Shown: piece after piece, positions 1 to 64,000 of the stretch
How positions within the stretch are numbered: position 1 is the stretch's first letter
Layout of the letters: every line of letters starts with the position of its first letter
Assembly: GCA_016191845.1 (NCBI GenBank)
Contig: JACPVF010000007.1
Coordinates: 1 to 64,000, forward strand
Reading direction: 5' to 3'
Length of the DNA: 64,000 nucleotides
Origin: Chloroflexota bacterium
Lineage (GTDB): Bacteria > Chloroflexota > Anaerolineae > Anaerolineales > Villigracilaceae
Program-made: the position numbers and the translations under genes
The notes under the pieces: model-generated
Databases searched by the model: none
The model's input: the letters and a program-made list of their open reading frames with translations, nothing else
What the model was told of the DNA's origin: nothing

Positions 1-246
1 GACCAGATGGCGGTCTTCCTGCTGCGCGCCGAGCATGGCGCCAGCTACAACCCGCCGGCGGTGGGTGCCAGCACGGGCTTCGCCGATGTGCCCACCACCT
101 ACTGGGCGGCGGCCTGGATCAAGCAGCTGGCGGCCGAGGGTGTGACCGGTGGTTGTGGCGGCGGCAACTTCTGTCCTGCCACCTCCGTCACCCGCGACCA
201 GATGGCTGTCTTCCTCGTCCGTACCTTCCAACTCCCGCTCCCGTAA
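1..246 (+). CDS. C-terminal end of an SLH-domain surface protein (partial)
   Basis: The reading frame is open from base 1, so the gene begins before the window and only about 81 residues are visible. They contain the end of one S-layer-homology repeat and one complete repeat. Its motifs are FADVPTTYWAAAWI, a GGCGGG..CP cysteine pair and TRDQMAVFLVR. SLH repeats usually anchor secreted proteins to cell-wall polymer, so this is probably the cell-wall end of an exported protein. The same repeat type closes the large protein at 21463-24441, so the two are probably sorted the same way. The catalytic or adhesive part lies outside the window. A strong terminator follows. Confidence 0.85.
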   Translation, partial: DQMAVFLLRAEHGASYNPPAVGASTGFADVPTTYWAAAWIKQLAAEGVTGGCGGGNFCPATSVTRDQMAVFLVRTFQLPLP

Positions 247-280
247 GCGTGTGAGACTCCATAACATTTCGTAGCAAGTC

Positions 281-315
281 CGCCTGCCGCAGAATTCTGC
301 GGCAGGCGTTTTTAT
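281..315 (+). terminator. Rho-independent terminator
   Basis: A perfect 28-base palindrome (281-308, GAATTC at its centre) is followed by a T-rich run. It closes the SLH protein gene. Confidence 0.9.
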
Positions 316-317
316 TG

Positions 318-346
318 TTGCAGACAGGTACCGCACAGGTTAAAAT
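318..346 (+). promoter_or_regulatory. Leaderless promoter of the RNase H-like gene
   Basis: TTGCAG (318-323), a 17-base spacer and TAAAAT (341-346) lie only 7 bases before the ATG at 354. No Shine-Dalgarno sequence fits in that gap, so the transcript probably starts at or next to the start codon. Confidence 0.6.
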
Positions 347-353
347 CCATCCC

Positions 354-1583
354 ATGCCATCCCTCTCGGATAAACTCAAAGCGCTGGGCGTCAAGGTGGG
401 GACCAGCGACCTGCCCGCTCCCCAAGTGGACAGGTCTCACGGCATTGACTCGGTCGTGGCGGGGCGCTATCGCTCCACGCGGCAGGGAGACGTCTTCGTG
501 GCGGAGCAGGCCTTCGGTCCGGACTATCGCCACGGCACGGCTCCGCTGACGTCGGCGCATCCGCTGACGGTCATCGCCCAATGGGCTGACGATGTCCGCA
601 TCCAGGATCTGCCGCTCACATCCCTGGCCTTCCTCGACACCGAGACCAGTGGCATGGCGGGCGGAACGGGCACTTATGCCTTCATGGTCGGTGTGGCGCG
701 CTTCGTGGGGGAACAATTCCAACTGGCGCAGTTCTTCCTGCGCGATCCCTCAGAGGAGCCCGCCCTGTTGGAGGGCCTGGCTGATTTCCTCGCGCCGTGC
801 CAGGCGTTGGTGACCTTCAACGGGAAGACCTTTGATGCGCCGCTGTTGCGCACGCGTTACACCCTGCACCACATCCCCAACCCCTTCGCCGATTTTGCCC
901 ACATCGACCTGTTGCCGCTAGCCCGCCGCCTGTGGCGTGACCGCCTGCCCAGCCGCGCGTTGAAGTATCTGGAAGAGAACATCCTCGGCCTGCCGCGCAC
1001 CTCAGAAGAAGTGCCCGGCTACGAGATCCCCTGGCTGTATTTTGACTACCTGCGCACGGGCGATACCTCGCCGCTCAAGGGCGTCTTCTATCACAATGCC
1101 ATGGACGTGGTGGCGATGGCCGCCCTGCTGGGCCATATCAACGACCTGCTGACCGACCCGTTCGGTGGTCGTGTGGAGCACGGTCTGGACTTCGTGGCGC
1201 TCGGGAAACTGTTCGAGGATTTGGGCCGCTGGGAGGAAGCGGTCAAACTCTACGAGCGGGGGCTGGAATCCAATTTAACGGAGGCAGATTTCGGGCTGGC
1301 GGTGAAGCGGCATTCCATCCTGCAGAAGCGGCGCGGGGACCTGGCAGAGGCCGTCCGCTGGTGGGAACAGGCCGCCGAGCGCGGGCACGTCTACGCCTGC
1401 ATCGAACTGGCCAAGCATTACGAGCACCGTGAACGCGACCCGCAACAGGCGCTGCACTGGGCGATGGCAGCACGCGAGCTGGTCCACGAGCAGGACCTGC
1501 CGCCCTACATCCGCCGCCACTGGTTGGACGAGATCGACCACCGCCTCTCGCGCCTCGAGCGCAAATCGGGAGCGGGTAAATAA
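354..1583 (+). CDS. RNase H-like (DEDD) exonuclease-domain protein with TPR-like tail
   Basis: This 409-residue protein resembles the YprB/RNase_H_2 group of predicted 3'-5' exonucleases. The DEDD-type acidic residues are visible: D95 and E97 in FLDTETS, D161 in NGKTFDAP, and H247/D251 in YHNAMDV. The last 110 residues or so are helical and TPR/Sel1-like (EDLGRWEEAVKLYERGLES) and may bind a partner. An in-frame TTG exists at 315, but ATG 354 is preferred because it sits 7 bases after a good -10 box. Role in DNA or RNA processing is inferred; the substrate is unknown. Confidence 0.75.
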   Translation: MPSLSDKLKALGVKVGTSDLPAPQVDRSHGIDSVVAGRYRSTRQGDVFVAEQAFGPDYRHGTAPLTSAHPLTVIAQWADDVRIQDLPLTSLAFLDTETSGMAGGTGTYAFMVGVARFVGEQFQLAQFFLRDPSEEPALLEGLADFLAPCQALVTFNGKTFDAPLLRTRYTLHHIPNPFADFAHIDLLPLARRLWRDRLPSRALKYLEENILGLPRTSEEVPGYEIPWLYFDYLRTGDTSPLKGVFYHNAMDVVAMAALLGHINDLLTDPFGGRVEHGLDFVALGKLFEDLGRWEEAVKLYERGLESNLTEADFGLAVKRHSILQKRRGDLAEAVRWWEQAAERGHVYACIELAKHYEHRERDPQQALHWAMAARELVHEQDLPPYIRRHWLDEIDHRLSRLERKSGAGK

Positions 1584-1668
1584 TGCCAGGAGACGGGGGT
1601 CATGCCTTTGCAATGATTGAAAAGCCTGCGTGCCTTATAATTTTCTTATCCGACCGTAAGGATTCAGA

Positions 1669-4600
1669 ATGAGTTTCGAATACTCCCCCTACGTCCCACC
1701 CCTGATCGCCGCGACGCTGGTTGCGATCTGGGCCATGTTTTACATGTGGCCGCACCGAAAAAAGAGGGGAACTCCCATGCTTATGATGCTGGCAGCGGGA
1801 ATCTTCGCGTGGACGTTGGGGTATGCGCTGGAAATCGCCGGCGCAGACCTGGCCACCAAGGTCTTCTGGGGCAAGATGCAATATTTGGGGATCGCCACCC
1901 TCCCACTCGCCTGGGTATTCTTCACAATCCTCTACACGATCCCGTCCTATCGTCTGACACGGCGGAACACGATCTGGGTGATCCTGCCGGGTTTGGTGTC
2001 GCTGGTCACGCTCGTCCTGGTGGCGACCACCGAACAGCACGGCCTGATCTGGAAAAGTTACAAGGTCCAGCAGTATGCCGGTTTTTCGGCGCTTGGCATA
2101 GACCACGGTCCATTATTCACAGTTTATTGGGGCTACGCCATGCTGATGATGGTGGGCGGGACGGTCATGCTGGTACGCTCACTGACTCGCGCGCGCGGCG
2201 CGTTCCGCGGACAACGGGCATTGTTCTTCCTGGCTGCATTGGCACCCCTCTCGGGCAGTGTCATTTATGTGATCTTCAAAAGTGACCTCGACCTGACTCC
2301 CTTCGGGTTCACCGTCAGCCTGGCGGCTTTTGCATGGGCCAGCTTTGGCTTCCGCCTGATGGACATCGCTCCCATCGCGCGCGACGCGGTCATGGATGCC
2401 ATGCGCGAAGGCATGATCGTGCTTGACGCGCGCGGCAACGTCGTGGATATCAACAACGCAGCCGCCCACATGATCGGCATTCCTGCGGCAGACGCCGTCG
2501 GGAAGGATGCCCAGGTCGTCTTCCGCCCGTGGGCACACCTGGTGGAGCGTTTCCGCGACCAACTCGAAGCCAAGGATGAGATCAACATTGGGCACGGGGA
2601 GGCCCAGCAAAGGTACGAAGTACGGATTTCCCCGCTGTACAACCGGGAAGACCAGTTCGTAGGGCGCGTCATCCTGCTGCGTACCATGGACGAGAGCGCT
2701 CCCCAGCCGCGCTTCGCGCCCAGCCCGGACCCGAATACGGGTCCCCGTCCTGTCTCCGGGGCCTATGCCAATACCATTCCACTCGAAAGCACGGTGGCGG
2801 CCAAACCGAATCGCTTATGGGCGAGGCTGAAGAATTTCTACTACCCTCCGATTGACAAAGACCTGCCCATCCCCCCCAACGTCAACCCTGCCTGGCATCA
2901 GATTCGCGAACAGCTCCTCACTGCAACACTGAGAGTTGCGGCAACTGTGCGGACGCTGGCCCTCCTGATGACACTCCTGACCGTACACAGGGTCAGCAGC
3001 ATGGATATCGCCTTCGGGGTGGCGATCCTCTTCTTCTGGATCCTGGGACTGGCACGAAACCTTCGTTACAATCTGCGTGCGGGTATTTTCCTTGTCATGA
3101 TCTACGGCCTTGGTGTCATTGAGACGCTGAATTACGGCTTCTCGATGCAAAGCGCCGTTTTCTTCACGGTCTTCATCATCACTTCAGCGGTCTTGCTGGT
3201 GCGCCGCCACGTAATTCTCACGTTTGCGCTGACGCTCGTCACGTTGGGCACATTCGCCGCACTGATCGCTGCAAAACTATTCGTCCCGCTTCAAAAGATT
3301 CCCATCGGAACGCCCTTGCTGCAGACCCTGCCGTCCGAGGTGCTTGGTCTGTTGGTCTTTGCAGTCGGCATGACGGTCGTTTTGGTTTTCATCGTCATGC
3401 TGCTCGAGAACTTGAACAGCACCTGGCAAAAGGAAACACAGGCCTTCAACCTATTGCAGCAGGAACGCGACCTGCTCGAACAGCGCGTGGTGGAACGCAC
3501 CCGCGATCTGGCCGAGGCGCGCGACAAGGCCGAGCGGACCAGCAGCAGCCTGCGCAAGTATTTCCGCGCCATCGAACAGAGCGGCAGCACGATCGTCATC
3601 ACCGACAAGGATGGCAACATCGAATATGCCAATCCCCGCTTCGAACAGAGTACCGGATATTCCGTAGCCGAAGCGGTGGGTAAAAATCCGCGCATCCTGA
3701 AATCGGGGCGCCAAACCAATGAATACTATCGACAGATGTGGGACACGATCAACTCCGGGCAGGTCTGGAACGGAGAGTTCCAAAACCGCCGCAAAGATGG
3801 CTCGTTGTATTGGGAGTATGCCACCATCGCCCCGGTCGCAGATGCGCAAGGCGTCATCACCAACTATGTGGCCATCAAGGAAGATATCACCGAGCGCAAA
3901 TCCACCGAGGACCAATTGTTGCGCCTTTCCCAGGCGGTGGAACAAAGCGGCAACACCGTCATCGTGATGGATCGCGCCGGTCTGATCGAATACGTCAACC
4001 CGAAATTTACCGAAGTAACCGGCTATACTGCTGAAGAAGCCATCGGCCAGTCTCCCATCACCCTGATGAATGGCTTCGGCACCACGCCCAACTTCAGCCG
4101 CGACGAATGGTGGCTGACCGTCAACGGTGGGCAGATCTGGCATGGTGAATTCCGCAACCACCGCAAGGACGGCAGCCTGTTCTGGGAGTCGGCCACCATT
4201 GCCCCGGTCCATGGCCGCGATGGTACCATCATTAATTTCGTGGAAATCAAGCAGGACATCACCGAACAAAAGATCCTGCAGGATCAATTGCAAAAGCAGA
4301 ATGATTATCTTTCCATCCTGCACCAGGTCACACTCGATTTGCTTAATCGCCGTGAACTGGACGATCTCCTGCAGGTGGTGGTGGAACGTTCCGCCGTGCT
4401 GTTGGATGCGCCCTTCAGCGAGTTGATGCTCGCGGAAGATGGTGTTTTGGTGGTAAAGGCCTTCACGGCCAATCAGCCTGGTCTCAAGGGGGATCGCGTC
4501 AGTCGCGAGGAGGCCCGCCTCTCCTGGCTGGCCTACGATACACAGGAACCTGTCATCCTCGATGATTACTCCACCTGGGAACACCGCCGCGAGCTGTATC

Positions 4601-5940
4601 CATCGAACCTGTATGCTGTCGCCGACTTCCCTGTCATAGCGGGTGATCATTGTTTGGGCGTGCTCTCGTTGGGGCGTTCCCAGCCAGGGTATCGCTTCAC
4701 TGCCCAACAGACCGAGACCGGCATCTTGTTTGCCCGTCTGGTGGCGCTCGTATTGGACAACGTCAGCCTGTATGACTCGGCCATGCGCGAGATCGCCGAA
4801 CGTAAGCGTGCCGAGTCACTATTGCAGGAGAGCGAAGCTCGCTTCCGCCAGATCGTGGAGAACGCCAGCGATGTCATTTACCGTACCGATGCAAAGGGGC
4901 ATTTCACCTACGTCAATCCGTCGGCGCTCAAGGTATTGAACTTCTCCAGTGAAGAAGAAATGCTCGGCAGGCACTACCTCGATATCACCACGCCCGAGTT
5001 CCGCACCCGTTTGAAGCGCTTCTACGATCACCAATACCTGAGCAAGACCCGTAACTCTTATTTCGAATTTCCCGCCGTCACCGTGGATGGGCAGATCGCA
5101 TGGATCGGACAGAATGTACAGCTCATCATGGATGGGGGGCAGGTGACCGGCTTCCAGGCCGTGGCCCGCGACGTCACCAGCCTCAAACAGGCCCAGGAGG
5201 CCCTGGCCCTCTCCCGTGACCAGGCGCTGGATGCCAGCCGCTTCAAGAGTCAGTTGCTTTCGAGGGTCAGCCACGAACTGCGCACTCCGCTGGGCGGCAT
5301 TCTCGGCTATGTGGAACTGCTCGAATATGGAGCCTATGGCCCGCTCAATGAAGAACAACACAATGCGACGAGAAACATCATTGAAAGCACTCAGTACCTG
5401 ACCGAGATGGTCAACGACCTGCTGGACGAGGCTCAGATTGAGTCGAAATCTCTCAGCCTGTACGAAGGGCTTTTCCGCCCTGCAGACCTGCTCGAAAAAA
5501 TCCGTGCCACCATGTCTGTACTGGCGGAGAAAAAGGGATTATCCTTCCATGTAAGTCTTGACCCCGATCTTCCCGATGAACTCTATGGAGATTTCAATCG
5601 CCTGCAACAGATCATCATCAATCTGGGCGGGAACGCCGTCAAGTTTACCGAAAAGGGCGAGATCGGCGTCCACATGAAGCGCCCGTCACCGGCGCAGTGG
5701 TCCATTGAGGTGAGCGACAGCGGCGTGGGCATCCCTCCCGCCGACCGCGAAAACATTTTCGAGCCTTTCCGCCAGGTGAATAATTCCATCACGCGCGAGA
5801 ATCGCGGATCAGGCCTGGGCCTGGCCATCACCCACCAACTCGTCGAACTGATGGGCGGTCAGATGCACCTTGAAAGCGAAGTCGGAAAGGGCAGCCTGTT
5901 CATCGTCACGCTGCCCATTATCAACGCACCCGGAGAATAA
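1669..5940 (+). CDS. Large multi-PAS/GAF membrane sensor histidine kinase
   Basis: This 1423-residue kinase has, in order: an N-terminal 7TM-type sensor (about 1-230), PAS (240-335), a second membrane block of about six helices (422-584), a coiled coil (584-630), two similar PAS/PAC units (632-870, each ending near DITE), GAF (880-1035), PAS (1045-1175), HisKA with phospho-acceptor H1202 in SHELRTPLGG, and a HATPase domain with N box (INLGGNAVKFT), G1 (DSGVGI) and G2 (GSGLGLAI). ATG 1669 follows an AAGGA site, and a TATAAT box lies at 1636-1641. Two separate membrane domains in one kinase are unusual. The receiver gene starts 3 bases after the stop, so the two probably form one phosphorelay. 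Confidence 0.9.
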   Translation: MSFEYSPYVPPLIAATLVAIWAMFYMWPHRKKRGTPMLMMLAAGIFAWTLGYALEIAGADLATKVFWGKMQYLGIATLPLAWVFFTILYTIPSYRLTRRNTIWVILPGLVSLVTLVLVATTEQHGLIWKSYKVQQYAGFSALGIDHGPLFTVYWGYAMLMMVGGTVMLVRSLTRARGAFRGQRALFFLAALAPLSGSVIYVIFKSDLDLTPFGFTVSLAAFAWASFGFRLMDIAPIARDAVMDAMREGMIVLDARGNVVDINNAAAHMIGIPAADAVGKDAQVVFRPWAHLVERFRDQLEAKDEINIGHGEAQQRYEVRISPLYNREDQFVGRVILLRTMDESAPQPRFAPSPDPNTGPRPVSGAYANTIPLESTVAAKPNRLWARLKNFYYPPIDKDLPIPPNVNPAWHQIREQLLTATLRVAATVRTLALLMTLLTVHRVSSMDIAFGVAILFFWILGLARNLRYNLRAGIFLVMIYGLGVIETLNYGFSMQSAVFFTVFIITSAVLLVRRHVILTFALTLVTLGTFAALIAAKLFVPLQKIPIGTPLLQTLPSEVLGLLVFAVGMTVVLVFIVMLLENLNSTWQKETQAFNLLQQERDLLEQRVVERTRDLAEARDKAERTSSSLRKYFRAIEQSGSTIVITDKDGNIEYANPRFEQSTGYSVAEAVGKNPRILKSGRQTNEYYRQMWDTINSGQVWNGEFQNRRKDGSLYWEYATIAPVADAQGVITNYVAIKEDITERKSTEDQLLRLSQAVEQSGNTVIVMDRAGLIEYVNPKFTEVTGYTAEEAIGQSPITLMNGFGTTPNFSRDEWWLTVNGGQIWHGEFRNHRKDGSLFWESATIAPVHGRDGTIINFVEIKQDITEQKILQDQLQKQNDYLSILHQVTLDLLNRRELDDLLQVVVERSAVLLDAPFSELMLAEDGVLVVKAFTANQPGLKGDRVSREEARLSWLAYDTQEPVILDDYSTWEHRRELYPSNLYAVADFPVIAGDHCLGVLSLGRSQPGYRFTAQQTETGILFARLVALVLDNVSLYDSAMREIAERKRAESLLQESEARFRQIVENASDVIYRTDAKGHFTYVNPSALKVLNFSSEEEMLGRHYLDITTPEFRTRLKRFYDHQYLSKTRNSYFEFPAVTVDGQIAWIGQNVQLIMDGGQVTGFQAVARDVTSLKQAQEALALSRDQALDASRFKSQLLSRVSHELRTPLGGILGYVELLEYGAYGPLNEEQHNATRNIIESTQYLTEMVNDLLDEAQIESKSLSLYEGLFRPADLLEKIRATMSVLAEKKGLSFHVSLDPDLPDELYGDFNRLQQIIINLGGNAVKFTEKGEIGVHMKRPSPAQWSIEVSDSGVGIPPADRENIFEPFRQVNNSITRENRGSGLGLAITHQLVELMGGQMHLESEVGKGSLFIVTLPIINAPGE

Positions 5941-5943
5941 CCC

Positions 5944-6300
5944 ATGACCCAACGTTATGCCCTCGTAATCGAAGATGACCCCAAGTTGGGGGTGATCTAC
6001 CGCACCGCCCTGCAGCAGGCAGGATATGAAACCGACCTGGACGAGAACGGGAATCGCTACCGCACCCTGCTGGATGCCCGCCGCCCCGACCTGGTCATCC
6101 TTGACCTGCACCTGCCTTTCGCCGCCGGGAGCGACATCCTCGATGAGATCCGCGCTAAATATCCTGAAACCATCGTGGCCGTCGTCACCGCTGATTTCAT
6201 CAAGGCCAGGAATCTCACCACCAAGGCTCACCACATCCTGATCAAGCCAGTTAGTGTAGCCAACCTGTTGAAATTGGCCGAATCGGTCAAGGGACAATAG
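5944..6300 (+). CDS. Stand-alone response-regulator receiver domain
   Basis: At 118 residues this is a receiver domain without an output domain. It has the acidic pair E10/D11/D12, phospho-acceptor D54 (ILDLHLP), a conserved T in VVTAD and the lysine in ILIKPVS. It begins 3 bases after the giant kinase, so it is the likely phosphate acceptor. It may pass the signal on by protein contact or phosphotransfer, since no DNA-binding domain is present. Its final target is not in the window. A terminator follows at 6324. Confidence 0.9.
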   Translation: MTQRYALVIEDDPKLGVIYRTALQQAGYETDLDENGNRYRTLLDARRPDLVILDLHLPFAAGSDILDEIRAKYPETIVAVVTADFIKARNLTTKAHHILIKPVSVANLLKLAESVKGQ

Positions 6301-6323
6301 ATTTCGGCATCTGCCAAGAATGA

Positions 6324-6350
6324 CAGCCCCGGGATTCGGGGCTGTTTTGT
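6324..6350 (+). terminator. Rho-independent terminator
   Basis: A 7-bp stem (CAGCCCC / GGGGCTG) is followed by TTTTGTT. It ends the kinase-receiver operon. Confidence 0.85.
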
Positions 6351-6380
6351 TGAGTGATAAAATCAGAGCAGGAGGAAGCC

Positions 6381-6932
6381 ATGCCAAAAGCAATCGATGA
6401 ACTGGTACGTATGCACGATGTCGAAACATTGTACGATTTGATGGCCGAGGATGAAGACTGGATGATTCAGCTCGATGCGGCCGAAGGGTTGGTCAAGCTC
6501 AACGACCGTCGCGGGTACGAATTCCTGATCAGCGCCGCACAAAGCGAGGACGAAGAAGTGCGCGAAGTAGCCCGCGAGATTCTGGATTCGCCCGTCATGC
6601 GCGATATGAAGACGCAGATCGACGCCGAAGCCACCCGCGCCCGCCAGGTCCACTTCGAGACCGCGCACAAGCGTCTTCAAAAGGGTGCAAAGGTCTTCCG
6701 TTACAAGATGGTCTATCTGCCTGCGGGTGAGATCATGAGCGAGGACACCCTGGGCGAAGGCTTCGACGTGCCCGCCCTCGACAACTTCGGCCTCGAAGGT
6801 TGGGAAGTGGTCCACATGCTGCCCCGCCGCAGCGCCGTGTTGGTGGGCAGCGTAGACGATCACTTCGTGGGCGCCTATTTCCTGCTTAAGCGCGAGGTCC
6901 GCCCAGACGAGGCCGCCGAACTGGAAAAGTAG
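6381..6932 (+). CDS. HEAT-like repeat protein with DUF4177-like C-terminal domain
   Basis: This is a 183-residue soluble protein. Residues about 1-75 form two or three acidic helical hairpins like HEAT repeats (DEDWMIQLDAAEGLVKLND). The C-terminal part, starting near FRYKMVYLP and running through NFGLEGWEVVHMLP to a hydrophobic end, resembles the small DUF4177 fold (YKV...LGxEGWELV). ATG 6381 is chosen because GGAGGA sits just upstream; an earlier in-frame start at 6354 lacks this. The fusion suggests a scaffolding or binding role. No catalytic residues are apparent, and the function is unknown. Confidence 0.7.
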   Translation: MPKAIDELVRMHDVETLYDLMAEDEDWMIQLDAAEGLVKLNDRRGYEFLISAAQSEDEEVREVAREILDSPVMRDMKTQIDAEATRARQVHFETAHKRLQKGAKVFRYKMVYLPAGEIMSEDTLGEGFDVPALDNFGLEGWEVVHMLPRRSAVLVGSVDDHFVGAYFLLKREVRPDEAAELEK

Positions 6933-7001
6933 ACATCTCCCAGCAGCAACTTTTTGGCCCATCGCGCATCTGAAAAGAAAAAACCGAATTTGTGAGGTCC
7001 C

Positions 7002-7469
7002 ATGCCGAAAAAGTCTTCCCGCCGCGAGCGCACCTCGTGCAATAGTTTCAGCAAATTCATGCGCAATCCCCTGGTGGGTCTGGGCGCGATCGTGTTGCTG
7101 TTCGTCATCGTCTTCCTGATCGCCTCATTAAGCGGTGGCAGCTCTGGAAACCTGCCAGCCGAGATCAGCGTACAGGAAGCCTACCAGAAGTACCAGCAGG
7201 GCGTTTTCCTGCTCGACGTGCGCCGACCCGATGAATGGGATATGTATCACGTGGCGAACACCGTCCAGATCCCACTCGATGAACTGTCCAGCCGCCTGAG
7301 TGAACTTCCCAAGGACCAGCCCATCATGATCATCTGCCACTCGGGCAACCGTAGCGGGCAGGCCCAAGCCATCCTGGCCCAGGCAGGATTCAATGCCACC
7401 AGCGTGGCAGGCGGAATGATCGCCTGGAACCAGGCGGGCTATCCGCTCGAAGGGCCGCAACGGCCGTAA
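7002..7469 (+). CDS. Membrane-anchored rhodanese-domain protein
   Basis: This 155-residue protein has a basic N-terminus, one transmembrane helix (about 25-45, LVGLGAIVLLFVIVFLIA) and a rhodanese domain. The active loop CHSGNRSG carries the catalytic Cys expected of sulfurtransferases, and the DVRRPDEWDMYHV motif is also typical. The positive-inside rule places the domain outside the membrane. It probably moves sulfane sulfur or acts in redox or thiol homeostasis at the cell surface; the substrate cannot be read from sequence. It ends in its own terminator, so it is likely monocistronic. Confidence 0.85.
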   Translation: MPKKSSRRERTSCNSFSKFMRNPLVGLGAIVLLFVIVFLIASLSGGSSGNLPAEISVQEAYQKYQQGVFLLDVRRPDEWDMYHVANTVQIPLDELSSRLSELPKDQPIMIICHSGNRSGQAQAILAQAGFNATSVAGGMIAWNQAGYPLEGPQRP

Positions 7470-7482
7470 GGTCCGAACCCTA

Positions 7483-7513
7483 AAAGGTGACGCAGGATTG
7501 CGTCACCTTTTTT
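7483..7513 (+). terminator. Rho-independent terminator
   Basis: The stem AAAGGTGACG / CGTCACCTTT is followed by a T run. It separates the rhodanese gene from the zinc locus. Confidence 0.85.
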
Positions 7514-7520
7514 GATTCCC

Positions 7521-7549
7521 TTGACAGGCCTTGATGCCGCGATTACACT
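7521..7549 (+). promoter_or_regulatory. Promoter of zur
   Basis: A perfect -35 box TTGACA (7521-7526), a 17-base spacer and TACACT (7544-7549) abut the Zur-box palindrome. A repressor bound there would cover the transcription start. Confidence 0.75.
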
Positions 7550-7568
7550 ATTGAAAATGATTTTCAAT
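7550..7568. promoter_or_regulatory. Zur/Fur-family operator palindrome
   Basis: ATTGAAAATGATTTTCAAT is a perfect 9-1-9 inverted repeat. Its core TGAAAATgATTTTCA has the 7-1-7 layout of Zur boxes known from actinobacteria and cyanobacteria. It lies right after the -10 box and 16 bases before the regulator's ATG, which fits autorepression of the whole zinc locus. Confidence 0.8.
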
Positions 7569-7584
7569 ATCAAAGAGACCGTCC

Positions 7585-8007
7585 ATGACCGCTGAACTCT
7601 GGCTGACCCAATTACATGAAAACGGCTACCGTCTCACCGATGCGCGCCGTGCCGTGGTGGAAATCGTGGAGCAATCCACGCGTGCGCTGACGCCTGTCGA
7701 GGTATACGACCTGGCGCGCAAGAAATATCGCGCGCTGGGGCTGGTCACGGTCTATCGCACACTGGAGAAGCTCGAAGAGTTGCACCTAATCCAGCGCGTA
7801 CACCAGCCGCAGGGATGCCAGGCTTTCGTCTCGGCGGGACACGGCCATCAACACCTGCTGCTATGTCAGAACTGCGGTCGCGTGGAATTCTTCGATGGGG
7901 ATGACCTGGATGCACTAACCCGGTACATTGCGCAAAAAACGGGTTACCAGATCAATGAGCACTGGCTGCAACTCTTTGGTCTGTGCATGGATTGCCGCAA
8001 AAACTAA
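7585..8007 (+). CDS. zur: Fur-family zinc uptake regulator (Zur)
   Basis: This 140-residue protein has a winged-helix DNA-binding half (NGYRLTDARRAVVEIVEQS, VTVYRTLEKLEEL) and a metal-sensing half with the HGHQHLLLCQNCG motif. Two CxxC pairs (CQNC, CMDC) form the structural zinc site of the Fur family. Zur, rather than Fur or PerR, is chosen because its own promoter carries a Zur-type box and the next genes encode a zinc-type ABC importer. With zinc bound it should repress this locus. Family assignment is certain; metal identity is inferred from context. Confidence 0.85.
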   Translation: MTAELWLTQLHENGYRLTDARRAVVEIVEQSTRALTPVEVYDLARKKYRALGLVTVYRTLEKLEELHLIQRVHQPQGCQAFVSAGHGHQHLLLCQNCGRVEFFDGDDLDALTRYIAQKTGYQINEHWLQLFGLCMDCRKN

Positions 8008-8014
8008 ATTCGCC

Positions 8015-8037
8015 ATCCCCCGTGAATAGCGGGGGAT
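8015..8037 (+). other. Intercistronic hairpin between zur and znuA
   Basis: An 8-bp stem (ATCCCCCG / CGGGGGAT) with a 7-base loop is followed by A residues, not T residues, so it is not a typical terminator. It may stabilise or separate the zur and znuA parts of the transcript. The znuA ribosome site (AAAGGAG) lies just after it. Confidence 0.55.
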
Positions 8038-8052
8038 AAAAAAGGAGTCAAA

Positions 8053-8973
8053 ATGAAAAAGATTTTCAATTCCATTAACATACTCATACTGATAACGCTT
8101 CTTCTGAGCGCCTGCACTGCCCCTGCCCCGCAACAGACTGACACCAGCAAGTTGCAAGTGTTAACAACCACCACCTTCCTGGCAGACATCACCCGGAATG
8201 TGGCAGGCGACCGGGCACAAGTCGAGTCGTTGCTGCCGGTCGGCGCGGACCCGCACGCCTACCAGGCGGCACCATCAGATGTGGCCAAAATCGCCAAGAG
8301 CATGGTGCTGATCCAAAACGGCATTGAGTACGAGCATTTCCTGGAGCCACTGCTGGAAAATGCAGGCGGCCAACGGTCGATCATCACCGCCACGGATGGG
8401 TTGACGCCGAATCAAATGGACAGCGAGGAGGCGACGGGGCAGAAGGTCGGTGACCCGCACATGTGGCTGGACCCCGTACTGGTCGTCACCTATGTAGAGA
8501 ACATCCGCGATGGGTTGATCCAGGCCGACCCCGCAGGCGCGGAGACCTACAAGGCCAACGCCGATGCATATATCGCACAACTCAAAGATCTGGATGCCTG
8601 GATTCGGACGCAGGTGGAGACCATCCCTGCCGAACGCCGTCTATTGGTGACCAACCACGAGGCGCTGGGATATTTCGCCCAAGAGTACGGATTCACCGTC
8701 GTGGGCAGCATCCTGCCGAGCCTGAGTTCCGAGGCCAGCGCTTCGGCGCAGGAGATCGCCGCTTCGGTGGATGCGATCAAGACCTCGGGCGCGTCCGCCA
8801 TCTTCCTCAGTGACGTGGAAAATGCCAAGCTGGCTGAGCAGATCGCTTCGGAGACGGGTGTCAAGGTGGTCAACGATCTGCATCTCGAGTCGCTGACCGA
8901 CGGTGCACCCGCCGCCACCTACATCGAGATGATGAAATATAATGTCACACGCATCGTCGAAGCGTTGAAATAA
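8053..8973 (+). CDS. znuA: Zinc (or Mn) ABC transporter substrate-binding lipoprotein
   Basis: This 306-residue cluster A-I (cluster 9) metal-binding protein has a lipoprotein signal ending LLSAC (C21), which fits tethering outside the membrane in an organism with a cell wall but without a typical periplasmic form. Likely metal ligands are H68 (ADPHAY), H136 (GDPHMWLDP), H202 or E203 (TNHEALGYF) and D275 (VVNDLHLESL). It lacks the long His-rich loop of enterobacterial ZnuA. It should capture Zn2+ and hand it to the permease encoded downstream. Zinc over manganese rests on the Zur box. AAAGGAG precedes the ATG. Confidence 0.88.
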   Translation: MKKIFNSINILILITLLLSACTAPAPQQTDTSKLQVLTTTTFLADITRNVAGDRAQVESLLPVGADPHAYQAAPSDVAKIAKSMVLIQNGIEYEHFLEPLLENAGGQRSIITATDGLTPNQMDSEEATGQKVGDPHMWLDPVLVVTYVENIRDGLIQADPAGAETYKANADAYIAQLKDLDAWIRTQVETIPAERRLLVTNHEALGYFAQEYGFTVVGSILPSLSSEASASAQEIAASVDAIKTSGASAIFLSDVENAKLAEQIASETGVKVVNDLHLESLTDGAPAATYIEMMKYNVTRIVEALK

Positions 8974-9018
8974 GCGGAAAGGTAAGGGCGGCCCATCCCG
9001 GGTCGCCCAAAAATTGCA

Positions 9019-9825
9019 ATGACACATACCCCTCATCGACTCGAGATCGAAGATATCAGCATCGGCTACGGCGACAAGATCATCCTGCGCAACCTGAGTT
9101 TTCAAGTGCCGCATGGCGCGCGCGTGGCCGTGGTGGGACCGAACGGCGCGGGCAAGTCCACACTGTTCAAGGCGCTGGTCGGCATCCTGCCGCTGCAAAG
9201 CGGACGAATCCTCATCCACGGCGAAGTATTGGGCACGCACAAGGACTGCGTGGCCTACATCCCGCAGCGCGAAGACGTGGACTGGCGATTCCCCGTCACT
9301 GTCAGCGACGTGGTGATGATGGGCCGCTATGGTCAGATGGGCTGGTTCAACCGCCCGTCGGCCCGCGACAAAGAGGTTGTGCAAAACAGCCTCGCGCGCA
9401 TGGGCATCGGCGACCTGGCCTCGCGATCCATCGGCCAGCTCTCAGGTGGGCAGCAACAACGCGCCTTTCTCGCGCGAGCCATCGCCCAGGAGCCGCACAT
9501 CCTGTTGATGGACGAGCCCTTCACGGGTGTGGATATCACCACACAGGAGATGACTCTCAACCTGCTCGACCATTTGCAGGATCGGCAGGTCACGACCATC
9601 GTCTCGACCCATGACCTGAACCTGGCCGCTGCGCGTTTCGATCTGGCGCTGCTGCTCAATCATCAACTGATCGCCTTCGGCACCCCGCAGGAAGTCTTCA
9701 AGCAGGAGAATCTCCAGCGTGCTTTTGGCAGCTCGCTGCTGGTCATGGAAAACGGAACCATGCTGGTGGACGAGTGTTGCCCGGGCGATGAGGAACACGA
9801 GCACCATCACGCGGAGGCCCGATGA
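9019..9825 (+). CDS. znuC: Zinc ABC transporter ATP-binding protein
   Basis: This 268-residue ABC ATPase has Walker A GPNGAGKST (40-48), signature LSGGQ (141-145), Walker B ILLMDEP (161-167) and switch H198 (STHDL). The tail after residue 255 is His-rich (EEHEHHH) and could bind metal. It powers import by the permease, whose start codon overlaps its stop (ATGA), so the two are translationally coupled. Confidence 0.92.
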   Translation: MTHTPHRLEIEDISIGYGDKIILRNLSFQVPHGARVAVVGPNGAGKSTLFKALVGILPLQSGRILIHGEVLGTHKDCVAYIPQREDVDWRFPVTVSDVVMMGRYGQMGWFNRPSARDKEVVQNSLARMGIGDLASRSIGQLSGGQQQRAFLARAIAQEPHILLMDEPFTGVDITTQEMTLNLLDHLQDRQVTTIVSTHDLNLAAARFDLALLLNHQLIAFGTPQEVFKQENLQRAFGSSLLVMENGTMLVDECCPGDEEHEHHHAEAR

Positions 9826-10640
9826 GCTGGCTGCTCGAACCTCTCACCTATGAATTCATGCAGCGCGGGCTGCTGGCCTCGGTCATCGTCGGCGTGCTGT
9901 GCGCGGTGATGGGAACCTACGTGGTACTGCGCGGCATGGCCTTCCTCGGAGACGCGATGGCACACGCCATCCTGCCCGGGGTGGCCATCGCCTACATCCT
10001 GCGCGGCGACCTGTTGATCGGCGCAGGTGTGGCGGCTGTGATCATCGCCCTGAGCATCGGCTTCTTCTCGAAGGAAGGCACGGTCAGGGAAGATACCGCC
10101 ATCGGCATCCTGTTCGCAGCGGCGCTCTCGCTGGGCGTGGCGTTGATCAGCACCATGCAGACCTACGCCGTGGACCTGAGTCACATCCTGTTCGGGAACG
10201 TGCTGGGCGTCAGCGTCTCGGACCTGTGGCTGATCGGCGGCCTGAGTCTGGGCATCCTGTTGATCGTGATCCTGCTCTTCAAACCCTTCCTGGTCATCTC
10301 CTTCGACCCCGTGTTGGCGGCGACCCTGCGCCTGCCCGCCGAGCTGTTGCGGAATCTCATGCTGGTGCTGCTGGCACTGACCGTGGTGGTCTCGCTGCAA
10401 ACCGTGGGCGTCAGCCTGGCGGCCGCCATGCTGGTCACGCCCGCTGCGACAGCTTATCTCGTCACCCGCCGCCTCGCGCCGATGATGCTGGTCTCGGCTT
10501 TGATCGGTGCGGTCTCATCGGTGATCGGGTTGTACGTCAGCTATTACTTCAACATCGTCTCGGGCTCGTCGGTGGTGCTGACGGCCACGGCCATCTTCAT
10601 GCTGGCCTTCCTGTGGAAACAAGTTCGCACAAAAGGATAG
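9822..10640 (+). CDS. znuB: Zinc ABC transporter permease
   Basis: This 272-residue ABC-3 family membrane protein has about eight transmembrane helices. It has the typical N-terminus (LLEPLTYEFMQRGLLASVIVG) and the conserved GDAMAHAILPGVAIAYIL segment with its DxxxH. Its start overlaps znuC by 4 bases. It forms the membrane channel for the metal delivered by the lipoprotein at 8053. No clear terminator follows it. Confidence 0.92.
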   Translation: MSWLLEPLTYEFMQRGLLASVIVGVLCAVMGTYVVLRGMAFLGDAMAHAILPGVAIAYILRGDLLIGAGVAAVIIALSIGFFSKEGTVREDTAIGILFAAALSLGVALISTMQTYAVDLSHILFGNVLGVSVSDLWLIGGLSLGILLIVILLFKPFLVISFDPVLAATLRLPAELLRNLMLVLLALTVVVSLQTVGVSLAAAMLVTPAATAYLVTRRLAPMMLVSALIGAVSSVIGLYVSYYFNIVSGSSVVLTATAIFMLAFLWKQVRTKG

Positions 10641-10724
10641 GACCAACCTACCATCTGGATTTCGGAACAGCTTCCTTATAATGGACATATCGCTTTCGCC
10701 AAAGTTTAAACAGGAGCCAAACCC

Positions 10725-11168
10725 ATGACCATTTTAGAGTTTTCCACCAAGATCAATAAACCCGTCGAAGCGGTCTTCGAGTTCCTCACCAACCTCGAAA
10801 ACCAGAAGAAATTGAGCCAGTACATCACGGGCATCGAAATCAGCGAACCGCTCAAGGTGGGCACGCGCTACAAGATCCAGACCACCACGATGGGCCGCAC
10901 CGTCGAGACCATGAACGAAGTGGTGGCCTTCGAGCCCAACAAGAAGTTCGGCGTCAAGACCTTTGCCCCGCCGCCCGCCTCGGATGTGACCAATACCTAC
11001 CTGCTCGAGCCCGATGGCAGCGGAACCAAACTGGTCCTGCAAATGGACGCTGTCCTCACTCCTCCTGGAATGCCCAACATGCCAGGCATGGAGGACATGA
11101 TGAAGAAGCAGATGTCGGCCACCTTTGAAGCCACCCTGGCCACGATGAAGAAGGCCATTGAAGGATAA
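10725..11168 (+). CDS. SRPBCC (START-like) domain protein
   Basis: This 147-residue protein is of the polyketide-cyclase/CoxG-like SRPBCC type. It has an N-terminal strand-helix (FSTKINKPVEAVFEFLTNLENQKKLSQYI), a central sheet and a long C-terminal helix. A Met/Pro-rich segment (PPGMPNMPGMEDMM) sits where ligand-pocket loops lie. AGGAG precedes the ATG and TATAAT lies at 10677-10682. SRPBCC proteins bind hydrophobic ligands; the ligand is unknown here. It is flanked by its own terminator. Confidence 0.8.
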   Translation: MTILEFSTKINKPVEAVFEFLTNLENQKKLSQYITGIEISEPLKVGTRYKIQTTTMGRTVETMNEVVAFEPNKKFGVKTFAPPPASDVTNTYLLEPDGSGTKLVLQMDAVLTPPGMPNMPGMEDMMKKQMSATFEATLATMKKAIEG

Positions 11169-11188
11169 TTTCCCATCCAACCTGTCTC

Positions 11189-11218
11189 CCCGCGCCGTCC
11201 CCGGCGCGGGTTTTGTTT
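11189..11218 (+). terminator. Rho-independent terminator
   Basis: A perfect 9-bp stem (CCCGCGCCG / CGGCGCGGG) with a TCCC loop is followed by TTTTGTTT. Confidence 0.9.
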
Positions 11219-11225
11219 AATACGA

Positions 11226-11231
11226 TAAAAT
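11226..11231 (+). promoter_or_regulatory. -10 box of a probable leaderless promoter
   Basis: TAAAAT ends 6 bases before the ATG at 11238 and no ribosome site is present. No good -35 box is visible. Confidence 0.5.
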
Positions 11232-11237
11232 TGTCCC

Positions 11238-12719
11238 ATGTCCAAACGTATCTCCGCCCTTGCCCTTCTTTCCCTCCTTCTTCTCTCAATTCCAGCCTCG
11301 TGCTCCACGTTTTCGGCGCCGCCCACGCCCACCCCAACTCCGCCGGCGACGCTGACTCCCTTGTCAACCTTTACGCCCCTGCCAACGGTGACTCCCACGG
11401 CCACGTTGGTCCCCGCTATTGCGCGGGCGGCCTACACGCTGAACGTGACGATGGACTACGATGCCCACACCTTGAGCGTGGACGAGGGCATCATCTACCC
11501 CAACCATACGGGCGGACCGTTGACGAGTCTTGTACTGGCGGTCGTCCCCAATCTGTGGGCGGATTGCTTCACGTTGACCGCCATCAGCGTGGATGGGACT
11601 CCCGTCACGAATTACACACTCAACGGTCAACGACTGGACCTGCCGCTGCCCACTCCGCTTGCCCCCGAAAAGATGGCGGGGCTTTCGATCCAGTACACGC
11701 TGGCTCTGCCATATGCCGAGCAGGAAGACCCGAGCGTTTCGCGTCCGCGCATCTTCGGGTACACCCAGGCACAGACCAACCTGACGAACTGGTACCCGTT
11801 CGTGGTCCCGTACATCAACGGAGCCTGGGTGCTGCACGACCCGTGGTATTACGGCGAGCACCTTGTATATGATGCGATGGATTTCGAGGTCAATCTCAAG
11901 TTCACCAACACCAATCCGCCCGTGGTGGCCTCCAGCGGCGCGCCACAGCCCAACGGCGACTCGACTCGCTATACCCTCACAGCAGGACGGGCCTTCGTCT
12001 TCTCGATGAGCCGCGAGTTCAAGGTCGCCACTCAGCAGGTCGGGGACGTGACGGTTGCCAGTTATTACTTCCCAGGCTATGACGGCGGCGGACAGGCGGC
12101 CCTGCTCACCACAGTCCAGTCCATGCAAGTCTACAGTCAGCGCTATGGGCCATATCCGCACTTGACCCTTTCGGCGGTGATGGGCGACTTCAACGACGGC
12201 ATGGAATATTCGGCCCTGTATTATCTCAGCCGCGACTTCTATAATCTCTACGACAACACCCTGCAAAATTACCTGGTCTTCGTGGCCGCCCACGAGACCG
12301 CTCACCAGTGGTGGTTCGAGCAGGTGGCCAATGACCAGGCGCTGCAGCCCTGGCTGGACGAGGCGCTGGCCACCTATTCCGAACGTCTCTACTACGAGAG
12401 CATCTCACCCGACGTCGTGCCGTGGTGGTGGTCCTACCGCATCGACTTCTACAATCCGCAGGGCTTCATGGACATCCCCGTCTACGAAGGTCAGGGCTTC
12501 CGTCCCTACACCAACGCAGTCTACTTCCGCGGGGCGCATTTCCTCGAAGACCTGCGCGGCCGCATCGGCGACGAAGCCTTCTTTGCCTTCCTGCAGGATT
12601 ACTTCCAGCAGGAGCGCGGCAAGATCGCCACGCCCGAGGATTTCTTCCGCATCCTGCGGGCGCACACCAGCACTGACATCTCCGACTTGATCCGCCAGTA
12701 TTTCCAAAACGTCTACTGA
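11238..12719 (+). CDS. M1-family-like metallopeptidase lipoprotein (copy 1)
   Basis: This 493-residue exported protein has a signal peptide ending near IPASC, then a Thr/Pro-rich linker (about 28-58) and a gluzincin catalytic domain. The zinc site is complete: H352, E353, H356 (HETAHQWW) and E375 (WLDEALATY), in the HEXXH-18-E spacing of M1 aminopeptidases. The start has a -10 box just upstream and no ribosome site. It is followed after a single base by a paralogue with the same layout, so the two form a tandem duplication. It probably degrades peptides at the cell surface. Confidence 0.85.
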   Translation: MSKRISALALLSLLLLSIPASCSTFSAPPTPTPTPPATLTPLSTFTPLPTVTPTATLVPAIARAAYTLNVTMDYDAHTLSVDEGIIYPNHTGGPLTSLVLAVVPNLWADCFTLTAISVDGTPVTNYTLNGQRLDLPLPTPLAPEKMAGLSIQYTLALPYAEQEDPSVSRPRIFGYTQAQTNLTNWYPFVVPYINGAWVLHDPWYYGEHLVYDAMDFEVNLKFTNTNPPVVASSGAPQPNGDSTRYTLTAGRAFVFSMSREFKVATQQVGDVTVASYYFPGYDGGGQAALLTTVQSMQVYSQRYGPYPHLTLSAVMGDFNDGMEYSALYYLSRDFYNLYDNTLQNYLVFVAAHETAHQWWFEQVANDQALQPWLDEALATYSERLYYESISPDVVPWWWSYRIDFYNPQGFMDIPVYEGQGFRPYTNAVYFRGAHFLEDLRGRIGDEAFFAFLQDYFQQERGKIATPEDFFRILRAHTSTDISDLIRQYFQNVY

Positions 12720-12720
12720 T

Positions 12721-14310
12721 ATGACATCGCGGTCGTTCGCATTTCAAATGACGGTTGGCCTGCTCCTGCTGACCCTGCTGACGGGCTGTCTGCCCACGGT
12801 GGGGATGTCTGCCCCTGTTCCACCGCCCCTCAGCCTGGTGACCGTGGACCCGAATGCGACCGCCACCCCCACACCGTTCCAGCCCATCGCCAACTCGCCC
12901 GTCCCGACCTACACCTTCACGCCGCCGCCCAGTCCCACCTCCACGTGGACCTTCACGCCGCTCCCGCCCACGGCCACGAACACGCCCCTGCCTATCCCGC
13001 CGACCGTCCCGCCCGCCACGTCACAACCCTCCACGGGCAGTCGCACGCAGTACCTGTTCTACGTCAACTTCGACTACGCAGAACGGACCCTCAGCGCCGA
13101 CGAGACAGTCCGCTATTACAACAATACAGGTACGACCTTGAGCGAGATCGTCATGGCCGTGCCGCCCAACCTGTGGACGGGCGCCTTCGTGCTCAACACC
13201 CTCGAACAGGACGGTGCAGCCCTGACCAACTACAGCCTCGGCGGCGAGCGCTTGACCCTCACCCTGAACCAGCCACTTGCGGCGGGCGGCGCTACCACGC
13301 TTCATTTGACCTTCTCCCTGGTGATCCCGCCCAAGAGCTATGACGGCACCTTCGGTTACCTCGGCTACCAGGTCAACCTGACGGACTGGTATCCGTTCAT
13401 CGTCCCGTACAGCGGCGGATGGATCCTACACGACGCGTGGTCCTTCGGCGAGCATCTCGTGTACGATGCCTCGGATTTCGAAGTCAACCTCAAGGTCACG
13501 GACCCATCCATCGTCGTTGCGGCCAGCGCCCCGCCCGAGGCCAACGGCGAGTGGACGCGCTACCGCATGTACGGCGCGCGCACGATCGTCTTCTCAGCCA
13601 GCGACCGCTATCTCATATCGGAGTCAGCCGTCGGGGCGGTCAAGATCCGCACGTATTACTTCGAAGGATTCGAGGGCGCAGGCGAAGGCATGTTGCAGGC
13701 GGCCGTCCAGGCGGTGGGATTGTTCAACGCCAAGTTTGGACAGTATCCGTACGACAGCCTGAGCGTGGTGCAGACCGACGTCCCCGATGGGCAGGAGTTC
13801 GACGGGCTGGTCTTCCTGGCGACCAAGTTTTACGCCGAATATGGCGGCTCGGCCAAGAGCAACCTGATCAGCATCGGTGTGCACGAGATCGCGCACAACT
13901 GGTGGTTTGGACTCGTCGGCAGCGACCAGGCCATGGAGCCCTGGCTGGACGAGGCACTGGCGACCTACAGCGAAAACACGTTCTACTCCTATAACTTCCC
14001 GAGTTACAACAATTGGTGGTGGAACTTCCGCGTGAATTATTACGGCCCGAGCGGCTGGGTGGACACGTCCGTCTACCAGCACACTTCCTTCCGCTCCTAC
14101 GTCAACGCGGTATATCTCAACGGCGCGAATTTCCTGTTCGACCTGAACACGCGCATGGGCGACGATGAGTTCTACCGCTTCCTGCGCGATTACGTGGCCC
14201 GTTACTCGCATGGACGCGCCACCACGGCCGACTTCTTCACCGTCCTGCGGCAGAACACCAGTGCCGACCTCTCGGACTTGATCGACGCCTATTTCCAGGG
14301 ATCGTACTGA
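12721..14310 (+). CDS. M1-family-like metallopeptidase lipoprotein (copy 2)
   Basis: This 529-residue paralogue of the preceding gene has a clear lipobox (LLTGC), a longer Thr/Pro linker and the same catalytic layout: H388, E389, H392 (HEIAHNWW) and E411 (WLDEALATYSE). The downstream sequence also matches copy 1 (DDEFYRFLRDY compared with DEAFFAFLQDY). It starts one base after copy 1 stops, so the pair is cotranscribed. The N-terminal domains differ more than the catalytic cores, which suggests different substrates. Confidence 0.87.
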   Translation: MTSRSFAFQMTVGLLLLTLLTGCLPTVGMSAPVPPPLSLVTVDPNATATPTPFQPIANSPVPTYTFTPPPSPTSTWTFTPLPPTATNTPLPIPPTVPPATSQPSTGSRTQYLFYVNFDYAERTLSADETVRYYNNTGTTLSEIVMAVPPNLWTGAFVLNTLEQDGAALTNYSLGGERLTLTLNQPLAAGGATTLHLTFSLVIPPKSYDGTFGYLGYQVNLTDWYPFIVPYSGGWILHDAWSFGEHLVYDASDFEVNLKVTDPSIVVAASAPPEANGEWTRYRMYGARTIVFSASDRYLISESAVGAVKIRTYYFEGFEGAGEGMLQAAVQAVGLFNAKFGQYPYDSLSVVQTDVPDGQEFDGLVFLATKFYAEYGGSAKSNLISIGVHEIAHNWWFGLVGSDQAMEPWLDEALATYSENTFYSYNFPSYNNWWWNFRVNYYGPSGWVDTSVYQHTSFRSYVNAVYLNGANFLFDLNTRMGDDEFYRFLRDYVARYSHGRATTADFFTVLRQNTSADLSDLIDAYFQGSY

Positions 14311-14316
14311 CAGTCA

Positions 14317-14340
14317 CACCCTGAGCGGAGTCGAAGGGCG
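14317..14340. repeat. Dispersed repeat, CCCTGAGC..GTCGAAGGG type
   Basis: CACCCTGAGCGGAGTCGAAG and the following GGCG match related elements at 18372, 29207, 31611, 31670, 32721 and 36103. It lies in the gap after the M1 peptidases and has no T run. Confidence 0.65.
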
Positions 14341-14415
14341 GAAGCTCTCTGAAATTCATTGCTCGTTTATTTTGTTAGGTTGCAAAAATCTGCACCTAAG
14401 ATCAAAAGAGAAAAG

Positions 14416-15270
14416 ATGAACATCGAAGAATCATGGATCCAGACCAACGGCATCCGCCTGCACGTCATGCAGGCAGGGCCGCAGGACGGCAAGCCCGTCG
14501 TGTTGCTGCACGGTTTCCCCGAGTTTTGGTACGGGTGGAAAAAACAGATGATCGCCCTGGCGGAAGCGGGCTTTCGCGTGATCGTCCCTGACCAGCGCGG
14601 ATACAACCTGAGCGACAAACCCAAAGGCGTGAAGGCCTACTCGCTGGCAGAATTGACCGCCGACATCACTGGGTTGTTAGATGCACTCGGCCACGATAAG
14701 GCCTATCTCGCGGGACACGATTGGGGCGCCGCTGTGGCGTGGACTCTGGCCATCGTCCGCGCGGAAAGATTCCACAAACTGGCCATCCTGAATGTGCCGC
14801 ATCCCAGGGTGATGTCGAACACGGTGCGCCGCGATCCGCGCCAGATGTTGAAGTCGTGGTATATCGGTTTCTTCCAATTGCCGCGGATTCCCGAGATGGC
14901 GCTCGGCGCGAGAAACGCCGCGGGGCTGGCGCGCCTGCTGCGTGTCAGCGGCCACGCGGATACCTTCAGCGCTGACGACCTGGTTGAGTATCAAAAAGCC
15001 TGGAGCCAGCCTGGCTCGCTGACAGGCATGGTCAACTGGTACCGCGCCATTCTGCGTCATCCGCCCGACATGCCCGAGAGTCCGCGTGTGCGGATTCCCA
15101 CCCTGATGATGTGGGGCGTGCAGGACGTGGCCCTGGCGCGTTGGATGGCCCGCCCCAGCATCGACTTCTGCGACGATGGCAAACTGGTCTTCTTCGAAGA
15201 TGCCACCCACTGGGTGCAGCACGACCGTGCGGCGGAGGTCAGCCAGTGGATGATCGAGTTTTTCCAGTAG
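14416..15270 (+). CDS. Alpha/beta hydrolase, epoxide-hydrolase-like
   Basis: This 284-residue hydrolase has the HGFPEFW oxyanion motif (about 32-38), nucleophile D102 in GHDWGAAV and H265 (ATHWVQHD), as in epoxide hydrolases and haloalkane dehalogenases. The acid of the triad is probably the Asp in WGVQDVAL. Asp rather than Ser as nucleophile argues against a plain esterase. ATG 14416 follows AAAAGAG; an upstream in-frame start at 14359 has no ribosome site. Substrate unknown. Confidence 0.85.
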   Translation: MNIEESWIQTNGIRLHVMQAGPQDGKPVVLLHGFPEFWYGWKKQMIALAEAGFRVIVPDQRGYNLSDKPKGVKAYSLAELTADITGLLDALGHDKAYLAGHDWGAAVAWTLAIVRAERFHKLAILNVPHPRVMSNTVRRDPRQMLKSWYIGFFQLPRIPEMALGARNAAGLARLLRVSGHADTFSADDLVEYQKAWSQPGSLTGMVNWYRAILRHPPDMPESPRVRIPTLMMWGVQDVALARWMARPSIDFCDDGKLVFFEDATHWVQHDRAAEVSQWMIEFFQ

Positions 15271-15276
15271 CCAGAT

Positions 15277-15302
15277 GACAGTTACTTTAAGAAGTGACTG
15301 TC
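15277..15302. other. Inverted repeat before the riboflavin genes
   Basis: GACAGTTACTT and AAGTGACTGTC form a hairpin around TAAG, with one mismatch. There is no T run, so it could be an operator or an RNA hairpin. It does not resemble an FMN riboswitch. Confidence 0.4.
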
Positions 15303-15321
15303 GTCCCATTAAGGAGCAGCC

Positions 15322-15999
15322 GTGAATCGTCCCCATGTCTTCATCAACGTAGCCGTCAGCGCCGACGGAAAGATGGATACCTTCGAGCGCAAAGGCTCGG
15401 CCATCTCGTCCGAGCGCGACAAAGATCGGGTCTTGCGCCTGCGTGCCGAAGCGGACGCGGTCATGGTCGGCGGAAAGACCCTGCTGAGCGAGGACCCCAA
15501 GCTGACGGTCAAGCGCGAAGACCTGCGTGCCGAGCGTGTCGCCCGCGGGCAGAGTCCCAACCCGATGAAGGTCGGCATTGTCACCCGCGCGGACCTGAAC
15601 CCCGAGGGAAATTTCCTCAACGCGGGACCCGCGCGGGTCGTAATATTTACCACATCACAGACGTCCAAGTCCCAGATCGAAATCCTGCAATCCCACGGCG
15701 CGGACGTGTACATCCACGACGCCGCCCGCGTGGACCTGGTGCAGGCCCTCGACACAGTACATGCCCTCGGCGTTCAGCGTCTGATGGTGGAGGGCGGCGG
15801 CACGCTCAACTTTGAGATGCTCCGCCTGGGGCTGGTGGATGAACTGACGATGTACATCGCGCCGATGCTCTTCGGGGGAGAGTCCGCCCCTACCGCGGTG
15901 GCAGGCTCGGGCCTGGTTCGCGGCGACGCCATCCCATTGAAACTGGTCAGCGTCGAGTCCCACGAGGATGGTGGGGTTTTGGTCCATTACAGCATATAG
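15322..15999 (+). CDS. RibD C-terminal-type pyrimidine reductase (riboflavin pathway)
   Basis: This 225-residue protein matches the reductase half of RibD and the stand-alone archaeal type (2,5-diamino-6-ribosylamino-pyrimidinone 5'-phosphate reductase). Typical segments are VFINVAVSADGKMD near the start, AVMVGGKTLLSEDP, VEGGGTLNFEMLR and the C-terminal GLVDELTMYIAP. It uses NAD(P)H to reduce the ribosyl pyrimidine intermediate. The GTG start is preceded by AAGGAG. RibA follows 32 bases downstream, which supports a riboflavin role. No deaminase domain is attached. Confidence 0.85.
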   Translation: MNRPHVFINVAVSADGKMDTFERKGSAISSERDKDRVLRLRAEADAVMVGGKTLLSEDPKLTVKREDLRAERVARGQSPNPMKVGIVTRADLNPEGNFLNAGPARVVIFTTSQTSKSQIEILQSHGADVYIHDAARVDLVQALDTVHALGVQRLMVEGGGTLNFEMLRLGLVDELTMYIAPMLFGGESAPTAVAGSGLVRGDAIPLKLVSVESHEDGGVLVHYSI

Positions 16000-16018
16000 G
16001 CGGGATAACCTCCCGCCT
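15998..16018 (+). other. Intercistronic hairpin between the reductase gene and ribA
   Basis: AGGCGGG / CCCGCCT pair around a 7-base loop overlapping the reductase stop. There is no T run. Confidence 0.45.
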
Positions 16019-16031
16019 GATAGGAGAGATC

Positions 16032-16790
16032 ATGACTACAACGACCCACGAACAGATCAAACAAATGCTGGAGGAACACTCCTGTCAGGGATGCGAAGGC
16101 ATCCACAGGAATTTCGTCTGCGTCCACATCGAAGCGATTGCCGAACTGCCCTCACGCTTCGGGGATTTTCACATCGTCGCATTTTCGAACAATCAGGACG
16201 GAAAGGAGCACGTCGCCATTATCAAGGGCGAGGTGTTCGGCGCAGAGGACGTGCCTGTGCGCCTGCACTCCGAATGTCTGACGGGCGACGTGGTCGGTTC
16301 GCTGCGCTGCGACTGCCGCGACCAACTCGAAGCTGCGTTGAAGAAGATCGGCGAGATGGATAAGGGCATTGTCCTGTATCTGCGCCAGGAGGGACGCGGC
16401 ATCGGACTGATCAACAAGATCCGCGCCTACAGCCTGCAGGACCAGGGCATGGACACGGTGGAGGCCAATCTCGCCCTGGGCTTCCGCGATGACGAACGCG
16501 ATTACGCCATCGCCGCGCATATGCTCCACTCGCTGCAGGTCCAGTCCGTGCGCCTGATGACCAACAACCCGAAGAAGATCGCCCAACTCGAACAATACGG
16601 CGTCAAAGTCACCGAGCGCCTGCCCCACATCCTGCCGCCCAACGAGCATAACATTTTCTATCTCGAGACCAAGGCCGCCAAGTCGGGTCACCTGATCGAC
16701 TTCCACGGCAAGGTCCACATGGCAGAGCAAACCGACCATCCCATTGTCGAGGGCATGAGCGAGGACCAGATTCGGGCGCTGTATGAATAA
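16032..16790 (+). CDS. ribA: GTP cyclohydrolase II
   Basis: This 252-residue enzyme opens GTP to start riboflavin synthesis. The zinc ligands are C82, C93 and C95 (HSECLTGD..RCDCRDQL), and the RQEGRGIGL active-site motif and the NNPKKI segment are present. It carries about 40 extra N-terminal residues with three cysteines (C18, C21, C30; SCQGCEGIH) that common RibA lacks; they may bind a second metal. TAGGAG precedes the ATG. Its last 8 bases overlap the SDR gene. Confidence 0.93.
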   Translation: MTTTTHEQIKQMLEEHSCQGCEGIHRNFVCVHIEAIAELPSRFGDFHIVAFSNNQDGKEHVAIIKGEVFGAEDVPVRLHSECLTGDVVGSLRCDCRDQLEAALKKIGEMDKGIVLYLRQEGRGIGLINKIRAYSLQDQGMDTVEANLALGFRDDERDYAIAAHMLHSLQVQSVRLMTNNPKKIAQLEQYGVKVTERLPHILPPNEHNIFYLETKAAKSGHLIDFHGKVHMAEQTDHPIVEGMSEDQIRALYE

Positions 16791-17451
16791 AGTTGTCGTC
16801 ATCACGGGTGCGACGGGCGTCACAGGGAAGGCTGCCGCCCAGGCTTTTGCCGCACGCGGTGACTCGCTCGTCCTACTCAGCCGCGATCCATCCCATCTGG
16901 ATATCCTGACCCGCGACCTGGCCCTGCCCACTGAACGGATCCACGCCCAAGCTGTGGATCTGACCGATGCGTCTGCACTGCGCTCCGCCGCCGAGGCGGC
17001 CTCCGCTAAATTCGGTGGGCTGCACATCCTGATCCATCTCGTCGGCGGCTGGACGGGCGGCAAGCCCCTGGTCGAATCTGCGCCTGCTGATCTCGATTTC
17101 ATGCTCGATCAGCACGTACGTACCACGTTCAATCTATTCCAGGCCTTCGTACCGCATTTGACCCGTGCAGGCTGGGGCCGTGTACTGACGGTTTCCTCGC
17201 CCGTGGCGTCGCGCCCGTCCGCCAAACTCGGCGCGTACGCAGCAGCCAAGTCGGCGCAAGAGGCGTTGTTCCTGACCCTGGCCGACGAACTGAAAGGCAC
17301 AGACGTGACCGCCAACGTGATCCAGGTTCATTCCATCGACGTGGGCCATAAAGGCAAGGGCACCCCGCCCGAAGAGATCGTCGCCTCCATGCTTTATCTC
17401 TGCTCGGATGAAGCTGCCAGGATCAACGGCGCAAGATTGCCGCTATACTAA
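16783..17451 (+). CDS. Short-chain dehydrogenase/reductase in the riboflavin operon
   Basis: This 222-residue SDR has the nucleotide-binding TGATGVTG motif, a serine in VLTVSSPVA and the catalytic YAAAK (GAYAAAKSAQ). It overlaps ribA by 8 bases in another frame, so translation is probably coupled. That context hints at a link to riboflavin or pterin chemistry, but nothing in the sequence proves it. A terminator follows directly. Confidence 0.85.
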   Translation: MNKVVVITGATGVTGKAAAQAFAARGDSLVLLSRDPSHLDILTRDLALPTERIHAQAVDLTDASALRSAAEAASAKFGGLHILIHLVGGWTGGKPLVESAPADLDFMLDQHVRTTFNLFQAFVPHLTRAGWGRVLTVSSPVASRPSAKLGAYAAAKSAQEALFLTLADELKGTDVTANVIQVHSIDVGHKGKGTPPEEIVASMLYLCSDEAARINGARLPLY

Positions 17452-17490
17452 AAAAGTCTGCCCGCAGTTCGGCTGCGGGCAGACTTTTTT
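17450..17490. terminator. Strong bidirectional terminator
   Basis: A 12-bp GC-rich stem with a TTCGG loop is flanked by six A and six T, giving an 18-bp stem. Confidence 0.92.
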
Positions 17491-17496
17491 GTGGGG

Positions 17497-17502
17497 TAGA
17501 AT
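17497..17502 (+). promoter_or_regulatory. -10 box of a probable leaderless promoter
   Basis: TAGAAT ends 9 bases before the ATG at 17512, directly after the terminator T run. No ribosome site is present. Confidence 0.5.
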
Positions 17503-17511
17503 CTTCACCCT

Positions 17512-18366
17512 ATGCCCCCCTTTGCCATCCTGCTCCTGCTCATCGGTGCGGCCCTGCACACCACGTGGAATCTGGTCATCAAAGGTTCCAGCGAAAAATT
17601 CGCCACCACCTGGTGGGTGGTACTCATCGGCGGGATCGCCTCCGCCATCGGCTTGCTCTTCACAGGACTTCCGCCGCGCGAATTATGGGGATTTGCCTTC
17701 TTCAGCCTGATCGTCGAAACAACCTATTTCATTTTGTTATCTTACGCCTATCAGGACAATGACTTTTCACTGGTCTACCCCATCGCACGGGGGGCGGCGC
17801 CCGCCTTCCTGGCGCTGTGGTCATTCCTGTTTCTGAAAGAGGTTCCAACCCCAGGCGGTTGGTTGGGATTGGGGCTGATCGTCAGCGGGTTGGCTATCAT
17901 TGGCTTCAGCACGCTGATGCAGAAAGGGTTTTCCGCGGTTCATGCAAGGGGCATGATCCTGGCACTGACCATCGCCCTGCTCATCTCCACCTATACCGCC
18001 ATCGACGGTTCAGCCGTCAAACAAGGACCGTTGCTTTCGTACGCGCTGCTGGTCTTCGCACTGATCCCTGTCCCAATCGCGCCGTTCATCTTGCGGAAAC
18101 ACGGCTGGTCGTATCTTGTGACACGCTGGAACGAACAACGCATCCGCCTGTCCATTGCGGGAGTGCTGGGCATCGTAGCCTATCTCTTCGCACTGGCGGC
18201 GTATGCGATGGCGCCGCTCAACTACTCAGGCGCCATCCGTGAGGTCAGTGTGGTGATCGGGGCCTTCGCAGGCTGGAAGCTGCTGGGCGAAAAGTTGGGG
18301 CCACTGCGCATCATCGGTGCAGCGGTCATCTTTGCGGGGATTTTAGTGATCGCAAGGTTTGGATAA
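17512..18366 (+). CDS. EamA/DMT-superfamily transporter
   Basis: This 284-residue integral membrane protein has about ten helices in two EamA halves. It starts LLLLIGAALHTTWNLVIKGS and has the second-half signature ALAAYAMAPLNYSGAIREVSVV. Members export amino acids, nucleotides or other small metabolites. The substrate is not indicated by the context: a terminator lies on the left and a Nudix gene 45 bases downstream. Confidence 0.88.
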   Translation: MPPFAILLLLIGAALHTTWNLVIKGSSEKFATTWWVVLIGGIASAIGLLFTGLPPRELWGFAFFSLIVETTYFILLSYAYQDNDFSLVYPIARGAAPAFLALWSFLFLKEVPTPGGWLGLGLIVSGLAIIGFSTLMQKGFSAVHARGMILALTIALLISTYTAIDGSAVKQGPLLSYALLVFALIPVPIAPFILRKHGWSYLVTRWNEQRIRLSIAGVLGIVAYLFALAAYAMAPLNYSGAIREVSVVIGAFAGWKLLGEKLGPLRIIGAAVIFAGILVIARFG

Positions 18367-18371
18367 ATCAT

Positions 18372-18395
18372 CGTCCTTCGACTATGCTCAGGACA
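18372..18395. repeat. Dispersed repeat, CCTTCGAC..GCTCAGGA type
   Basis: GTCCTTCGACTATGCTCAGG then AC has short inverted ends (GTCCT/AGGAC). It belongs to the same family as the element at 14317. Confidence 0.6.
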
Positions 18396-18411
18396 AAAAA
18401 GGAAGGAATCT

Positions 18412-18828
18412 ATGGCCGATCAAATCTTCCCCGAGCCCACTGTGGGCGTGTTCATCTTCAACTCGAACGGCGAATTGCTCTTGCTGCAAAGCCACAAATG
18501 GCCTGGGCGGTTCGTGGTTCCAGGCGGACATGTAGAGTTGGGTGAGACCATTGAGCAGGCGGCCATCCGCGAGGCCAAAGAGGAAACAGGATTGGACATA
18601 CACGACCTGGAATTCCTCTGCTTTCAGCAGTTCATCTACGATCCCGCCTTTTGGAAGCCGCGCCATTTCATCTTCTTTGACTACGCCGCCCGCACGGATT
18701 CGCTCGACGTGCAATTGAACGATGAGGCCGAAAGCCACCACTGGGTTAAATTGGAAGACGCATTCCAACTGTCCATTGACTCTTACACACGCGTGTCCAT
18801 CGAGAAATACATGCAGAGACACCCGTGA
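18412..18828 (+). CDS. Nudix hydrolase
   Basis: This 138-residue enzyme has an exact Nudix box at 39-61 (G39, E45, R53-E54, E57-E58, G60). The flanking sequence (KWPGRFVVPGGHVELGET) is like GDP-mannose or NDP-sugar Nudix enzymes. It hydrolyses a nucleoside diphosphate linked to another group; the substrate is unknown. It overlaps the histidine-phosphatase gene by 4 bases (GTGA), so both products may act in sequence. Confidence 0.88.
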   Translation: MADQIFPEPTVGVFIFNSNGELLLLQSHKWPGRFVVPGGHVELGETIEQAAIREAKEETGLDIHDLEFLCFQQFIYDPAFWKPRHFIFFDYAARTDSLDVQLNDEAESHHWVKLEDAFQLSIDSYTRVSIEKYMQRHP

Positions 18829-19445
18829 AGATTTACTTCGTACGCCACGGGGAAAGCCTGGCGAATACACTGCACGTCATCTCCAACCGCAGCCTGCCCC
18901 ACCCGCTGACAGAGAAGGGGCGTGCCCAAGTCGATCAAGTGGCGGCGGCCCTGAAGGGACATCCCATCGGGCGCATCTACACCAGTCCCGTGCCGCGCGC
19001 GGTCGAGACGGCGCACATCCATGCCGGGGTGCTCGGCGTTCCATTCGAAGTGACGGACACGTTGCGCGAGTATGATCTGGGCGAATACGAAGGCCGCGGC
19101 GACGAAGAAGCCTGGTCCGCGTACAGCCGCTTCATCCACGCCTGGCTCGAAGGAAGGGATCGCGACCAGGCTCCCGTTGGTGGCGAGACGTTTTACGACA
19201 TTCAGCACAGGTTTGTGCCGTTCATCGAAGGGCTGATCCGCCAGTTTGGCGGGACCCGGGCCGAGGTCCTGTGCGTGGCACACGGCGGACTCTACCGGGT
19301 GGGATTGCCGCTCGTGCTGTCGAATCTCGCTTTTGAATTCACCCGTCGATCGGCCCCCACACATACCACCATCGTGACGGCCGCCCTGCAGGAGGACGGC
19401 CGTCTGATATGCGAGAGCTGGGAGGAGGTCAATCGTCTTCCGTGA
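18825..19445 (+). CDS. Histidine phosphatase family protein
   Basis: This 206-residue protein belongs to the phosphoglycerate-mutase-like superfamily. It has the RHG motif with catalytic H8 (FVRHGES), an Arg in SPVPRAVETA and the second His in VAHGGLYR. The GTG start overlaps the Nudix stop. It probably removes phosphate from a small metabolite, possibly the Nudix product. Its 3' end overlaps the convergent EEP gene by 17 bases. Confidence 0.88.
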   Translation: MKIYFVRHGESLANTLHVISNRSLPHPLTEKGRAQVDQVAAALKGHPIGRIYTSPVPRAVETAHIHAGVLGVPFEVTDTLREYDLGEYEGRGDEEAWSAYSRFIHAWLEGRDRDQAPVGGETFYDIQHRFVPFIEGLIRQFGGTRAEVLCVAHGGLYRVGLPLVLSNLAFEFTRRSAPTHTTIVTAALQEDGRLICESWEEVNRLP

Positions 19446-20409
19446 GGACAACCTCGACGGGAAAGTGGTCGCTAAAACCGCTTTGATCCACAGCCTTGCC
19501 CATGCCACCGAAGCGGCGCGGTCCGCCGCTGGCCTTGTCGGTCATGGCAGCGTAACGCAGGATATTGGCCGAGTTGGGTTTGACCTTGATGGGGGAGGCA
19601 GCTTTGAGCAGGTTCTTGTTGACAAGGATGTTATCGAGCATGTTAGGGCCGTCGAAGTAGTGCGTGCCAAGACCCTTGCCCATCATCGGCCACATCAGGT
19701 TGTTGAAGTAGGGATTGCGACCGCGGATGACCTTGTCGGCGGAGCGGTCGGCCAGGGCGTAATCCACCAGGGAGGTGTCGAACGGCTCATCGTTGAAGTC
19801 ACCCAATGCCAGCACGGGCGTGTCATCGCCATAGATCTGCAGGACGCGCTCATGAAAATAGGCCAGCGTCTCGCCCGCCATGGCACGGTACGCCGCGGAC
19901 TCAGATTCTCCACCCGTACGCGACGGCCAGTGATTTCCCATCACCACCAGCATGCGATTCTTCTTCGTCGTGAAGTTGACCTGCACAATGTCGCGGGTGG
20001 CATTGCGACGCAAGACAAAGTGGCTGAAGACGGACTCCACGCCCGGGCCATTTGGGACCGAGAACTGGTTCCCGTCATAAATGAACGCGACATCGATCCC
20101 ACGCCGATCCTGTGTATCGTGGTGGATAATCTGATAGTTACGTCCGAGCGGGGCCAACGCTTGGACAAGCAGCTCTAGCACGAAGCGGTTCTCCACCTCG
20201 CACACACCCAACAGGTCAGGGCCCTTGTTGATCCCCATCTCCTTGATGATGGCAGCCAACTGGCTGATCTTGCAGTCGAGCAGGGCCTGTGTCCAGCCTT
20301 TGATGTCGCCACCGACGGCGCGGGCTACTTTTTCCTCACGGCGGGGCGAGCCTTCGATGTCAAACAGGTTTTCCAGGTTCCAGAATGCGATGCGATATTG
20401 GGTGGGCAT
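19429..20409 (-). CDS. Endonuclease/exonuclease/phosphatase (EEP) family protein
   Basis: This is 326 residues with an EEP fold: FWNLENLFD at the N-terminus, CEVEN (catalytic Glu), NHWPSR, GDFNDEPFD and the C-terminal SDHFPVEV. These residues place a divalent metal for phosphodiester or phosphomonoester hydrolysis. ATG 20409 is preceded by AAGGAG; an in-frame start further upstream is rejected. No signal peptide is seen, so it is probably cytoplasmic. Substrate (DNA, phosphoinositide-like or other) not determined. Confidence 0.87.
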   Translation of the reverse strand: MPTQYRIAFWNLENLFDIEGSPRREEKVARAVGGDIKGWTQALLDCKISQLAAIIKEMGINKGPDLLGVCEVENRFVLELLVQALAPLGRNYQIIHHDTQDRRGIDVAFIYDGNQFSVPNGPGVESVFSHFVLRRNATRDIVQVNFTTKKNRMLVVMGNHWPSRTGGESESAAYRAMAGETLAYFHERVLQIYGDDTPVLALGDFNDEPFDTSLVDYALADRSADKVIRGRNPYFNNLMWPMMGKGLGTHYFDGPNMLDNILVNKNLLKAASPIKVKPNSANILRYAAMTDKASGGPRRFGGMGKAVDQSGFSDHFPVEVVLTEDD

Positions 20410-20568
20410 GGTGAACTCCTTGGGCAAGATAGGGTCGACAAAATGAGTATAGAAGAAAATAGGATATGGTGCAAGCATGGCTCCGCAGGTAAATTGCTGC
20501 TTGAATGCGATTCGAAATCTGCGTATGATGGATTTGTCGTTTCTCGTTTATTCATGTCGGAGGAACTC

Positions 20569-21300
20569 ATGCCCCCCAAGAATGACAAGGAAAAGAAGAA
20601 GAAAAAGACAGGGCCTGCTCCAGCACCTGTCGAGATCGTGTTCGACCAGCCCGATTCCGCGCGCGTATTGGGACTATCCACCAGCCATTGGACGGGCGCC
20701 GTGGACTGGCAGGTGGCCAAGGCCAACGGCGTGCAATTCGCCATCATCAAAGCCAAGCACGGATTGAACACCGCCAACTTCTTCAAGGTCAACTACCAGG
20801 GCGCAAAAGACGCAGGCATACTGGTGGGCGCGTACTTGTGGCTGCTGCATCCGTCCATTACCAGCACGGGCGGACAGGCGCGCGAGTTCGCCAAATTCCT
20901 GCACGACTTTCCCGTCGACCTGCCACCTTTCATCGACTACGAGTGGAGCAAGAGCGGGAAGAAATTCAACCCGCGCATCGGCGACCTGTGGGGATGCGTG
21001 GTCCCGTTTTCAGAGGCTTATGGCAAGGAACCTGGCATCTATACTGCGCCCGGCTACTGGAACGATCACGGCTCCACCAACGCGCTGTGGTCGAAGTTTC
21101 CGCTCTGGCTGGCGCAATACAACGGTGGTCAGGCCGACCCGATGCCGCCCTGGCAGGGATACGACTTCCTGCAATGGTCCGAAACGGGAGAAGGCATCAA
21201 ATATGGCGTGCCCATCACTGGCGAACGCGCCTGCGAGCTGAACTATTGGCGCGGCACCCGTGCGGAGCTATTGGAATTCTGCGGACTGCCGCCTGAGTAA
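20569..21300 (+). CDS. GH25 lysozyme-like protein with altered active site
   Basis: This 243-residue protein resembles GH25 muramidases: SHWTGAVDW, QFAIIKAKHG, GAKDAGILVGAY, PPFIDYEW and WLAQYN. The DxE pair (IDYE) is present, but the first family Asp (GIDVSHW) is Ser/Thr here (GLSTSHW), and the late Asp is Glu (CELNYW). The N-terminus is Lys-rich (NDKEKKKKK) with no signal peptide. GGAGGA fixes the start at 20569. It may bind glycan or act as a weakened muramidase. A terminator follows. Confidence 0.75.
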   Translation: MPPKNDKEKKKKKTGPAPAPVEIVFDQPDSARVLGLSTSHWTGAVDWQVAKANGVQFAIIKAKHGLNTANFFKVNYQGAKDAGILVGAYLWLLHPSITSTGGQAREFAKFLHDFPVDLPPFIDYEWSKSGKKFNPRIGDLWGCVVPFSEAYGKEPGIYTAPGYWNDHGSTNALWSKFPLWLAQYNGGQADPMPPWQGYDFLQWSETGEGIKYGVPITGERACELNYWRGTRAELLEFCGLPPE

Positions 21301-21318
21301 AGGCTTGTGTACAATGAA

Positions 21319-21350
21319 AATACGCCCAGCGTTGGCTGGACGTATTTTTT
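21319..21350 (+). terminator. Rho-independent terminator
   Basis: AATACG-C-CCAGC / GCTGG-A-CGTATT forms a stem with small bulges and is followed by T residues. Confidence 0.8.
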
Positions 21351-21392
21351 AGATAATGCAATCTGTCATACATAAAAAATAACAATCGCCTG

Positions 21393-21420
21393 TTGTCGGC
21401 ACATGGAGAATCGCTATACT
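21393..21420 (+). promoter_or_regulatory. Promoter of the SLH surface protein
   Basis: TTGTCG (21393-21398), a 16-base spacer and TATACT (21415-21420) precede the gene, which also has GGAGGA before ATG 21463. Confidence 0.6.
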
Positions 21421-21462
21421 GATAAAAAATGCACCAATCTACTCGCTTCACCCGGAGGAAGA

Positions 21463-24441
21463 ATGAACCTCAGACACAAGATCGCCATTCTCGTCTTACT
21501 GAGTTTACTCAGCACACTATCTGGTTCCAGTTCGGCGCTGGCTCAGGAACCCCATCCGCCTTTTACCCCCTATGTGGCAAACACATCGAATGGTCCACAG
21601 CAGGCACCGAATGGAATCTGGTATATGCAAGCGGGGAAGGCTTCGGAAATGCAGGGGCTCATCCAACTGAACAACGGCGGACCGGATGGGTTTGGTTACA
21701 CCTGGGATGACACAGGAGCCGTAAGTTGGATAGACGCCACCAGCGGCACGGATACGGGTATGACGGGCGGTTTCGCCAAGGGCGTTGGTCCGATATCCAT
21801 GCCTTTCAACTTCAAATATTACGAAAACTCTTACTCAACTATCTATATTTCTCAATATGGATACGTGGCATTTACCGCTCCAACCAGTTGGGAATGGCAG
21901 TCACAGATTCCATCCACAGAATCACCCAATAATGTGATCGCCCCATATTGGACGCCTACCTACATTTCAACGAACGGTTGGGTGCGTTATCTCTCCGGCG
22001 GGACGGCCCCCAACCGTTATTTTGTCGTGGAGTGGCACAACCTTCAAGGTGACACTCCTGGGAACCCGGGAGGAGATGCGCTATACCGCTTCGAATTAAT
22101 CCTGCACGAAAACGGCGATATTGTTTTTCAATATCAGACCATGAATCTGGGTTCCTTGTATGCCTGTGGATCTGCCGGGATCGAGGATTCTGCCGGCCTG
22201 GATGGCCTGACTTATATAGATTTCTGCAAAGAACCTCCTGCTCTCAACAAGGCCGTACGCTTTTATCGCCCCCTGGCTTCTGCAAGAGTGAATATCACTC
22301 CGCCAAACGAGGCCCGCCTGACCCGTTTTGGTGCGTTGGAATCCTTCCAACTTCAAGTCCGTAACACCGGGGAATTTGGGAATGACACCTACGATCTCAC
22401 CACGTCATCCATCTGGCCTGTATCGCTCTACAAAGTTGACGGAGTTACTCCCCTCTCCGACACAGACAACGATGGTATCGCAGACACGGGTCCTGTGGTC
22501 CAGGGCGGCATGGTTACCATCATTGCTAAAATCCAGACGCCTGTCCACCCGGGCATAGGCGAAGAAAACACTGCCCTCATCGCATTGACTTCGTCTGTCA
22601 ATCCGTCTGTCAGCAAATCCGCCCCGCTGCAGGCGATCATTCCTGCTCCATTTGCTGAAGTATATGTCAATGCCAGCAGCAATGTGATGGCTCTCGACCT
22701 GGTCCGTCCCGATTCTCATGTGACCATCGCAACTGCAAGTTTCGACCTCCACACATACGATACTGTCATTGCCGGGCAGCCAAACGGGAATTTCATCTAC
22801 CTTTGGACCAACCAGCACGCTGCCGGTCCCTATTGGATCGATGAAATCTACTATACCATCCTAAACGCTGCTGGCGGCACCGTACGCGCGCCCGTCAAAC
22901 TGGCCGACCTCACCGGAGCGGCCACTCACGTCTATGATTATAGAAGCGGAGTTGCAGTTGCTCCCAATGGAAAAATCGGCATCCTGTGGGTGCGTAAATA
23001 TTATCAAAGCTCCACAGACAAGACGAACGAAAACTTATATTTTGCCCAGCTGGATGCGGCTGGGAATCTAGTCACGGGCCCCATCAACCTGACCAATAAC
23101 AACATCTGGGGCGCTTATACAGGCGACGATAACGAACCTTACTTCTTCACGCCCCGCATCGTCGCCACCGACGACAGCCACTTTATCCTGGCTTGGAACC
23201 AGGAACATAAGGTGCCCAAAGGGGGGTGGATCGACGACATCTATTATGCCGTCCGTGACGAGAACGGGAATCAAGTCCAGCCAGCCACCGCACTGACCAC
23301 TGACACCCAAGGCTCGTGGGGCACGGATGGTTATTTCCTACCTGCGTTGTCTGCGCTAAATTCCAACCGTGCCGCCCTGACGTGGTCGACCTTCCGCTCC
23401 ATGGATGATGACATCTTTTATGCCATCCTTGGTAGCGATGGTAGTATCGTTAAAAGCGCTACCAACCTTTCAGTTGATGAGACCGTGATCGATGCGCGAA
23501 ACGGAGATGTGGTCCAACTCTCTGATGGGACCATTGTTGCCGCCTGGGAAGCCTTCGGTTGCTTCCCTGGAGCGTTGGTGCCACGGATTCGATATGCACT
23601 ACTCGATACAGATTACAACCCGGTCGGTTCCCCGCAATGCCTCGATAAATCTCCCGCCTTGGCAGGCGATAACCATATTGCGCTGACCACCGACTCCATG
23701 GCGCATGCCATCCTCACCTGGACCGATGCTGATCTGGATGCACAGAAGGACATGTATTATGCCCTGCTCGACAACACAGGAAATGTATTGACATCCCCCG
23801 TGTTATTGGGACACTCGCAACAGGCATCGGCTCCCATGTTCATCGATACCAGCATCAGCGGGAACGACAGTGCCCCTTACGGCAGTGAAAACTTTGCAGA
23901 CATTGCACTGGGGCATTGGGCACGCTCTTGGATCAATCGGTTGTATGCTGCCGGGATCACAGGCGGATGCGGTGCTGCCCCCTTGACCTATTGTCCTGAT
24001 ACATCAGTCACACGCTCACAAATGGCCGTCTTTCTTGAACGCGGCATGAATGGTGCGGCATTCACGCCACCCAATGCGTCGGGGACGATCTTTGGCGATG
24101 TTCCTGCCAATTATTGGGCCGCTGCCTGGATCGAAAAACTTATGCAGGATGGCATCACAGGAGGCTGTGGCAGCGGGAACTACTGTCCTGAGATCGCTGT
24201 CACTCGCGCGCAAATGGCCGTTTTCCTCCTGCGGGCCATGCACGGTTCTGTATATGAACCTCCTGCGGCAACAGGCGTCTTCACCGATGTCCCAACCACT
24301 CATTGGGCAGCCGCCTGGATCGAACAACTGGCTGCGGAGGGGATCACAAGCGGTTGCGGCGGTGGAAATTATTGTCCGGACACGCCTGTCACTCGCGCAC
24401 AGATGGCCGTCTTCCTCGTGAGAGCATTCAATCTGCCGTAA
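21463..24441 (+). CDS. Large secreted surface protein with three SLH domains
   Basis: This 992-residue exported protein has a signal peptide ending ALA-QEP. Residues about 60-270 form an all-beta domain opening with TWDDTGAVSWIDA and containing ISQYGYVAF (a nidogen-like fold is possible). Then come an Ig-like segment with a DTDNDGIADTG calcium-type loop, and a propeller-like region of repeats around WTDADLDAQKDMYYALLD and YYAVRDENGN. Three SLH repeats finish the protein, each with a GGCG...YCP cysteine pair. It is likely an S-layer-attached sensor or adhesin; substrate unknown. It is read from its own promoter and ends at a terminator. Confidence 0.82.
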   Translation: MNLRHKIAILVLLSLLSTLSGSSSALAQEPHPPFTPYVANTSNGPQQAPNGIWYMQAGKASEMQGLIQLNNGGPDGFGYTWDDTGAVSWIDATSGTDTGMTGGFAKGVGPISMPFNFKYYENSYSTIYISQYGYVAFTAPTSWEWQSQIPSTESPNNVIAPYWTPTYISTNGWVRYLSGGTAPNRYFVVEWHNLQGDTPGNPGGDALYRFELILHENGDIVFQYQTMNLGSLYACGSAGIEDSAGLDGLTYIDFCKEPPALNKAVRFYRPLASARVNITPPNEARLTRFGALESFQLQVRNTGEFGNDTYDLTTSSIWPVSLYKVDGVTPLSDTDNDGIADTGPVVQGGMVTIIAKIQTPVHPGIGEENTALIALTSSVNPSVSKSAPLQAIIPAPFAEVYVNASSNVMALDLVRPDSHVTIATASFDLHTYDTVIAGQPNGNFIYLWTNQHAAGPYWIDEIYYTILNAAGGTVRAPVKLADLTGAATHVYDYRSGVAVAPNGKIGILWVRKYYQSSTDKTNENLYFAQLDAAGNLVTGPINLTNNNIWGAYTGDDNEPYFFTPRIVATDDSHFILAWNQEHKVPKGGWIDDIYYAVRDENGNQVQPATALTTDTQGSWGTDGYFLPALSALNSNRAALTWSTFRSMDDDIFYAILGSDGSIVKSATNLSVDETVIDARNGDVVQLSDGTIVAAWEAFGCFPGALVPRIRYALLDTDYNPVGSPQCLDKSPALAGDNHIALTTDSMAHAILTWTDADLDAQKDMYYALLDNTGNVLTSPVLLGHSQQASAPMFIDTSISGNDSAPYGSENFADIALGHWARSWINRLYAAGITGGCGAAPLTYCPDTSVTRSQMAVFLERGMNGAAFTPPNASGTIFGDVPANYWAAAWIEKLMQDGITGGCGSGNYCPEIAVTRAQMAVFLLRAMHGSVYEPPAATGVFTDVPTTHWAAAWIEQLAAEGITSGCGGGNYCPDTPVTRAQMAVFLVRAFNLP

Positions 24442-24454
24442 ATTCGACTTCCTA

Positions 24455-24491
24455 ACAAAAAAATGCGCCCAGCAAAATCCTGGGCGCATTT
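24455..24491. terminator. Bidirectional terminator between convergent genes
   Basis: AAATGCGCCCAG / CTGGGCGCATTT forms a 12-bp stem with A residues on the left and T residues on the right. It serves the SLH gene and the ABC gene on the minus strand. Confidence 0.88.
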
Positions 24492-24494
24492 CGT

Positions 24495-26306
24495 TTACTT
24501 CATCATTTCTCTGGCCTGTTCCACATAAGCCAGGCTTTGATGCCTGAAATAGGTGTTGTAGAGCGTGGCGTAATGCCCTCTTTGACTCAACAACCCTTCG
24601 TGACTGCCTTCTTCGATGATGGTGCCGTGATCCATGACGACGATGCGGTCGGCCGCCTTGACCGTGGAGAGGCGGTGAGCGATCAGGATGCTGGTCGACT
24701 CGGACAGGATCAGGTTGAGGGCCTGCTGGATCTGCCACTCGGTGAACGGGTCCACGCTGGCAGTAGCTTCGTCGAGGATGAAGATGGCGGGCTTTTGCAT
24801 CAGCACGCGCATCAATGCCACGAGCTGACGTTGTCCCATCGAGAGACGCGCTCCGCGCTCGCCGACCTCGGTGTGCAAGCCATCGGGCAGGGTCTCCAGC
24901 CATTCGCCTTCACCGATCTTGCGCGCCATATCGAGCATCTCCTCATCGCTGACGGCGGGCGCAGCGTAGCGGATGTTTTGCGCCACCGTGCCCGAAAACA
25001 GGAACGGCACCTGTGAGACAATACCCAGCTGACGACGATACTGCTGCAAATCGAACGTGCGGATGTCGTGACCGTCAATAAGCAATTTGCCCGATTGGAA
25101 TTCGTAGAAACGCGCAATCAGCTTGGCGATCGATGACTTGCCCGCGCCCGTGTGCCCCACCAGGGCCAGGGTCTCGCCTGGGCGAATGGTCAGGCTGAAG
25201 TCGCGCAGGATGGGTTCTTTGTCGGTGTAACGGAATCCAAGTCCCTCGAAGCGGACCTCGCCTTTTAAGCGGGGCACATCCTGACGGTCGGTCTGAACCA
25301 CGTTCGGGTCGGCGTCGATCAGGGCAAAGACACGTTCGGCGGCGGAAAGTCCCTGCTGGATCTGCGCCCAGAACGCGGACAGGTTCGAGATGGGCATGAC
25401 GAAGCTGTCGAGGCTGAGGATGAACAGGTACCAGGCTCCCGCCGTGACGATGCCCTGCTGGATGCTCATCCCACCCGCATAGACGAGGATGCCGACGAAG
25501 ATGCCGCTGACCGCATTGAGGGTCGGAAAGACCAGCGAAAGCACGAAGCCGCGCTGCACGTTGACGCGATAGGACTGCTGGTTGGCGGCGTCGAAGATGT
25601 CGAAGATGCTCTGTTCCTGACGGAAGTTCTTGGCGATCGAAATTCCGCTGACGGTCTCCTTGATGGCTGCGTTGACCTCGGCCATGGCGCGCATGCCATT
25701 GCGGGTGACGCGGCGCGCCAGGCTGCGATAGGCCGTCGTGAGCAGGAACATGAACGGGACGAAGGTCAGCATCAACAGGGCGAGATGCCATTCGGTGCGG
25801 AACATGACCACGCCCAGGATCACGGCCGTGATGAGTTGCGAGCCGACATCCGTGACGATGACCACCAACTGTCCGAAGTCATTGGTATCGGACGTGATAC
25901 GCGAGACGATGCGTCCCGACGAAAACTGGTCATAGAAGGACAGGTCATGTTCAGCGGCGGCGTCGAAGGCCTGCGTGCGCAAGGCCAGCACCACGTCACC
26001 CACCGCGCGGACCACCATGCTGCGCCGCGCCCAGTTGAGTCCCCACACGCCCAGGCCCACCAGGAAGAGCGCCAACCCTGCCAGCCCGATGGCCTGCAGA
26101 GTCGGTTGCGTTTTCAACAAATCCACCACACGGCTGACAGCCAGTGGCAAAGCCGCGCTGATAAAGGCGATGGCAACCAACAACACGCCCACCACAGTCA
26201 GTCGTTTGGATTGCGGTTTGAAGTATCCGATGATGCCTGCCAGCAATTGGCGATCGCTATATTGACGGTCGTATTTTTCTGCGTTGAGTCCTGAAAAGAA
26301 GCCCAT
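24495..26306 (-). CDS. ABC exporter half-transporter, canonical ATP site subunit
   Basis: This is 603 residues: a six-helix exporter membrane domain, then an ATPase with Walker A GHTGAGKSS, signature LSMGQRQL and a Walker B with the catalytic Glu (FILDEATASVD), plus HRL near the end. It lies 116 bases downstream of the other half, on the same strand. The pair looks like a heterodimer of the TM287/288 type in which this subunit keeps the active Glu. The first residues (MGFFSGLNAEKYDRQYSD) resemble no signal. Lipid, peptide or drug export is likely. Confidence 0.9.
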   Translation of the reverse strand: MGFFSGLNAEKYDRQYSDRQLLAGIIGYFKPQSKRLTVVGVLLVAIAFISAALPLAVSRVVDLLKTQPTLQAIGLAGLALFLVGLGVWGLNWARRSMVVRAVGDVVLALRTQAFDAAAEHDLSFYDQFSSGRIVSRITSDTNDFGQLVVIVTDVGSQLITAVILGVVMFRTEWHLALLMLTFVPFMFLLTTAYRSLARRVTRNGMRAMAEVNAAIKETVSGISIAKNFRQEQSIFDIFDAANQQSYRVNVQRGFVLSLVFPTLNAVSGIFVGILVYAGGMSIQQGIVTAGAWYLFILSLDSFVMPISNLSAFWAQIQQGLSAAERVFALIDADPNVVQTDRQDVPRLKGEVRFEGLGFRYTDKEPILRDFSLTIRPGETLALVGHTGAGKSSIAKLIARFYEFQSGKLLIDGHDIRTFDLQQYRRQLGIVSQVPFLFSGTVAQNIRYAAPAVSDEEMLDMARKIGEGEWLETLPDGLHTEVGERGARLSMGQRQLVALMRVLMQKPAIFILDEATASVDPFTEWQIQQALNLILSESTSILIAHRLSTVKAADRIVVMDHGTIIEEGSHEGLLSQRGHYATLYNTYFRHQSLAYVEQAREMMK

Positions 26307-26334
26307 AAGTTCTCTTTTTTCTCACGTCAGTGCG

Positions 26335-26415
26335 GGCCCCGACAGGAGCGAAGCAATCCCAAGATTTCTGAAATCATTAGATTGCTTCGTCGGTCTGCGG
26401 CCTCCTCGCAATGAC
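26335..26415. repeat. GC-rich repeat in the gap between the ABC genes
   Basis: GAGCGAAGCAATC and GATTGCTTCGTC are inverted around an AT-rich loop and are followed by CCTCCTCGCAATGACG. This is the classic shape of a REP-like element (inference). It fills most of the gap between the two half-transporter genes. Confidence 0.5.
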
Positions 26416-26422
26416 GTTGTTC

Positions 26423-28186
<1,764 letters not shown>

Positions 28187-28193
28187 GGGCAGG

Positions 28194-28199
28194 ATTGTA
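28194..28199 (-). promoter_or_regulatory. -10 box of a probable leaderless promoter (ABC exporter)
   Basis: TACAAT on the minus strand ends 7 bases before the start codon at 28186. Confidence 0.5.
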
Positions 28200-28292
28200 C
28201 TCCCATCCCGCCGCAACGCGCAAATCCGACGGGTGTTATCTTATTTAGATTGGCAATTCGGCCAATCCACACCCACTCAAGGAGAGTGTTCC

Positions 28293-28445
28293 ATGAAAAT
28301 GCCATCCGCTCTATCCACCTGGTGTATGATCTTGTTCTTCCTCTTCGCAGGCCTGGCCTCGTTCGGGGTCGCCATCCCGATGGCAGGCGTCCTGACGGGC
28401 ATCTTCGCCCTCGGCGCTGCCGTATTCCTCTTCCTCGGCCGCTAA
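28293..28445 (+). CDS. Small membrane protein, 50 residues
   Basis: A 50-residue protein is preceded by AAGGAGA at good spacing. It is almost entirely hydrophobic, with two helices (about 7-24 and 27-47) and a short basic end. It is transcribed away from the ABC exporter and ends in a bidirectional terminator. The ribosome site and terminator make it a real gene; function unknown. Confidence 0.65.
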   Translation: MKMPSALSTWCMILFFLFAGLASFGVAIPMAGVLTGIFALGAAVFLFLGR

Positions 28446-28453
28446 TCCACTCG

Positions 28454-28488
28454 AAAAAAACAGCCTCCCGCATGGGAGGCTGTTTTCG
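28454..28488. terminator. Bidirectional terminator
   Basis: CAGCCTCCC / GGGAGGCTG, with A residues before and TTTT after, closes the small gene and the convergent phosphotransferase gene. Confidence 0.9.
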
Positions 28489-28489
28489 T

Positions 28490-29428
28490 TTACAGGCTGT
28501 CGAACAACTCGGCGCAATGCAGGGAATATTCCCCGCCCGTGCCATCGGGCTGCGTATCCCACCAGGAGGAGAGGACCGCAAAGCACAGTGCCCAATCGAG
28601 CAGATGGCGACGCGGGAATCCCAGCCGCTCCGAGAGGATCGCCAGCCGCCTCTCGGTCTGGACCTTGGGGCTGATCCCGTCCGAGAGGCTGAACCACGGG
28701 TTGATGAGGAACGGTCCCACCTCATACTCGGGCGGTCCCACCACCCCCTTCGGGTCGATGGCGATCCAGTCCTGCCCCGACGAGAGGATGTTGAAGTGAT
28801 GAAAGTCCCCGTGGATCAAGCGCGGCGGATCCGACTCAGCGAACAGACGTGGCAGGGTCTCCTCGACATGGGCAAATAATTTCTCAGGGAACGGTCCCGT
28901 TCCGCCGCCGAAGGTGGGGCGCACATCCTTGAGCGCCGCGAACCAATCGGTCAACTGGATCAGTGGCAGGCCCGTGGGCGCCTCACGCCAGAGTTTGTTC
29001 ATCACGTCGACAGCAATATGCGTACGCTGGTCATCATCTTCCAACGTAGCCAGCATCACGCCCGGGCGCACACGCTCCAGCAGGAACATGCCGCGCGACT
29101 CGTCCGCTTCGAGCATGCGCACACAGCCTTCGCCGTTGAAGAGTCGCAGCGCGGCCATTTCGCTGAACAGCTCGCGGTGCGGGACGCCGATCTTCAGAAC
29201 TACTTCGCCCTGAGCGGAGTGAGGAGCGTTCTTTGCGACGAACGCAGTCGAAGGGCGCTTTGCAAAAGCCACGTAATTGAACGATAGATTCTCAACAGGC
29301 GTGATATCGCTCAAGCCCCAACGCTGGCGGGCTTCTTCGATTAAATCGGGCAGGACGGCGAGGTAAGCCTCGCCGTCCTGATGGAAGGAATTGCGGATGT
29401 TGGTGAGGAAGAGTTCGGGAAGATCCAT
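28490..29428 (-). CDS. Aminoglycoside-phosphotransferase-like kinase carrying an in-frame repeat
   Basis: This 312-residue protein is of the APH(6)/hydroxyurea kinase type. The catalytic loop is HGDFHHFNIL and the metal Asp lies in AIDPKGVVGPPEYEVG. The VVLKIGVP strand carries the ATP-binding Lys. It starts with ATG 29428, overlapping the Tex stop by one base, so the two are coupled. Residues about 57-75 are encoded by a dispersed palindromic repeat inserted just before the lysine strand. It phosphorylates a small molecule; a housekeeping substrate is as likely as a drug. Confidence 0.85.
   Translation of the reverse strand: MDLPELFLTNIRNSFHQDGEAYLAVLPDLIEEARQRWGLSDITPVENLSFNYVAFAKRPSTAFVAKNAPHSAQGEVVLKIGVPHRELFSEMAALRLFNGEGCVRMLEADESRGMFLLERVRPGVMLATLEDDDQRTHIAVDVMNKLWREAPTGLPLIQLTDWFAALKDVRPTFGGGTGPFPEKLFAHVEETLPRLFAESDPPRLIHGDFHHFNILSSGQDWIAIDPKGVVGPPEYEVGPFLINPWFSLSDGISPKVQTERRLAILSERLGFPRRHLLDWALCFAVLSSWWDTQPDGTGGEYSLHCAELFDSL
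29207..29258. repeat. Dispersed repeat inside a coding region
   Basis: CGCCCTGAGCGGAGTGAGGA starts the element and CAGTCGAAGGGCG ends it, with GCGTTC/GAACGC inverted near the centre. It is in frame with the kinase gene. Confidence 0.65.
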
Positions 29429-31566
29429 CACGATTTCGACCAACCCAGGCCAATGCGTCCGCGCTCATGCTCGATCTTGACGATCTCCACATCGATGATG
29501 TCACCGACCTTGAGCACGGTGCCGTGCGGGATCTGACTCTTGTGCAGCAGGCCATCCTGCTTGACGCCGATGTCGACGAAGGCGCCGAAATCGACCACAT
29601 TACGGACCGTGCCTTTGAGCTGCATACCCGTAACCAGGTCCTCGGCCTTGAGCACGTCCGAGCGCAGGATGGGCGCAGGCGTGTCAGAGCGCGGGTCACG
29701 CCCAGGGCGGACGAGCTGTTCGAGGATGTCCTTCAACGTGGGGACGCCGCAGCCCAGTTCGGCAGCCAGCGCCTCGGGCGTGGTTTTGGCGGTCAACGCT
29801 TCGAGGGCGGGGATGCGCTCGTTTAACGGCGAGCGGGCCGAAAGTCCAGCGCGCTCGAGGATCGCGTCAGCGATCTCGTAAGATTCGGGATGGATGGCGG
29901 AAGCGTCCAACGGGTTGGCCCCATCTCGAATTCGCAAGAAACCTGCGGCCTGCTCGAAAGCCTTGGGCCCCAGTCCAGTAACCTTCTTGAGCACAGCGCG
30001 CGATTTGAACGGACCGTTCTCATCGCGATAGGCGACGATGCTGGTGGCCAGCTTGGGACCGATTCCCGCCACGTGCGTGAGCAGCGCGGGGCTGGCCGTG
30101 TTGACGTCCACGCCAACGCGGTTGACCACGCTCTCGACCACGCCGTCGAGGGTGTGCGCCAGGGCGGTCTGGTCGACGTCGTGCTGGTACATGCCGACGC
30201 CGATGGACTTGGGATCGATCTTGACCAACTCGGCCAGCGGATCTTGTGCGCGGCGCGCAATGGACACCGCGCCGCGAATGGACACGTCGAGATCGGGGAA
30301 TTCAGTGCGGGCCAGCGCCGACGCGGAATAGACTGAGGCGCCAGCCTCGTTGACGATCAGGTATTTCGTCCGTAGGGGCGACTGGCCAGTCGCCCTTACG
30401 ATCTCAGCCACCAGTTTCTCGGTCTCGCGCGAGGCGGTGCCGTTGCCGATGGTGATGAGCGTGACGTGATGACGGTTGATCATGTCCTGCAGGGTGTTGA
30501 TCGAGCCCTTCCAATCGTTCTTCGGCTCATGTGGATAGATCGTGCCCGTGTCGACCAGCTTGCCCGTGGCATCGACCACGGCCACCTTGCAGCCTGTGCG
30601 GAAGCCAGGATCGAGGCCGAGCACCACGTGTCCCGCCAGCGGCGGCTGGCTGAGCAACGCGCGCAGGTTGGTGGCGAAGACCTGGATGGCGTGATTATCG
30701 GCGCCTTCACCCTTCTCGCGGCGGACGTCGCGTTCGATGGCGGGCAGCAGCAGGCGTGAGGCGGCGTCTTGAATCGCCAGTTCGAGTTGCTCGGCGAAGG
30801 GGCTGAGGATGTCTTCCTCGTACTCGGCCTGGATGGCATCCAGCCAGTCGCGCTCGGGCACGTCCACGCGCACACGCAGCACTCCTTCCTTTTCGCCGCG
30901 CGTCAGCGCCAGGATCTGGTGCGGCTGGAGGCGGTCGGCGCGGATGGAGAAATCGTAATAGCTTTCGTACACGCGCTTCTCGTCCACGGCGTCTTCGATC
31001 TTCTCGGCGCGGATCGTGGAAACCTTGAGCGCTTTCTCGCGCGTGGCAGAGCGTACGTTGGCGTTGTCACTGATGGCTTCGGCCACGATGTCGCGCGCAC
31101 CCTGCAACGCCTCTTCGATATTCGTCACCTGCTCGCTGAGGAATTGGGCCGCCAGTTCTTCGGGTGATCCGAAGTCCTGCTTCAGGATCAACTCAGCCAG
31201 CGGCTCAAGTCCCTTTTCGCGGGCGACCATCGCACGCGTGCGGCGCTTCTTCTTGTACGGCGCGTACAAGTCTTCGAGCGCGGTCATGGTAACGGCAGCG
31301 TTGATCGAGTCGCGCAGCTCGTCGGTCAGCTTGCCCTGTTCCTCGATGGAGGCCAGGATGGAGACGCGGCGTTCGTCGAGCGTGCGCAGGCGGACGAGTT
31401 CGTCGGCGATGATGCGGATCTGCTCATCGTCGAGCGAGCCCGTCATTTCCTTGCGATAACGGGCGATGAATGGGACGGTGTTGCCTTCGTCCAGCAGCTT
31501 GATGACCGCCTCGACCTGCGACGGTTTGACATGAAGTTGGGATGCGATTTGTTCGGCGTGAGTCAT
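29428..31566 (-). CDS. tex: Tex-family S1 RNA-binding protein
   Basis: This 712-residue protein is transcription-accessory factor Tex. Residues about 1-200 are the N-terminal helical domain. The YqgF-like RNase H fold follows (VVLGLDPGFRTGCKVAVVD), then the conserved SRETEKL, NEAGASVYSAS and VSIARRAQDPLAELVKIDPKSIGVG segments, helix-hairpin-helix repeats and a C-terminal S1 domain. ATG 31566 follows TAAAAT by 7 bases with no ribosome site; the reading frame upstream is not translated in this model. Residues about 389-399 are encoded by a palindromic repeat. The next gene overlaps by one base. Confidence 0.92.
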   Translation of the reverse strand: MTHAEQIASQLHVKPSQVEAVIKLLDEGNTVPFIARYRKEMTGSLDDEQIRIIADELVRLRTLDERRVSILASIEEQGKLTDELRDSINAAVTMTALEDLYAPYKKKRRTRAMVAREKGLEPLAELILKQDFGSPEELAAQFLSEQVTNIEEALQGARDIVAEAISDNANVRSATREKALKVSTIRAEKIEDAVDEKRVYESYYDFSIRADRLQPHQILALTRGEKEGVLRVRVDVPERDWLDAIQAEYEEDILSPFAEQLELAIQDAASRLLLPAIERDVRREKGEGADNHAIQVFATNLRALLSQPPLAGHVVLGLDPGFRTGCKVAVVDATGKLVDTGTIYPHEPKNDWKGSINTLQDMINRHHVTLITIGNGTASRETEKLVAEIVRATGQSPLRTKYLIVNEAGASVYSASALARTEFPDLDVSIRGAVSIARRAQDPLAELVKIDPKSIGVGMYQHDVDQTALAHTLDGVVESVVNRVGVDVNTASPALLTHVAGIGPKLATSIVAYRDENGPFKSRAVLKKVTGLGPKAFEQAAGFLRIRDGANPLDASAIHPESYEIADAILERAGLSARSPLNERIPALEALTAKTTPEALAAELGCGVPTLKDILEQLVRPGRDPRSDTPAPILRSDVLKAEDLVTGMQLKGTVRNVVDFGAFVDIGVKQDGLLHKSQIPHGTVLKVGDIIDVEIVKIEHERGRIGLGWSKS
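30371..30400. repeat. Dispersed palindrome GTAGGGGCG..CGCCCTTAC inside tex
   Basis: CGTAGGGGCGACTGGCCAGT with CGCCCTTACG is an inverted repeat centred on TGGCCA. It resembles elements at 33135, 41330 and 56821. Confidence 0.65.
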
Positions 31567-31573
31567 GGGGCGA

Positions 31574-31579
31574 ATTTTA
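31574..31579 (-). promoter_or_regulatory. -10 box of a probable leaderless tex promoter
   Basis: TAAAAT on the minus strand ends 7 bases before the start at 31566. Confidence 0.5.
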
Positions 31580-31610
31580 TCATGGGGAGCATATCGTCCC
31601 AGCAAAACGA

Positions 31611-31643
31611 CGAGCGTTTTTCGAGGAGCGTAGTCGAGGGACA
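31611..31643. repeat. Dispersed repeat upstream of tex, CTCGACTACGCTCCTCG type
   Basis: On the minus strand it reads TGTCCCTCGACTACGCTCCT and continues CGAAAAACGCTCG. It is part of the same family as the 14317 element. Confidence 0.5.
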
Positions 31644-31669
31644 AGTTTGCAAAATACATTTTACCTATG

Positions 31670-31714
31670 CCTTTCGACTTCGCCGCCAAGGACATGCGGC
31701 TCCGCTCAGGGCGT
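31670..31714. repeat. Dispersed repeat TTTCGAC...GCTCAGGGC
   Basis: A second family member sits close to the 31611 copy. CCTTTCGACTTCGCC begins it and CTCCGCTCAGGGC ends it. Confidence 0.55.
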
Positions 31715-31720
31715 ACGAAT

Positions 31721-31751
31721 AAAAAAGCGCACGGAGAAATTCTCCATGCGC
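31721..31751 (-). terminator. Terminator of the GH1 gene
   Basis: On the minus strand the stem GCGCA-GGAGAA / TTCTCC-TGCGC (one mismatch) is followed by TTTTTT. Confidence 0.85.
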
Positions 31752-31770
31752 CACAGTCTACAATCAACAG

Positions 31771-33120
31771 TTAACTGGGAAAAATCTTTTCGAACACTTC
31801 GGGGCAATACTTCTGCACCATCTCAGACGAGAGACCGTTTTCCTTGCAGATCTCGGCGTACAGGTCCACGCTGGGGCGGCGGATGCGCTTCTGAGTTTCG
31901 AGGTCCAGGCCCCACAGGCCGAAGCGCTGGGTCCAGCCGCGCTCCCACTCGAAGTTGTCCACCAGCGACCAGTGGAAGTAACCCTTGATCGGCCAATTGA
32001 AATTGACCGCGCGCCACAACTGATGGATGTGCTGCGCGATGTAGCGCGGGCGCATTTTATCCTCAGCGTCTTCCACGCCGTTCTCGGTGACGATGATGGG
32101 CAGGTCGGGGTAGGTCCGCACGGCCCATTTGAGCGAGTCGTATAACCCTTCTGGGATATTGGCGATGAACTTATTGGCGCTGAAGTCCGAGTCTGTGGGG
32201 AAGTCTGAATGTGTGAAGAGCTCCTTGGGCTTGCCAAGGTGGAAGGAGACGGTATCCACCGAGTAATAGTTGACACCCAGGTAATCCTGCGTGCCTTTGG
32301 CCTCGGGGATGCTGACGTTACCCACCGGCGACTTCATCACGCCCGTGCTGATGCCCGACGGGAAGGCCATGTTCACGCCATCATAGCGCAGGTTGCGCAT
32401 CAGGCGGTCCAGCGGTGACCAGCCCACCTTAGGCACCATCGGGCGGAAGTGCAGCGCGTACCCCACCCGCGCCTCGGGCTGGATCTGATGAATGGTCCGA
32501 TAGGCCACCGCATGCGCGCGCAACATATTGGCAATGACATTTACCGCGCGCTTGAGGTCGGTCGCGCCGGGTGGGAAGGTCCCATTGGCATAGCCGCTCA
32601 ACGCGTATATGTTCGGCTCGTTGATCGTGCACCACAATGTGACATATTCCTTGAGCGCATCCACGGTCTTGCGCACAAACTTCTCGAACAGGGCCACAAC
32701 CTCGGGATTCTCCCAGCCTTGCCCTGAGCCTGTCGAATGGGCGCCTTTTTCAGCCAGCCACAGCGGGTCGCTGAAATGATGCAGCGTGACCATCGCAGTT
32801 ATGTTACGTTCGCGCAGTCCGCGCAGCATGGTGCGGTATTTTTCGAGCGCTTCTTCATCCCAGCGATCAGGCGTGGGCTGGATGCGGCTCCACTCCACCG
32901 AGAAACGATGCGCGTTCTGGCCCGTCTCGGCGGCGCGGTCGAAGTCCTCGCGCCAACGTCCGCCCCACCAATCGGCGGCCAGGCCCGAGGTCCCGTTGGT
33001 GTGACCTGCCTGTTCCCATTGCCACCACTGGTTGTTGGTATTGTTGCCTTCCACTTGATGTGCTGCGGTCGCAGTCCCCCATAAAAATCCGCGTGGAAAA
33101 TGATAGGTTGCTTGAGGCAT
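31771..33120 (-). CDS. GH1 beta-glycosidase carrying an in-frame repeat
   Basis: This 449-residue GH1 enzyme has acid/base E168 (TINEPN) and nucleophile E346 (IVTENG), plus the typical N-terminus (FPRGFLWGTATAAHQVEG). It has no signal peptide, so it probably cleaves imported oligosaccharides in the cytoplasm. Residues 126-134 (AHSTGSGQG) come from a dispersed repeat at 32721, inserted in a surface loop after HHFSDPLWLAEKG. It is followed by a terminator. Confidence 0.93.
   Translation of the reverse strand: MPQATYHFPRGFLWGTATAAHQVEGNNTNNQWWQWEQAGHTNGTSGLAADWWGGRWREDFDRAAETGQNAHRFSVEWSRIQPTPDRWDEEALEKYRTMLRGLRERNITAMVTLHHFSDPLWLAEKGAHSTGSGQGWENPEVVALFEKFVRKTVDALKEYVTLWCTINEPNIYALSGYANGTFPPGATDLKRAVNVIANMLRAHAVAYRTIHQIQPEARVGYALHFRPMVPKVGWSPLDRLMRNLRYDGVNMAFPSGISTGVMKSPVGNVSIPEAKGTQDYLGVNYYSVDTVSFHLGKPKELFTHSDFPTDSDFSANKFIANIPEGLYDSLKWAVRTYPDLPIIVTENGVEDAEDKMRPRYIAQHIHQLWRAVNFNWPIKGYFHWSLVDNFEWERGWTQRFGLWGLDLETQKRIRRPSVDLYAEICKENGLSSEMVQKYCPEVFEKIFPS
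32721..32745. repeat. Dispersed repeat inside the GH1 gene
   Basis: GCCCTGAGCCTGTCGAATGG plus GCGCC lies in frame and encodes AHSTGSGQG. It belongs to the same family as 14317 and 29207. Confidence 0.6.
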
Positions 33121-33134
33121 GGATTCTCCATTTT

Positions 33135-33157
33135 GAGCGGACGGCGTCCGCCCTTAC
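33135..33157. repeat. Dispersed palindrome overlapping the rlmB stop
   Basis: GAGCGGACGGCGTCCGCCCT with TAC lies between rlmB and the GH1 gene and overlaps the rlmB stop codon. Confidence 0.55.
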
Positions 33158-33888
33158 TTGCGATTTAGATAGGCGAGATACAGCGCCACCGAGCCCGCCA
33201 CCGCCGCGTTGAGCGATTCGATCTCGCCGCGCATGGGCAGTTTGAGCACGATGTCGCATTTGGATTTGACCAACGGGCGGATGCCTTCGCCCTCCGAGCC
33301 CACCACCAGCCCGAGCGCGCCGCGCAGGTGACGCGAATTCGGCTCCACCTCCGCCCCGGCCTGATCCAGGCCGACGACCCAGACCTCGGCATCCTTGAGC
33401 GCATCGATCACCTGCGACAGGTTGGCGCGCGCAATGAGCAAATGCTCGCTCGCCCCCGATGAGGCATTGACCACAGCGGGCGTGACCTCCACACTGTGCG
33501 CCAGCGGCAGGACGATGCCATGCACGCCGACCGCTTCCGCGGTGCGCAGCAACGTGCCGAAGTTCTGCGGGTCATTGAGAGAATCGAGCAACAGCACGAA
33601 GGGCGGTTCGTCCTTCTGTCGCGCCAGGTCGAGGATGTCGAGCACGTCGCCATAGGGATAGGCGCTGACCTCCATGGCCACGCCCTGATGGTTCGGGTGG
33701 ATCCTGTCGAGGCGGGCGCGCGGAGCCTTTTCCACTTTGAGCTTGCGGCGGCGGGCCATCTCCACGATCTCGGTCAGGCGGCCTTTTTCCTGCGCGCCCT
33801 CGGCCAGCAGCAACGTGAAAGCCTGCCTGCGATCCGTGCGCAGCGTTTCGTAGACGGCGTTACGGGAATAGATGAATTCGTGAGCCAT
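33154..33888 (-). CDS. rlmB: 23S rRNA 2'-O-methyltransferase (TrmH/RlmB type)
   Basis: This 244-residue SpoU methyltransferase has the N-terminal substrate-binding part (FIYSRNAVYETL), then SPOUT motifs NDPQNFGTLLRTAEA, GSEGEGI and LNAAVAGSVALYL. It methylates a ribose 2'-OH in 23S rRNA (G2251 in E. coli numbering, inferred). TAAAAT ends 6 bases before the start and overlaps the stop of the upstream gene, so it probably has its own leaderless promoter. Confidence 0.88.
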   Translation of the reverse strand: MAHEFIYSRNAVYETLRTDRRQAFTLLLAEGAQEKGRLTEIVEMARRRKLKVEKAPRARLDRIHPNHQGVAMEVSAYPYGDVLDILDLARQKDEPPFVLLLDSLNDPQNFGTLLRTAEAVGVHGIVLPLAHSVEVTPAVVNASSGASEHLLIARANLSQVIDALKDAEVWVVGLDQAGAEVEPNSRHLRGALGLVVGSEGEGIRPLVKSKCDIVLKLPMRGEIESLNAAVAGSVALYLAYLNRK

Positions 33889-33894
33889 GCAATG

Positions 33895-33900
33895 ATTTTA
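33895..33900 (-). promoter_or_regulatory. -10 box for rlmB
   Basis: TAAAAT on the minus strand ends 6 bases before the rlmB ATG and overlaps the stop codon of the upstream gene. Confidence 0.45.
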
Positions 33901-35445
33901 CTTGATGTACGGCTGGTTCACTTCGGCCAATTTGGCTTTGACCTCGGCCAGCATCCCGGCCGCCACGTCCTTTTGCGTCTCGACCAAATCATTCAACTCC
34001 TCGGGGTCAGCTTCGAGATCGTACAGTTCGACGCGGTCCGCGCCGAGGCGCTGGTAGCCGAAGAAATACATCAGCTTGTATCTGCCCTTGACCAGAGAGA
34101 CCGTAGCCTGCTGGATGGGCGCATCCTGTTCGGTGCCGCGCGCCTGGACGGCGTACACGCTGCGCTCAGGGCCGGGATCGGCAAAGGGCGGCAGGACCAG
34201 GCCTTCGGTCCAGGCGGCAGGATTCTGTCCGCTGAGGTGCAGCAGCGTGGGCAGAATATCCGCGGCGCTGGTGGGGGTGTGGACGTCCAGCCGTTCGGTG
34301 CGCCCTGGCTCGAAGATCATCATCGGTACGTGGACGACCGGCTCGTACAGCACGGCGGTGGAATGACCGACGATGCCGCGCTCGAACATCTCACCGTGAT
34401 CGGAGGTCAGCACCACCCAGGTGTTGTCGAGCAGGCCCATCGATTCGAGGTTGTCGAAGAAGCGGCCAAACTCCCGATCCACGTACAGGACGAACTCGTC
34501 ATAGTAGCGGCGATTCTCAAGAGCGGAGAGATGTTCGCCATCGGTATCCGAATCAGAGGAACGGTCAAGGCGGAAGGCGTCCGCAGGTTTCTCGACAGGC
34601 TTGTAATTGTCGTTCGCAAAACGACCGAAGAACTCGAGCGGCGGACGATAAGGATAATGCGGCGGAAGAAAATGGAAATAGCCGAAGAACGGCTGGGCAA
34701 CCTTCTTCAACCGTCCGCTGAGCGCGTCGACAGCCTGCTCCAGCAGGAAGTAGTTGTCGCCGTTGACCCCGGGCAACCCGCGCGGATATTCCTGTTTCAG
34801 GCTTTTTAGTCGGCTGAGTTGCAGGTATTCGTACAAACGCGAGAGGAAGAGCGAATAGGCATATCCACCGTCACCTTTCTTGATGGTGCGCACCCAGGCC
34901 ACGGAGGAGGCATCGTCGTCGTTCTGGAACAGGCGGCTGATGGTCTTGTCGCTGGTCAGGTACAGGTCTTCGCGCGGGACGAGGTCTTCGATGTCGGCCT
35001 CGAACTGCTTGAGCAGGGTGCTGGCCACGTTGTTATGGGTGTAGGCGATGCGGTGGAATCCCTCAAAGGCGCGGAAGATGCTACGCTCGGCGAAGGAAGC
35101 AGCTACTTTGGAGTTGAGGGTGAAGGCGCGATGCGTCCACGGCAGAACCCCCGTCAGCAGGGAGGCGGTTCCAGGTGTGGTGAAATTTCCACCCGAGTGA
35201 TGGTTGTGATACACGATGGCTCGTTCGGCCAGGCGCGAGAGATTGGGTGTGGTCTCGCGCGGATAACCGTAGATCGGGACGTTATGAGCCGACCAGGCGT
35301 CGAAGACGACCACCAGCACGTTCTGCTTCCCTGACTGAAAAAGGGTCGGCGCGCCGAGCGACTGGGTCATGCGCGAGGCGGCATAACCCAACGGCAGGGA
35401 TCCCGCCAGTTTGAGAAAATCGCGGCGATTAAAGGGAGAAGTCAT
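33898..35445 (-). CDS. Tat-exported alkaline-phosphatase-superfamily protein (copy 1)
   Basis: This is 515 residues with a twin-arginine signal (NRRDFLKLAG) and a sulfatase-like fold. Metal residues are D49 (VVFDAW) and the late SDHGEMFERGIVGH. The nucleophile region reads NFTTPGTASLLTG (T89/T90) where sulfatases have CxPSR, so no formylglycine can form. It is therefore more likely a phosphotransferase or phosphodiesterase than a sulfatase. It is one of three paralogues in tandem on this strand; the membrane-protein gene at 35454 ends 8 bases upstream of it. Confidence 0.8.
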   Translation of the reverse strand: MTSPFNRRDFLKLAGSLPLGYAASRMTQSLGAPTLFQSGKQNVLVVVFDAWSAHNVPIYGYPRETTPNLSRLAERAIVYHNHHSGGNFTTPGTASLLTGVLPWTHRAFTLNSKVAASFAERSIFRAFEGFHRIAYTHNNVASTLLKQFEADIEDLVPREDLYLTSDKTISRLFQNDDDASSVAWVRTIKKGDGGYAYSLFLSRLYEYLQLSRLKSLKQEYPRGLPGVNGDNYFLLEQAVDALSGRLKKVAQPFFGYFHFLPPHYPYRPPLEFFGRFANDNYKPVEKPADAFRLDRSSDSDTDGEHLSALENRRYYDEFVLYVDREFGRFFDNLESMGLLDNTWVVLTSDHGEMFERGIVGHSTAVLYEPVVHVPMMIFEPGRTERLDVHTPTSAADILPTLLHLSGQNPAAWTEGLVLPPFADPGPERSVYAVQARGTEQDAPIQQATVSLVKGRYKLMYFFGYQRLGADRVELYDLEADPEELNDLVETQKDVAAGMLAEVKAKLAEVNQPYIK

Positions 35446-35453
35446 CTTCGGCC

Positions 35454-36035
35454 CTACGCCAGATTGCGAATGACGATGATGATCAGCCCAATCACGTCAA
35501 AGAAGAGGTAAAGTCCGCTAAGCAGTGACAGGCGTTCGATCAGGCTGTTGACGGAATTCAGGAACTTCTCCGAGCGCAGGGCGAACCAGGCGGGCAGGGC
35601 CAGCGTGGGCGTGACGAGAATCAGCGCCAACGCATACAGGATACGCACGGGATGCCCCGTCCGCGCCATGAGGAAAATGAACCAGCCTGGAGTCTGGACC
35701 GCGGCGAGGAAGTACAACTGGCCAAGCATGGCCCAGATCGAGAGAATCAGGAAGAGGGCCGACAGCAAAGCAATGCGTGTCTCGCGAGTCCACCGGGTTG
35801 GAACCAGGAATCCGAGCAGGGTCAGGATCAGGAACAGGAGCAGGCTTTCGAGAAAGGCAAAGACCATCGCATAGGAAGCCACGCCCAGAGCATCCCAGAA
35901 GTTGGTGCGCTCGGTCATCCACTGAATGTCGCGGAAGACCAGGATGAGAGTCCAAAAGTGCAGGGGGAAGGCGCACATCAAGAACAGGGACCATAATCCC
36001 TGTTTGGAGTAGCGTTGAGTAAAGAAGTTGGTCAA
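35454..36035 (-). CDS. Membrane protein of unknown function
   Basis: This 193-residue protein has about five transmembrane helices (near 12-33, 48-75, 85-112, 128-150 and 168-190). It has no recognised family motif. It lies between two paralogous exported enzymes and ends 8 bases before copy 1 begins, so it is probably cotranscribed and may help place or feed those enzymes at the membrane. Confidence 0.75.
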   Translation of the reverse strand: MTNFFTQRYSKQGLWSLFLMCAFPLHFWTLILVFRDIQWMTERTNFWDALGVASYAMVFAFLESLLLFLILTLLGFLVPTRWTRETRIALLSALFLILSIWAMLGQLYFLAAVQTPGWFIFLMARTGHPVRILYALALILVTPTLALPAWFALRSEKFLNSVNSLIERLSLLSGLYLFFDVIGLIIIVIRNLA

Positions 36036-36102
36036 GTCGTTCCGTCCTTTGGGTTCGTGTGGGGATTATACAACCAGTAGAAGTTAAGTTTTTTTTGTCG
36101 CT

Positions 36103-36126
36103 CGTCCTTCGTCTGCACTCAGGACG
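36103..36126. repeat. Dispersed repeat at the 3' end of copy 2
   Basis: CGTCCTTCGTCTGCACTCAG with GACG overlaps the last codons and stop of the gene at 36119, giving its final Pro-Ser. Confidence 0.5.
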
Positions 36127-37663
36127 GATTTTCGATGCGTTGATTGACCTCAGCCAGTTTAGCCTTGAGTTCATCCAGCAATTGCTTCGTCAATTCGGGC
36201 TGGGAGGTGGAGAGGTCGGTCAACTCTTCGGGGTCGGACTCGAGGTCGTAAAGTTCGACGCGCTCGGCCCTTTTCAACTCAGGATAGCCGAAAAAGTACA
36301 TCAACTTATAGCGACCCTTGACCTGGGAGAGGGTCCCCTCTTTGATCGGGACCTGCAGCCCGGTGTGGCGCGAGTCGACGGCGTACACCGTCCGCCCAGG
36401 GGTGGGATCAGCAAAGGGCGGCAGGACCTGGCCCTCGGTCCACGACGCGGCAGGTTGGTCCGTGACGTGCAACAGGGTCGGCAGCAGGTCGGCGGCGCTG
36501 GTCGGGGTGTGAACGTCCAGCCGCTGGGTGCGGCCCGGCTCGAAGATCATCAGCGGCACATGGACGACGGGTTCGTACAGCACGGGCGTGGCATGGCCGA
36601 CGATGCCCCGTTCGAACATCTCACCGTGATCGGAGGTCAGCACCAGCCAGGTGTCCTTGAGGATGCCCGAGGCGTCGAGCATGTCGAACAAACGGCCGAA
36701 CTCGCGATCAGCATAGAGGATGAACTCATCGTAGTGGCGGCGGTCGTCGAGCATGGACTCGCCCGTCACGTTCGTCTGCATTGGGTCGGATGAGGGGTTG
36801 TTCGCGCTGAAGAGGTCCACGGGTTTCTCAGGTACCGTGAATCCGTCCCCTTTGAAGAAGCCATTGAAATCGCGGTGGGTGTGATACGGATGATGCGGCG
36901 GCAGAAAGTGGAAATAGCCGAGGAAGGGGACCACAGCCTGCTCGGTACGCGCCTCCAACCCGTCGATGGCCTGCTCGAGGATGAAGAAGTTGTCGCCGTT
37001 GACCACGGGCATGCCACGCGGGAAGAGTTGTTGCACCTCGGCGAGATCGCGCGCGTGAAGCATCTCGTACAGGCGCGAGAGAAAAAGAGAGTAGGCGTAG
37101 CCCTGGTCGCCCTTCTTCATGATACGCACCCAACTGACGGCAGCAATGTCCTCGTCGCCGCCGAACAGGTCGGTCAGGTAGGCGTCGCTGGTCAGGTAAT
37201 ACTCCGGGCGGGGAATCCACTCATCGAGGTCAGCGCTGAATTGCTTGAGGAAAATGTCGGCCACAGAGTTGTGGGTGTAGGCCATGCGATGATGGTCTGG
37301 GAAGGCGCGAAAGATATTTTTCTGCGCGAAGGATGGGGCGACCGTGACGTTCAGTTCGAAGGCGCGATGTGACCAGGGCAGGGTCCCCGTCAGCAACGAG
37401 GCCGTGCCTGGCGTGGTGAAATTTCCGCCCGCGTGGTGGTTATGATAGACGATGGCCCGATCCGCAAGACGGGCAAGATTCGGCGTGGTCTCGCGCGGAT
37501 AGCCGTAGAGCGAGATATTACGTGCCGACCAGGCGTCGAAGACCACGATCAGCACGTTCTTCTTCTCGCCATTCAACGATTTTGCCATGCGCGCGGTGAG
37601 ATACCCAAGCGGCAAGACACTGGCCAGTTTGAGGAAGTCGCGGCGGGTAAAAGGGGTGGACAT
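36119..37663 (-). CDS. Tat-exported alkaline-phosphatase-superfamily protein (copy 2)
   Basis: This 514-residue paralogue of 33898 has the Tat motif TRRDFLKLAS, D43 (VVFDAW), NFTTPGTASLLTG with T83/T84, and SDHGEMFERGIVGH. Large blocks match copy 1, including YGYPRETTPNL and YHNHH.GGNFTTPGTASLLTG. TATAAT lies 11 bases before the start. The same active-site Thr argues for transfer of a phospho-group, not sulfate. The end is trimmed by a dispersed repeat. Confidence 0.8.
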   Translation of the reverse strand: MSTPFTRRDFLKLASVLPLGYLTARMAKSLNGEKKNVLIVVFDAWSARNISLYGYPRETTPNLARLADRAIVYHNHHAGGNFTTPGTASLLTGTLPWSHRAFELNVTVAPSFAQKNIFRAFPDHHRMAYTHNSVADIFLKQFSADLDEWIPRPEYYLTSDAYLTDLFGGDEDIAAVSWVRIMKKGDQGYAYSLFLSRLYEMLHARDLAEVQQLFPRGMPVVNGDNFFILEQAIDGLEARTEQAVVPFLGYFHFLPPHHPYHTHRDFNGFFKGDGFTVPEKPVDLFSANNPSSDPMQTNVTGESMLDDRRHYDEFILYADREFGRLFDMLDASGILKDTWLVLTSDHGEMFERGIVGHATPVLYEPVVHVPLMIFEPGRTQRLDVHTPTSAADLLPTLLHVTDQPAASWTEGQVLPPFADPTPGRTVYAVDSRHTGLQVPIKEGTLSQVKGRYKLMYFFGYPELKRAERVELYDLESDPEELTDLSTSQPELTKQLLDELKAKLAEVNQRIENPS

Positions 37664-37692
37664 GGAGCAGGGCGATTATAAACCAGCGCGTC

Positions 37693-39216
37693 CTACCGAT
37701 ACGGCTGGTTGACCTCGTCCAGTTTGGCCTTGAGCTCGGTCAACAGACCGTGGGTCAGGTCAGGCTGAGAGGCGGAGAGATCGGTCAACTCTTCCCGGTC
37801 GGTTTCCAGGTCATAGAGTTCGACGCGCTCACTTCCCTTCAATTCAGGGTAGCCGAAGAAGTACATCAGCTTGTAACGGCCTTTGACCATCGAGAGGGTC
37901 CCTTCGGTGATCGGACCATCCTTGGCGGTGTGACGAGACTCGAGGGTGTAGACGGCCCGCTCGGGGTTGGGATCAACAAAGGGCGGCAGGATCTGGCCTT
38001 CCGTCCACGGCGCGGACGGTTTATCGGCCAGATGCAGCAGGGTGGGCAGCAGGTCCACGGCGCTGGTGGGGGTGTGGATGTCCAGCCGCCCGGTCCGCCC
38101 GGGTTCGAAGATCATCAACGGGACGCGGATGACAGGCTCATATAGGACGTTGGTGGTGTGGCCAAGAATCCCGCGCTCGAACAATTCGCCGTGGTCGGAG
38201 GTCAGGATGACCCAGGTATTCTCGAGGATGCTAGCTTTCTCCATATTTTGGAAGAAACGATTGAACTCGTGGTCAAGGTTGAGCACATATTCGTCGTATT
38301 GTGCGCGCAATTTCGACAGGTAGGCGGGAGTTTTTTCGGCAGTAAAGAGGTGCTCGGGTTTCTGAATCGGACGATATCCATCATCCTTGAAGCGACCGTA
38401 AAAGTCCTTGTGCGGGTGATATGGCGAGTGCGGCGGAATGAAGTGGAAATAACCGAGGAACGGCTGGGGCAGTCCATCCACCTGCGCAGCCAGATAGTTG
38501 ATGGCTTCTTCGAGCACGAAGTAATTGTCCACACGGATATATGGCAGGCCAAGCGGATAAGCCTGGCCCAGGCTTTTGATGCGGTCTGCCTGCAATTTCT
38601 GATAGAGCAGGGAGAAGAACAACGAGTAGGAATAACCCGCCTCTTCATCACGTTTGGCGGTTCGCGCCCAACTGAGAGAGGAGACATCCTCATCATGGTG
38701 GAACAGGCTGGAGATCGGCCCGTCGCTTGTCAACAGCAGGCGGTCGACAGGGATATACTCATCGAGGCTGGCCTGGAACTGGTCGAAGAGCGTATTGACC
38801 AGCGGGTTGTGAGAATAAGCAATGCGATGGTAATCACTAAAGGCCGAGAAGATATTCTTTTCGGCAAATTCCTGCGCTGTATATCGATGGATTTCGAAGG
38901 CGCGGTGTGTCCAAGGCAGGACGCCCGTCAGCAGGGAGGCAGTGCCTGGCGTGGTGAAATTTCCGCCCGCGTGATGATTGTGATAGACGATGGCCCGTTC
39001 GGCCAGGCGCGAGATATTGGGCGTGGTCTCGCGCGGATATCCATAGGTGGAAAGATGGTTGGCCGAAAAGGCATCGAACAACACAAACAAGATATTTCTG
39101 ACGTTGCCTGAAGCCGGGACTCGCGGCGATATCATCCGCAGCATCGGTGCGGCGGCCATTCCCCCAGACGCCAGACCCGCCAATTTCAAAAAATCGCGAC
39201 GACTCATACCACTCAT
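37693..39216 (-). CDS. Tat-exported alkaline-phosphatase-superfamily protein (copy 3)
   Basis: This 507-residue paralogue has Tat motif SRRDFLKLAG, D48 (VLFDAF), T88/T89 in NFTTPGTASLLTG and the SDHGELFERGILGH metal motif. ATG 39216 is preceded by GGGAG. It differs most from the other two in the signal region and in the middle. The three copies suggest successive duplication with different targets on an envelope polymer. Confidence 0.8.
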   Translation of the reverse strand: MSGMSRRDFLKLAGLASGGMAAAPMLRMISPRVPASGNVRNILFVLFDAFSANHLSTYGYPRETTPNISRLAERAIVYHNHHAGGNFTTPGTASLLTGVLPWTHRAFEIHRYTAQEFAEKNIFSAFSDYHRIAYSHNPLVNTLFDQFQASLDEYIPVDRLLLTSDGPISSLFHHDEDVSSLSWARTAKRDEEAGYSYSLFFSLLYQKLQADRIKSLGQAYPLGLPYIRVDNYFVLEEAINYLAAQVDGLPQPFLGYFHFIPPHSPYHPHKDFYGRFKDDGYRPIQKPEHLFTAEKTPAYLSKLRAQYDEYVLNLDHEFNRFFQNMEKASILENTWVILTSDHGELFERGILGHTTNVLYEPVIRVPLMIFEPGRTGRLDIHTPTSAVDLLPTLLHLADKPSAPWTEGQILPPFVDPNPERAVYTLESRHTAKDGPITEGTLSMVKGRYKLMYFFGYPELKGSERVELYDLETDREELTDLSASQPDLTHGLLTELKAKLDEVNQPYR

Positions 39217-39251
39217 GAGCAACTCCCATTCACAATGGCCCCGATTGTACT

Positions 39252-39288
39252 TGAAAAAGGAAGAGGTGGACCTGGCAGGTCCACCTCT
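39252..39288 (-). terminator. Terminator of the epimerase operon
   Basis: A perfect 12-bp stem (AGAGGTGGACCT / AGGTCCACCTCT) is followed on the minus strand by CCTTTTTC. Confidence 0.85.
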
Positions 39289-39292
39289 CTTT

Positions 39293-40318
39293 CTAGAACA
39301 TTTCCTTGTTTTCGCTCACCCAGTGGAACAGCCGCTCGATGCCCTCTTCCAGGCTGATCTGCGGCTTCCAACCGAGTTCGCGTTGGGCCTTGCGATAATC
39401 GGCATAGAAGACGCGCTGGTCGCCAGGGCGCCAGTCGCCGCGGGCCACGTCGATCTTTTTGCCGAGCAGACGTTCGAGCAGCGGCTCGAACTCGGTCCAC
39501 ACCGCCAGGACGTTTTCCACGCCGCCGCCCATGTTGTAGACCCGACCTTTGGCCGTCTCGATATTGGCGACAGCCGCATCGTAGGCATTGAGCAGATCGT
39601 CCACGTGCAGCACGTCGCGGACCTGTTTGCCGTCGCCGTAGATGGTGATCGGTCGGCCCATCACCGCGGCGATGATGAACCAGGCCAGCCAGCCCTGATC
39701 CTCGATGCCGAATTGGCGCGGGCCGTAGATGCAGCTCTGGCGGAAGACCACCGTCGGCAGGTCATAGATGCGGAAGTAGTCACGCACGTACTGGTCGCCC
39801 GTGCCCTTCGAGCAGCCATAGGGCGAGTGAAAGTCGAGCGGCTGATCCTCGGCAGCGCCGTAGGTCAGGTCCTTGTAATGCCAGCGGGTCGCGTCCTCAA
39901 CGATCTCGACGTCATCCATGCCGCCGTAGACCTTGTTGGTCGAGGCATACAGGAAGATGGGCTTGCGCCCCGAGGCGCGTGCCGCTTCGAGGGTATTGAA
40001 CGTGCCCAGGGCGTTGATCTCGAAATCCTCGCGCGGATTTACGACCGAGGTGGTGACGGCCACCTGCCCCGCGAGGTGAACGATCACATCCGCCCCTTTG
40101 GCTGCTTCCGCTATGGCAGCCGAGTCACGTACGTCGCCAACGATCATGTGGAAGGCATCCGCGCCGTGAGTTTGTTTCAACCATTCCAGATTGCGCGGTG
40201 CTCCACCGCGGCTAAGATTGTCGAAGACCGTGACCTTCTCTCCGCGCGACACCAACCGATGCACATAGTTCGAGCCAATGAAACCCGCACCACCAGTAAC
40301 CAGGTAATTCTTTGTCAT
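39293..40318 (-). CDS. NAD-dependent epimerase, CDP-paratose 2-epimerase-like
   Basis: This 341-residue extended SDR has GGAGFIGS (9-16) and SPYGCSKGTGDQYVRDY with the catalytic Tyr-x3-Lys. The region SCIYGPRQFGIEDQGWLAWF is typical of CDP-paratose/tyvelose 2-epimerases. It makes or converts a nucleotide-sugar for surface glycans. It starts 3 bases after the flippase-like gene and ends at a terminator, so the two are one operon. Confidence 0.87.
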   Translation of the reverse strand: MTKNYLVTGGAGFIGSNYVHRLVSRGEKVTVFDNLSRGGAPRNLEWLKQTHGADAFHMIVGDVRDSAAIAEAAKGADVIVHLAGQVAVTTSVVNPREDFEINALGTFNTLEAARASGRKPIFLYASTNKVYGGMDDVEIVEDATRWHYKDLTYGAAEDQPLDFHSPYGCSKGTGDQYVRDYFRIYDLPTVVFRQSCIYGPRQFGIEDQGWLAWFIIAAVMGRPITIYGDGKQVRDVLHVDDLLNAYDAAVANIETAKGRVYNMGGGVENVLAVWTEFEPLLERLLGKKIDVARGDWRPGDQRVFYADYRKAQRELGWKPQISLEEGIERLFHWVSENKEMF

Positions 40319-40321
40319 GGG

Positions 40322-41311
40322 TTATTCCTTTTTATTCCTCAATGCCATCAAATCACGATACACCTGTGGCAGGCTCTGTCCCTCGCGGATCAAGCCGATA
40401 CCGCCGATGACCGTGCTGTTGAGATAGTTATACAGGCGCGCCGTCAATGCCACCGCCAGCGAGGTGGACTGGTCGCCCGTGAAGAGGGTCAACGCAGCGC
40501 TGATGGCGCCGTCAAAGGTGCCGACCGCACCAGGCAGGGCGGGGATGGCCCCGCCGAAGGCTGCCGCGCCGAGGATGAACAAGGTCCACTGCGGCTGTGC
40601 CTGCGGGAAGAACGATAGCGTGATCAGATAATAAGCCACCAACGCGACGATCCAGTTGAGTGTCATCCAGAATAAAAATCGCAGGAACAGCCAGCCATCG
40701 GTCAGCACGCCCAGCCCAGCGAAGAAAGACTCAAGGAAACTGCCTCCAAGTTTCTGGATGACCGGCCAACGATGACTCAACTTATGGAAGAGGTCCAATG
40801 CCCACTGATTGTTGCGCGCCAGCACGTACATCATCGTCAAACCGAAGAGCACCAATCCACCCACAAGGTAGCCAATCCGCTCGGAGCCTTGCGCGTTGAC
40901 CACGAAAGGCAGCGAGGCCAGCAATACACCGGCCGAAAAGGCCAGGTCCACCGTACGTTCGATGACAATGGTGGGAAGGATCTCGCCAAACTGCATCCCC
41001 GATTTTCGGCTGAGCAGGAAAGCCCGCCCCAACTCGCCCAGGCGGAAGGGCAGGAAGTTGTTCAGCAGGTAGCCTTCCCCCGTGGCAAAGAGCACGTCCA
41101 CGTAGCGGGGCTTGTCACGCAGCAACGTCTGCCAGACCTTGGCGCGGATTCCCATCCACACGAAGGACAACAGCGCTGACATGGACAGGATGGCGTAATT
41201 CGCGTTGCGTACCGCATCGGCCAGGGTGCGGAAGTCCACGAAGTAAAGGATGATGGCGATCAGCACAAGACTGATGATCGCGCCAGGCAGCCAGCGTTTG
41301 ATATCTTTCAT
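40322..41311 (-). CDS. Flippase-like UPF0104/AglD-type membrane protein
   Basis: This 329-residue protein belongs to the lysylphosphatidylglycerol-synthase transmembrane group. It has about eight to ten helices, the LLNNFLPFRLGELGRAFLL loop and the GAIPALPGAVGTFDGAIS motif. Members may flip or transfer lipid-linked units. ATG 41311 follows GGTGA. It lies between lepA and the epimerase, suggesting a role in surface glycan or glycolipid assembly. Confidence 0.8.
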   Translation of the reverse strand: MKDIKRWLPGAIISLVLIAIILYFVDFRTLADAVRNANYAILSMSALLSFVWMGIRAKVWQTLLRDKPRYVDVLFATGEGYLLNNFLPFRLGELGRAFLLSRKSGMQFGEILPTIVIERTVDLAFSAGVLLASLPFVVNAQGSERIGYLVGGLVLFGLTMMYVLARNNQWALDLFHKLSHRWPVIQKLGGSFLESFFAGLGVLTDGWLFLRFLFWMTLNWIVALVAYYLITLSFFPQAQPQWTLFILGAAAFGGAIPALPGAVGTFDGAISAALTLFTGDQSTSLAVALTARLYNYLNSTVIGGIGLIREGQSLPQVYRDLMALRNKKE

Positions 41312-41329
41312 TATATTCACCACATGCAA

Positions 41330-41349
41330 GGGCGGGATATGCCCCGCCC
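41330..41349. repeat. Dispersed palindrome between lepA and the flippase gene
   Basis: GGGCGGG / CCCGCCC are inverted around ATATGC and followed by CTAC, like the 30371 and 56821 elements. Confidence 0.55.
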
Positions 41350-41356
41350 CTACATA

Positions 41357-43156
41357 TTATTCTTCGTCCAGTTTGAGGACGGCCATGAAAGCGTCTTGTG
41401 GAATCTCCACATTACCAACCATCTTGAGACGCTTCTTGCCGCGTTTTTGTTTCTCGAGCAGTTTCTTCTTGCGGGTGATGTCACCGCCGTAACACTTCGC
41501 CAGCACGTCCTTGCGCGTGGCCTTGACGTTGGCACGGCTGATGATGCGTCCGCCCGAGGAAGCCTGGATGGCGACATCGAACAGTTGTCGCGGAATCAAT
41601 TCCTTCAATTTGGTGATCAGGCGCTGACCTTTGTGGTAGGCATCCTTCTCGTGGACAATGGCCGCCAGCGCGTCGACCGTGTCGCCGTTGACGAGGATCT
41701 CCAACTTTTGGAGCTTGTCCGCACGGTATTCGAGGAACTGGTAATCGAGCGAGGCGTAACCCTTGGTGCGCGACTTCAATTGGTCGAAGAAGTCCACGAT
41801 GATCTCGGACAGCGGAATCTCAAAATCGAGCTGGACGCGGTGTGGGGCGGGATATTCCTGCTGCTTGAAGATGCCGCGCCGCTTGGTGACCAGGTCCATG
41901 ATGGGGCCGTAGTAATCGGTAGGCGTGATGATCTCGATGTTCATCCACGGCTCGCGGATCTCGAGGATGGTGCTGGGATCAGGCAGCTCGGCGGGCGAGT
42001 CGACGGTGATGACCTCGCCATCCAGTTGAGCCACTTCGTATTCCACCGAGGGCGCGGTGAAGAGTACGTCCAGCAGGTATTCGCGCTCGAGACGCTCCTG
42101 GATGATCTCCATGTGAAAGAGCCCCAGGAAGCCCGCGCGGAAGCCGAATCCCAATGCTTGCGAGGTCTCAGGCTGGAAGGTGAGCGAGGCATCGTTGAGC
42201 TGCAACTTTTCGAGCGACTCGCGCAGGTCGGTGTAATCGTCCGCTTCGACAGGGTAGATGCCTGCAAAGACCATCGGCTTGGGAGTGCGATAGCCGGGCA
42301 GCGGTTCGGCGGCGGGATCGGCGGCGCGGGTGATGGTATCACCCACGCGGCACTCGTGCACGGTCTTGAAACCCGTGGCGATGTATCCAACCTCACCCGA
42401 GCCCAGGCTTTGCACGGGCTTCATGCCCGGTGCGAAGATGCCGATCTCCACGGGACGCATGTCGACCCGTGTGGCGAACAGGCGCAGGATATCGGTGGAC
42501 TTGAGCGAGCCTTCCACCACACGCACGTAGGCGATGACGCCTTTATAGGAATCGTAATGCGAGTCGAAGATCAGCGCACGCAGGGGGACACTGTCCGCGT
42601 CCTTGGGCGGCGGAACACGCTGGACAATGGCTTCCAGCACCTGGTCCACGTTCAGGCCGTCCTTGGCCGAAATGCGGATGACGCTCTCGGCGGGCACGCC
42701 GATCAGGCTGGAAATGTCCTCGGCCACCTCGTCGGGACGGGCCGAGGGCAGGTCGATCTTGTTGATCACGGGAACAATTTCGAGGTCCGCTTCGAGGGCC
42801 TGGTAGAGGTTCGCCAGCGTCTGGGCTTCGATGCCCTGAGTCGCATCCACCACCAACACGGCGCCTTCGCAGGCTTTGAGCGCGCGGCTGACCTCATAGC
42901 CGAAGTCGACATGTCCTGGCGTATCGATCAGGTTGATCTCGTATTTGTTCGAGTCTTTGGCAGTGTAATACATGCGCACCGCCGAGGCCTTGATGGTGAC
43001 GCCCTTTTCGCGTTCAAGATCCATCGAGTCGAGCACCTGCTCGGTCATCTCGCGTTCCGAGATGGCGCCCGTCAGTTGTAAGAGGCGGTCGGCCAGCGTG
43101 GACTTGCCGTGGTCCACGTGCGCGATAATGCAGAAGTTACGAATATGGTCTGTCAT
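41357..43156 (-). CDS. lepA: Elongation factor 4 (LepA)
   Basis: This 599-residue translational GTPase has the P-loop [14 protein letters not shown] and NKIDLPSA, and the C-terminal LepA-specific domain ([34 protein letters not shown]). It back-translocates ribosomes under stress (known for the family). Length matches the family. It is the first gene of a minus-strand run into the flippase and epimerase genes. Confidence 0.96.
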
Positions 43157-43248
43157 ACTGCTTTCTTAGCAAAATAATTTGGTCGTTTCGCAAAATACCA
43201 TACAAGCGCCGAAAGTATAACCGATTCTCCCCCGGGAAATGAAGTTTT

Positions 43249-43279
43249 TTGACCCGGGCGACATCCAATCTATTAGAAT
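43249..43279 (+). promoter_or_regulatory. Leaderless promoter of the ECF sigma gene
   Basis: TTGACC (43249-43254) and TAGAAT (43274-43279) precede the ATG at 43287 by 7 bases, with a rather long 19-base spacer. Confidence 0.5.
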
Positions 43280-43286
43280 GACCGTC

Positions 43287-43829
43287 ATGGACAGCTATTG
43301 GCTCGAAAGATGTCAGGCCGGGGATGAATTTGCCATCGAAAAGCTGGTGTACACCCATCAAAAGGACGTGTACCGGCTGGCACTCTCGATCCTGGACGAC
43401 CCCGATGAAGCCGAGGACGGCACTCAGGAAACCTTCCTGGCCGCCCTGCGCGCCCTCGATTCGTTCCGGGGGGATTCGTCCTTCAAAACCTGGCTGTTCA
43501 GTATTGCGATCAATGTGTGCCGCTCCCGTTTGAGGCGCAGGAGTGCCCGCGAACAACTATCACGGCTTTTGCAGGGTTTGTTTCATCCAAACGAAGAGGA
43601 AGGCCACCCGGAAATCATGTCGCTGCAAAGTGCAGCCGACGCCCAACTCTGGAATGCCGTCCGCGCGCTCAACGAAAAGCACCGCATTCCGATCGTGTTG
43701 CGCTATTATCACGACCTGCCAATCGCCGACATTGCCGCAATCCTCAAGGTCCCGCCTGGGACGATCCACTCCCGTTTGAACCATGCGCGCGGCCAATTAC
43801 GCAGCCTGTTGAAGGAGGAGCCAAGATGA
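43287..43829 (+). CDS. ECF RNA polymerase sigma factor
   Basis: This 180-residue sigma factor has region 2 (YRLALSILDDPDEAEDGTQETFLAAL and FKTWLFSIAINVCRSRLRR) and region 4 (LRYYHDLPIADIAAILKVPPGTIHSRLNHAR). It redirects RNA polymerase in response to an extracytoplasmic signal. ATG 43287 is chosen because TAGAAT ends 7 bases earlier. Its stop overlaps the anti-sigma gene by 4 bases, so the two are made together. Confidence 0.92.
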   Translation: MDSYWLERCQAGDEFAIEKLVYTHQKDVYRLALSILDDPDEAEDGTQETFLAALRALDSFRGDSSFKTWLFSIAINVCRSRLRRRSAREQLSRLLQGLFHPNEEEGHPEIMSLQSAADAQLWNAVRALNEKHRIPIVLRYYHDLPIADIAAILKVPPGTIHSRLNHARGQLRSLLKEEPR

Positions 43830-45493
43830 GCGGGATCACTCATGAACAAGCCAGGCGATATATGCGTGCAGAAATGGATGGATTGCTCCACAAAGATCAA
43901 CTCGCCTTGCTCGACGCGCATCTACACGGGTGCGCAACCTGCCGTGCAGAAGCGGAAGAATGGCACATCTTTGAAACGCGTCTCAAGAACAACCTGCGGG
44001 CTGGATTGAATGTCTACGGCGGTCCTTCTGATCGTGTGTTGAAAAACATTCACTCGAAAACACGGAGGATCATCATTATGAAAAAGATCAACGTGGTGGC
44101 AGGAATTCTCAGCGGACTGACGGCGTTGCTGATTCTGGGTTTGCTATTGAATCAGCTGCTGACGCGAAGCCAAGTCCCAGCGGAGAACATGCCCAGTCCT
44201 ACGGCCCAACCGCAACAAATCCCCGAGATCGGTACAGGCATCTCGAATGGCGAATGGATCGCATTCGTGGGCGGGACCTCGACCCCCATAACAGGTTCCG
44301 ATGCCCCATCCATCACTCAGGATATCTACATGATTCACCCGGACGGCAGCAGCCTGGTAAATCTGACCCAGAACCAGGAACCTACAGGTTATCGGTATGG
44401 CTCCCTTCAATGGTCGCCTGACGGAAAACATCTTCTTTATGCACAGACCAGGGGGGATGGGAAAATAGACATCCGACGTATTTCCCTGTACGGCGGTGGA
44501 GAGGTCTCCGGGAAACCGGTCACCGACCCGGACAATCAGGGCTATGCCTGGTCGTCCAACAGCACCCAGATCGCCTTTGCAGACGCCGTCAACGGGAACT
44601 ACGACATCTACACAGTCTATGCAGATGGACGCAACGACCCGCGCTTGACCCAGGTGACGGATGATCCCGGCGAGGATGTCGGATTCGTCTGGTCTCCGGA
44701 CGGCCGCCAACTCGCGTACCAGAACAGGCAGGGAAGCAGTCTTTCCATCCGCGTGGTGGATGCCAATGGGTCGAACCAAACCGAGGTCGCTCGCGGGATG
44801 GGAGAAATGAGATTACGCTGGTCTCGGGATGGGAAATCCATCTATGCTTTGGCGCAGACCGGGAACGACCGCCTGGAGTGCGAGGCATGCACTGCCAAAC
44901 CATCCATCTACCGCATCGAACTCGACGGGCCATTTGTTCGGCAGATCGCCCCCCAGGGCGATGCTCAAGTCATCTGGAGGTATCTGTACGAAGAATCTCC
45001 CGGCCAGGTCTATTTCATGCGCAACACCATATCTGCCAATTCTCTCAAGATCTGGGGAAGTTGGCTGTATGCAGACGGCAGCCAGGTCCGTGAGATCGGT
45101 CCGATGGATCCGCAGCAAATTTGCAAGACTACCGAGGGTAACGCCTTGAGCGAATTTATCTCTCCAAACGAACGGTTTTCCCTCATCCTGAATTTCTGCG
45201 CCGGTGGTTTCGACTTGTACCTGGCCGAACGGAGCCAGCCCGTGCAAAAAAACCTCACTCCCCTGTTGCGGCTTCCGCTCTCGACCTTCGGGCAGGGCGC
45301 CAATGGCGACTGGCTTCCCATCGTCTGGGCTCCTAACGGGCGTTCGATCCTGTATGCAAGCGAGGAAACTTCCTCGATCTACACCCTGAACCTGGAAGAG
45401 GTTTTGCAGGGACGAACGACTGCGCCGACCCTGATCCTCGATACAGGCGGGATGAATTTCATCAGCGGGATCACATGGCAGCCCAATCCCTGA
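43826..45493 (+). CDS. Anti-sigma factor fused to a TolB-like beta-propeller sensor
   Basis: This 555-residue protein has an N-terminal zinc-binding anti-sigma domain (H32, C36, C39 in AHLHGCATC), one transmembrane helix (about 88-110) and a large outer domain of TolB/WD40-like repeats (LQWSPDGKHLLYA, FVWSPDGRQLAYQ, LRWSRDGKSIYAL). The outer part should sense the signal and the inner part hold the sigma factor. ATG 43826 follows GAAGGAGGAG. The fusion of a propeller to an anti-sigma factor is unusual. Confidence 0.88.
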   Translation: MSGITHEQARRYMRAEMDGLLHKDQLALLDAHLHGCATCRAEAEEWHIFETRLKNNLRAGLNVYGGPSDRVLKNIHSKTRRIIIMKKINVVAGILSGLTALLILGLLLNQLLTRSQVPAENMPSPTAQPQQIPEIGTGISNGEWIAFVGGTSTPITGSDAPSITQDIYMIHPDGSSLVNLTQNQEPTGYRYGSLQWSPDGKHLLYAQTRGDGKIDIRRISLYGGGEVSGKPVTDPDNQGYAWSSNSTQIAFADAVNGNYDIYTVYADGRNDPRLTQVTDDPGEDVGFVWSPDGRQLAYQNRQGSSLSIRVVDANGSNQTEVARGMGEMRLRWSRDGKSIYALAQTGNDRLECEACTAKPSIYRIELDGPFVRQIAPQGDAQVIWRYLYEESPGQVYFMRNTISANSLKIWGSWLYADGSQVREIGPMDPQQICKTTEGNALSEFISPNERFSLILNFCAGGFDLYLAERSQPVQKNLTPLLRLPLSTFGQGANGDWLPIVWAPNGRSILYASEETSSIYTLNLEEVLQGRTTAPTLILDTGGMNFISGITWQPNP

Positions 45494-45604
45494 CTTTCGG
45501 GAAATAGAATTGAATCACGGGGGGGGCACAGCGGAATGAAGATTCGTCCCGCTGTACCCTCTCAAGTAGAGTTCTGTTCATTTCCAAAACAGGACGTTTC
45601 TCCA
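45494..45604. other. Short intergenic gap with an inverted repeat
   Basis: CAGCGG / CCGCTG at 45528-45553 form a hairpin around AT-rich bases. No gene is seen in this gap. Confidence 0.3.
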
Positions 45605-45633
45605 TTGCCGAATCGGAAGGCTGCCCATACAAT
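45605..45633 (+). promoter_or_regulatory. Leaderless promoter of the CDF gene
   Basis: TTGCCG (45605-45610), a 17-base spacer and TACAAT (45628-45633) end 7 bases before ATG 45641. Confidence 0.65.
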
Positions 45634-45640
45634 CAGCCCG

Positions 45641-46609
45641 ATGACACACGAACGCGATCGCAAGAGCCTGCTGGCTGTCAACTTGGGACTGGTGGTCAAC
45701 ATCGTCCTATCCGCCGTCAAGACCACGGTCGGAATCCTGAGTCACAGCCCAGCCCTGCTGGCGGAAGGCATCAATTCGACCTCGGACGTAGCCTATTACG
45801 TGGTGGCGGGCATCTTCGTGCGTCTGGCCAACAAACCCGCCGACGACGAGCACCCCTATGGGCATCGCCAGTTGGAGAGCATCGCCTCACTGGTGGTGGG
45901 CGCCTTCGTGGTCGCCACGGCCGTGGCGGTCTTCTGGGACGCCGTGGACAAGATCTGGGATTTGATGGATGGGAAGCTCACCACCCTGGGGTCGCATCCC
46001 TTCGCCTTGTGGGTGGCGCTCGCCACGGTCGTGATCAAGATCGGGATGTTCACCTACGTCCGCAAACTGGGACGGGAGACCCACAACCCCGTGGTCGACG
46101 CCCTGGCCTACGACCACCGCAACGACATCTTCTCCGCCTCGGCCGCCTCCGTGGGAATCTTCCTCGGCCAGCGCGGGCTCCCGTGGGTGGACCCGCTGGC
46201 GGGCGCGCTGGTGGCGCTGTTGATTCTGCGCACGGGCATCTTCATTTTGCGCGAATCCTCGGTCGAGTTGATGGACGCCGTCCCCAGCATGGAACTGGCG
46301 GAGCAGATCGCGGAACGGATCAAGGGCATCCCAGGTGTGGAGCAATTGGAAGAGGTGCAGGCCCATCGCTTCGGCCCGCACATCGTGGTCAACCTGACCA
46401 TCGGCATCGACGGCTCGCTGACCGTCCGCTCGGGCGATGCCATCGCCACACAGGTCGAGACCCTGCTATGCCAGTCGATCCCCAACCTGCGGCGCGTCCA
46501 CGTCCATTACCACCCCGCCGACATCGCCCACCACGACATGACCCTCGACCAGATCCTGGCCGAGGGCCGCCGCCATGTCTGGCACGGAGATACGCAATAT
46601 TACGATTGA
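45641..46609 (+). CDS. Cation diffusion facilitator (metal exporter)
   Basis: This 322-residue CDF protein has six transmembrane helices, the HPYGHRQLE motif and the metal-site YDHRNDIF in helix 5. A C-terminal cytoplasmic domain (VEQLEEVQAHRFGPHIVVNLTIGID) is typical. It exports Zn2+ or a related divalent metal by proton antiport. The start is read from a leaderless promoter. It follows the sigma/anti-sigma pair but has its own promoter. Confidence 0.88.
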   Translation: MTHERDRKSLLAVNLGLVVNIVLSAVKTTVGILSHSPALLAEGINSTSDVAYYVVAGIFVRLANKPADDEHPYGHRQLESIASLVVGAFVVATAVAVFWDAVDKIWDLMDGKLTTLGSHPFALWVALATVVIKIGMFTYVRKLGRETHNPVVDALAYDHRNDIFSASAASVGIFLGQRGLPWVDPLAGALVALLILRTGIFILRESSVELMDAVPSMELAEQIAERIKGIPGVEQLEEVQAHRFGPHIVVNLTIGIDGSLTVRSGDAIATQVETLLCQSIPNLRRVHVHYHPADIAHHDMTLDQILAEGRRHVWHGDTQYYD

Positions 46610-46648
46610 TTTCGCGAAAAACGCTCCCTCAAGGCAACGCAAACATAA

Positions 46649-46690
46649 AAGGCGCAGTCACGCTGGTGACTGCGCCTTCTTTCTTCTTTT
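46649..46690. terminator. Bidirectional terminator (CDF and PepF genes)
   Basis: AAGGCGCAGTCAC / GTGACTGCGCCTT forms a 13-bp stem followed by TTCTTTCTTCTTTT. Confidence 0.9.
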
Positions 46691-46699
46691 CTCTTTCTT

Positions 46700-48460
46700 T
46701 TACAACTTTTCCAACTCGTCGACCTGCTCCTTGATGACGTCGAAGCCGCCCTGCCAGAAGGCCGCCGAGCGGATGTCGATGCCTGCCTCGGCCAGGATTC
46801 TCGCGGGCGCTTCCGATCCGCCCGCCGCCAAAATCTTGCGGTACTTCGGCTTGAAGGAGTCGCCCTCCGCCTTGAATTGCTTGTAGAGCGAGAGCACCAG
46901 CAGCTTGCCAAAGGCATAGGCATAGACGTAGAACGGCGTGTGATAAAAGTGTGGGATGGCGACCCATTCCCATTTGAAGTCGTCGCTCAGGTCGAGTGAA
47001 TCGCCGAACTGTTCCTTGAGGTTCTCCAGGTACATGGCCGAGACCTCGTCCACGCTGGCATTCTTCATGATCATGTCATGCGCATTGCGCTCAAACATCG
47101 CGAAGAAAGCCTGGCGTCCGATGGTGGCATAGGAGTCGTCCACCTGGCGGAAGAGGATGTCGCGGCGCACGTCTTCGTCGGTCTCCACTGCCAGCATCTT
47201 GTCCACCAGCATCATCTCACCGAAGGTGGAAGCGGTCTCCGCCAGCGGCAGGGACGAGTGGAAGGTGAAGGTGCTGTGATGCGAGGCCAGCATGGCGTGG
47301 ATGGCGTGTCCCAGTTCGTGGGCCAACGTCGCCACCTCACGCGCGCTGCCTTGATAGTTGACCAGCACATAAGGCGTGGTTTCGGGTAATACTCCCCAAC
47401 AGAACGCGCCGCCGCGCTTGCCTTTGCGAATCTCGCTGTCGAGGTGGTTCTCGTCGAAGACGCGCTGGGCCAGCGCACCGAACTCGGGGCTGAAGGCGTT
47501 GAACGAGTTGAGCACCATGTCCGCGGCCTGTTCGTAGGAATATTGCTTGTCGGAACCCGCCACGGGGGCGTAGATGTCGTAACGTCGAATCTTCTTCACG
47601 CCAAGTTGTTTGGCTTTCAGCTTGAAGAATCGCTGGAAAACGGGAGCGTTCTTGCGCGCCACATCTAACAGTGCATCCACGGCCTCGTCGGGGATGTCGT
47701 TCATCAAGTTGCGGGCCGAGATGGGTGTCTTGAACTTGCGCAGGCCGACGTTCTCGTTATGCCAGTCGCGGACCCGGGTCTGGTACATCTGGCCGAGGAT
47801 CGGACCATCGTTGCCATACACGCGGTACAACTCCTGGTAGGCCTTGGCGCGCTCCTTCGGGTCGGTGCTGTAATAGCGGCTCATCAACTGGGCGCGGGTC
47901 AGTTCCTGGGTTTTGCCATCCACTTTGAACTTGAAGGTGTAGCGGTTGGTGATCGAGTCATACAAGGTGACCAACGCGCTTGCGCCCGTCACATCCTTGA
48001 CATTGACCACCTTCTCCTCGGCCTCGGTTAATGTGTGTGGCTTGAAGTGACGCATCTCTTCGAGGAAATACCGATAATCGCCCGAGGCATCCATCAGACG
48101 CTGGGCATTGGCGTCGTCCACTTCCTTCCACCACAGGTTGAAGAACAGCACGCGATTCTGGATGTCCGCTTCGAACTGCTGGACGCGGCTCTGCAGGGAC
48201 TGCGCGGTCTGGTCCTGGGTGTCGGCGGCGAAGGACAGGCCCGAGAACGCGTCCAGGTTGTGGATGATGCGGGTGGTGTCCTCCAATGCCTTGACCACGT
48301 GCAGGAACTCGTCAGCGGGCATCTCGGGACGCAATTTTCCGCGCACGCCCTCAAACGAGGCTACCTGCTCTTCGATCTGGTCGAAGGCCGATTCCAGTTC
48401 GGGCGAATCGAAGCCAGGGTACAGGTCCTTCAGGCTCCAGCGTTGCAATTGATAGGCCAT
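46700..48460 (-). CDS. pepF: M3-family oligoendopeptidase (PepF-like)
   Basis: This 586-residue zinc peptidase has the full M3 signature HELGHAIH (H381, E382, H385), with the second Glu further on. The N-terminus (YQLQRWSLKDLYPGFDSPEL) is typical of PepF/M3B proteins. It cleaves short peptides in the cytoplasm. AAAGGAG precedes the ATG. Confidence 0.93.
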   Translation of the reverse strand: MAYQLQRWSLKDLYPGFDSPELESAFDQIEEQVASFEGVRGKLRPEMPADEFLHVVKALEDTTRIIHNLDAFSGLSFAADTQDQTAQSLQSRVQQFEADIQNRVLFFNLWWKEVDDANAQRLMDASGDYRYFLEEMRHFKPHTLTEAEEKVVNVKDVTGASALVTLYDSITNRYTFKFKVDGKTQELTRAQLMSRYYSTDPKERAKAYQELYRVYGNDGPILGQMYQTRVRDWHNENVGLRKFKTPISARNLMNDIPDEAVDALLDVARKNAPVFQRFFKLKAKQLGVKKIRRYDIYAPVAGSDKQYSYEQAADMVLNSFNAFSPEFGALAQRVFDENHLDSEIRKGKRGGAFCWGVLPETTPYVLVNYQGSAREVATLAHELGHAIHAMLASHHSTFTFHSSLPLAETASTFGEMMLVDKMLAVETDEDVRRDILFRQVDDSYATIGRQAFFAMFERNAHDMIMKNASVDEVSAMYLENLKEQFGDSLDLSDDFKWEWVAIPHFYHTPFYVYAYAFGKLLVLSLYKQFKAEGDSFKPKYRKILAAGGSEAPARILAEAGIDIRSAAFWQGGFDVIKEQVDELEKL

Positions 48461-48535
48461 GTTTTCTCCTTTTATAAATAGGATGGAGCTTAATTTTACT
48501 CTGCGGAGACGGGATTTAAGGAGGTTCTGGAAGAC

Positions 48536-48571
48536 TGTTTTTAAAGAAAAAGGCTGCCGAGACGGCAGCCT
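48536..48571 (-). terminator. Terminator of the ychF gene
   Basis: AGGCTGCCG / CGGCAGCCT is followed on the minus strand by TTTTTCTTT. Confidence 0.85.
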
Positions 48572-48579
48572 GATTCGGT

Positions 48580-49638
48580 TTAGATGCTGGATCGGACGTG
48601 CATGATGTCACCGTCCTTGACGAGGTATTCCTTGCCTTCGAGGCGGAACTTGCCTTTGGCCTTGGCCTCGGCCATCGACCCCAGGCCGACCAGGTCCTCG
48701 TAGGCCACCACCTCGGCCCGAACGAATCCACGCTGCAGGTCGGTATGGATCTCGCCCGCCGATTCCTGGGCGGTGGCCCCGCGGCGGGTCGTCCATGCGC
48801 GGACCTCGTCCTCGCCGACGGTGAAGAAGGTCTGCAGGGTCAGCAGGTCGAAGGACAGGCGGATCATGCGGTTAAGGCTGAGTTCCTCGATGCCGTATTC
48901 CTGCATGAACATGGCCGCATCCTCGGCAGGCAGTTGGGACAATTCCATTTCCAGCTTGCCCTGCAGCGCAATGGACGGATGGTCGAGCGCCACGCTGGGG
49001 GCGGATTGTCCCTCGCTGAGGTTGAAGACGGTCAACATCGGCTTGCGAGTCAGCAACCCGAAGGAGGCCAGTTCGCGCTGCTCCTCGGCGTTAAACTGCA
49101 TGTCGCGCAGCGGCCTATTCTCGGAAAGCGTCTTGTGCAGGCGTTCGAACAACTCGATCTGGCGCGCGTTGACGGCCTTGTCGGTGCCGCCTTTCTTGCG
49201 TTCCTCGGCCAGCTTCTCGAGTTTGCGCTCGACCGTGATCAAATCGTTGAGCAACAATTCCTCGCCCATCGACAGGGCGTCGCGGGCGGCGTCCACGGTG
49301 CCGCTGGGGTGCGGGACGTTATCATTGTCGAAGCCGCGCACCACGTGGATGAAGGCTTCCATCTGCGCGAGCTGATTCAGCAGTTGGCCCGAGATGCCGC
49401 TTTTGGCGGAACCCGCCTCCAGCCCCGCAATGTCGGCGTAGGTCACCTTGGCGTAGATGGTCTTCTTCGGCTTGTACATGTCCGAGAGGATGGTGACGCG
49501 CGGGTCGGGCACGTCCACCACGGCGGTGTGGACCTCGAAGCGCCCCGCCGAGGCGGTGGTGGGGGCATTGCCGCGGGTGAGCGCGTTGAAAATGGTGGTT
49601 TTTCCAGATTGTGGCAGTCCTATGATTCCTAGTTTCAT
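48580..49638 (-). CDS. ychF: Obg-family GTPase/ATPase YchF (OLA1)
   Basis: This 352-residue protein begins MKLGIIGLPQSGKTT (P-loop 7-14 of the YchF type) and has a coiled coil with a hinge near 125-190 and a C-terminal TGS domain (EVRAWTTRRGATAQESAGEIHTDLQRGF). YchF proteins bind ATP preferentially and regulate translation or stress response. An AAGGTC site precedes ATG 49638. The tRNA-Leu promoter overlaps its 5' end on the other strand. Confidence 0.93.
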   Translation of the reverse strand: MKLGIIGLPQSGKTTIFNALTRGNAPTTASAGRFEVHTAVVDVPDPRVTILSDMYKPKKTIYAKVTYADIAGLEAGSAKSGISGQLLNQLAQMEAFIHVVRGFDNDNVPHPSGTVDAARDALSMGEELLLNDLITVERKLEKLAEERKKGGTDKAVNARQIELFERLHKTLSENRPLRDMQFNAEEQRELASFGLLTRKPMLTVFNLSEGQSAPSVALDHPSIALQGKLEMELSQLPAEDAAMFMQEYGIEELSLNRMIRLSFDLLTLQTFFTVGEDEVRAWTTRRGATAQESAGEIHTDLQRGFVRAEVVAYEDLVGLGSMAEAKAKGKFRLEGKEYLVKDGDIMHVRSSI

Positions 49639-49639
49639 C

Positions 49640-49668
49640 TTGACCTTGTCATGGGAAGTAGTTATACT
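49640..49668 (+). promoter_or_regulatory. Promoter of tRNA-Leu
   Basis: TTGACC (49640-49645), a 17-base spacer and TATACT (49663-49668) lie 13 bases before the tRNA. Confidence 0.75.
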
Positions 49669-49681
49669 ATCGCTCGCACCA

Positions 49682-49763
49682 GCCGAAGTGGCGGAATAGG
49701 CAGACGCGCACGACTCAAAATCGTGTACCTTCGGGTATGAGGGTTCGATTCCCTCCTTCGGCA
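49682..49763 (+). tRNA. tRNA-Leu (anticodon CAA)
   Basis: The 7-bp acceptor GCCGAAG/CTTCGGC is complete. The anticodon stem is CACGA/TCGTG with loop CTCAAAA, giving CAA (reads UUG). A variable arm and the T-loop GGTTCGATTCC follow. The discriminator is A at 49763 and the CCA end is not encoded. Confidence 0.95.
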
Positions 49764-49796
49764 CACGGGAACCAACCCGAAAGGGTATTATAACCG

Positions 49797-49831
49797 AACG
49801 CCCTCCTGGTTCAGGAGGGCGTTTTGGTTTT
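49797..49831. terminator. Bidirectional terminator
   Basis: AACGCCCTCCTG / CAGGAGGGCGTT is a perfect 12-bp stem flanked by T residues. It ends the tRNA and the gene at 49844. Confidence 0.9.
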
Positions 49832-49843
49832 TGAGAGGTCATC

Positions 49844-50653
49844 TTATTCAAACTTCCACTCGAAGGTCCAAGGGCCTTCGACCGTGAAAATTTTACGCCG
49901 CACTTCGGACACCAACTGCTGAGCCTCTTCGTCACTCATGGAGGCGGGTTTCTCGGCGATGGACGTAAATACACCATAATCCTGCGTGACACAATCGAGA
50001 CGGATGCCCGTCTTCTCGGCGTCCAGAACGCTTTGCACGGTCTGGATATAATTACATCCTTCGCTTCCCTTTTGAGCTAACGTCAGGTTAGGAATGGTAA
50101 CCGAGACGTTCGAGACGATTGTGTCAGGTTCCAAGCGAAAAACGATAGTACTGCAACGATAATCGGGAAGGTCATTCGAGTCCATTTCAGCGAAAACTGG
50201 TTCGACTACACCCGAGGAAGGATTTGTTTGAGATGACATAATTTGTTTCTTCCCATTTTCTAAGGTGCGCGAGGTTTCGATAGCTGGGTTCTCATCATAA
50301 ACGATTTCTTTGTCCCCAATCTTGGCAACCGCAATACCGACAAGCCAATCCTCACCTTTTGGCAACTGGTAACAAACATCCACCTTCAAATTGTCTTTTT
50401 CGATACGGAAATTCGCGGCACTAATCTCCACGCCCTGGGCCGTTTGAGTCAAAATCTCGCCCTGGGCAAATTTTTGCATGACCTGCACCGACACGCCCGG
50501 CAGGGCTGTCGCATAGGCGGTGGGGGTGGGGAAATGGTCGGGCAAATTCGCGGCGGAGGCAGTTTCCGTGTTTCTGTTGGAATGGGCCAGGAAAAAGCCC
50601 CCAAATAACACGATTCCTGCCAAAATCAGCGCTGCAAGCAGTTTCATTTTCAT
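49844..50653 (-). CDS. Membrane-anchored exported protein of unknown function
   Basis: This 269-residue protein has an N-terminal hydrophobic signal or anchor (about 4-22) and a Thr/Pro-rich stretch. It contains a beta-rich domain with a few cysteines (VCYQLP, DYRCS, GCNYIQ), which may form disulfides outside the cell. AGGAGG precedes ATG 50653. No family was recognised. The context (tRNA, glgC) gives no clue to its role. Confidence 0.7.
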   Translation of the reverse strand: MKMKLLAALILAGIVLFGGFFLAHSNRNTETASAANLPDHFPTPTAYATALPGVSVQVMQKFAQGEILTQTAQGVEISAANFRIEKDNLKVDVCYQLPKGEDWLVGIAVAKIGDKEIVYDENPAIETSRTLENGKKQIMSSQTNPSSGVVEPVFAEMDSNDLPDYRCSTIVFRLEPDTIVSNVSVTIPNLTLAQKGSEGCNYIQTVQSVLDAEKTGIRLDCVTQDYGVFTSIAEKPASMSDEEAQQLVSEVRRKIFTVEGPWTFEWKFE

Positions 50654-50741
50654 GGGTCCTCCTATATTTGATTTCCAATGCCAGCAGTCACAACCAGTAT
50701 ACCATTGCCTCACTCTGCTTCTCAGCCCACTGCTTGTTCAG

Positions 50742-50747
50742 TATAAT
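50742..50747 (+). promoter_or_regulatory. -10 box ahead of the small ORF and glgC
   Basis: TATAAT lies 52 bases before the GTG of the small ORF. The -35 region is weak (TTCTCA). Confidence 0.45.
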
Positions 50748-50799
50748 AGTAGCAAACCAGTTTCATTCCTAGAATCCGACTTTAGCCTGGAGGCGCATC

Positions 50800-50907
50800 G
50801 TGAAACTGTACCTTCTCTTCGTGCTCATCGACCTGATGGTCTTGCTGGCGTATCCGATCGTGTTCGTGATCCACCAGGTTCGCAAGCTGTTCCAAGCCAA
50901 GCGATAG
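50800..50907 (+). CDS. Candidate 35-residue single-pass membrane peptide
   Basis: The GTG start is preceded by CTGGAGG. The peptide has one strongly hydrophobic helix (YLLFVLIDLMVLLAYPIVFVI, in segments) and a basic tail (VRKLFQAKR). It precedes glgC by 44 bases. Whether it is translated is uncertain; the ribosome site and positive tail support it. Confidence 0.45.
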   Translation: MKLYLLFVLIDLMVLLAYPIVFVIHQVRKLFQAKR

Positions 50908-50951
50908 TTCGTCATCGCGGCCGTTCGATCATCCTACCCTGGGAGGCTTCC

Positions 50952-52220
50952 ATGCCGACACTGAACGATATCCTGGCCGTCATTTTGGGAGGGGGCCGCG
51001 GCGCGCGCCTGTATCCCCTCACCCAGCAGCGCTCCAAGCCTGCAGTGCCCATCGCGGGCAAGTACCGCCTGATCGACATTCCCATCAGCAACTGCATCAA
51101 CTCCCAGATCTATCGCATCGCCCTGCTGACCCAGTTCAACTCGGTGTCGCTGCACCGTCACATCTCGCGCAGCTATCAGTTCGACGCCTTCCACACGGGT
51201 TGGGTACAGATCTGGGCCGCCGAGCAGACTCTCGACCGCTCGGACTGGTACCAGGGCACGGCGGATGCCGTCCGCAAGCAGCTGTTCGAGATCCAGGCTA
51301 CGGGCGCAAAGCATGTGCTGATCCTGGCGGGCGACCACCTCTATCGCATGGATTACGCCTCCATGGCTCAATATCACTGGGAGAAGGGCGCCGATATCAC
51401 CGTGGCAGTCCAGCCCGTTGCGCTGGAAGAGGCTCATCGCCTGGGCATCCTCAAGCGCGAATCGGACGGGCGCATCTCCTCGTTCGTGGAAAAGCCCAAG
51501 GATCCCGAGATCCAGAAGCGCTTCTTCAGCCGCGACGACCCCATCCGCCCGTTGCTCGGCTCGATGGGCATCTACATGTTCAACACCCAGGTGCTGATCG
51601 ACCTGCTGACCAACTATCCCAGGCACGACGATTTCGGCGGCGACATCATCCCGCAGGCCATCGGCTCGCACAAGGTCTTCGGCTTCGACTTCGACGGCTT
51701 CTGGCAGGATATCGGGACGATCCGCTCGTTCTACGAGACCAATCTGCTGCTGGCTTCGGCCAATTCGCCCTTCAACTTCTACGATCCGAAACTGCCCATC
51801 TACACCCGCGCGCTCTTCCTGCCCGGCTCCACCGTGGAGGACAGCCAGTTGAAGGATGCGTTGATCTCCGAAGGCTGCCGCATCCAAAAGGCCGAGATCA
51901 CGCGCTCGATCATCGGCACCCGCAGCCAGGTCGGGGCGGGGACGATCATCAAGGATAGCATCGTCATGGGCTCGGATTACTACGATAGCGAGGCGCGTCA
52001 ACGCAGCATCCCGATCGGCATCGGCGCAAATTGCTACATCGAGGGCGCGATCCTCGACAAGAACGCGCGCATCGGCGATGGCGTGGTCATCCGCCCCTTC
52101 CCGCGCGAAAAGGATATCGATCATGATACCTGGTATGTGCGCGATGGCATTGTTGTCATTCCCAAGGATGCCGAAATTCCCGCAGGCACACGCATCGAAC
52201 CTGACAATTCGGGTACATAA
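50952..52220 (+). CDS. glgC: Glucose-1-phosphate adenylyltransferase
   Basis: This 422-residue enzyme makes ADP-glucose for glycogen. It has the GGGRGARLYPLTQQRSKPAVP nucleotide-binding motif (in two parts), the catalytic Asp in LAGDHLYRMDY and glucose-1-P contact FVEKPKDP. The C-terminal beta-helix (IGTRSQVGAGTIIKDSIVMG) is present. ATG 50952 is preceded by GGGAGG. It implies storage-polysaccharide synthesis in this organism. Confidence 0.95.
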   Translation: MPTLNDILAVILGGGRGARLYPLTQQRSKPAVPIAGKYRLIDIPISNCINSQIYRIALLTQFNSVSLHRHISRSYQFDAFHTGWVQIWAAEQTLDRSDWYQGTADAVRKQLFEIQATGAKHVLILAGDHLYRMDYASMAQYHWEKGADITVAVQPVALEEAHRLGILKRESDGRISSFVEKPKDPEIQKRFFSRDDPIRPLLGSMGIYMFNTQVLIDLLTNYPRHDDFGGDIIPQAIGSHKVFGFDFDGFWQDIGTIRSFYETNLLLASANSPFNFYDPKLPIYTRALFLPGSTVEDSQLKDALISEGCRIQKAEITRSIIGTRSQVGAGTIIKDSIVMGSDYYDSEARQRSIPIGIGANCYIEGAILDKNARIGDGVVIRPFPREKDIDHDTWYVRDGIVVIPKDAEIPAGTRIEPDNSGT

Positions 52221-52226
52221 GTCACA

Positions 52227-52255
52227 TTGACCCAACCCTTCTCCAGGCGTACACT
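52227..52255 (+). promoter_or_regulatory. Promoter ahead of terC
   Basis: TTGACC (52227-52232), a 17-base spacer and TACACT (52250-52255) precede the terC leader. Confidence 0.6.
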
Positions 52256-52316
52256 TTGCGCGCCTAGAGGAGAAAGTTCCAGACCGTCACGGAGGTGGTC
52301 CGTGGCGGTCTATCAT
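52239..52316 (+). ncRNA. Structured leader upstream of terC (unidentified)
   Basis: TTCTCCAGGCG pairs with CGCCT and GGAGAA (52239-52274). It is followed by a 12-bp stem with one G-U pair, GACCGTCACGGA / TCCGTGGCGGTC (52282-52310), and TATCATTTTT. This is the layout of a regulatory leader with an attenuator. No yybP-ykoY consensus is present, so its class is unknown; a plain terminator of glgC is the alternative. Confidence 0.45.
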
Positions 52317-52345
52317 TTTTCAGGGCAAGACGCATGGAGAACTGA

Positions 52346-53218
52346 ATGAGCGAAATCTGGCCGATCTTCGTGATCATCCTGCAATTGATCTTTCTGGAAG
52401 GCATTCTTTCCATCGATAACGCGGCCGTGATCGGCGCGCTGGTGGCCCCCCTGCCCTCCGACCAGCACGTCCCCTGGCCCAAAGCGATTCAAAAATTCGG
52501 GGAATGGCTGCATCCGCTCCTGGGCAACCAACGCATGGCCGCCCTGCGCGTGGGTCTGCTGGGCGCATACCTGGGCCGCGGCCTGATGTTGTTGATGACG
52601 AGTTTCCTCATCCACAATTCGTGGGTTAAGTTGATTGGCGCGGTCTACCTCATTCACCTGGCCTTCGACAACCTGCAGGACAAATCGGGCGGCGGCGGCG
52701 AGGACGACGATGAGATCAAGCCGATCAAGGTCCAATCCTTCTGGGCCACCGTGCTGACGGTCGAGACCATGGACCTGATCTTCAGCATCGACAACGTGGT
52801 GGCAGCGGTCTCCCTCTCCGACAAGATCTGGGTGGTGATGGTGGGCGTGGCTATTGGCATCCTGACCATGCGTTATGCGGCAGGCGTCTTCAGCTACGCA
52901 GTGGAACGCGAACCGATCCTGCAACAGGCGGCCTACATCCTGGTGCTGAACATCGGCGTGGAAATGGTCCTCGACCAGGTCTGGCACATCGAGATCTCGG
53001 ATATGTTGCGCTTCGGAATCTCCATCGCCACAATCCTGCTGTCATTGGCTTATGCCCACAGCCCATTCCTGCAAAAATTCCGCTTTGCGCTGATCTGGAT
53101 GGCCAAAGGCTTCGGCATCGTCAACGAATTTGTGGACTGGGCGCTGGCCCCGTTCCGTGGCATACTGAGTCTGGTGGCAGGTCTCTTCAAGGGCAAGTCC
53201 GAGCCGACCCCTGCCTAG
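52346..53218 (+). CDS. TerC-family membrane protein (metal-homeostasis candidate)
   Basis: This 290-residue protein has about eight helices and two acidic motifs typical of TerC (LSIDNAAVIGA and LIFSIDNVVAAVSL). Family members export Mn2+ or protect secreted enzymes from metal mis-loading. A structured leader precedes it. Its neighbour, 0.7 kb downstream, is a Mn2+-riboswitch-controlled P-type ATPase, so Mn2+ handling is a reasonable inference. Confidence 0.88.
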   Translation: MSEIWPIFVIILQLIFLEGILSIDNAAVIGALVAPLPSDQHVPWPKAIQKFGEWLHPLLGNQRMAALRVGLLGAYLGRGLMLLMTSFLIHNSWVKLIGAVYLIHLAFDNLQDKSGGGGEDDDEIKPIKVQSFWATVLTVETMDLIFSIDNVVAAVSLSDKIWVVMVGVAIGILTMRYAAGVFSYAVEREPILQQAAYILVLNIGVEMVLDQVWHIEISDMLRFGISIATILLSLAYAHSPFLQKFRFALIWMAKGFGIVNEFVDWALAPFRGILSLVAGLFKGKSEPTPA

Positions 53219-53236
53219 TTGGAAAGCGAGCAAAAG

Positions 53237-53674
53237 ATGATCACCATCAAAACCCCTGTCACGCGCGACGATTTCAAGGCGTACTATGCCCTGCGCTACA
53301 AGGTCCTGCGGGAGCCCTGGGGACATCCCAAGGGCACCGAGAAGGACGACTACGAACCCATCAGCGAACATTTCATGGCGGTCAACGAGAAAGGCGAAGT
53401 GGTGGGTGTGGTCAAATTGTACGAGAAGAGCGAAGGGGTGGGACACGTCTCGCACCTGGCGGTCTCGCCTGATCACCAGCACAAAGGCATCGGCAAATTG
53501 CTGGTACAGACCGTGGAGGCGCGCGCCCGCGAGCACGGCTTCCATTCGGTGGGAACCATGGCGCGCGTCACAGCCACTGCATTCTTCGAGAAACACGGCT
53601 ATCGCGTGACGGGCATGCCGTCCGTGCACCTGGGAACCACCCACCTGGTCTGGATGGAAAAGGAATTGAGTTGA
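53237..53674 (+). CDS. GNAT-family N-acetyltransferase
   Basis: This 145-residue GNAT acetyltransferase has the CoA-binding V(S)PDHQHKGIGKLLVQTVE motif and the HLAVSP strand. ATG 53237 is chosen; a TTG start lies six codons earlier. It begins 18 bases after terC stops and may be cotranscribed. The acetyl acceptor is unknown. Confidence 0.82.
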   Translation: MITIKTPVTRDDFKAYYALRYKVLREPWGHPKGTEKDDYEPISEHFMAVNEKGEVVGVVKLYEKSEGVGHVSHLAVSPDHQHKGIGKLLVQTVEARAREHGFHSVGTMARVTATAFFEKHGYRVTGMPSVHLGTTHLVWMEKELS

Positions 53675-53704
53675 CTTCCGTACAAAACTGTCTGGCCTCG
53701 TGAC

Positions 53705-53734
53705 TTGACAGCGTTTTTTGTCCTGGAGTACACT
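53705..53734 (+). promoter_or_regulatory. Promoter of the riboswitch transcript
   Basis: TTGACA (53705-53710), an 18-base spacer and TACACT (53729-53734) precede the aptamer. Confidence 0.7.
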
Positions 53735-53740
53735 GAAAAT

Positions 53741-53872
53741 GGATGGGGAGTAGCCGCCTGTCCCCACAGGATGGATCGTCGTCATATCATTGGCTGAAAG
53801 GCCATCGGCGATCCATGCGCACGCCCTTGGCGAAGCGTTGGCAAGACCACCACGGGTGTGGTGGTCTTTTTT
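53741..53872 (+). ncRNA. yybP-ykoY (Mn2+) riboswitch with terminator
   Basis: GGGGAGTA (53745-53752) is the hallmark of the yybP-ykoY aptamer. The matching distal pieces are GTCGTCATATCATTGG and TTGGCAAGACC. A paired region (ATGGATCG / CGATCCAT) lies between them. The expression platform is a 10-bp stem AGACCACCAC / GTGGTGGTCT with T residues (53844-53872), so without ligand transcription should stop. Mn2+ should relieve termination and induce the ATPase downstream. Confidence 0.85.
53844..53872 (+). terminator. Riboswitch-controlled intrinsic terminator
   Basis: A perfect 10-bp stem with loop GGGT and six T residues is part of the riboswitch expression platform. Confidence 0.85.
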
Positions 53873-53911
53873 ATTGGCACCACGGCCCTCATCATCTTCA
53901 AGGAGAATTGC

Positions 53912-56815
53912 ATGGTTTTTGAGAAGAACGGAACCCCGCAGCAAGATTGGCATGCACTGGACGCAAGGGAAGTCCTGCTCCACCTGCAGGTGGAGGAGAA
54001 TGGTCTCACCAGCGCGGAGGCGGCCAGCCGTCTCGCGCAGTACGGTGAGAACCAGTTGCGGGAAGCGCCGCGTCCCACCTTCTGGCATATGCTGTGGGAA
54101 CAGTTGAACAATTTCGTGGTCATCCTGTTAATCGTTGCCTCGGTCATCTCGGCCCTGCTGGGTGACTACGTCGAGGCGGCGGCCATCCTGGCCATTGTGG
54201 TGCTTAACTCGGTGCTGGGCATCGTCCAGGAACGAAGCGCGGAGGAAGCCCTGGCGGCCCTCAAGAAATTAGCCGCGCCCGACGCGCAGGTTATCCGCGA
54301 CGGGCATCGACAGGCAGTCCCCGCCCGCAGCCTGGTTCCAGGCGATGTTGTCTACCTCGAAGCGGGGAATTACGTCCCCGCCGACGTGCGTCTGCTGGAA
54401 GCCGTCAACCTGCGTATCGAGGAGGCCTCGCTGACCGGCGAGTCGCTGCCGGTGCAGAAGAACGCCGCCAGCGTGCTGGATCGGAATGTGCCGCTGGGCG
54501 ACCGTAAGAACACGGCCTTCATGGGCACGTTGGTCTCCTACGGGCGCGGACGCGGCGTGGTGGTCAGCACGGGCATGCACACCCAGTTGGGCCTGATCGC
54601 ATCCATGCTGCAAAACGTGGACGCCGAGGAGACTCCGCTCCAGCGCCGTCTCGACCAGTTGGGCAAGACGCTCAGCATCGGTTCGCTGATCCTGGTTGCC
54701 ATCGTCTTCATCGTGGCGCTTTTCAATTACACAGACATCGGTCAGATCTCGAATGGTTTCTTCGGCTACGTCAAAGAGTATGCAACGGAGATCACCGAGG
54801 TCTTCATCATCGCCGTCAGCCTGGCAATTGCCGCCGTGCCCGAAGGTCTCCCCGCCGTCGTGACCATTTCACTGGCGCTCGGCATGCGCGAAATGATCCG
54901 CCGCCATGCGCTGATCCGCAAACTGTCCTCGGTGGAGACGCTCGGTTCGGCCACCACCATCTGCTCGGATAAGACCGGTACCCTGACCCAAAACGAGATG
55001 ACCGTCACCCGCCTGTGGACCGACGGCCAGTTCATTGATGTGACGGGAACGGGTTACGTGCCCAAGGGCGAATTTCAAATCGATCGCAAGACTGTGGATT
55101 TGAGCCAGTATCCCGCCGCGCTGACGGCCCTGTGGCTGGGTGTCCTCAACAACGACGCCGAGATCGAGACTACCGGCGAGAACGAAGGTTCGCAAACCTA
55201 CCGCATCGTTGGCGACCCGACCGAGGGCGCCCTGCTGGTGGCCGCCGCCAAGGCGGGTGCGCCGCACATCCAACTCGATGAGGCCTATCCGCGCGAGAAC
55301 GAGGTGCCCTTCGACTCGGAACGCAAGCGCATGATCACCATCCACAACGTAAGCGAGCCGCACCCCGAAGATCCCTCACCGTTCTACAACCAGAATCACA
55401 AGAACTGGGACGTGATTGCTGTCAAGGGCGCGCCCGACGTGGTGCTGGATTTGTGCTCCAAATATCAGGCCATGAACGACGAAGCCAAACTCCTCGATCC
55501 GCTGGCCCGTGAACGAATCCTGGCTGCCAACGACGACATGACGAAGGACGCCCTGCGCGTGCTGGGACTGGCCTACCGCGTCGTCAAGGATGTGCCCGAT
55601 AACCCCGAAGACATCAAGACCGAGGAACTCGAAAAGGAACTGGTCTTTGCGGGCCTGGTCGGCATGATCGACCCCGCCCGTGCCGAGGTCAAACCCGCGC
55701 TCGAAAAGGCGCGCCACGCAGGCATCCGCACCGTGATGATCACGGGGGACTACCCGAACACCGCGCGCGCCATTGCTGAAGATATCGGTCTGCTGACACC
55801 CGGGCACAAGGTCCGCACGGGCGCGGAACTGGATGTCATGTCCGACGAGGAGCTCAAGCGCGAGATCGAAATCACAGACGTGTTTGCGCGCGTCTCGCCC
55901 GAGCACAAGATGCGCATCGTCGACGCGCTGCAGGCCAACGATGAGATCGTGGCCATGACGGGCGATGGCGTCAATGACGCGCCCGCCATCAAGCGCGCCG
56001 ACATCGGCGTGGCGATGGGCATCACGGGCACCGACGTGGCCAAGGAAACCGCCGACATGGTGCTGACCGACGACAACTATGCCAGCATCGTCTCGGCTGT
56101 CGAGCAGGGCCGCATCATCTACTCGAACATCCGCAAGTTCGTATTCTTCCTGCTGTCCTCCAACGTGGCCGAGATCATGATCATCTTCCTCGCCACGCTG
56201 GCAGGCCTGCCCGCCCCGCTGACTGCCATTCAACTGTTGTGGCTGAACCTGATCACCGACGGCGCTCCCGCCCTGGCCCTCGCCATGGAAAAGGGCGACC
56301 CAGACATCATGGATCACAAGCCGCGCTCCAAGAAGGAACCCATCATCAACCGCTCGATGGGCCTGGGCATCTTCATCCAGACCGTCGCGCAGACTTCGGC
56401 CGTACTGATCGCTTTCAGCCTTGGCCTGATCTGGCACCTCGAAGCAGGTGCGCAGGTGGCTGGAAATCCCTTCCTCTATATCCTCCAGCATGATTGGCGT
56501 GGCATCGACGTGCAAACCGCCGAGACGATGGCCTTCGCCACGCTCTCGCTGGCCGAGTTGTTCCGCGCCTACACCGTCCGCTCGGAGCGCGCCTCGATCT
56601 TCCGCATCGGCGTGTTCTCGAACAAGTACATGCAGTACGCCGTGGGCGCTTCGATCTTCCTGCTGGTCGTCGTCACCGCTGTGCCCTTCCTCCAGCCGAT
56701 CTTCAACACGCACTTCCCCAATTTGCAAGAGTGGGGCACCATCATCGGCCTGGCGTTGATTCCTGCCATCGCTGAGGAGATCACCAAGTTCTTCCTGCGG
56801 CGGAGCGAAAAGTAA
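53912..56815 (+). CDS. P2-type cation-transporting ATPase (Mn2+/Ca2+ export)
   Basis: This 967-residue pump has actuator TGES ([10 protein letters not shown]), phospho-acceptor D353 ([10 protein letters not shown]), the [10 protein letters not shown] helix-4 motif, GDGVNDAP and the helix-6 [12 protein letters not shown] motif of Ca2+-type pumps. It should move a divalent cation out of the cell. The upstream Mn2+ riboswitch points to Mn2+, as for the P-type ATPase YoaB of Lactococcus. ATG 53912 follows AAGGAG. It ends at a palindromic repeat that acts as terminator. Confidence 0.92.
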
Positions 56816-56820
56816 CAACC

Positions 56821-56862
56821 AAGTAGGGCGCACCTGACAGGTGCGCCCTACTTATTTTATGG
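56821..56862 (+). terminator. Terminator formed by a dispersed palindrome
   Basis: AAGTAGGGCGCACCTG / CAGGTGCGCCCTACTT is a perfect 16-bp stem around one base, followed by ATTTTAT. It is also a member of the GTAGGG..CCCTAC repeat family. Confidence 0.8.
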
Positions 56863-56875
56863 GGAAACCCCATGC

Positions 56876-56881
56876 TACAAT
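56876..56881 (+). promoter_or_regulatory. -10 box of a probable leaderless promoter
   Basis: TACAAT ends 6 bases before the ATG at 56888. Confidence 0.5.
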
Positions 56882-56887
56882 TACTGC

Positions 56888-57661
56888 ATGGACTTACAAC
56901 TCACGGGAAAAGTTGCCATCGTCACAGGTGCAAGCCGTGGTATCGGACGCGCCATCGCCGAGACGCTCTCCACCGAGGGGATGCGACTCGTCCTGGCGGC
57001 ACGTTCACGCGAGCACCTGGAATCTCTCTCCGCTGCGCTGCCGACCGAAAGCCTGATCCTGCCCATTGACCTGAGCCAGCCCCAGGCGGCGGAAACAGTC
57101 GTCGAGGCGGCACTCGAACGGTTCGGAGTCATCGACCTGTTGGTCAACAATGCAGGCGCCACCCAGCGCGGCGACTTCCTCACGCTGACCGATGAACAGT
57201 GGGCCGACGGCTACGCCCTGAAATTCTTCGGCGCCATGCGCCTGTGCCGCGCTGCATGGACTCCCCTGCAAGCCAGCCGCGGGAGCATCGTCAACATCAT
57301 TGGCATCGGCGGGCGGACGGGCAGCGCCGAGTTTGCCATCGGTGGTTCCGTCAACGCCGCGTTGATGAACCTGACCAAAGTCCTTGCGGACCGTGGGATC
57401 AAAGACGGCGTGCGCGTCAACGCCATCAACCCTGGCTCGATTGCCACCGAACGGTTGCAGGTGCGCATCCGCGCAATAATGAAGGAAAAGAACCTTAGCG
57501 AAGAGGAAGCCACACGCCAGATGGCGTCCAGGCTGGGCATCGCCCGCTTCGGCCAACCCGCCGAGATCGCACGTGCTGTGGCCTATCTTGCTTCGCCGCA
57601 GGCCGATTACATCCAGGGCGCGATTATAGACATCGATGGAGGAGCCACGAGGACATTATGA
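56888..57661 (+). CDS. SDR-family protein lacking the YxxxK motif
   Basis: This 257-residue SDR has the TGASRGIG cofactor motif (14-21), NNAG, and the C-terminal INPGSIATERL and IIDIDGGA. Where the catalytic YxxxK belongs the sequence reads AEFAIGGSVNAA, so the Tyr is Phe and the Lys is absent. It may be non-catalytic or use another residue. It overlaps the DUF6504-like gene by 4 bases (ATGA). Confidence 0.82.
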   Translation: MDLQLTGKVAIVTGASRGIGRAIAETLSTEGMRLVLAARSREHLESLSAALPTESLILPIDLSQPQAAETVVEAALERFGVIDLLVNNAGATQRGDFLTLTDEQWADGYALKFFGAMRLCRAAWTPLQASRGSIVNIIGIGGRTGSAEFAIGGSVNAALMNLTKVLADRGIKDGVRVNAINPGSIATERLQVRIRAIMKEKNLSEEEATRQMASRLGIARFGQPAEIARAVAYLASPQADYIQGAIIDIDGGATRTL

Positions 57662-58023
57662 CCGACTTCACCCCCATCCACTTCTACGACCAGATCATCG
57701 AACCGATTTTCGATGTGCCGCCTGCACTGGAAAAGTCACCCACCTGTCCGCAGGGATTCATCTGGGAGAAGCGCAGCTATCGCGTGACCGAGATGCTGGC
57801 CGAGTGGAGTGACCTCACCCGCCGCGGCAGGATGGCGCGCAACATGCGTCCCAGCCATGCGTCCGTGGCAGCCACGCGCGGATCGCTGGGTGTGGGCCGC
57901 TTCTACTTCCGCGTCCGCACCGACTCGGGCCAGGTCTTCGACCTCTACTACGACCGCGCCCCGCAGGATGCCGACCGCCGCAAGGGACAATGGTTCTTGT
58001 ATCGTGAAATGCAAGAAAATTGA
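57658..58023 (+). CDS. DUF6504-like small protein
   Basis: This 121-residue protein has the FIWEKRSYRVTEMLAEW and GRFYFRVRTDSGQVFDLYYDRAPQ segments seen in DUF6504 proteins, which otherwise lack assigned function. It overlaps the SDR stop, so it is translated from the same message. A terminator follows. Confidence 0.6.
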   Translation: MTDFTPIHFYDQIIEPIFDVPPALEKSPTCPQGFIWEKRSYRVTEMLAEWSDLTRRGRMARNMRPSHASVAATRGSLGVGRFYFRVRTDSGQVFDLYYDRAPQDADRRKGQWFLYREMQEN

Positions 58024-58075
58024 ATCGCACGCCAGGGTGGAACTCTCCCCAACCCTCCGATGAAATTCCCCAGCA

Positions 58076-58114
58076 ACAAGCGCTGACCGTAACGGTCAGC
58101 GCTTGTTTGTTTTG
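58076..58114. terminator. Bidirectional terminator
   Basis: ACAAGCGCTGACCG / CGGTCAGCGCTTGT forms a 14-bp stem with loop TAA, then TTGTTTT. It separates the convergent genes. Confidence 0.9.
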
Positions 58115-58123
58115 AGCAAAATC

Positions 58124-58384
58124 CTACACCTGTTCGAAGCGTTCCACAGGGACCACGAACAACGTAGCACGCGGCTGGGCCGTACTCGACCCGAGTTTGG
58201 CGCGCATCAGGCCGATGGCCTCGTCCACGTGGCTGTCGTCCACGCCCACCAGCAGGGTGGCCACGCCACTGCGCAGGAATCCACCTGTGGAGGCGATACG
58301 AGTCACGCGAAAAGCTCCGCCCGTCAGGGCCTGGGTCAGGACATCGGCGTCCTGGTCTTTCACGATCACGATGATCATCTTCAT
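58124..58384 (-). CDS. DarA/PstA-type P-II-like protein (c-di-AMP receptor family), copy 2
   Basis: This 86-residue protein matches the cyclic-di-AMP receptor family (PF06153, DUF970) of DarA/PstA. It has VTRIASTGGFLRSGVATLLVG and the C-terminal ATLFVVPVERFEQV. The loop between strands is shorter than in DarA. It lies two bases downstream of copy 1. The P-II-like fold forms trimers, so it may bind c-di-AMP at subunit interfaces (known for the family; ligand here inferred). Confidence 0.82.
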   Translation of the reverse strand: MKMIIVIVKDQDADVLTQALTGGAFRVTRIASTGGFLRSGVATLLVGVDDSHVDEAIGLMRAKLGSSTAQPRATLFVVPVERFEQV

Positions 58385-58386
58385 GG

Positions 58387-58725
58387 CTAAATCTCCTCAA
58401 AGCGTTCGACCGGCAGAATGAAAACGGTGGCCCCGCCCACAGTCACAGGGACGGGCGCGGGCATCGGCATGGGTGAACCTTCCAGTGGCAGGGTCATATA
58501 CTCCACGCGCTGACGGCAGGTCTCGTGCAGAATATCCAGCACGGCCTGCTCGCGGCCTTCAGGCAGGCCGACCAACAGGGTCGCGTTGCGGCGTCCCAAA
58601 AAACCGCCTGCACTCGCCAGATACACCACCGACGCGCCCAACTGCTCCACGGCACGCACAGCCGTATCCTGATCCTGCTCTTGCACCACCGCCAGCACCA
58701 GGGACCGAATCTTTTCATTGTTCAT
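58387..58725 (-). CDS. DarA/PstA-type P-II-like protein (c-di-AMP receptor family), copy 1
   Basis: This 112-residue paralogue has VVYLASAGGFLGRRNATLLVG and VTVGGATVFILPVERFEEI, closely like the C-terminus of Bacillus DarA. It keeps the longer loop (about 75-95) that DarA uses in ligand binding. ATG 58725 is preceded by GGGAAG and overlaps the P-II-like gene by 11 bases. Tandem unlike copies suggest mixed trimers or two ligands. Confidence 0.82.
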   Translation of the reverse strand: MNNEKIRSLVLAVVQEQDQDTAVRAVEQLGASVVYLASAGGFLGRRNATLLVGLPEGREQAVLDILHETCRQRVEYMTLPLEGSPMPMPAPVPVTVGGATVFILPVERFEEI

Positions 58726-59080
58726 GGGGCTTCCCTTTCTGTAAACCATAGGCCTCCGCTACAGGCAGCACCATCAGCACGCCCGTATCGGGATCTTCCA
58801 GATTACCCACTACGCGTCGCGTGGCTGTCACCAGTGCATCCACCAGCGCATGATCCGAGACGGTGGTGAACAACGTGCGGCTGAGCGACTCGGGGGCCTC
58901 GTAAAAATCGTCCAGCGAAGGCATCAGCGGAATATCGTCGCGGATGCCGCTCTTCTGGCGGATGCGCCCCAGCCCGGTGCTGAAGAGGACCGTCACCCCG
59001 CCCACGCCCTCTGCCTCCCAGGCCGCCAGCACCTCCTCCAGATAATCAGGATCATGCAGGACGAACAAAACCAGATACAT
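58715..59080 (-). CDS. P-II-like signalling protein
   Basis: This 121-residue protein has a ferredoxin-like P-II fold: MYLVLFVLHDPDYLEEVLAAW, GVGGVTVLFSTGLGRI and TGVLMVLPVAEAYGL. It is unlike GlnB in its T-loop. Its start overlaps the stop of the antiporter (TGATG-type coupling), and its end overlaps the first DarA-like gene. P-II-like proteins in operons with transporters usually regulate that transporter by direct contact. Confidence 0.78.
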   Translation of the reverse strand: MYLVLFVLHDPDYLEEVLAAWEAEGVGGVTVLFSTGLGRIRQKSGIRDDIPLMPSLDDFYEAPESLSRTLFTTVSDHALVDALVTATRRVVGNLEDPDTGVLMVLPVAEAYGLQKGKPHEQ

Positions 59081-60333
59081 CAGGATTCCTCCTTGGGCGA
59101 TTCCATGTGGACCTCTGCCTGCTCCCGTTTCGACGGTCTTTCCGCCGCCCGCGCCTGGGACCGCGCAAAGAGCGCCCGCAACAAGGGCGGCGTGACCAGC
59201 GTGCTGACCAGTACCATGGCCACGATGGCCGAAAACTCGGGACCCGTCACCAGGCCCTGACGCACACCTACACTCGCTACGATCAATCCCACCTCACCGC
59301 GCGAGATCATACCCGCGCCCAACTGAGTCGACTCGAGCATGGACAAGCCCCCCAGCCTCGCCCCCAATCCTGAACCGATCCACTTGCCCAGCACGGCAAT
59401 CACAATGATGACCAGCGCCATCCAGTAGGCTTCGGTCTGCAACTCACGCACGTTGACCGTCAACCCGATGTTAACGAAGAAGATCGGCACGAATAGACCG
59501 TAAGCCATCGCGTGGAAACCGCCTTCGATGCGCTCCTTCTCGGGCACTCGTGCGGTCATCAACCCCGCCAGAAAGGCGCCTGTAATGGCGGCCATTCCAC
59601 CCAGCAATTCCGCAGCCAGGCCGTACATCAGCATGACCACCAACGCCAGTGTCAACGTGCCCTGACTGATCGGCAGGCGCGCAATGCGATGAATCAGCCA
59701 CGGCAAAGTCCATAAACCAAAAGCCACTGAAAGCACCAGGAAGGCCATCATACGGACGGCGATCAAGCCCACATCCGCCAGGGAGGCGGCTCCGCTCTGC
59801 ACGGCCAGGAAGACCGAGAGGAACAGGATCACCAAAATGTCGTCGAAGACAGCCGCGCCCAATAAGCTGAGCCCCACACGACTGCGCAGAACCTTGAGCT
59901 CAATCAACGTCTGGGCCGAAATGCTTACGGAAGTGGCACCCAGCGTCAGGCCGAGAAAGATGGAGGCGGCGGAGTCCATTCCAAACAGCGGACCCACTCC
60001 CCATCCCAGCAGGACGGGCACCACTACGCCCAGAGTCCCCGCCAGGGCCGAGACGCGCAGGTTGTGCGTCAACTCGCCAAGATGCAATTCCATGCCCGCC
60101 AGGAACATCAACAACAACACCCCCATCTCGCCCAGCTTGGTAATGAACTCGGCCAGATTTTCATTGAGGAAAGGCAGGTGCATCACGTTGAACAGGGAAG
60201 GGCCGAGGATCACGCCCACCAACAACTCACCCAGCACCGATGGCTGCCCGAATCGAATGCTGATGTATCCCGCCATCTTGGCAGAGAGCAGCAAGATCGA
60301 AAGCAGGAGGGCGAACTGTAGGAAGGCAGTCAT
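59080..60333 (-). CDS. CPA2-family cation/proton antiporter (KefB/NhaS-like)
   Basis: This 417-residue protein has about twelve membrane helices, FGQPSVLGELLVGVILGPS near the N-terminus, FDDILVILFLSV (acidic ion site) and GMISRGEVGLIVASVG. It exchanges K+ or Na+ for H+. It ends at a charged tail (SQARAAERPSKREQ) and has no RCK/TrkA-N domain of its own. The start follows a TATACT box by 7 bases. The next three genes overlap or abut it and encode small P-II-like proteins that could supply the missing regulation. Confidence 0.88.
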   Translation of the reverse strand: MTAFLQFALLLSILLLSAKMAGYISIRFGQPSVLGELLVGVILGPSLFNVMHLPFLNENLAEFITKLGEMGVLLLMFLAGMELHLGELTHNLRVSALAGTLGVVVPVLLGWGVGPLFGMDSAASIFLGLTLGATSVSISAQTLIELKVLRSRVGLSLLGAAVFDDILVILFLSVFLAVQSGAASLADVGLIAVRMMAFLVLSVAFGLWTLPWLIHRIARLPISQGTLTLALVVMLMYGLAAELLGGMAAITGAFLAGLMTARVPEKERIEGGFHAMAYGLFVPIFFVNIGLTVNVRELQTEAYWMALVIIVIAVLGKWIGSGLGARLGGLSMLESTQLGAGMISRGEVGLIVASVGVRQGLVTGPEFSAIVAMVLVSTLVTPPLLRALFARSQARAAERPSKREQAEVHMESPKEES

Positions 60334-60340
60334 TGGAAAA

Positions 60341-60346
60341 AGTATA
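60341..60346 (-). promoter_or_regulatory. -10 box of the antiporter operon (leaderless)
   Basis: TATACT on the minus strand ends 7 bases before the ATG at 60333, with a TTTCAA-like -35 box 16 bases upstream. Confidence 0.55.
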
Positions 60347-60384
60347 CACGTATTTTTGGGAGTTGAAATAAATTTTAGGTTAAA

Positions 60385-60424
60385 TCCCCAAAAACAACGC
60401 CTCCCGTGTTTTCACGAGAGGCGC
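60385..60424 (-). terminator. Terminator of the lamin-tail lipoprotein gene
   Basis: GCCTC(T/C)CGTG / CACG stem with one mismatch around TTTT (AAAA on the minus strand) is followed by GTTGTTTTTGG on the minus strand. Confidence 0.7.
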
Positions 60425-60429
60425 AGGGT

Positions 60430-61485
60430 TTAGTAGGGAGCATCGCCAGGCGAGCCGCCGGGCACTTCATGCCAATTGTCGAATACGTCCGGGCCGGTTG
60501 GGGTGACGCGTTCCGCCGAACCGCAAGCGTGCAGGTCCAGTGGGATGTTATCGAGGCGGTCATCGCGGATCTCGGTCACATAGGTGCTGGAGGTCGGCGA
60601 ACCATAGGTCGAGATGACCACATCCACCACGCTGGCGCTGCCCGCATACAGGACGACCGGGTCACGGCTGTCACCGTCCCCGATGATGTTGAAATAGTCG
60701 TCGCCCAAACTATCGCTGGCGGCAATCGTCAGGATGATGGTATTGGGCGGAAACGAGTATGGCATATGGTTCGGAAGTTCACCCTGAGCGTAGATGGGCG
60801 AGAGCACCACGGCGAATCCGTGCGGCGGGATGACGGTGGTATTGACGATGGTATTGGCGCCAGGCGAGACGCGCGGCTGGCGGTCGGCCCACGCCACGAT
60901 CTGGTCGGGCGTACCCGAGACGCCGCCATCATACAACCATAGTCCGCGCACATCCATAGGCTGGTCGCCCGGGTTGTAGAGTTCCACGTACTCGTTCCAT
61001 TTCTTGAAATCGACCGAACCGCACGGGTAGGCCATCACCTCGCTGATGATGACGTTTGGTACATTGACCGGCAGAACCTGCGGCAGGCCTCCCACCCCGG
61101 CGGAGGAGATGGGCGCAGCTTGTGCGGTCATACCTTCAGCCGGCAGGACACTGCACTGACGTGTGATGGGCACATCTACAGACGGGGTACCCGAGGTGAT
61201 CAACACGGAAATGGTCACCACAGTGGGCGTGGATGGGGCGATAAAGATCGCATTCAGGCCGGGCGGCGTGGACACAATGCTGCCGTCACTGGCTTCCCAC
61301 TGAATGGTGGCATTGGGGGGGATCACGCCATCCAACGCCAGGGGAGTCTGCTCCCCGACGCGTACCTCACACACATCCGGCAGGATCTTCACAAGGTTCG
61401 ATGCAGTGGCGGGTGCGCCACAGCCTGCCATCATGATGGACAGGCACAGGGCTATGGAAATGAAGAGGGAACGGTTGTGTTGCAT
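60430..61485 (-). CDS. Lipoprotein with lamin-tail-like domain
   Basis: This 351-residue lipoprotein has the lipobox MMAGC. The N-terminal part is an Ig-like strand region (WEASDGSIVSTPPG) and the C-terminal part is a lamin-tail domain (VIISEVMAYPCG...WNEYVELYNPGDQPMDVRGLWLYD). LTD domains are found in surface nucleases and adhesins. It begins 6 bases after the gene at 61492, so they are one operon. Confidence 0.82.
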   Translation of the reverse strand: MQHNRSLFISIALCLSIMMAGCGAPATASNLVKILPDVCEVRVGEQTPLALDGVIPPNATIQWEASDGSIVSTPPGLNAIFIAPSTPTVVTISVLITSGTPSVDVPITRQCSVLPAEGMTAQAAPISSAGVGGLPQVLPVNVPNVIISEVMAYPCGSVDFKKWNEYVELYNPGDQPMDVRGLWLYDGGVSGTPDQIVAWADRQPRVSPGANTIVNTTVIPPHGFAVVLSPIYAQGELPNHMPYSFPPNTIILTIAASDSLGDDYFNIIGDGDSRDPVVLYAGSASVVDVVISTYGSPTSSTYVTEIRDDRLDNIPLDLHACGSAERVTPTGPDVFDNWHEVPGGSPGDAPY

Positions 61486-61491
61486 AGGAAC

Positions 61492-62151
61492 TCACTTTGG
61501 CGCGGCTTGGACCGGCACGGAAAATACGGCGCTCTGATTGCAAAAATTCTGGGAGGCTTGCAGGGTAAGGTATCCATTCCCCCCATTGCGGGCCATCTTC
61601 AAACTGGTCTCACATCCGTTGTTCGAACCCAGGGCCTGGAAGGCCTCTCCGCTGTATTGCCACTTACAGGAGAGGATCACATCCTCCTGGGTGGAACGGG
61701 CGGTGAGGGTCAACGTCTCGCCGGCCGAGGCCATCAGGGTGTCGCCTGGCTGGAGCGGCTCGGAATGTCCCTGCACCAGGAACTCGATGGAGGTCGGCGG
61801 GGAGCAGGCCGGGAAGACCATTACCAACGCCGCCACCGAGAGGGCAAATACCACCGAGATCAGCCAGAAGGGCAGTCCGGTGATGTAGGTGCGGACCTTC
61901 TCCGAGGCGATGATCGGCTTGATGGTGGGGACCTCGATTCCCAGGCGCAGCAATCCCAAGACGCCGCTGCTGATAAACGCCCCAAACGCATAGACCGCCT
62001 GCTGGGGGTTGGGACTCTGGCTGAGCCAGATCAGCACGCTGCGCGGGAACAATAACTGCACACGGACCGCCGCCAGGGCAGCCACCCACAGAAGAACGAA
62101 CAAAGCCAATCCACGAATGATCTCAAGGGGCCTGCGTGACATATCTTCCAT
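61492..62151 (-). CDS. Membrane-anchored protein with exported domain
   Basis: This 219-residue protein has about three helices (near 10-35, 55-75, 95-115), then an exported domain (GDTLMASAGETLTLTARS) with a few Cys. A P-V-Q tail ends it. ATG 62151 is used; ATG 62142 is also possible. TATAAT lies at 62237-62242. Function unknown; it is cotranscribed with the lamin-tail lipoprotein. Confidence 0.65.
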   Translation of the reverse strand: MEDMSRRPLEIIRGLALFVLLWVAALAAVRVQLLFPRSVLIWLSQSPNPQQAVYAFGAFISSGVLGLLRLGIEVPTIKPIIASEKVRTYITGLPFWLISVVFALSVAALVMVFPACSPPTSIEFLVQGHSEPLQPGDTLMASAGETLTLTARSTQEDVILSCKWQYSGEAFQALGSNNGCETSLKMARNGGNGYLTLQASQNFCNQSAVFSVPVQAAPK

Positions 62152-62236
62152 CCTGAACAAGGTCCGCTGGTCGCTTTATTCCGCCCAGGCGGTGAAAAAT
62201 AAGAACCTTAAAAATCGCAATGTTCCTGCAATGTTC

Positions 62237-62242
62237 ATTATA
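62237..62242 (-). promoter_or_regulatory. -10 box of the lamin-tail operon
   Basis: TATAAT on the minus strand lies about 85 bases before the gene at 61492-62151. The -35 box is weak. Confidence 0.45.
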
Positions 62243-62321
62243 GCCACAACGCAAGGCCCTCCACTTTAGGGGAACTTTACAATTTCGCCAAACTAACAAC
62301 TTAGAAAGGAGGGGAGAATCG

Positions 62322-62352
62322 AAAAGCGCACCCGTAACGGATGCGCTTTTTT
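62322..62352. terminator. Terminator of the gene at 62379
   Basis: AAAAGCGCA / TGCGCTTTT stem with a CCGT/ACGG inner part is followed by T residues on both strands. Confidence 0.78.
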
Positions 62353-62378
62353 CTCAAAAAACAGGACTGTCCTACAAT

Positions 62379-63119
62379 CTATTTGCGGTTCATCTTGAAG
62401 CGGACCAGGATCAGGTTCTTGTTGCAATCGTTGAACGTGTCGATGTACACGTTGTCCGACAGCGGCAGGCCAGCCAGGTCGAGCAACTGCACCACCAGGG
62501 TATCGTTCGAAGAGACAGGCACCGTGCCGAGGAAGAACTCAAAGCCAGACTTGCCATAGACCGGGGTCACACCGCTCACCTGAGTCATTTCGACACGCTT
62601 GCCGTTGAGCGTGCCCACCAGGCGGACCACCATGCCGATCACATCGCTGTTCTTGGTATCCACGACGGTTCCCGCCACGCCCAGCCAGTTGCAGGCCGCC
62701 TCGGGATGGAAGACCGTGCTCGAAATGCCGGTAACCGTGGCCGAGAAGGGTGCCTTGGGTGTAGCCGTGAAAGTAGGTGTCTTGCTGGGCGTGATGAGCG
62801 AGACCAGCGTGGGCGATGCGTACGGCGTGGCGCTCGGGCGCGGAGTATCCGTAATGGTCGGTTCGATGGTCGGGCTGGGGGTCCAGGTGGGGTCGAGCAG
62901 GCGGGGGGTGATGGTGGCCGTCGGCAGCGCGTTGGGGTTGACCGGCTTGAGCGGGTTCAGGTTCGACATCGGGTCGATGAAGATCAACACGAAGTACACG
63001 CCGATGCACAACGTCATCAACAGGGTCAGGATGGTCAGTAGATCCCAGATCCCCAGGCGCGACGAGCCAGGGGTCTTCTGGGAACTTCCATAGGGGTCAG
63101 GATAATCGTATTTGCTCAT
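62379..63119 (-). CDS. Membrane-anchored protein with TP-rich linker and C-terminal Ig-like domain
   Basis: This 246-residue protein has a soluble N-terminus, one membrane helix (about 26-50), a long Thr/Pro/Ser linker (60-125) and a beta-rich domain (AACNWLGVAGTVVDTKNSDVIG) that resembles Ig-like modules. It follows the PpiC lipoprotein gene by 21 bases, so the two are cotranscribed. It may work with the foldase at the cell surface. Confidence 0.75.
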   Translation of the reverse strand: MSKYDYPDPYGSSQKTPGSSRLGIWDLLTILTLLMTLCIGVYFVLIFIDPMSNLNPLKPVNPNALPTATITPRLLDPTWTPSPTIEPTITDTPRPSATPYASPTLVSLITPSKTPTFTATPKAPFSATVTGISSTVFHPEAACNWLGVAGTVVDTKNSDVIGMVVRLVGTLNGKRVEMTQVSGVTPVYGKSGFEFFLGTVPVSSNDTLVVQLLDLAGLPLSDNVYIDTFNDCNKNLILVRFKMNRK

Positions 63120-63140
63120 GAAGTCACTCCGCGGACGGCT

Positions 63141-64000
63141 TCACTGGGAGATGGTAATCGTACTCTTCTCTCGCTGCTGGCTGACCCAATCCTCCAGGGC
63201 CTTTTCCTGCAAGGTTAGCAGGGCATCGGGCGTAAGGGGGTGGTCGCCGCGTTCCAACACTTTGATGATGTGAAACCCGGCCGGCGTGGCAATCACATCG
63301 CTGTATGCGCCCACGTCCAGGCTGAAGGCGGCATCTTCCACATTCTTGTCGAGCAGGTAGCCACGTGGCACCCAGCCCAATTCGCCGCGCGTGACAGGAT
63401 CATACAGGGCCGCCTGTTCTGCAAAATCGGCGCCGCCCTTCAGTTTGTCGAGCACCTGGCGGGCATCGGTTTCATTATAGGTCAGAATTTGCTGAAGGTG
63501 GACTTGTTCCACCGATTTTGGGACATCCGCAATGATTTTGTCACGCATCCAGGCGGCCTCGGCCGAGCGTTTCAGCGCAATGCGGAAGGATGCGTCGGTG
63601 TAACCATGGTCGGACATCCATTTGTTGAATGCGTCTGCGCCGCCGACTTGGGCGATCAAGCCGTCCAGCCTGGACTGGAGGTCCGCTTCCGTTAAAGTGA
63701 AGCCACCTGCCCGAGCGGCCTGGGCCAGCAGGGTCTGCGCGATCAGGTCATCCAACACGGCCTTGCGGGCATTCTCGTCCGAGACGGTCTTGCCGAGCGC
63801 CGATTGCGCCGCCTGATAGCGCGCCAGTTCTGCATTGAACTCGTCCAGCGTAATGTACTCGCCGTTGACAACGGCCGCTGAGGGCGGAGGGGTGGCGGTG
63901 GGCGGCTCGGGCGTGGAAGTCGGCACGTTGGGCGTGGGCGTGCTCGGGGTTCCGAACAGAGAGCCGCAGGCGGAAAGGCTGAGGGCCAGGATCAGAGTCA
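63141..64000 (-). CDS. Peptidyl-prolyl isomerase (PpiC/PrsA-type) lipoprotein, partial
   Basis: The gene runs past the right edge, so its start is not visible. The upstream residues include a lipobox (LSACGSLFG), a Thr/Pro linker and a SurA-N-like helix block. The parvulin domain follows (GELGWVPRGYLLDKNVEDAAFSLDVGAYSDVIATPAGFHIIKVLERG, in pieces). It should help secreted proteins fold at the membrane. Confidence 0.85.
   Translation of the reverse strand, partial: TLILALSLSACGSLFGTPSTPTPNVPTSTPEPPTATPPPSAAVVNGEYITLDEFNAELARYQAAQSALGKTVSDENARKAVLDDLIAQTLLAQAARAGGFTLTEADLQSRLDGLIAQVGGADAFNKWMSDHGYTDASFRIALKRSAEAAWMRDKIIADVPKSVEQVHLQQILTYNETDARQVLDKLKGGADFAEQAALYDPVTRGELGWVPRGYLLDKNVEDAAFSLDVGAYSDVIATPAGFHIIKVLERGDHPLTPDALLTLQEKALEDWVSQQREKSTITISQ

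Follow-up and report, generated by a model that had tools for sequence, protein, structure and literature searches.

A paired DarA/PstA-type candidate c-di-AMP receptor encoded beside, and in relatives fused to, cation/proton antiporters of Anaerolineales

The window analyzed here, a stretch of 64,000 nucleotides of contig JACPVF010000007.1 from a Chloroflexota bacterium of the Villigracilaceae, contains a tight four-gene row on the minus strand (58124-60333) that encodes a CPA2-type antiporter, a P-II-like protein, and two proteins of the DarA/PstA type, a long and a short one, for which we coined the names DARL and DARS. Based on gene order, on natural fusions in related genomes, and on the residues kept in each protein, we propose that DARL and DARS are a divided receptor that may sense c-di-AMP at a composite site and may control the antiporter, and we put the probability of this reading at about 0.55.

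The genes of the row are closely packed: the P-II-like gene and the stop codon of the antiporter gene have one base in common, the DARL and P-II-like genes overlap over 11 bases, and the DARS gene starts 2 bases after the DARL gene (Table 1). The start of DARL was taken as the ATG at 58725, and the open-reading-frame list has 58749. The initial annotation, which described an antiporter lacking RCK/TrkA-N domains followed by a P-II-like gene and two DarA-type genes with overlaps or a 2-base gap, was confirmed by the coordinates and the Pfam matches. The neighboring gene at 57658-58023 of the window, convergent to the operon, encodes a DUF6504 protein (PF20114, 104.1 bits).

Table 1. Genes of the operon, with positions in the window
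Product	Position	Strand	Length	Assignment
CPA2-type monovalent cation/proton antiporter	59080..60333	-	417 aa	PF00999, 208.7 bits
P-II-like protein	58715..59080	-	121 aa	PF00543, 21.2 bits (sub-threshold), and AlphaFold2 model
DARL, long DarA/PstA-type protein	58387..58725	-	112 aa	PF06153, 79.6 bits
DARS, short DarA/PstA-type protein	58124..58384	-	86 aa	PF06153, 80.3 bits

The operon antiporter passes PF00999 (cut-off 26.2 bits), and its best NCBIfam match is the CPA2 subfamily model TIGR00932, with 182.4 bits, under the cut-off of 238.3. Pfam at E<=1 detected no TrkA_N, TrkA_C, RCK_C, USP, or other second domain in it, so that it consists of the transmembrane part alone. The host genome (4.63 Mb, 99% complete) has three PF00999 genes including this one, and the products of both others carry cytosolic domains, TrkA_N and TrkA_C in one and Usp in the other. 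In the latter (L287:693-2654, G000:C10), the Usp domain is C-terminal; the Usp domain type binds c-di-AMP in KdpD of Staphylococcus aureus (PMC10243994).

In the whole host genome, PF06153 matches no proteins but DARL and DARS. As a rough estimate with 4300 genes assumed, the chance of a PF00999 gene lying at most two genes upstream of one locus is about 0.0014. Because the sole two PF06153 genes adjoin a gene of the PF00999 family, which has just three members in the genome, and the row is found again in relatives, clustering by chance is unlikely. A search of the host genome for a diadenylate cyclase, in keeping with the c-di-AMP link suggested at the outset, returned one CdaA-like gene for a membrane protein, which is followed by a gene whose product resembles YbbR/CdaR in sequence appearance. 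Diadenylate cyclase genes were found in 116 of 121 genomes of the order, and only 4 of the 80 PF06153-positive genomes of the order, all of them drafts, had no detected cyclase. The c-di-AMP riboswitch RF00379 gave no match in the host genome; this result and the four genomes with no detected cyclase count against the proposed reading.

Both DARL and DARS pass PF06153 (CdAMP_rec, cut-off 27 bits), the match of DARS spanning only positions 1-62 of the 109 in the profile. Neither reaches the NCBIfam DarA equivalog NF058593 (DARL 88.8 and DARS 77.7 bits; cut-off 140). The AlphaFold2 model of DARS has a mean pLDDT of 91.2, and its best structural matches are DarA/PstA proteins of Firmicutes. The DarA-like C-terminal end that had been pointed out in the copy at 58387 was borne out, as VGGATVF lines up with the S. 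aureus and Listeria PstA sequences. A tree was built from a sample of 45 of 116 DARL, 46 of 116 DARS, and 20 of 31 plus 12 of 25 single-DarA controls; DARS came out as a single group (100/97), and DARL fell on one side of a branch (90/85), in a tree whose bootstrap had not settled, in which several long branches were flagged, and where support for placing DARS next to Bacillota DarA is weak. In two genomes of the class, DARL and DARS are encoded head to tail in a single ORF (L246:1255-1923 and L247:2420-3160). Some genomes of the order also carry a lone third DarA-like gene of 106-117 aa apart from the pair (L110, L117, L132, L148, L149, and L150), and these copies were kept out of the residue table described below. 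In the viral contigs searched, there was one weak match of 47 residues.

Among the matches listed, PF06153 is present in 208 of the 297 genomes sampled from the class and in 80 of the 121 sampled from the order. The census was taken on loci of 81 genomes. Of the 79 PF06153-positive genomes in the order sample besides the host, 73 were included (G334, G352, G368, G375, G387, and G393 were left out), together with 8 more of the family; the loci were read with profiles built from sequences of this analysis. The counts run over related genomes. In 30 of the 81 genomes, representing 8 families, a CPA1 Na+/H+ antiporter carries DARL as a C-terminal fusion, and in another 12 an unfused antiporter gene lies just upstream of DARL (11 CPA2, 1 CPA1). 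The order CPA2, P-II-like, DARL, DARS was found in 9 other genomes from three families, and the same order without the P-II-like gene in 2 (G055 and G184), so the arrangement proposed initially is conserved in relatives. Within the family, the 20 members besides the host divide into 4 with the fusion, 9 with an antiporter upstream, 3 with only a hydrolase gene, and 4 with no flagged partner. DARS accompanies DARL in every census genome that has the latter (78/78), including those in which it is not adjacent to the fused gene. DARS alone was seen in 3 of the 81 genomes among the matches listed, where unlisted copies may exist. Single DarA genes of the class are arranged differently: by eye and motif reading, 8 of 10 other class loci have the gene next to a thymidylate kinase-like gene or at a distance of one gene from it, and the DarA/PstA gene of Firmicutes is in an operon with thymidylate kinase (PMC4475381).

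Over all loci, there were 41 fusion ORFs in 39 loci, each joining DARL to a CPA1 antiporter. DARS follows directly downstream in 32 of the 41, and in G318, G329, G356, G362, and G382 it is located elsewhere in the genome than the fused gene. Pfam confirmed both PF00999 and PF06153 in the three fusions scanned, and one fusion also scores above the cut-off of the curated Na+/H+ antiporter model TIGR00831 (309.5 versus 279.6 bits). Assembly faults were considered as the source of the fusions and rejected, given 41 ORFs in 39 loci, with 30 genomes of 8 families and 8 ORFs in named contigs. In G253, one CPA1-DARL gene is split into two overlapping frames (L267:1584-3487), a 364-aa piece of which is among the 41 ORFs, and an intact copy is present in L268.

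The fusions and the operon appear to be two forms of one link, since an unfused CPA1 gene (517 aa) is followed by DARL and DARS in a genus-level relative set (L092). An Anaerolineales contig (L168) holds both antiporter kinds in one row, each with its own DARL and DARS after it: hydrolase, CPA1-DARL fusion, DARS, CPA2, P-II-like, DARL, DARS. Because DARL is fused to an ion antiporter in relatives, an antiporter is the likely target of the DarA-type pair; the conserved order and the CPA1-DARL fusions support the DarA-antiporter link suggested initially with stronger evidence than was then at hand. None of the 41 fusion ORFs involves a CPA2 antiporter, so the presumed contact with the operon's own antiporter rests on gene order.

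DARL-DARS pairs also occur without an antiporter alongside, in nearly half of the census: 28 of the 81 genomes have DARL with no flagged partner, 8 have a glycoside hydrolase-like gene as its sole upstream partner, and 3 are those in which only DARS was seen. The pairs without a partner and those with only the hydrolase indicate that DARL-DARS cannot serve antiporters alone, and the description of the row as a self-contained antiporter module was too strong. The same counts favor the alternative that the pair and the antiporter share nothing more than co-expression in the osmotic response, with the target of DARL-DARS elsewhere, for example in the glycoside hydrolase or a metabolic enzyme, and the hydrolase-like gene directly upstream of 19 of the 41 fusion ORFs points the same way. 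However, co-expression hardly accounts for a covalent DARL-CPA1 fusion in 30 of 81 genomes, and we regard this explanation as unlikely, although it is the one that fares best among the alternatives.

The hydrolase-like neighbor is a protein of about 790 aa (L088:2623-5019 and relatives) that matches PF22422 MGH1-like with 69.1 bits (cut-off 27), and its gene also precedes several DARL-DARS pairs, such as those in the cultured strains Bellilinea caldifistulae GOMI-1 (L203) and Longilinea arvoryzae KOME-1 (L204). Its other matches in Pfam, NCBIfam, and the PDB were weak, and none gave a substrate; a hydrolase of compatible solutes would fit osmotic control. The host genome has one hydrolase-like copy, at G000:C8:305354-307720 (L288), approximately 245 kb from the operon. 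In several partnerless loci (L098, L099, L131, L135, L138, L145, and L147), a small cysteine-rich protein (EEWESLCDGC.KCCL) is encoded upstream of DARL and, as a recurring neighbor, could be a further partner for DARL-DARS.

In Listeria PstA, the ligand sits between subunits, contacted on the T/B-loop side by GGFL 34-37, N41, G94, T97, and F99 and on the facing subunit by residues 26-28, G47, and H108 (PMC4475381). We refer to these as side A and side B and use the Listeria numbering. Operon DARL keeps side A, with GGFL, F36, N41, G94, G95, F99, and the VGGATVF end of the B-loop, and has lost much of side B, where V28 and E108 are found. Operon DARS keeps side B (R26, T28, G47, and Q108); on side A it has V41, and its B-loop is lost. 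A PstA-like site is thus incomplete in either protein taken singly, and the initial view of the two as separate c-di-AMP receptors is not supported, each having one side of the known inter-subunit site.

The same division was seen over 116 distinct adjacent DARL/DARS pairs, which are akin to one another (29 of them fused) and were scored with site criteria set after the residue table had been seen. DARL side A together with DARS side B is complete in 81 of these pairs and the reverse combination in none; a complete site within one protein occurs in 14 DARL and no DARS. By comparison, 55 of 56 single-gene DarA controls have a complete site (30/31 and 25/25). The composite site is present in 15 of 29 fused pairs versus 66 of 87 separate ones, and 35 of the 116 pairs lack even a composite site by the criteria used. 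As read from the residues, the 14 DARL with a complete site of their own and these 35 pairs count against the explanation by a divided receptor. The pairs came from loci L065-L154 and L165-L210 and the window, with 3 identical pairs merged and with lone DARL or DARS genes and the later loci L246-L285 left out. The first control set (n=31) covers L004-L033, L155-L161, L163, and L164, with identical rows merged; the second (n=25 after merging) covers L216-L244, mostly Bacillota, with L217, L218, L229, and L240 from Chloroflexota. L211-L215 were not part of the controls.

These residues also bear on whether the ligand has changed. DARL and DARS could control the antiporter without c-di-AMP, by sensing another nucleotide or as plain structural adaptors, as might be expected from the absence of a whole PstA site in either chain and from scores far below the DarA equivalog cut-off for both. 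Most DARS and some DARL no longer have N41, whose replacement by alanine in Listeria PstA weakens binding to about 140 umol/L (PMC4475381). On the other hand, the losses are reciprocal, leaving the DARL/DARS interface complete in 81 of the 116 pairs in one orientation and in none in the other, and we judge a switch of ligand to be rather improbable.

The remaining gene of the operon encodes the P-II-like protein, whose PF00543 score lies under the Pfam cut-off of 25. Its AlphaFold2 model has a mean pLDDT of 76.6, with low values in the loop region; in Foldseek, P-II/GlnK structures were on top, and the best 50 matches listed were all P-II-type or P-II-like, e.g., TT1020 and PotN, so that the protein as modeled has a P-II fold. 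In the place of the T-loop, it has a long conserved loop, GLGRIR...DDIPLMPSL. TGxxGDGKI is the Walker-A-like B-loop motif of P-II (PMC4475381). By eye in the alignment, this motif is absent from the P-II-like protein, which has GxLxxPxTGxLxVLPV there, without GDGKI.

Close relatives of the P-II-like protein were found at 26 places in 22 of 201 genomes of the phylum sample. The gene lies directly after a CPA2 gene at all 17 of the strongest places, the window's own included, and at 1 of the 9 weaker ones. DARL-DARS is absent from many of these places, and the CPA2/P-II-like pair occurs without DARL at L292, L294, and L296-L305 in other Chloroflexota, which also weakens the notion of a self-contained module. 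Since this pair is found without DARL-DARS, the operon seems to join an older CPA2/P-II-like pair to a DARL-DARS pair. The three small proteins were also considered as three copies of one regulator; this was rejected, as the P-II-like protein falls in a different branch of the fold and, elsewhere in the Chloroflexota, is encoded after CPA2 genes where DARL is absent. That the P-II-like protein alone controls the CPA2 antiporter, with DARL-DARS a recent insertion behind it for an unrelated duty, would agree with the loci lacking DARL, but CPA2, DARL, and DARS are kept without the P-II-like gene in G055 and G184, where DARL-DARS follows the antiporter on its own account, and this is the least probable explanation.

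In the preferred reading, that of a divided receptor, the antiporter and its own cytosolic control unit would be encoded in one operon as separate proteins. DARL and DARS would be the halves of a DarA/PstA receptor and form a mixed ring of the P-II type, in which the T/B-loop face of DARL meets the facing side of DARS and c-di-AMP would bind at that composite interface. Occupancy by c-di-AMP may then alter the contact of the ring with the antiporter and thereby cation/proton exchange; by analogy with CpaA, described below, we would guess that c-di-AMP favors cation export. The P-II-like protein is presumably the older partner of this CPA2 type, and a second nucleotide signal probably enters through it. 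CPA antiporters form dimers. In the fusions, two of the ring members would be the DARL domains of the antiporter dimer and the third would be DARS, giving one composite site per ring. Tentatively, this idea could be extended to both arrangements, with the split, hetero-oligomeric receptor as the answer to a problem of symmetry: the two DARL of a dimeric antiporter, fused or bound, and one free DARS would form a ring with one c-di-AMP site, a single molecule could lock or release the antiporter halves, and the target of DarA would be Na+/K+:H+ antiporters. We consider this extended version possible but doubtful.

P-II proteins encoded beside the transporter they control are familiar from GlnK-AmtB and SbtB-SbtA. 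As in the operon, a small P-II-fold regulator adjoins a transporter gene in these systems; the transporters and ligands are different, and we know of no split receptor and no fusion of the DARL-antiporter kind among them. The DarA/PstA proteins of Firmicutes (PDB 4RLE, 4RWW, 4D3H, and 4WK1) share PF06153, the GGFL T-loop, and the P-II fold with the pair. However, they are a single protein that forms a homotrimer, whereas here there are two genes with half a site each, beside an antiporter.

Control of an antiporter by c-di-AMP, as proposed here, is exemplified by the K+/H+ antiporter CpaA of S. aureus, in which export is activated by high c-di-AMP (PMC10243994). CpaA binds c-di-AMP with its own RCK_C domain; the operon antiporter has no RCK_C, and the DarA-type ring is the proposed receptor. 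In Bacillus subtilis, cells devoid of c-di-AMP are rescued by a change in the CPA1 antiporter NhaK that is thought to increase the export of potassium (PMC7857571), which indicates that CPA1 activity and c-di-AMP meet in potassium balance. Unlike the CPA1-DARL fusions, NhaK is described in the available text of that study without a DarA domain (PMC7857571).

What would be new here is the type of receptor unit, as c-di-AMP control of an antiporter is already known. In the open-licence literature, we found no report of a DarA-antiporter link or fusion, of a split DarA, or of c-di-AMP in Chloroflexota. The role of DarA/PstA as a c-di-AMP receptor was recognized about a decade ago. In the texts available, DarA was without an identified function in 2021 (PMC7857571), and the partners of PstA were still called unknown in December 2025 (PMC12802241). 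The natural DarA-antiporter fusions point to a directly testable class of target. If the reciprocal loss is read correctly, the pair would be a P-II receptor in two obligate halves with a measurable binding stoichiometry, and the DarA-antiporter link would widen the control of ion balance by c-di-AMP to Chloroflexota and to antiporters without RCK domains.
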